Below are positions 1 to 15,767 of a DNA stretch of 15,767 nucleotides, one piece after another (the stretch's first letter is position 1; each line of letters begins with the position of its first letter). The stretch is from NCBI GenBank assembly GCA_001898095.1, contig MKSH01000002.1, positions 29,379-45,145 on the forward strand, read 5' to 3'. The notes under the pieces were generated by a model. That model had not been told where the DNA came from. It searched no databases and worked only from the letters and a program-made list of their open reading frames with translations. This DNA comes from Solirubrobacterales bacterium 70-9 (GTDB lineage Bacteria > Actinomycetota > Thermoleophilia > Solirubrobacterales > 70-9). A program made the position numbers and the translations under genes.

Positions 1-153
1 CGCCTGCTGCTTGAGCGCGCCGCCGCCCTCCTCGCCGCCGCCGGCCTGCGGGTGTCGGTGCCCGCGGCGTTGCCGCCGAACGACGGCGGCGTCTCCTTCG
101 GGCAGGCGGCGGTCGCCGCCGCGCGACTGAGCGCGGACGGCCGGCCGGAGTAG
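1..153 (+). CDS. hypF: HypF carbamoyltransferase, C-terminal end only
   Basis: Frame 1 is open from the first base to TAG at 151-153 and encodes the last 50 residues of a protein that begins outside the window. The stretch LPPNDGGVSFGQAAVAAAR is the characteristic C-terminal motif of HypF, which in the family usually reads PxNDGGxxxGQ. HypF uses carbamoyl phosphate to carbamoylate the HypE C-terminal cysteine, the first step in making the cyanide ligands of [NiFe]-hydrogenases in the cytoplasm. Only the tail is visible, so I cannot judge whether the catalytic domains are intact. The neighbouring gene starts 10 bases downstream on the same strand. Its presence implies that the organism makes or made a [NiFe]-hydrogenase. 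Identification rests on one motif but that motif is distinctive. Confidence 0.85.
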   Translation, partial: RLLLERAAALLAAAGLRVSVPAALPPNDGGVSFGQAAVAAARLSADGRPE

Positions 154-163
154 CCTCGGGACC

Positions 164-496
164 GTGCCGGTGAGGCTGATCTTCCGCTGCGAGACCTGTG
201 GGTGCACCCCCGATGACGAAACCCGGGGCGCGCTCGAATACGAGCTGCTGGACCCCCGCTTCGGCGAGTACGTCGATGCCGAGCCGGGCCACTGGTTGAT
301 CTGGCATGGCCGCGGCCTCTACGGCGCCAGCCGCTTCGCCTGCCCCGAGCACCGCGGCGAGTTGAAGGCCTACCTGCGCGAGCACTACGGCACGATCGGC
401 CGTCACCCCTGGGCGATGAAGTCCCAGCCCGGCCGCCGCCAGATCGACTTCGCCCGCGCCCGCCGAGTGGCCCGCGCCTCGGGCCCGAAATGGTGA
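164..496 (+). CDS. Small hypothetical protein with possible zinc-binding Cys/His pairs
   Basis: This is a 110-residue protein starting at GTG 164, 10 bases after the hypF stop, and probably cotranscribed with it. I do not recognise the family. A CETC motif (Cys9, Cys12, plus Cys14) near the N-terminus and CPEH (Cys60, His63) further on could together hold one zinc ion in a ribbon or treble-clef fold. The middle is rich in aromatic residues (GHWLIWHGRGLYG) and the C-terminal 30 residues are strongly basic. There is no signal peptide or membrane segment, so it should be cytoplasmic. Codon use matches the surrounding coding DNA. A role linked to hydrogenase maturation is possible only by position. 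The reading frame is convincing; the function is unknown. Confidence 0.65.
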   Translation: MPVRLIFRCETCGCTPDDETRGALEYELLDPRFGEYVDAEPGHWLIWHGRGLYGASRFACPEHRGELKAYLREHYGTIGRHPWAMKSQPGRRQIDFARARRVARASGPKW

Positions 497-975
497 GTGA
501 CCGGTAGGCCCGGCGGTTCGAATCGACCATGGGCTGCACCTACCCGGTGTGGGCCGTCCGGACGGCTAGGGGTGCGATACGGGATGGCCTTGGTCTCCCT
601 CCCCCTTTGAGGGTGGGTTGAGCCGCGAGCTTGCCGATGACCGCCCAGGTGGCGCCTTCGAGCGGACGGTCGCCGACCAGGTCGCCTTCCTGCGGCGACA
701 TCTCCTGGGCGCGACCGACCCGTGAGTCCGCCCGCCGTGGGGTCCGGAGCGCAGATCTGGTGACGGAGGATGACCTGATCGAGATCCGCGTTTGGAAGAC
801 CTGGCGACCGGTTGCCGACCCAGGCGGCGCCGATCGTGTCTGTGAGCTCGTGGATCACGATCGAGGCCGTGTCGAAGACCAATGGTGCGCTCGCCATCCG
901 ACGACGAGCATCAAGTCCCTCAAGGTATTGAGTAGGGTTGCCCGCTCCGAGATGCCGAGACGATCGGAGAGCTTG
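497..975. other. 479-base stretch with no convincing gene
   Basis: No plus-strand frame here has a plausible start and composition. A perfect 14-base palindrome, GCCGTCCGGACGGC, sits at 553-566, but it has no loop and is a poor terminator. On the minus strand one frame through roughly 630-800 reads like protein (RAQEMSPQEGDLVGDRPLEG, then ATWAVIGKLAAQ) but lacks a good start and ribosome site. It may be the remains of a gene or an intergenic repeat. The upstream extension of the 976-1851 frame (back to 631) has no signal peptide or ribosome site and is rejected as coding. Confidence 0.4.
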
Positions 976-1851
976 ATGGCTGGAGATGGAGGAGGGGGTG
1001 TCGTTGGTCGCCGCGCTCTGGCGCTGACACTCGTCGCGATGACGCTTTCGGCGTTGCTTCTCGTAGCGTCCCCAGGGGACTCGCGGGCAGCCCGCTCGGC
1101 GGGCCTCTTTGAACTGCCGTACGCCGGCTCGCCGAGGTACGAGCGCTTCGCCCCGACCATGGCCACCATGCGGCGGGAGGTCAATCGGCCGCTGGGCGAG
1201 AGGGCGGCGGATCGGATCGCCCGCGCCATCGGGCTGAACCGCGCCGACGTCTTCACTGCGAAGCAGTACGCGCTGTTCGTGAGCGGCAAGGGAGTGGGTG
1301 GCCAACGAGCGCCCGCCGAACTGGTCGACAAGAGCGTCCGCATCCTCACGAATACGGTCGGCACGCCGCTCTACACGAAGGTCGACGGCAAGGTGACGCC
1401 TGTCGTGCTTGGCAGCTACGGGTTGATGGTCAGCACCGACGGGATGCTGGAGAGCCCGGCGAACGAGGACGCGCCGACCCGGCAGGTGAATTCCGTCATC
1501 GAGCCCGGTGGATACCTGTCGACCTGGTGTCGGGCCAACGGCGCCGAAGCGGCACTCCGCGGGCTCTATCGCTCGGCTTACACCGCCGAGGCCGTCTGGG
1601 GAAACAAGGCCCAGCAGCAGTCGGGCGAAGCCCAGCTGGTCCCGAACGGCTTCCAGGTCGTCGGGATGTCGATGGCCCCGCCGATCTGGATCGTCAACTT
1701 CGCCTTGATCTACACGCTGAACCCGAAGCTGGCGGCGAAGATGCCCGCCCACTGGACGCCGATCCCGGCGAATGTGGCCCTGGCGATCGCCGCGAGCCCC
1801 AGCGGTCAGGTTCCCTACAGCAAGTACCGATCTTCGCTGCCGGTCCGTTGA
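976..1851 (+). CDS. Exported protein of unknown function
   Basis: This gene encodes 291 residues. I place the start at ATG 976 because CGGAGAG lies 4 bases upstream and because the protein then opens with a normal signal peptide: a Gly/Arg-rich n-region (about 1-13), a hydrophobic core around residues 14-30, and a likely cleavage near the Ala-rich SRAARSA segment. The frame is open further upstream, to 631, but that part looks non-coding. The mature part has mixed alpha/beta character, a single cysteine in the STWCRANG segment and no motif I can assign. It ends in a Pro-rich, basic stretch before TGA at 1851. It stands alone, with gene-poor DNA on both sides, and no iron-type operator precedes it. 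It is likely secreted or wall-associated; function unknown. Confidence 0.7.
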   Translation: MAGDGGGGVVGRRALALTLVAMTLSALLLVASPGDSRAARSAGLFELPYAGSPRYERFAPTMATMRREVNRPLGERAADRIARAIGLNRADVFTAKQYALFVSGKGVGGQRAPAELVDKSVRILTNTVGTPLYTKVDGKVTPVVLGSYGLMVSTDGMLESPANEDAPTRQVNSVIEPGGYLSTWCRANGAEAALRGLYRSAYTAEAVWGNKAQQQSGEAQLVPNGFQVVGMSMAPPIWIVNFALIYTLNPKLAAKMPAHWTPIPANVALAIAASPSGQVPYSKYRSSLPVR

Positions 1852-2207
1852 CCCAAGCCGGTGTCGGTCCACAGGGTGGATTGGCGCCGGAGGAGATTTC
1901 GGTCCCGGCCTGGGCGTGAGGACAGGGACGCTGCCTTCCTCGAACCAGCACCCAAGTTCGGGGTGATCTTGTCGCGCGGCGAAGGCCACGTCGACCGCGA
2001 AGCAGGGGATTCTCCTCCAGCAGCGCCCCACTGCGTCCGCCGTGGTTGAGGGGATGTCTGGCGACCGCGGCGTCGGCGATGAACAGGTTGAACACCGGTG
2101 TCTCTAAGTTTCGCCCGGCCTCTGGATCAAGGCCCTCAGCGACGCATTCAGGTCGGTGGGCGGTCCGCGATCGTCGCGGACGAAGAAGGCCCCTGCTGTC
2201 ATGATGA
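1852..2207. other. Gene-poor stretch, possibly decayed minus-strand coding DNA
   Basis: I see no intact gene here. The minus strand carries pieces that read like protein in different frames: MTAGAFFVRDDRG onward from ATG 2202 to TAG 2104, then TPVFNLFIADAAVARHPLNH just beyond that stop, then AVDVAFAARQDHPELG in a third frame. A sequence of open pieces that switch frame is what a frameshifted gene would look like, but I cannot name the family and GC-rich DNA often gives such pieces by chance. The 32-codon piece at 2104-2202 has no ribosome site; its start is 6 bases from the palindrome at 2208-2233. Confidence 0.3.
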
Positions 2208-2233
2208 CTGGAATTAGGGTGCCCTAATTCCAG
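2208..2233. promoter_or_regulatory. DtxR/IdeR-like iron box upstream of the AraC-type regulator
   Basis: This is a perfect inverted repeat with 12-base arms, CTGGAATTAGGG and CCCTAATTCCAG, around a central TG. Its core TTAGGG-TG-CCCTAA (2214-2227) recurs identically at 6021-6034. TTAGG/CCTAA half-sites are typical of iron-dependent DtxR-family repressors. It lies 33 bases before the ATG at 2266, where a repressor would block the promoter of the regulator gene. Binding by DtxR/IdeR is inferred; the site is shorter in its centre than the classic 19-base corynebacterial box. Confidence 0.7.
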
Positions 2234-2265
2234 GAATCGGGACGAACGCCATCGATGTTTGCGAT

Positions 2266-3051
2266 ATGACCACGAACGGACTTCTGATCTCGTCCAACTC
2301 CCCGCAATCGAGCCAGATGACGCCGGTGATCTCGGTCAACCGGCGGGAAATCGTCGAGGAGTGCCCGCTCGAGCCGCGGATGCGGCAGGACCGCCACCGA
2401 TTGATCTGGGCCCCGGCGGGGGCGCTGGCGATCCAGACCGACGGGCAGGACTGGGTGTTGCCGCCGACGCGGGCTCTCTGGATCCCGCCCGGGGTGACCT
2501 GTCGCTCGCGCGCGCTGGGCACGAGGGTGCTCTACCGGGTCGGGATCGCGGTCGAGGGGTCGCCGGTGCAGTGGCGGAAGACGACGAGCGTCGCCGTGAG
2601 CCCGCTGATCCGGGAGCTGATCTCTTTTCTGGGGCGTCAGCGGGGCGCCCGTGAGGTGCGGCGCGACGCCGAGCGCCTTCTCCTCGATCTGCTCGGGGCG
2701 GGTGAGGTCGAGGCGATCGACGTGCCGTTGCCCCGCGATCCACGGGCACTGGCGGTGGCCGAGGCGCTGATCGACGCCCCTGACGACGGCCGCGACCTCG
2801 GCGCCTGGGGGAGCGAGGTGGGAGCAAGCATCCGCACGCTGGCTCGCCTGTTCGCCTCGGAGACCGGGATGACCTTCGTCCAGTGGCGCCCCCAGGTACG
2901 GATGCGGGCGGCGCTGGTCCTGCTGGCCGACGGCGAGCGGGTCGGGACCGTCGCCCGCCGCGTCGGCTACGCCGGGCCGAGCGCGTTCACCACCGCCTTC
3001 CGCCGCGCTATGGGCTGCAGCCCGGGGGAGTGGGTGGCGGAGTTCGCCTGA
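2266..3051 (+). CDS. AraC-family transcriptional regulator
   Basis: The gene encodes 261 residues with the layout of a cupin-type AraC regulator. An N-terminal sensing domain (about 40-95) holds HRLIWAPAGALAIQTDG and LPPTRALWIPPGV. The C-terminal DNA-binding domain (about 165-258) has two helix-turn-helix units. The second contains GTVARRVGYAGPSAFTTAFR followed by the signature G-x-S/C-P-G-E-W, matching the family pattern for the end of the domain. No clear ribosome site precedes ATG 2266; ATG at codon 18 is an alternative start. A palindromic iron box ends 33 bases upstream, so expression probably rises in iron shortage. In Corynebacterium, the AraC-type regulator RipA is likewise controlled by DtxR. 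The downstream gene is convergent. It probably senses a siderophore or tunes the nearby iron genes, but the ligand is unknown. Confidence 0.88.
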   Translation: MTTNGLLISSNSPQSSQMTPVISVNRREIVEECPLEPRMRQDRHRLIWAPAGALAIQTDGQDWVLPPTRALWIPPGVTCRSRALGTRVLYRVGIAVEGSPVQWRKTTSVAVSPLIRELISFLGRQRGAREVRRDAERLLLDLLGAGEVEAIDVPLPRDPRALAVAEALIDAPDDGRDLGAWGSEVGASIRTLARLFASETGMTFVQWRPQVRMRAALVLLADGERVGTVARRVGYAGPSAFTTAFRRAMGCSPGEWVAEFA

Positions 3052-3061
3052 GCCCCGGCGA

Positions 3062-3103
3062 GCGGGCCGGCCTCCACCCCGTGCGGGCGAAGGCCGGCCC
3101 CGC
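3062..3103. terminator. Bidirectional hairpin between convergent genes
   Basis: GCGGGCCGGCCT at 3062-3073 pairs with AGGCCGGCCCCGC at 3091-3103 (12 pairs, one bulged C) around a 17-base loop. It fills the 57 bases between the stop of the AraC-type gene and the stop of the beta-propeller gene and can serve both strands. There is no run of T, as is usual in GC-rich actinomycetes. Confidence 0.55.
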
Positions 3104-3108
3104 TGGTC

Positions 3109-5940
3109 CTACTTGAGGCCGACCAGGGCTTCCTGGTCCTTGGCCAGCTTCTTCTTTGCGCCGGCCTGCTTGGACTTCAGCCCCTTCAGCTCCTTGCGCA
3201 GGCCCTGGAGCTTCTTTTCCAGCCGCTTGACCTTCTTTGCGGCCGCGGCCTGCTCGGCCCTGGAGCCGTTCTTGGCCGCCTTGCGTGCCGCGATCACCTG
3301 CTTCTTGACCTTCGTCACCTTGACCGTGGCCTTGGTGACCGCCTTTTCGATCTTCACGATCGCCTGCTTGTCGGAGCTGACCAGCTGGGTCGCCTTGGCG
3401 ATCTTTTCGGTCACGGTCGAATCGGGCGTCGGGGTAGGGCCGGGCTCGGTCGTCACCGGAGGCTCGACCGGCGTCTCCGCGGCCGTGGGTTCGACCTGAA
3501 CCTTCACCGCGATCGAGCGGACCGTGTCACCCCCCTTCAGCGAGCCGGTGAGCAGGCGGAGATGCTGGCCGTCGCCCGCTTCCCAACCGTTGGGGAAGGG
3601 CACGTCGGCCGACCAGTTGCCCTGAGCGTCGGCTTCGAATTCGGCGATCGTCGGCGAACCCGGGACGCTGGCCGACTTCACCGCGATCTTCGAGCCGGCG
3701 GTACCGTCCGCGGTGCGGAAGTTGGTGCCTTCGATGTGGATCGGCCGGCCCTCGATCACGGTCACGCTCAAAGGGGTGGTCGCGGCGTTCCCGGTGACCG
3801 AGCCGGCGGTCGGGTCGAGGACATCGACCCCACCCACGGTCTCGAGCCGCGGCGTGATCTTCCACACCCTGTTGGTCGCCGCCTTGTCGACGACGAAGGC
3901 GTCGCCCCGGTCGTCGATCGAGATGTGGTTCGCCGTCGCGATCGGCAGCGAGGCGATCTCGTCGCCGTCGGCGTCGAGGACGCTGACCGAGGTGCCGCCG
4001 AAGTTGGCGACGTAGGCCAGCCGGTGGACGGGGTCGAAGACCACGTTCAGCGCCTGCCGGCCGGTCGGGACCTCCTTGATCGTGGCGCCGGTGGTCGCGT
4101 CGGCGACCACGACCTCGTTGCTGTTCTGGCTGGCGATGAAGAGGCGGTCGTCCGCCACGTCGTAGGCGATGCCGGAGGCGCCGCGGCCGCCGACGTCGAT
4201 GCCGTCGATTTCGAGGAAGGTCGGCGCGTAGCCGACGTCGAGCACGTGGGCGGTGTCGATCGAGACCACCTTGTTGCTGCCCAGGCTGGGCGAGAACAGC
4301 TTGCCGTCGCCCAGGGTCAGGGAGACCGGGTTGAAGACGTCCCGGGTACCGGTCTGGATGTCGGTGAGCTTTTCGTAGGGCGTGCCGTTGCCGTTCTTGT
4401 CGTCGGCCTCGAAGACCGAGATGTAGCCGAGCGAGCTCGCCGACGATCCCTCGCTGGCGGAGCTGACGAAGACCAGTTCGGTCGTCGGGTCGTAGACGAC
4501 GTCACGCGAGTGGCTGATCGTTTCGGCCGGGAACTGCTTGACCAGGCTCAGGTCGCTCTCCTTGTAGACGGCGACCGAGTTGGACCCGGTGTTGCTGACC
4601 CAGACGTTGCCGTGGACGTCGTCGACGCCGATCCCGAAGGCACCGGCTTTGGCGAAGTCGGGGTTCACGGTTTCCTTCGACGCCTCGATTGCGAGGGTGT
4701 CGGGGTCGAGCTTGTAGATGAAGCCGGCGTTGCCGGTGCCGCGATCGGACGCGGTCACGTAGAGGGCATCTTCGGTGGCGCTGTAGGCCGACTGGTAGAA
4801 GCCCTGGTAGAAGGCCGCGGTCGAGGAGATGACGTCGAAGCGCCCGGCTCCGACCGTGCTCTCGTCGGGGTAGACGGCCTGGCTCAGGGTGTAGGTACGG
4901 GCTTCGGGCGTCGCCTGCGTGATCACCAGCGACTGCGTGATCGGCGACATGCTGCGGGGGATCGTGTAGGAGGCGGTGGCTTTGCCTTCGCCGTTGGCAG
5001 CCAGGTTGGTGGCCAGCGTCTGATCGCCGAGCTGCACCGAGGAGATCGTCGCCCCGGCGACCAGGTTGCCGAGCGTCAGCGTGCCGGTGGCGCCGAGCGA
5101 GGTGCCGCCGCCGAAGCTGACCGACGGGGGGACCACGACGGTGACGTCTTCGTCGGTGCCCTGATCGCCGGTGATCGTGAGCGTGAGCGGCCCGGCCGGC
5201 GCGACACCGGCGGCGAGGACCACGCTGGCGCTGATCGTGCCGGTGGAACCCGCCGTGATGGTGTCTTTCAGTTCCGTCTGGCGACCGTTTTTCACGCTCC
5301 ACTGAAGCGGGGTGGAGTCGTGTTTGACCGAGAGCACCTCGCCGGCCGGGAAGGTGCCGCCGGAGAAGGTGACCGTGACTTTGTCGTCCGTCGCGGTGGT
5401 GGCGGTAGACACCAGGCCTTCGCCGATGGTGAAGGTGAGAAGGACGCTGCGCGGGGTGTCACCGCTCTCCATCGAGCCGGTCAGCAGTCGCAGCGTATGG
5501 GTGGTGCCGACGGCCCACGGGGACGCCAGCGCCGGGTTGGTGTTGGTCGCGGTCGGGAAGGGGATGTCGGCACTGAAGGTGCCGTCGTCCTCGGCCTCGA
5601 CCGCGTCCCAGACGTCGAACTCGTCGGCGGAGGTGCCGGTGGCAGGGTTGATCACCGGGCCGGAGGCGGGCTCGGTGGTGACCGCGTCGCCGAGCTTGAC
5701 GCCGATCGTCGAGCCGGTGCCGTTGGTCGGGTGGGTCCAGCCGGTGCCTTCGATGTGGATCGCGCTGCCGCCGGCGACGATGTCGGCGACCGTGGCGGTC
5801 GCGCCGTCGCCTGCCGTCACGGTGTCGGCGCAGGCCGGGCTGATCGCCGCGGGCAGGGCGGTGAACATCGAGATGCTGAGGACGGCACCGACGATCGCGG
5901 CCACGACTCGACCGGCGGATCGCGAGACTCTCAAACTCAT
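3109..5940 (-). CDS. Large exported beta-propeller protein with two surface modules and a Lys-rich tail
   Basis: The gene encodes 943 residues. The start is ATG 5940, because AAGGAG lies 4 bases before it; an in-frame TTG at 5955 would place that site inside the gene. In order: signal peptide (1 to about 38, ending near AISPACA); module 1 (about 40-173, with IHIEGTGW and HTLRLLTGS); Ig-like region (about 180-355); a YncE/YVTN-type beta-propeller (about 365-700) with repeats such as NVWVSNTGSNSVAVYK, RLFIASQNSNEVVVADATTG and LAYVANFGGTSVSVLDADGD; module 2 (about 705-806, with IHIEGTNF and HLRLLTGSL); a Pro/Thr linker; and a Lys/Ala-rich coiled coil (about 835-943). There is no LPXTG or membrane anchor, so the basic tail may hold it to the wall. 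An iron box lies 80 bases upstream. E. coli YncE, a periplasmic propeller, is also iron-regulated. An extracellular role in iron capture is inferred. Confidence 0.85.
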   Translation of the reverse strand: MSLRVSRSAGRVVAAIVGAVLSISMFTALPAAISPACADTVTAGDGATATVADIVAGGSAIHIEGTGWTHPTNGTGSTIGVKLGDAVTTEPASGPVINPATGTSADEFDVWDAVEAEDDGTFSADIPFPTATNTNPALASPWAVGTTHTLRLLTGSMESGDTPRSVLLTFTIGEGLVSTATTATDDKVTVTFSGGTFPAGEVLSVKHDSTPLQWSVKNGRQTELKDTITAGSTGTISASVVLAAGVAPAGPLTLTITGDQGTDEDVTVVVPPSVSFGGGTSLGATGTLTLGNLVAGATISSVQLGDQTLATNLAANGEGKATASYTIPRSMSPITQSLVITQATPEARTYTLSQAVYPDESTVGAGRFDVISSTAAFYQGFYQSAYSATEDALYVTASDRGTGNAGFIYKLDPDTLAIEASKETVNPDFAKAGAFGIGVDDVHGNVWVSNTGSNSVAVYKESDLSLVKQFPAETISHSRDVVYDPTTELVFVSSASEGSSASSLGYISVFEADDKNGNGTPYEKLTDIQTGTRDVFNPVSLTLGDGKLFSPSLGSNKVVSIDTAHVLDVGYAPTFLEIDGIDVGGRGASGIAYDVADDRLFIASQNSNEVVVADATTGATIKEVPTGRQALNVVFDPVHRLAYVANFGGTSVSVLDADGDEIASLPIATANHISIDDRGDAFVVDKAATNRVWKITPRLETVGGVDVLDPTAGSVTGNAATTPLSVTVIEGRPIHIEGTNFRTADGTAGSKIAVKSASVPGSPTIAEFEADAQGNWSADVPFPNGWEAGDGQHLRLLTGSLKGGDTVRSIAVKVQVEPTAAETPVEPPVTTEPGPTPTPDSTVTEKIAKATQLVSSDKQAIVKIEKAVTKATVKVTKVKKQVIAARKAAKNGSRAEQAAAAKKVKRLEKKLQGLRKELKGLKSKQAGAKKKLAKDQEALVGLK

Positions 5941-6020
5941 GACTCTCCTTGTCAAAGAGGGGAACGATTGGCGCTCGAGCGGCGAGACATCCGTGATCGC
6001 GAGCGAGACGGCACCCCTAT

Positions 6021-6034
6021 TTAGGGTGCCCTAA
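6021..6034. promoter_or_regulatory. DtxR/IdeR-like iron box upstream of the propeller gene
   Basis: TTAGGGTGCCCTAA has the same 14-base core as the site at 2214-2227. It lies in the 184 bases between the end of the leftward three-gene operon and the start of the propeller gene, 80 bases before that start on the minus strand. Read on the minus strand it runs into CCCTAAATAGG, where TAAATA could be a -10 element, so binding would cover the promoter. The site gives the propeller gene its own promoter besides any read-through. Confidence 0.65.
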
Positions 6035-6103
6035 TTCATCGTAGGGATGCGCAGAGCCGCCGAACGGCCAATCTGTTCCGCGAACCAGCCAAGTGAGAGA
6101 CGA

Positions 6104-6122
6104 CCGGCCGTGCGCCGGCCGG
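6104..6122 (-). terminator. Hairpin just after the three-gene operon
   Basis: CCGGCCG (6104-6110) and CGGCCGG (6116-6122) form a perfect 7-base-pair stem with a 5-base loop. It begins 3 bases past the stop codon of the gene ending at 6125 on the minus strand and is followed by a T/C-rich stretch. It probably ends the leftward operon before the separately controlled propeller gene. Confidence 0.5.
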
Positions 6123-6124
6123 AG

Positions 6125-7297
6125 TCAGCCGACTTTGATCCGGAACACACGCGTCTTCGCAGCGCTCGAGAGCGAGATCTTCACCGTGGTCGGCCCTTCC
6201 TGCTTGGCCCAGGCGCGGCCGGCCGCGGTCAGTGGCAGTCGGGCGATTCCCTTGAGCAGGCGCGTGGTGCCCCGGGCGAGGGTCAGGACCCGCTTCTTGC
6301 CCTGCGGGCTCAGGCGGACCTTGGTGGCGGTCTGGACGGCGATCTTGACCTTCGCCCCGGAGCCGCCGGCGAGGGTCAGGGCGAGCTTGCCGTTCGCGAT
6401 CCAGGCCTTCCTCACCGCCGGGATCGCGATCGTCGGCGTCGGGGTGGTCGTGACCGCGCCGCCGCCCGAGGTACCGGTGGACCCGGACTCGCCGGACGGT
6501 ATGGTCGGCGTCGCCAGGACGGTGAGGGAGAGGGCCTGGCTCCGGGCAGGGGGCTGGAGGACGCCGGAGCCGCTCACGCATTCGCTGCCGGCCAGGAGGC
6601 GCACGGCGTGTTCGCCGGGCTCGGTGCCGGCGGGGACGGTGACCGTCCCGACCCCGTTGCCTTCGCTGTCGGTCTGGACGCAGCCGAGCGTCGCTCCGGC
6701 GTCGATCTTCAGCGCCACCTTCTGGCCGCCGCCCGCTTCCGCGGTCCAGCCCGAGACCGTGAGCGTGAGCGTGTCGCCGACCTGGGCCGAGGTCGCGCTC
6801 AGCGAGGCCGTCGGCGGGGCGGTGACGGCGACCGGCCCGGAGACGCTGATCGCGGTCGTTTTCTTGTCGCCGGTACTGGCCGTGCCGGAGAGGAAGTACA
6901 GCGTGTGTTCGCCCGCGACGAAGGAGGTGGGGATTTCGATCCAGCCCTCGAAGGTGCCGTCGTCGGCCGCTTCGAACCAGATCGATGCACCGGCGACGGT
7001 GCCGGTGTAGGCATCGGCGCCGCCGAACGCCCAGGCAACGGCCGCTTTGTCGACTTTCACCGCGACCAAGGGCTGGCCCGTCGTGCCCGAGGCGGGGGTG
7101 AAGCCCGCGCCTTCGATCTCGATCCGCTCACCCGCCACATAGCGGCCCGAGTCGATCGTCACCGAGGCGCCGGTTGCCGCCTGTTCGAATTTGACCGGCG
7201 CGGCGAGGGCCGTCGGGGCGACGATCAGCGCCAGCAGGGCGAGGACGATGGATGCGGTCGCGGCCGTCAGGGTGGGCCGCTTGCGGTGGATGAGCAT
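6125..7297 (-). CDS. Exported protein with two surface modules and a beta-rich tail
   Basis: The gene encodes 390 residues from ATG 7297, with AAGGAG 4 bases before the start. Residues 1 to about 33 are a signal peptide (LALLALIVAPTALAA). Module 1 (about 42-153) contains RIEIEGAGF, LVAVKVD, DGTFEGWIEIP and GEHTLYFLSGT. Module 2 (about 157-253) contains TLTLTVSGW, VALKIDAG and GEHAVRLLAGS. Two cysteines, 206 and 230, fall in module 2 and could form a disulfide. A Ser/Gly/Thr/Pro linker (about 258-284) leads to a basic, beta-rich domain of about 105 residues. The fold of the modules is probably Ig-like. It is third in a leftward operon, 31 bases after the preceding stop. There is no membrane anchor. 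Its place beside a siderophore importer and iron boxes suggests extracellular iron handling; this is inference from context, as I recognise no catalytic or haem-binding motif. Confidence 0.82.
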   Translation of the reverse strand: MLIHRKRPTLTAATASIVLALLALIVAPTALAAPVKFEQAATGASVTIDSGRYVAGERIEIEGAGFTPASGTTGQPLVAVKVDKAAVAWAFGGADAYTGTVAGASIWFEAADDGTFEGWIEIPTSFVAGEHTLYFLSGTASTGDKKTTAISVSGPVAVTAPPTASLSATSAQVGDTLTLTVSGWTAEAGGGQKVALKIDAGATLGCVQTDSEGNGVGTVTVPAGTEPGEHAVRLLAGSECVSGSGVLQPPARSQALSLTVLATPTIPSGESGSTGTSGGGAVTTTPTPTIAIPAVRKAWIANGKLALTLAGGSGAKVKIAVQTATKVRLSPQGKKRVLTLARGTTRLLKGIARLPLTAAGRAWAKQEGPTTVKISLSSAAKTRVFRIKVG

Positions 7298-7328
7298 GTG
7301 ACTCCTTCTCGATTCGATTCGTCGTCGG

Positions 7329-8225
7329 TCAGCGGGCGAGGAGGACCGGCCAGCTCTGCGCTTCGCCGGCGGCCGGCCGGAGGAGCAGGCGGGCGGCCAA
7401 CCGGTCGCGGTCGGCCAGGATGCGCCGGCCGGCGACGGTGAGGTTGATCCGCAGCGTCTTCGTCTTGCCGCCGGCCACCCGGTAACCGCCGCGGGCGAGG
7501 ACGGCCTTGGCGCGCGGCGAACCCGGGCCGGCGACCGGCACCTTGTGGGCGGCGCGCAGGACGACCCGCCCTGATGCGCCCGCGGCGCCGGCCTGGATGC
7601 GCAGCGCCACGCTCCGGCCCTGCAGCGCCAACTTGTGGTCGAGCAGCTTCAGGCTCGCGGCGGCCACGGTCGTTTCGGTGGCCGTCGTGCCGCCGCCGGG
7701 CGTCGGTGCGGAAGTCGATTCGCAGGTCCCGGTCATCCGGAACTTCGCCGTCAGGCTGCGCGGCGTCCCTCCCTGCGCCCAGGAGCCGGAGAGGAAGCGC
7801 AGCCAGTGTTCTTTGCCGGGACTGCAGAGGTCGGTCGGGATCTTGTCCTTGGCGCCGCCTTTTTCTCCTTCGTGTGCCGCCGGGTCGGTGGACACCGTGG
7901 CGCAGAGGTCGCCGGCCGCGTCGGGGGTGAACGGCCCGATGCCGTAGGCACCGAAGTCGTCGAACTTGACCATGAACTGCTGGCCGACCGAGCTGCCGCC
8001 CGTTTCGACCCGGAAGTTGTGGACGCAGAAGCCCACCGCCCCCTTCTGGGCGACTTCGGGGGTCGTCACTTCCACCGACCCAGGCGGGGTCCCGGCGACT
8101 TCGACCGCGCCGGAGGCCGGCTCGGCTCCGGCCCGCGACGCCGTCGGACCGCCGAGGACGAGAAGCGCGAGAACCACCAACGGCGCGATGAAGAGCGCCC
8201 GGGTCCGACCGTGCGCCACCGTCAT
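7329..8225 (-). CDS. Exported single-module protein with four cysteines
   Basis: The gene encodes 298 residues. The start is ATG 8225, whose ATGA overlaps the stop of the gene before it (8222-8224), so the two are probably translationally coupled. The frame is open further upstream, but that part is the shadow of the neighbour. Residues 1 to about 34 are a signal peptide (LFIAPLVVLALLVLG, cleavage near RAGA). The module spans about 55-164 and has VGFCVHNF, FMVKFDD and KEHWLRFLSGS followed by GGTPRSLTAKFRM. Cysteines 67, 108, 134 and 168 lie in or just after the module and could make two disulfides, unlike the other copies. A Thr/Pro/Gly linker (about 170-186) joins a basic beta-rich C-terminal domain like that of the next gene. 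Function unknown; a ligand-binding surface protein of the iron operon is the best inference. Confidence 0.82.
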   Translation of the reverse strand: MTVAHGRTRALFIAPLVVLALLVLGGPTASRAGAEPASGAVEVAGTPPGSVEVTTPEVAQKGAVGFCVHNFRVETGGSSVGQQFMVKFDDFGAYGIGPFTPDAAGDLCATVSTDPAAHEGEKGGAKDKIPTDLCSPGKEHWLRFLSGSWAQGGTPRSLTAKFRMTGTCESTSAPTPGGGTTATETTVAAASLKLLDHKLALQGRSVALRIQAGAAGASGRVVLRAAHKVPVAGPGSPRAKAVLARGGYRVAGGKTKTLRINLTVAGRRILADRDRLAARLLLRPAAGEAQSWPVLLAR

Positions 8226-8635
8226 CGGGTGGCCCGCAGCACGGTGAACTTGCCGCTGCGGATGCTGGTCGGCGGTTTGGAGGCGAGGAAGCGCAGCCAG
8301 TGCTTGCCGAGGCTGATGTGCTTCGGGATCGGCACCCAGCCGGAGAACTTCTTCTGCTTGATCTTCAGCACCGCGAGGATGTCGAGGTCGTCCAGCTTCA
8401 CGGTCACCACCGGGCTGTCGTAGAGCCGCGAGCCCTTTGCCTTCCAGTTCCAACCTTCGACGTGGATGCGTCCGCCGGCCCGCACCGTGGACCGGTCCAA
8501 TTGGATGTGGCCGCCGTTTGCCTGGGGTTCGGGACCACCGGGCGGGATCGCCCCGGCGGGGCCGGGCGAGAGGAGGCTGAAGGCGAGGGCTGCGGCGACG
8601 AGTGCGAGCGCCTGTCGGGCGGCGGGGCGGGACAT
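8222..8635 (-). CDS. Small exported single-module protein
   Basis: The gene encodes 137 residues, little more than a signal peptide and one module. I chose ATG 8635 because GAAAGGA lies 5 bases upstream; a much longer open frame exists, but it runs back through the iron boxes and the divergent gene. The signal peptide ends near GPAGA (about 29). The module (about 42-134) shows RIHVEGWNW, VVTVKLDD, KKFSGWVPIP and GKHWLRFLAS, matching the other copies at every landmark. It has no linker or C-terminal domain, so it may show the minimal functional unit. It is the first gene of the leftward operon, divergent from the siderophore receptor, and two iron boxes lie 35-69 bases upstream of its start. 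An extracellular carrier or co-receptor role is inferred. Confidence 0.82.
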   Translation of the reverse strand: MSRPAARQALALVAAALAFSLLSPGPAGAIPPGGPEPQANGGHIQLDRSTVRAGGRIHVEGWNWKAKGSRLYDSPVVTVKLDDLDILAVLKIKQKKFSGWVPIPKHISLGKHWLRFLASKPPTSIRSGKFTVLRATR

Positions 8636-8669
8636 GTCCATCCTTTCGGGAGGGAGATCGAGTTCCTTT

Positions 8670-8704
8670 TTAGGCATACCTAATAGAGCTTTAGGCATGC
8701 CTAA
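8670..8704. promoter_or_regulatory. Tandem DtxR/IdeR-like iron boxes in the divergent promoter
   Basis: TTAGGCATACCTAA (8670-8683) and TTAGGCATGCCTAA (8691-8704) are separated by 7 bases. Their starts are 21 bases apart, two helical turns, so two dimers would sit on the same face of the DNA. The pair lies between the leftward module operon (start 8635) and the rightward uptake operon, so one regulator could control both. The half-sites match those at 2214 and 6021, but the centres differ (CATA/CATG versus GGTGCC). Confidence 0.72.
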
Positions 8705-9746
8705 CCGACGAATCGACAACCCTGTCCCGACGGGACGTGCGGGGCGGGGATCCGCTCTGCAGCTGGCTTTCCTGCTGCTCTTGCTAGGGGCTCTCGGGGT
8801 GCTGGCCGGTTGCGGCGGAGGCTCGATCGGGACCACCGACGGGGCGACCCGGACCTACACCGACGTCGCCGGCAACAAGCTCACGATCCCCGTCCGGCCG
8901 CAGCGGGTCGTCGCCCTCAGCGAGCCCAGCCTCGACGACTCGGTGGCCCTCGGAGTGACGCCGATCGCGACCACCGCCGGCCGCGGCCAAGGGACGATCT
9001 CCGCCTACCTGCAGGGCAAGGTCGAAGGGATCGGGACGGTGGGGATCCTGGGCCAGCCGAACATCGAAAAGATCGCCGCCCTGGCGCCCGACCTGATCCT
9101 CACCGACGGTACCGCGATCCTCGACGGCTCGATCGTCGAAAAGCTGCAGGCGATCGCGCCGGTCGTCGACGTCAGCAAGACTGGCGAGAACTGGAAGACC
9201 GCCTTCCTGGCGACCGCCGACATCCTCGGCCGGCAGGCGCGGGGCAAGGCCCTGATGGCCGAATACGACGCCCGCGTGAAGAGCGTCAAGTCGAGGCTCG
9301 GGGCCAACGCCGACGCCGAGGTCAGCATCGTCCGTTGGGGCGGCATCGGCCTGCCGGCGGTCCTGATGAGGGAGCTCGCGGCGAGCCGGGTGCTGAGCGA
9401 CCTCGGCCTGCGGCGGCCGCCGTTCCAGGATCAGCAGGGACCCGGTCACTCGGTCCCGGTCGGCCTCGAATCCCTTTCCGATATCGACGGCGACTGGATC
9501 TTCTTCGGCTCGCTCGGCGAAGGCGGCCCGAGCGGCGGCGTCTCCGAGAAGCCCGCCGACGTCGCCTCGGCGGAAGAAGCGATGCGGATCGCCGAAGACG
9601 AAACCCCGGGGTTCAAGCGCCTGCGGGCATATCGCCTCGGCCACATCGTGCCGGTCGACGGATCGGCCTGGACCAGTGCCGGCGGCTACCTGGCCGAGCA
9701 GGTCGTCCTCGACGACGTCGAACGGGCCCTGGACGAAGGATCGTGA
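8697..9746 (+). CDS. Iron-siderophore ABC transporter, lipoprotein substrate-binding protein
   Basis: From ATG 8697 this encodes 349 residues. The N-terminus is a lipoprotein signal: basic n-region, hydrophobic LAFLLLLLGALGV, and lipobox LAGC with Cys39 as the lipidation site. The rest fits the FecB/FhuD/BtuF family (periplasmic-binding type III): RVVALSEPSLDDSVALGV, then NIEKIAALAPDLILTDG, a long helix region, and the C-terminal RLRAYRLGHIVPVDG with a final helix ending ERALDEGS. Anchored outside the membrane, it should deliver a ferric siderophore to the permeases encoded downstream. The start is uncertain: the ATG lies inside the second iron box, with no ribosome site, which suggests a leaderless message or a non-ATG start further in. 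The stop overlaps the next start (GTGA). Substrate class is firm; the exact siderophore is unknown. Confidence 0.92.
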   Translation: MPNRRIDNPVPTGRAGRGSALQLAFLLLLLGALGVLAGCGGGSIGTTDGATRTYTDVAGNKLTIPVRPQRVVALSEPSLDDSVALGVTPIATTAGRGQGTISAYLQGKVEGIGTVGILGQPNIEKIAALAPDLILTDGTAILDGSIVEKLQAIAPVVDVSKTGENWKTAFLATADILGRQARGKALMAEYDARVKSVKSRLGANADAEVSIVRWGGIGLPAVLMRELAASRVLSDLGLRRPPFQDQQGPGHSVPVGLESLSDIDGDWIFFGSLGEGGPSGGVSEKPADVASAEEAMRIAEDETPGFKRLRAYRLGHIVPVDGSAWTSAGGYLAEQVVLDDVERALDEGS

Positions 9747-11023
9747 GCGTCGCCGCGGGGCCCCGCCGTCCCCCGGGCCGGCCGAAGCAGCCGCCGCCGA
9801 CGGTGGTGCCGAGTCCGCGGGTCGAGCGGCTCGCGCGTGAACTTTCCTCCGGCCCCGACGCGACCGCCCGCTTCTGGGAGGAGGTGCGGCACGAGGGCAC
9901 GCCGCTGGTCGAGCCGGCAGAGGCGGTGGAGGAACGCGTCGTCACCTTCCTCTGGCGCGACCCAGGTGGGGCCGCGGCGGGGGAGAGGACGGTCGCCCTA
10001 CTGGCGAACAAGCTGACCGACCCGAGCGTCTGGCAGGAGAGCCGGCTCGAGCGCCTCGCCGGGACCGACGTCTGGCACCGGAGCTACCTGATGCGCGCCG
10101 ACTGGCGGGCGACCTACCAGCTCGCGGTCGCGGATCAGGGCGAGGGCGAGGTCGAGGGGCCGGCCGCCGGCCCGATGTCGCGGTGGCGCGGGCTCGTCGC
10201 CGCCGCCGGTCACGATCCGCTGAACCCGGAGCGGTTCCCGGCTCGCGACGGCGGCGCCGAGCTCTCCGTCGTCGCCTTGCGGGAGGCGCCGGCGCAGCCG
10301 TGGTGCGAGGAGCGCCCCGAGGTCGAGAGCGGTGTGGTGCGGGAGACGACGATCGAGAGCGGCGCGTTGGGCGAGGCGAGGCGGCTCTGGGTGCGAAAGC
10401 CGGTGCGGCCCGGGCCGGCGGGTCTGCTCGTCCTCCTTGACGGCGAGGACTGGGTCGGCCGCCTCGGCGCGCCGGCGATCCTCGACAACCTCGAAGCCGA
10501 GGGCCGGATCGCGCCCTTGGTGGCGGTGATGGTCGATTCGCTCGACCGCGAACGTCGCTGGCGCGATCTCGCCTGCGCTCCCGATTTCATCGAGTTCCTC
10601 TCCGCCGAGCTAGTCCCCTGGGTGGGTGCCCGCCGCGACCTCGACCGGCGGCGGACGACGATCGCCGGCCAGAGCCTCGGCGGTCTGACGGCGCTCTGCG
10701 CGGCGACCCGCGCGCCGGATGTGTGGGGTGGCGCGATCGCGCAAAGTTCCTCGCTCTGGCTGGCACCGGAGGGCGACGGTGACGGCGTCGGCTGGGACTT
10801 CAGGGAGATCGCCGAGCGGCCCCCGACAGGCACCCGCCTCCGGATCGAAGTCGGCCTGCAGGAGTGGATCCTCCTCGCCGACCATCGGCGGCTCCGCGAC
10901 CTCCTCGCCGAGGCCGGTGTCACCGTCGATTACGTCGAGTACGAAGGCGGGCACGACGCGATCTGTTGGCGCGGTGGCCTCGCCGAGGCGCTCCTCGATC
11001 TGTCCCCCGCGGACGCCGGATGA
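9743..11023 (+). CDS. Enterochelin-esterase-type siderophore hydrolase
   Basis: The gene encodes 426 residues from GTG 9743, overlapping the receptor stop by 4 bases, with GAAGGA 2 bases upstream. The N-terminal domain (about 35-150) matches the Fes/IroD N-terminal region: VVTFLWRDPGG, ANKLTDPSVWQESRLERL and DVWHRSYLMRADWRATYQL, followed by DPLNPERFP. The C-terminal part is an esterase-D-like alpha/beta hydrolase. Its nucleophile is Ser311 in AGQSLGGLTAL, its likely catalytic histidine is His404 in GGHDAICW, and LLDGEDWVGR precedes as the usual early strand motif. There is no signal peptide, so it acts in the cytoplasm. Enzymes of this family cleave the triester backbone of imported ferric catecholate siderophores such as enterobactin or bacillibactin, releasing iron. 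Its place between receptor and permease genes fits. The true substrate could be another ester siderophore. Confidence 0.9.
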   Translation: MSVAAGPRRPPGRPKQPPPTVVPSPRVERLARELSSGPDATARFWEEVRHEGTPLVEPAEAVEERVVTFLWRDPGGAAAGERTVALLANKLTDPSVWQESRLERLAGTDVWHRSYLMRADWRATYQLAVADQGEGEVEGPAAGPMSRWRGLVAAAGHDPLNPERFPARDGGAELSVVALREAPAQPWCEERPEVESGVVRETTIESGALGEARRLWVRKPVRPGPAGLLVLLDGEDWVGRLGAPAILDNLEAEGRIAPLVAVMVDSLDRERRWRDLACAPDFIEFLSAELVPWVGARRDLDRRRTTIAGQSLGGLTALCAATRAPDVWGGAIAQSSSLWLAPEGDGDGVGWDFREIAERPPTGTRLRIEVGLQEWILLADHRRLRDLLAEAGVTVDYVEYEGGHDAICWRGGLAEALLDLSPADAG

Positions 11024-12021
11024 GCATCGCCGCACGCCGTTGGTCGGCACTCGGTCTCGGCCTCGCGGCGCTGCTGGCGACCGCGATCCTGGCGGTGGCG
11101 GTCGGCACCAGATGGATCGCGCCCGCCGAAGTCTGGGACGCGCTGTTCGCCGGTGGCCACGGGGCGAACGGCGAAATCGTGCGTAACTTGCGGCTGCCGC
11201 GCCTGCTGCTGGGGCTCGAGGTCGGCGTCGCGCTCGGCCTCGCGGGGGCGCTGATGCAGGCGTTGACCCGCAATCCGCTCGCCGACCCCGGCCTCCTCGG
11301 CGTCAACGCCGGCGCCGCCACCGCAGTCGTCCTCGCGACCGCCCTCCTCGGCCTCAGCCGGCTCACCGAGTACGTCTGGTTTGCCTTCCTCGGCGCGGCG
11401 GTGGTCTCCCTGCTCGTCTACGCCCTCGGCTCGCGCGGGCGCTCGGAGGCGACACCGGCGCGGATGGCGCTGGTCGGCACCGCGGTCACCGCGGCGCTCT
11501 CCTCGTTCGTCGCGGCAATGATCCTGTTGCAGCCGCAGGTCTTCCGCCAGTTCCGCTTCTGGGAGCTCGGCTCACTGGCGGGCCGCGGGTTCACCGTGGT
11601 TGCGCAGGTCGCCCCTTTCGTCTTCATCGGGGCGTTGCTGGCACTGGCGCTCGGGGGCCGTCTCAACGCCCTTGCCCTGGGCGAGGACAAAGGCCGGGCC
11701 CTCGGGGCGCATCCCGGACGCATCCGCGGCGCCGGCGCCGTCGCTGTGACCCTCCTCTGCGGGGCGGCGACCGCGGCCGCCGGGCCGATCGCCTTCGTCG
11801 GGCTGACCGTGCCGCACCTGGCGCGGGCGATCACCGGCCCCGATCAGCGCTGGGTCCTGACGCTCTCCCTGGTCTTCGCGCCCGCGCTCCTGCTCATCGC
11901 CGACGTCGTCGGCCGGGTGGTCGACCGCCCCGGGGAAGTGCAGGTCGCCGTCGTCACCGCCTTCCTCGGGGCGCCGATCTTCATCGCGATCGTCCGCCGC
12001 CGAAGGATCGCCCGCCTGTGA
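11020..12021 (+). CDS. FecCD-family iron-siderophore permease, first subunit
   Basis: The gene encodes 333 residues and begins at ATG 11020, overlapping the esterase stop (ATGA). It is an integral membrane protein with about ten hydrophobic segments. Family landmarks are LRLPRLLLGLEVG, then GALMQALTRNPLADPGLLG near the third segment, ARALGAHPGRIRG-type cytoplasmic coupling sequence (here GRALGAHPGRIRG), and AAAGPIAFVGLTVPHLAR, the conserved stretch before the last helices. The protein should pair with the next gene product to form the channel across the cytoplasmic membrane, fed by the lipoprotein receptor and driven by the ATPase. It is comparable to FepD/FecC. The length is normal for the family and I see nothing missing. 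Confidence 0.93.
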   Translation: MSIAARRWSALGLGLAALLATAILAVAVGTRWIAPAEVWDALFAGGHGANGEIVRNLRLPRLLLGLEVGVALGLAGALMQALTRNPLADPGLLGVNAGAATAVVLATALLGLSRLTEYVWFAFLGAAVVSLLVYALGSRGRSEATPARMALVGTAVTAALSSFVAAMILLQPQVFRQFRFWELGSLAGRGFTVVAQVAPFVFIGALLALALGGRLNALALGEDKGRALGAHPGRIRGAGAVAVTLLCGAATAAAGPIAFVGLTVPHLARAITGPDQRWVLTLSLVFAPALLLIADVVGRVVDRPGEVQVAVVTAFLGAPIFIAIVRRRRIARL

Positions 12022-13085
12022 AGCTGCGCGCCGCCGGCCCCGCCAGCCTGCCTTCGCGGACGATCACGGTCCGCCGCCGCGGCCTCTCGATCGCCCTGCC
12101 GCTGCGCGGGGCGCTCGCCGTGCTCCTCATCCTGTTCGCCCTCGTCCCGGTCTTCGTCGCCGCCCTCGCCGTCGGCGAATACCCGCTCTCCTGGGGGGAC
12201 GTGGTGCGGACGCTCTTCGGCGAAGGCACCCCGCAGTCGGAATTCATCGTCGAGACGCTGCGCCTGCCGCGTGTCCTCGACGCGATCCTGGTCGGCGCGG
12301 CGCTCGGCGTCGCCGGGGCGGTCTTCCAGAGCGTCACCCGCAATCCGCTCGGCAGCCCCGACGTGATCGGCTTCACCCAGGGGGCCGCGGCGGGGGCGGT
12401 GCTGGAGCTGGTCGTCTTCGGCGGCGGCACCCTGGCGGTTTCGGCCGGGGCGGTGGCGGGCGGTGTGATCACCGCGGCGCTGGTCTACCTGCTCGCCTAC
12501 CGCAACGGTCTGCAGGGATACCGGCTGGTCCTCGTCGGCATCGGCTTCAGCGCGATGCTGGCCGCGGCGACCGCCTACCTGATCGCCCGCGCCGACCTCG
12601 ACGCGGCCCAAGGCGCGCAGATCTGGCTGGTCGGCAGTCTCAACGGGCGGGGTTGGGAGCACGTGGTCCCGGTCGCCGCCGCGCTCGCCCTGCTGCTGCC
12701 CGCCGCGCTGGCGCTCGCCCCGGCGCTGCGGACGCTCGAACTGGGGGATCGCGCGGCGGGCCCGCTCGGCGTCGCGGTCGAGCGCTCGCGGCTCTTCGCG
12801 ATCGCCGCCGGGGTCGGGCTGACGGCGGTGGCGACCGCGTCGGTCGGGCCGGTCGCCTTCGTCGCCCTGGCCTCGCCGCAGCTGGCCCGGCGGCTGACCC
12901 GGACCAGCGGCCCCGGCCTGCTCGGCGCCGCGGCGATGGGGGCCTTCGTGCTCGCGTTGAGCGACTTCCTCGCCCAGCGGCTCTTCCCCTCGACGCCGTT
13001 GCCGGTCGGGGTCTTCACCGGTGCGCTCGGCGGGCTCTACCTCCTCTGGCTGCTCTCGACCGAGCTGCGGGGGGCGGGCCAGTGA
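12018..13085 (+). CDS. FecCD-family iron-siderophore permease, second subunit
   Basis: The gene encodes 355 residues from GTG 12018, which overlaps the previous stop by 4 bases. A basic N-terminus of about 30 residues precedes the first membrane segment (GALAVLLILFALVPVFVAAL). The family motifs are LRLPRVLDAILVGAALGVAG, VFQSVTRNPLGSPDVIGFTQG, a coupling region around RAAGPLGVAVERSR, and ASVGPVAFVALASPQLARRL. It is comparable to FepG/FecD, and with the upstream subunit makes a heterodimeric channel. Two different permease genes in a row, as here, are typical of catecholate or citrate siderophore importers, whereas B12 and haem importers usually use one gene twice. The next gene again overlaps by 4 bases. 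Confidence 0.93.
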   Translation: MKLRAAGPASLPSRTITVRRRGLSIALPLRGALAVLLILFALVPVFVAALAVGEYPLSWGDVVRTLFGEGTPQSEFIVETLRLPRVLDAILVGAALGVAGAVFQSVTRNPLGSPDVIGFTQGAAAGAVLELVVFGGGTLAVSAGAVAGGVITAALVYLLAYRNGLQGYRLVLVGIGFSAMLAAATAYLIARADLDAAQGAQIWLVGSLNGRGWEHVVPVAAALALLLPAALALAPALRTLELGDRAAGPLGVAVERSRLFAIAAGVGLTAVATASVGPVAFVALASPQLARRLTRTSGPGLLGAAAMGAFVLALSDFLAQRLFPSTPLPVGVFTGALGGLYLLWLLSTELRGAGQ

Positions 13086-13894
13086 GGGGGGAGGACTCCG
13101 TCCGCCTCGCCGGCTCGGCGCTCGAGCTGGGCTACGACGGCCCGGTCGTCGGCCCGGACCTCGATATCGAGATCCCCGATGGCTCCTTCACCGTCATCGT
13201 CGGGCCGAACGCCTGCGGCAAGTCGACCTTGCTGCGGGCGATGGCGCGGGTGCTGAAGCCGCGGGCGGGCGCCGTCCTCCTCGACGGCAAGGAGCTTGCG
13301 CGCTGGCGCGGCAAAGACGCGGCTCGTGTCCTCGCCATGCTGCCCCAGGATCCCCACGCTCCCGACTCGATCCTCGTCCGCGACCTCGTCTCCCGCGGCC
13401 GCTATCCCCACCAGACGTTGCTGCGTCAGTGGTCGGGGGAGGACGAGGCGGCGGTCGCGGCGGCCCTGGCGGCGACCCACACGGAGGACCTCGCCGACTG
13501 CACCGTCGACGAGCTCTCCGGAGGCCAGCGGCAGCGCGTCTGGCTGGCGATGGCACTCGCCCAGGAGACCCCGCTCCTCCTCCTCGACGAGCCGACCACC
13601 TTCCTCGACATCGCTCACCAGCTCGACATCCTCGAGCTCTGCGCCGACCTCCACGAACAGGGCCGCACCGTCCTCGCCGTGCTCCACGACCTGAACCAGG
13701 CCTGCCGCTATGCGACCCACCTGATCGTCATGGGCGAAGGCCGCATCGTCGCCGCCGGAGAGCCCGACTCGATCCTCGACGAGGGGCTGGTCGAGGACGT
13801 CTTCGGCGTCGCCTGTCGCCTGATCGCCGACCCCGAGACGGGGACGCCGATGATCGTGCCGCGTGCGCGTCGTCCGGGCGCGAAGGGGCGATGA
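13082..13894 (+). CDS. FepC-type siderophore ABC transporter ATPase
   Basis: The gene encodes 270 residues from GTG 13082, with a 4-base overlap with the permease stop. All ATPase motifs are present: Walker A GPNACGKST (41-49), Q-loop Gln89 in MLPQDPH, signature LSGGQ (145-149), Walker B LLLLDEP (165-171), D-loop FLD, and the switch His202 in VLHDLNQA. The phrases SRGRYPHQ and LDIAHQLDILEL are typical of the FepC/FhuC group. It binds ATP in the cytoplasm and powers import through the two permeases. It is the last clear gene of the five-gene operon. A possible 26-codon frame overlaps its stop, followed by hairpins. No residue needed for catalysis is missing. Confidence 0.94.
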   Translation: MRGEDSVRLAGSALELGYDGPVVGPDLDIEIPDGSFTVIVGPNACGKSTLLRAMARVLKPRAGAVLLDGKELARWRGKDAARVLAMLPQDPHAPDSILVRDLVSRGRYPHQTLLRQWSGEDEAAVAAALAATHTEDLADCTVDELSGGQRQRVWLAMALAQETPLLLLDEPTTFLDIAHQLDILELCADLHEQGRTVLAVLHDLNQACRYATHLIVMGEGRIVAAGEPDSILDEGLVEDVFGVACRLIADPETGTPMIVPRARRPGAKGR

Positions 13895-13971
13895 CCTCCC
13901 GAGCACAGCTCGCTCTCGGGGACGAACCTCTTCGAGGTCCACCGGGTCCCGTGTTGCGGTCGGCAGATTGA
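13891..13971 (+). CDS. Possible 26-codon peptide overlapping the ATPase stop
   Basis: ATG 13891 overlaps the ATPase stop (ATGA), with AAGGGG 2 bases upstream, and encodes MTSRAQLALGDEPLRGPPGP plus six residues before TGA. The overlap imitates the rest of the operon, but the DNA inside folds into hairpins and the peptide has no recognisable feature. It may be the stump of a lost sixth gene or simply chance. Confidence 0.2.
   Translation: MTSRAQLALGDEPLRGPPGPVLRSAD
13898..13938 (+). terminator. Hairpins after the uptake operon
   Basis: CCCGAG (13898-13903) pairs with CTCGGG (13915-13920), with an alternative inner pairing GAGC/GCTC, and ACCTC (13926-13930) pairs with GAGGT (13934-13938) around TTC. 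Together they begin a few bases after the ATPase stop and may end the five-gene transcript. There is no T-run and the stems are short, so this is tentative. Confidence 0.3.
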
Positions 13972-14064
13972 CCCGCGCCGCCGCCTCTGGGAGGCTCGCG
14001 GGGCCGATCTTCGCGCAGAATGGTGGCCGATCCTGGGGGGATGCGCAGCGACAAGGAGGATGAC

Positions 14065-14400
14065 TTGACCCCAGCGGAGCCGACGCCGATCCGCCGAGGC
14101 CGGACCGCCATCATCGGGACCGCGCCCGTGGCGCTCGCCGGCACCGCCCTCGCCGCCGCGGGTCCGATCAAGGGCGCCACCTACTCCGGGCGCCTCAAGC
14201 CCGCCCAAGGCCGCGCCGATCAGTGGCGGCAAGTTCACCGCGACCGGAACCGAGATGGGCGAGAAGCGCTTCGGCGGGGGCCTCACGGCCATCGCTACGG
14301 TGAGCGGCAAGTTCGTTCGCCGGCGGCAAGGTGAAGGGCAACTTAACGGAGCGCCCGACGACGGAGCCGAATGGGTGGCGTCCCAACCCGAACCGAGACG
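14065..14400 (+). pseudogene. Decayed gene for a small exported protein
   Basis: A good ribosome site, AAGGAGG (14053-14059), lies 5 bases before TTG 14065. The frame opens with a signal peptide (RRGRTAIIGTAPVALAGTAL then AAAG) and the start of a mature protein, GATYSGRLK. Near 14205 the meaningful reading switches frame to APISGGKFTATGTEMG, then TAIATVSGKF. At about 14312-14319 TTCGTTCG looks like a 4-base duplication, after which AGGKVKGN resumes in the third frame. These pieces resemble, in order, a secreted beta-strand protein of the kind common in Solirubrobacterales (patterns like YSG, GGKF, VSGKF, GGKVKG), with the middle deleted. The right end is unclear. Two frame breaks make a working product unlikely. 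The family assignment is from memory of style only. Confidence 0.55.
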
Positions 14401-14644
14401 CACCACGGCGAGAAATTCGGACTGAGAGGGGCCACTTTGCGGGCTTATCCCCCTGTATGTCCGGACGCGAATCACCACCAGAGGGAGATGCTGCTCAGCG
14501 GGCGAAGCGCAAAGTCAGATAGCCAGGCGGACGTGATCGGATTCCGCCTCGATAAGCGGGGGAGTGCCACAAAGTGACTATCGCGTTCCGAGGCAACTAC
14601 CGGGCAGGGCCGCCAACAACCCTTGAATTGCAGGGAGAAGAGAG
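14401..14644. other. Stretch without a gene between the pseudogene and the tRNA fragment
   Basis: No frame here has a start, ribosome site and plausible composition. The DNA is visibly less GC-rich than the iron locus. It probably is original chromosome downstream of a tRNA gene, since it adjoins the 3' end of the tRNA fragment. Confidence 0.4.
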
Positions 14645-14696
14645 TGGAGCTAGGCGGATTCGAACCGCCGACCTCCTGGGTGCGATCCAGGCGCTC
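14645..14696 (-). other. 3' fragment of tRNA-Ala (anticodon CGC), probable attachment site
   Basis: Read on the minus strand, these 52 bases give GAGC (3' side of the D stem), G, then an anticodon stem CCTGG/CCAGG around loop ATCGCAC. A variable loop follows, then a T arm GGCGG-TTCGAAT-CCGCC, the 3' acceptor strand TAGCTCC and discriminator A. The acceptor strand and CGC anticodon fit tRNA-Ala, including the U of the G3:U70 pair. The next bases (14697 onward) do not supply the other strands: no GCTC for the D stem, and the acceptor would mispair. The tRNA is therefore cut within the D arm. A copy of only the 3' part of a tRNA is the usual mark of an integrative element inserted in a tRNA gene. 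Confidence 0.75.
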
Positions 14697-14771
14697 CGGA
14701 TCGCCGTGCGGGTCGAAATTCCCCATTCTAGAGCGGTATGAGGTAGGTCATGCCCTCTTCTCGTGTGCCCT

Positions 14772-14831
14772 CGATATGCGCGGATACGCGGCGATATGTG
14801 GGCATTCGGGCACTTAAACGCGTTAGTGCCC
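14772..14831. repeat. Short repeats near the tRNA fragment
   Basis: CGATATG occurs at 14772-14778 and 14792-14798, 20 bases apart, flanking CGCGGATACGCGG. GGGCACT (14808-14814) and AGTGCCC (14825-14831) form a 7-base-pair hairpin. Repeats of this size beside an attachment site could be integrase arm sites, or the hairpin may be the terminator of the leftward toxin gene. Confidence 0.3.
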
Positions 14832-14911
14832 AACAGCGGCCGGACTGATTCAAACCCCTTGCCGAGGAAACTGATCGTCTCTCCTGGTCTTGGCGAAGAG
14901 GGCACCGGAAC

Positions 14912-15234
14912 TCAGCCGCAGCTGGTGGCGACATCCAGACCACGGCACACGGAGTGCTGCTTCTCCGTGCTCGGGGTCGTGATGCGCTACCGATGAAGCC
15001 CTTGGCCACCGTGTCCACGTGGTCGAGATTGAGGACGCACTCCCGCGGCATCCCGTCCTCGGGCCGGAGCCGGGCCTCGGTCGGCAGCTCGCGGAGAGTG
15101 GCGGTCGCCGGGACGACGAGGATTTCGTAGAGGGCGCCGATCGCCTCGTCGCCGGCCATCATCAGAGCCGGACGACGTCGCCACTCGGGATGCTCGGCCC
15201 AGATGACCTGTCCGGTCTCACCAGGGTTCGTCAT
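14912..15234 (-). pseudogene. MazF/PemK-like toxin, frameshifted near the C-terminus
   Basis: From ATG 15234 the first 82 codons read as a MazF-family endoribonuclease: GQVIWAEH, RRRPALMMAGDEA with the conserved Arg, VVPATATLRELPTEARL with the conserved Thr, then EDGMPRECVLNLDHVDTVAKG. After GFIG (near 14987) this frame loses all resemblance and runs on for about 85 more codons. The expected C-terminal helix, ITTPSTEKQHSVCRGLDVAT, is present in another frame and ends at TGA 14912-14914. The span is 323 bases, one short of a multiple of three; a missing G (GGTAGCGC in place of GGTGAGCGC) would explain it. Restored, the protein has 107 residues, the normal length. Such toxins cut mRNA when the antitoxin is lost. 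The gene overlaps its antitoxin by 17 bases. It is inactive, or altered at the end, unless the base is a sequencing error. Confidence 0.78.
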
Positions 15235-15418
15235 CGGCCGCGCGCTCGGACTCTGCGAGGCGCCGCATCGAATCGCCGAACGCGACCGCATGCGCCTTTG
15301 ACAGGCTGCCCCACTCTTCGGCGTCGCCCCGGCGTGCATCGAGCAGGCGCAACGCTTCGTCCGCCTCGGCCTCCGAGAGGGCCATCACCCGCTCAAGCAG
15401 CTTTTCCTTCGCCGTCAT
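15218..15418 (-). CDS. Antitoxin of the MazF-like toxin
   Basis: The gene encodes 66 residues. I chose ATG 15418 because GGGAGA lies 9 bases upstream; an in-frame ATG at 15427 sits almost on top of that site. The protein is helical and charged: AKEKLLERVMALSEAEADEA in the first third, then a helix with AHAVAFGDSMRRLAES and an acidic end, AADDEPW. This matches the small helical antitoxins found before MazF-like genes in actinomycetes, in which the C-terminal helix binds and blocks the toxin. I see no clear DNA-binding fold. The toxin gene starts inside its last codons (17-base overlap), so the two are translated together. With the toxin frameshifted, it may now have no partner. Confidence 0.7.
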   Translation of the reverse strand: MTAKEKLLERVMALSEAEADEALRLLDARRGDAEEWGSLSKAHAVAFGDSMRRLAESERAADDEPW

Positions 15419-15569
15419 AGGTCGCATTCTCCCGTCAGTCCCAGGCCGCATGGACAGGGTCGCGACCTGGTCGAGGGACGCTCCGTCTGGCGACTCTCGG
15501 CGATGCGCTGCGAACCAAGTGAATACGAGGTTTGGGAAAGTACGGGAACATCACTGAGAAAGATCGCGG

Positions 15570-15575
15570 TATAAC
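15570..15575 (+). promoter_or_regulatory. Possible -10 element for the gene at 15624
   Basis: TATAAC lies 48 bases before ATG 15624 in a locally AT-richer stretch. No good -35 hexamer is found 16-18 bases upstream (the region reads GAACATC), so the call is tentative. Confidence 0.25.
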
Positions 15576-15623
15576 CCCGGACTTACTGACCAACTGCACA
15601 CGACTTGTCTGGGGGTTCGAGGT

Positions 15624-15767
15624 ATGGCAGGTATTGAAGCGAATGTCTTCGAGTCCTTTCTGGAGCACTTAACAGCGAGTGGGGACGTGCCTGAGCAAGT
15701 CACCGAGAAACTCAGCAGCGCGCTGGCGCAGGAGAAGTTCCCCAAAGCCGACGAGATAGCTGAGATC
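15624..15767 (+). CDS. Start of an unknown gene, cut by the window end
   Basis: From ATG 15624 the frame is open to the last base, giving 48 residues: MAGIEANVFESFLEHL, then TASGDVPEQVTEKLSSALAQ and EKFPKADEIAEI. The composition is helical, charged and free of Gly/Ala bias, and the DNA is less GC-rich than the iron locus, which suggests an acquired gene. GGGGG lies 8 bases before the start and GAGG immediately before it. I do not recognise the family from this portion. It is divergent from the antitoxin, with 205 bases between them. Its position inside the predicted integrative element suggests a cargo or element-maintenance protein, but nothing in the residues proves that. Confidence 0.6.
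   Translation, partial: MAGIEANVFESFLEHLTASGDVPEQVTEKLSSALAQEKFPKADEIAEI

Follow-up and report, generated by a model that had tools for sequence, protein, structure and literature searches.

A protein module without a Pfam entry in four exported proteins beside a predicted ferric catecholate uptake locus of a Solirubrobacterales bacterium

Four exported proteins of Solirubrobacterales bacterium 70-9 (p948, p390, p298 and p137) carry six copies of a module, and their membership in an iron-uptake system is well supported by the genes around them. We consider it probable (roughly 0.62) that they capture a ferric catecholate at the cell surface for a neighbouring FecB-like lipoprotein. Either the module or the YncE-like propeller of p948 would bind the ligand, with somewhat less than even odds for binding by the module itself. 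The window, i.e., the whole stretch of 15,767 nucleotides analysed here (Table 1), contains no tRNA and no Rfam family at the gathering threshold.

Table 1. Features of the window, in order of position
Feature	Positions	Strand	Remarks
Predicted iron box TTAGGGTGCCCTAA	2214-2227	.	Upstream of AraC gene
AraC-type regulator	2266..3051	(+)	HTH_18 1.1e-21; own box upstream
p948	3109..5940	(-)	943 residues from ATG 5940; ORF start TTG 5955 (3109-5955); domain order from AF2 model (mean pLDDT 87.0): signal peptide, module, two more Ig-like domains, YncE-like propeller, module, C-terminal coiled coil
Module copy 2	3481..3792	(-)	p948, C-terminal to propeller; i-E 7.8e-12, HMM without window sequence
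YncE-like seven-bladed propeller of p948	3850..4839	(-)	Converted from model residues 356-685
Module copy 1	5410..5811	(-)	p948, N-terminal; i-E 1.5e-38, HMM without window sequence
Predicted iron box TTAGGGTGCCCTAA	6021..6034	.	Upstream of p948
p390	6125..7297	(-)	Exported; two modules
Module copy 4	6509..6829	(-)	p390, second, degenerate; limits cut by hand
Module copy 3	6809..7174	(-)	p390, first; i-E 8.5e-10, HMM without window sequence
p298	7329..8225	(-)	Exported; one divergent module with cysteine, ~7728-8123
p137	8222..8635	(-)	Signal peptide and single module, ~8225-8548; minimal unit
Predicted iron box TTAGGCATACCTAA	8670..8683	.	Between p137 and FecB-like gene
Predicted iron box TTAGGCATGCCTAA	8691..8704	.	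p137/FecB-like gap region; overlaps ATG taken as FecB-like start
FecB-like substrate-binding lipoprotein	8697..9746	(+)	Peripla_BP_2 1.1e-21 (match scan from 8688); lipobox LAGC by eye
Enterochelin (enterobactin) esterase, Fes	9743..11023	(+)	Enterochelin_N 3.6e-32; Esterase 3e-26
FecCD-type permease 1	11020..12021	(+)	PF01032 8.5e-86 for 11020-12018, over Pfam cut-off
FecCD-type permease 2	12018..13085	(+)	NCBIfam best: enterobactin permease, 326 bits, below cut-off 422
ABC ATPase	13082..13894	(+)	NCBIfam best: enterobactin ATPase, 323.1 bits, below cut-off 497

The module and its six copies

The first-pass annotation had described six copies of the module, spread over four exported proteins. 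The four ORFs lie at the positions given there, and the description of the copies was confirmed by an HMM, a genome-wide profile search and hhalign. The N-termini of all four proteins are signal-peptide-like, as judged by eye. A window-free HMM, built from 11 modules all taken from other genomes, recovered three copies (Table 1), matched only the first part of the module in the second copy of p390 (i-E 2.7e-5) and, weakly, the C-terminal part of p298 (0.032), and did not find p137. A second profile of 20 rows, 3 of them window copies, gave exactly six matches at E <= 0.01 in the whole 4.2 Mb genome, all in p948, p390, p298 and p137; the three copies absent from this profile scored, genome-wide, 1.1e-4 (p390 copy 2), 8.1e-4 (p298) and 0.008 (p137), the last being near the threshold. 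Furthermore, hhalign, the E-values of which hold for one pair, aligned the module profile with the p137 family (probability 97.1, E 5.3e-11) and with p137-like proteins from four other actinobacteria (96.0, 4.2e-9), and p298 was aligned with both the p137-type profile (96.1, 3.7e-9) and the type-A profile (89.2, 2.2e-6). Taken together, the three approaches place the six copies beyond chance; judged by sequence, p298 and p137 are remote copies linked mainly via profile comparison, and the second copy of p390 is degenerate. All 20 rows of the type-A alignment and all 15 rows of the p137-type alignment have the Lys of the 'VK' strand, and Lys80, Trp113 and Arg115 of p137 are present in each of the 15 aligned p137-type rows.

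Computation supports the module as a real family lacking a Pfam entry, with an Ig-like sandwich in the model of p137: the AF2 model of p137 (mean pLDDT 83.9), together with a fold search, has an Ig/macroglobulin-like sandwich. The module had been called unrecognised, and indeed no family covering it was found in Pfam, NCBIfam or PDB sequences, including none with a non-iron role. Matches below the Pfam cut-offs within modules were GEVED (0.0022, p390) and MG2 (0.1, p137), the latter fitting the fold-search result. One candidate, PF18079 AglB_L1, matched 35 residues inside the module of a single protein (locus L010) of 10 scanned (25.9 bits vs cut-off 23.6) and was set aside because no such match recurs in the other module proteins.

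The module had also been proposed to differ from that of HtaA, and membership in the latter family was rejected. PF04213 (HtaA) and NEAT profiles are absent from the Pfam matches of the four window proteins at E <= 1, and PF04213 is absent at E <= 0.1 from the module proteins scanned from other genomes; the PF04213 matches of the window genome lie on other contigs, and no type-A module match occurs in 11 HtaA-containing loci from this and other genomes. Near a sub-cut-off HtaA match in one of these 11 loci (L068), we observed a 317-residue ORF with a weak p137-type match (2.3e-5).

Besides the proteins themselves, p948 has 48 relatives at E <= 1e-3, the last two of them weak, p298 has 14 and p137 has 11; none of the p298 or p137 relatives (0/14 and 0/11) carries a Pfam domain. 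PF16640 is among the other precomputed Pfam domains of some p948 relatives, anywhere in the protein.

The predicted uptake locus and its counterparts in other genera

The genes next to p137 resemble the enterobacterial Fep/Fes system. Fes passes the curated cut-off of NF007758 (268.4 bits vs 222), with relatives in loci L060 and L010 just under it (212 and 216), and its motifs GQSLGG and GGHDAICWRGGL (GQSxGG, GGHDAxCWRGGL), which we take to be the catalytic Ser and His motifs, are conserved in the alignment with Fes 2b20. Permease 2 and the ATPase have enterobactin transporter models as their best matches. However, both stay under the FepBDGC equivalog cut-offs, as does the match to FepB, which is not the best model for the binding protein: this protein is nearer the FecB-type model (83.7/320) than FepB (46.7/205), both under cut-off, and its PDB relatives include YfiY, FeuA-type proteins and FepB. 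In addition, unlike the enterobacterial system, the window locus has extra module-bearing surface proteins. Judging from the esterase, the Fep-like best matches and the ent-like genes that adjoin related loci, an enterobactin-type ferric catecholate is the probable ligand. No NRPS condensation domain was found in the window genome and, thus, the host probably takes siderophores made by others.

To this locus the first-pass annotation had ascribed iron regulation, and the predicted boxes agree with it. The exact palindrome TTAGGNNNNCCTAA occurs 13 times in the 4.2 Mb genome (vs 0 in the reversed control and 0.7 expected), with 4 of these sites in the window, and all 13 adjoin genes read as iron/metal uptake or their regulator. 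The boxes of the window locus are common to two of the three HtaA contigs of the genome (C35 and C215). Against the 19-base DtxR consensus, the best window site has 4 mismatches in 19. The palindrome, being shared by iron-gene promoters, is consistent with a DtxR/IdeR-type site, and an iron response is predicted.

Fourteen module-bearing genomes were compared, namely, the window genome, six others (G396-G401) and 7 more out of a 198-genome sample. In 13 of the 14, Fes is encoded no more than 15 kb from one or more module copies (exception G419), and a FecCD permease is equally close to a module copy in 13 (exception G559). Within the 198-genome sample, where at most 22 first-look candidates per genome were scored, the module was found in at least 8 genomes and Fes in 12, and 8/8 module genomes have Fes (Fisher 9.8e-12). 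A census of 396 genomes of the phylum, in which up to 11 first-look candidates were scored for each genome, found the module at E <= 1e-6 in at least one genome, that of the window; given the per-genome candidate limit, the counts for the 396 and the 198 genomes are lower bounds. The window flanks (L005 and L006) gave no blastp match to locus proteins.

In Patulibacter (L060), the propeller/p390/p298/p137 order is repeated, divergent from FecB, Fes and FecCD genes, the products of which match those of the window at 66% (FecB), 44% (Fes), and 68% and 64% (FecCD). The window and six other loci (L010, L012, L013, L014, L060 and L061) each have a p137-like gene, with HWLRFLAS or HTLRFLAS in its product. 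One Nocardioides locus (L013) is adjoined by entA-, entC- and entE-like genes, an EntF-like NRPS and an isochorismatase with a carrier domain, a second (L014) by entE- and EntF-like genes, and in Patulibacter an EntF-like NRPS lies ~16 kb from Fes. EntF is the best model for the Nocardioides NRPSs, covering positions 3-1291 of 1292 in L013 and 4-1173 in L014. Computation supports, from gene neighbourhoods, a genetic tie between the module and a Fes-type esterase plus Fec/Fep-like ABC importer across actinobacterial genera; the expected co-occurrence with FecBCD-type importers held across genera, with the exceptions given.

Proposed surface capture of a ferric catecholate and its alternatives

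We propose that the four proteins constitute the extracellular part of an iron-repressed system for uptake of enterobactin-type ferric catecholates. Extracellularly, the ferric siderophore would be captured by p948, with its propeller and modules; p390, p298 and p137 would carry it inwards, perhaps from module to module, and p137 would hand it over to the FecB-like lipoprotein; the permeases and ATPase would then import it, and Fes would split the ester in the cytoplasm, yielding free iron. More tentatively, and at somewhat worse than an even chance, the module may be the founding member of a siderophore-relay domain of Gram-positive walls, an Ig-like unit that would bind ferric catecholates and transfer them from the propeller protein to the lipoprotein; it would thereby be the siderophore counterpart of the NEAT and CR domains that serve haem. 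The candidate binding residues would perhaps be the Lys that is invariant in the VK strand and, in the HWLR strand, Trp-x-Arg, which we guess to be exposed from the alternation of residues along a strand.

The Corynebacterium HtaA/HtaB-HmuTUV haem relay (CR domain, PF04213) likewise comprises exported beta-sandwich domains in several proteins and a binding-protein ABC importer, and is under iron-box control, as is predicted for the window locus. In contrast, the window module proteins are without PF04213, the importer is accompanied by an enterochelin esterase, and the genome holds separate HtaA loci. In the NEAT (Isd) haem relay of Firmicutes, serial surface domains pass the ligand to a lipoprotein, as we propose for the window proteins, whereas these have no NEAT match in Pfam and their ligand is apparently a siderophore.

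In its model, p948 consists in large part of a YncE-like seven-bladed propeller, of which the first-pass annotation makes no mention; the match to the YncE model NF052280 (68.6 bits) is under the equivalog cut-off of 400. E. coli YncE shares the fold and a weak sequence match and is linked to iron through Fur: a Fur study has yncE in its iModulon tables and lists the protein under 'function unknown' (PMC10164565). YncE structures differ in being a lone propeller of about 320 residues. Among 33 YncE loci (L016-L048), 14 have within 6 kb a long neighbour ORF with an aromatic C-terminal residue, and the 8 of these that were scanned all encode TonB-dependent receptors, a count that is only suggestive because the choice of rows favours receptors.

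As described for Bacteroides, XusB is a surface seven-bladed propeller that binds ferric enterobactin, and an XusB-homologous operon includes a gene with a possible role in siderophore hydrolysis (PMC13142918). The likeness of the window locus to XusB/XusA lies in a surface seven-bladed propeller partnered with a ferric catecholate importer. However, no TonB receptor is among the genes identified at the window locus, and p948 is YncE-like, with its propeller set between Ig-like domains. DUF4374 (XusB) is absent from the Pfam matches of p948 at E <= 1, DUF5074 scores 1e-4, below its own cut-off, and XusB structures are not among the best 50 matches listed in either fold search.

The modules could instead be structural Ig-like spacers or anchors, the siderophore being bound only by the YncE-like propeller and the FecB-like lipoprotein. 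Ig/macroglobulin-like sandwiches commonly serve as spacers, the modules flank the propeller in p948, XusB binds its ligand via the propeller (PMC13142918), and a p948 relative accompanies the importer in L010, L012, L013 and L014, loci that were found through p948. We nonetheless regard this reading as rather unlikely. p137 barely exceeds one module, yet is kept beside the importer in 7/7 loci compared, with its Lys, Trp and Arg invariant, and a plain spacer role hardly calls for a one-module protein. Moreover, propeller-free module proteins of the p390 and p298 types are also conserved, and the close propeller relative of Patulibacter lies at a distance of 53 kb.

Esterases may open other esters, and the ligand could be another ester-bearing catecholate, cellulochelin- or fuscachelin-like, in place of an enterobactin-type trilactone; this reading, which otherwise overlaps with surface capture as proposed here, appears improbable. 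Consistent with it, the cellulochelins of Cellulomonas Leaf334 combine two DHB units with a ten-membered macrolactone (PMC13251462), and the EntF-like NRPSs score far under the EntF cut-off. However, the Nocardioides-locus NRPSs have one condensation domain each, with EntF as best model, and would be unlike the longer cellulochelin assembly.

A haem relay, in which the proteins, analogous to HtaA/HtaB, deliver haem to the importer, is very improbable: the layout is like that of Corynebacterium hta-hmu loci, the box is identical to that of the C35 and C215 HtaA loci and CR domains are likewise beta-sandwiches (PMC12494546), but the module proteins gave no HtaA domain match and the HtaA loci examined no type-A module match, a separate HtaA locus of the genome adjoins its own binding-protein, permease and ATPase genes, and Fes and the ent-like genes indicate a catecholate.

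The four proteins may form a so far undescribed surface for iron capture in some Gram-positive bacteria, because module proteins and predicted iron sites adjoin enterobactin-type uptake and esterase genes. Siderophore uptake in Gram-positive bacteria is usually drawn as free diffusion across the wall to a membrane lipoprotein. If the proposal is true, some actinobacteria would use dedicated surface capture of ferric catecholates, by means of an undescribed domain and a YncE-type propeller, and a testable role would be suggested for YncE.

Module copies in the four exported proteins

The six copies of an unnamed Ig-like surface module that the first-pass annotation had claimed in p948, p390, p298 and p137 proved to be real, as judged from an independent HMM, a genome-wide profile search and profile-profile comparison. 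The HMM, built from 11 modules, all from genomes other than that of the window, recovered two copies each in p948 and p390, matched p298 only at 0.03 and gave no match in p137. A second profile, with three window copies among its 20 rows, yielded exactly six genome-wide matches at E<=0.01. Every one falls within the genes of these four proteins, and the three copies absent from the profile are among them; p137 was a borderline match (0.008). Profile-profile comparison joined p137 to the module with a probability of 97, and p298 with a probability of 96 against the p137-type profile versus 89 against the type-A profile. The strongest invariant is the lysine of the VK strand (20/20 and 15/15 rows), and Trp113 and Arg115 are also kept by the p137 type (15/15 rows).

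Coordinates of features in the window and in the loci compared
Feature	Position	Strand
Possibly exported protein without Pfam match, upstream of AraC gene	window 631-1851	
AraC-type regulator with its own predicted iron box	window 2214-3051	
Four exported proteins of 943 (ORF 948), 390, 298 and 137 residues	window 3109-8635	minus
FecB-like lipoprotein, esterase, two permeases, ATPase	window from 8697	plus
Ent-like catecholate siderophore biosynthesis genes next to uptake locus, Nocardioides	L013 12606-21223; L014 14051-21565	
Exact iron box, Nocardioides	L013 9804	
Genuine HtaA locus on contig C35, window's own genome	L007 6381-10495	
Genuine HtaA locus on contig C215, window's own genome	L008	
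317-residue ORF with weak p137-type module match (2.3e-5), near weak sub-cut-off HtaA match	L068 2169-3122	

Related loci and linkage to the esterase

When each species was represented by a single genome, relatives of p948, which has a YncE-like propeller, were found at 39 loci. All six loci of lowest E-value (L010-L015) come from actinobacteria; most of the others encode YncE-like proteins from Proteobacteria, and six belong to Streptomyces. At four loci (Cellulomonas L010, Microbacterium L012, Nocardioides L013 and L014), propeller, FecB-like, multi-module and p137-like proteins are clustered with two FecCD permeases, an ATPase and the enterochelin esterase Fes, and the module proteins end, by eye, in a hydrophobic stretch and a basic tail. 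Only at L014 was the esterase not reported by blastp in the stretch searched; there, a PF11806 match puts Fes at a distance of 6.4 kb from the modules. The Patulibacter cluster (L060) follows the window gene order, with the p948 position taken by another, more distant propeller gene (28%); the propeller from the scan lies ~53 kb from Fes. L015 stands at a contig end, with the remainder of the locus on other contigs (L061, L062). In each of the seven loci compared, the importer has a one-module protein of the p137 type next to it.

Each of the genomes G396-G401 carries one Fes, with a module copy within 15 kb in 6/6. In a sample of 198 genomes from one Nocardioides family, drawn around the L013 genome, itself one of the module genomes, the module was present in 8 and Fes in 12, all 8 being among the 12 (Fisher 9.8e-12); no module was detected in the other 4/12 Fes genomes. 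Fes lies within 15 kb of the module in 7 of these 8 genomes (exception G419), as does FecCD (7/8, exception G559). Across all module genomes, including that of the window, the counts are 13/14 for Fes and 13/14 for FecCD. With 4 to 11 matches in each of 7 genomes checked, FecCD is a common gene family, so the Fes count is the more informative of the two. G559 carries modules and Fes with no FecCD nearby; in G419, modules are near FecCD and distant from Fes.

Among loci L016-L041, a TonB-dependent receptor is frequently encoded no more than 6 kb from the proteobacterial YncE-like propeller gene (8/8 scanned, chosen rows). A Stenotrophomonas-like YncE locus with such a receptor in a record titled Bacillus subtilis SK7B5 (L027) is probably contamination or a mislabelled contig.

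Predicted iron control

The predicted iron-control palindrome TTAGGNNNNCCTAA occurs 13 times in the 4.2 Mb genome versus 0.7 expected, and its reversed control 0 times. The window contains four of the 13 exact boxes: the AraC gene and p948 are each preceded by one, and the region separating p137 from the FecB-like gene has two. On C35 and on C215, a pair of boxes precedes the HtaA gene; on C6, the HtaA-like gene lacks an exact box. The five others (C10, C14, C52, C222, C250) form a small predicted iron regulon. Box neighbours with confirmed families are an FTR1 permease, an EfeO-like M75/cupredoxin protein and a PepSY_TM protein; another box is at an ABC importer, Fbp-type by eye, with its permease confirmed as PF00528, and another near an NRAMP-like gene (by eye), a metal transport group. 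A relaxed pattern placed boxes near propeller and/or FecB genes at L011, L013, L014 and L060; a single one, at L013, is exact. It gave none in L010, L012 and L015, and 0 in the 531 kb of L016-L041.

One of the C35 and C215 HtaA loci adjoins binding-protein, permease and ATPase genes, and the other has, by eye, an HtaA domain joined to a long propeller-like protein.

RipA is a DtxR-controlled AraC regulator. The window AraC gene, behind its own box, resembles such regulators, and its product may serve as a siderophore sensor or as a second-tier regulator like RipA.

Ligand and proposed mechanism

The window esterase scores 268.4, above the NCBIfam enterochelin-esterase cut-off of 222, and shares its Ser and His motifs with Fes 2b20. 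Enterobactin transporter models are the best match for permease 2 and the ATPase, and a FecB model for the binding protein, all below cut-off. L013 is adjoined by entA-, entC- and entE-like genes and an EntF-like NRPS, and also holds an isochorismatase with a carrier domain; L014 is adjoined by entE- and EntF-like genes. Among these ent-like genes, entC alone exceeds a curated cut-off, and each NRPS has one condensation domain. An EntF-like NRPS lies ~16 kb from Fes in Patulibacter, and G396 has a condensation domain on a contig other than that of the module locus. No condensation domain was found in the window genome, G398 or G401, which therefore probably use foreign siderophores; a siderophore cluster may have been missed in the window genome, since it is only 84% complete.

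Neither the module nor a comparable locus is described in the literature searched, outside which most subscription papers lie. Siderophore uptake is known; the surface domain is undescribed. Membership of the four module proteins in the uptake system is well supported. Their domain architecture, the presence of the p137 type next to the importer at the seven loci and two precedents, namely the HtaA/CR haem system (PMC12494546) and the XusB propeller of Bacteroides, which binds ferric enterobactin at the cell surface (PMC13142918), suggest that these proteins may act by capture and relay, in which the binding part would be the module, the propeller or both.
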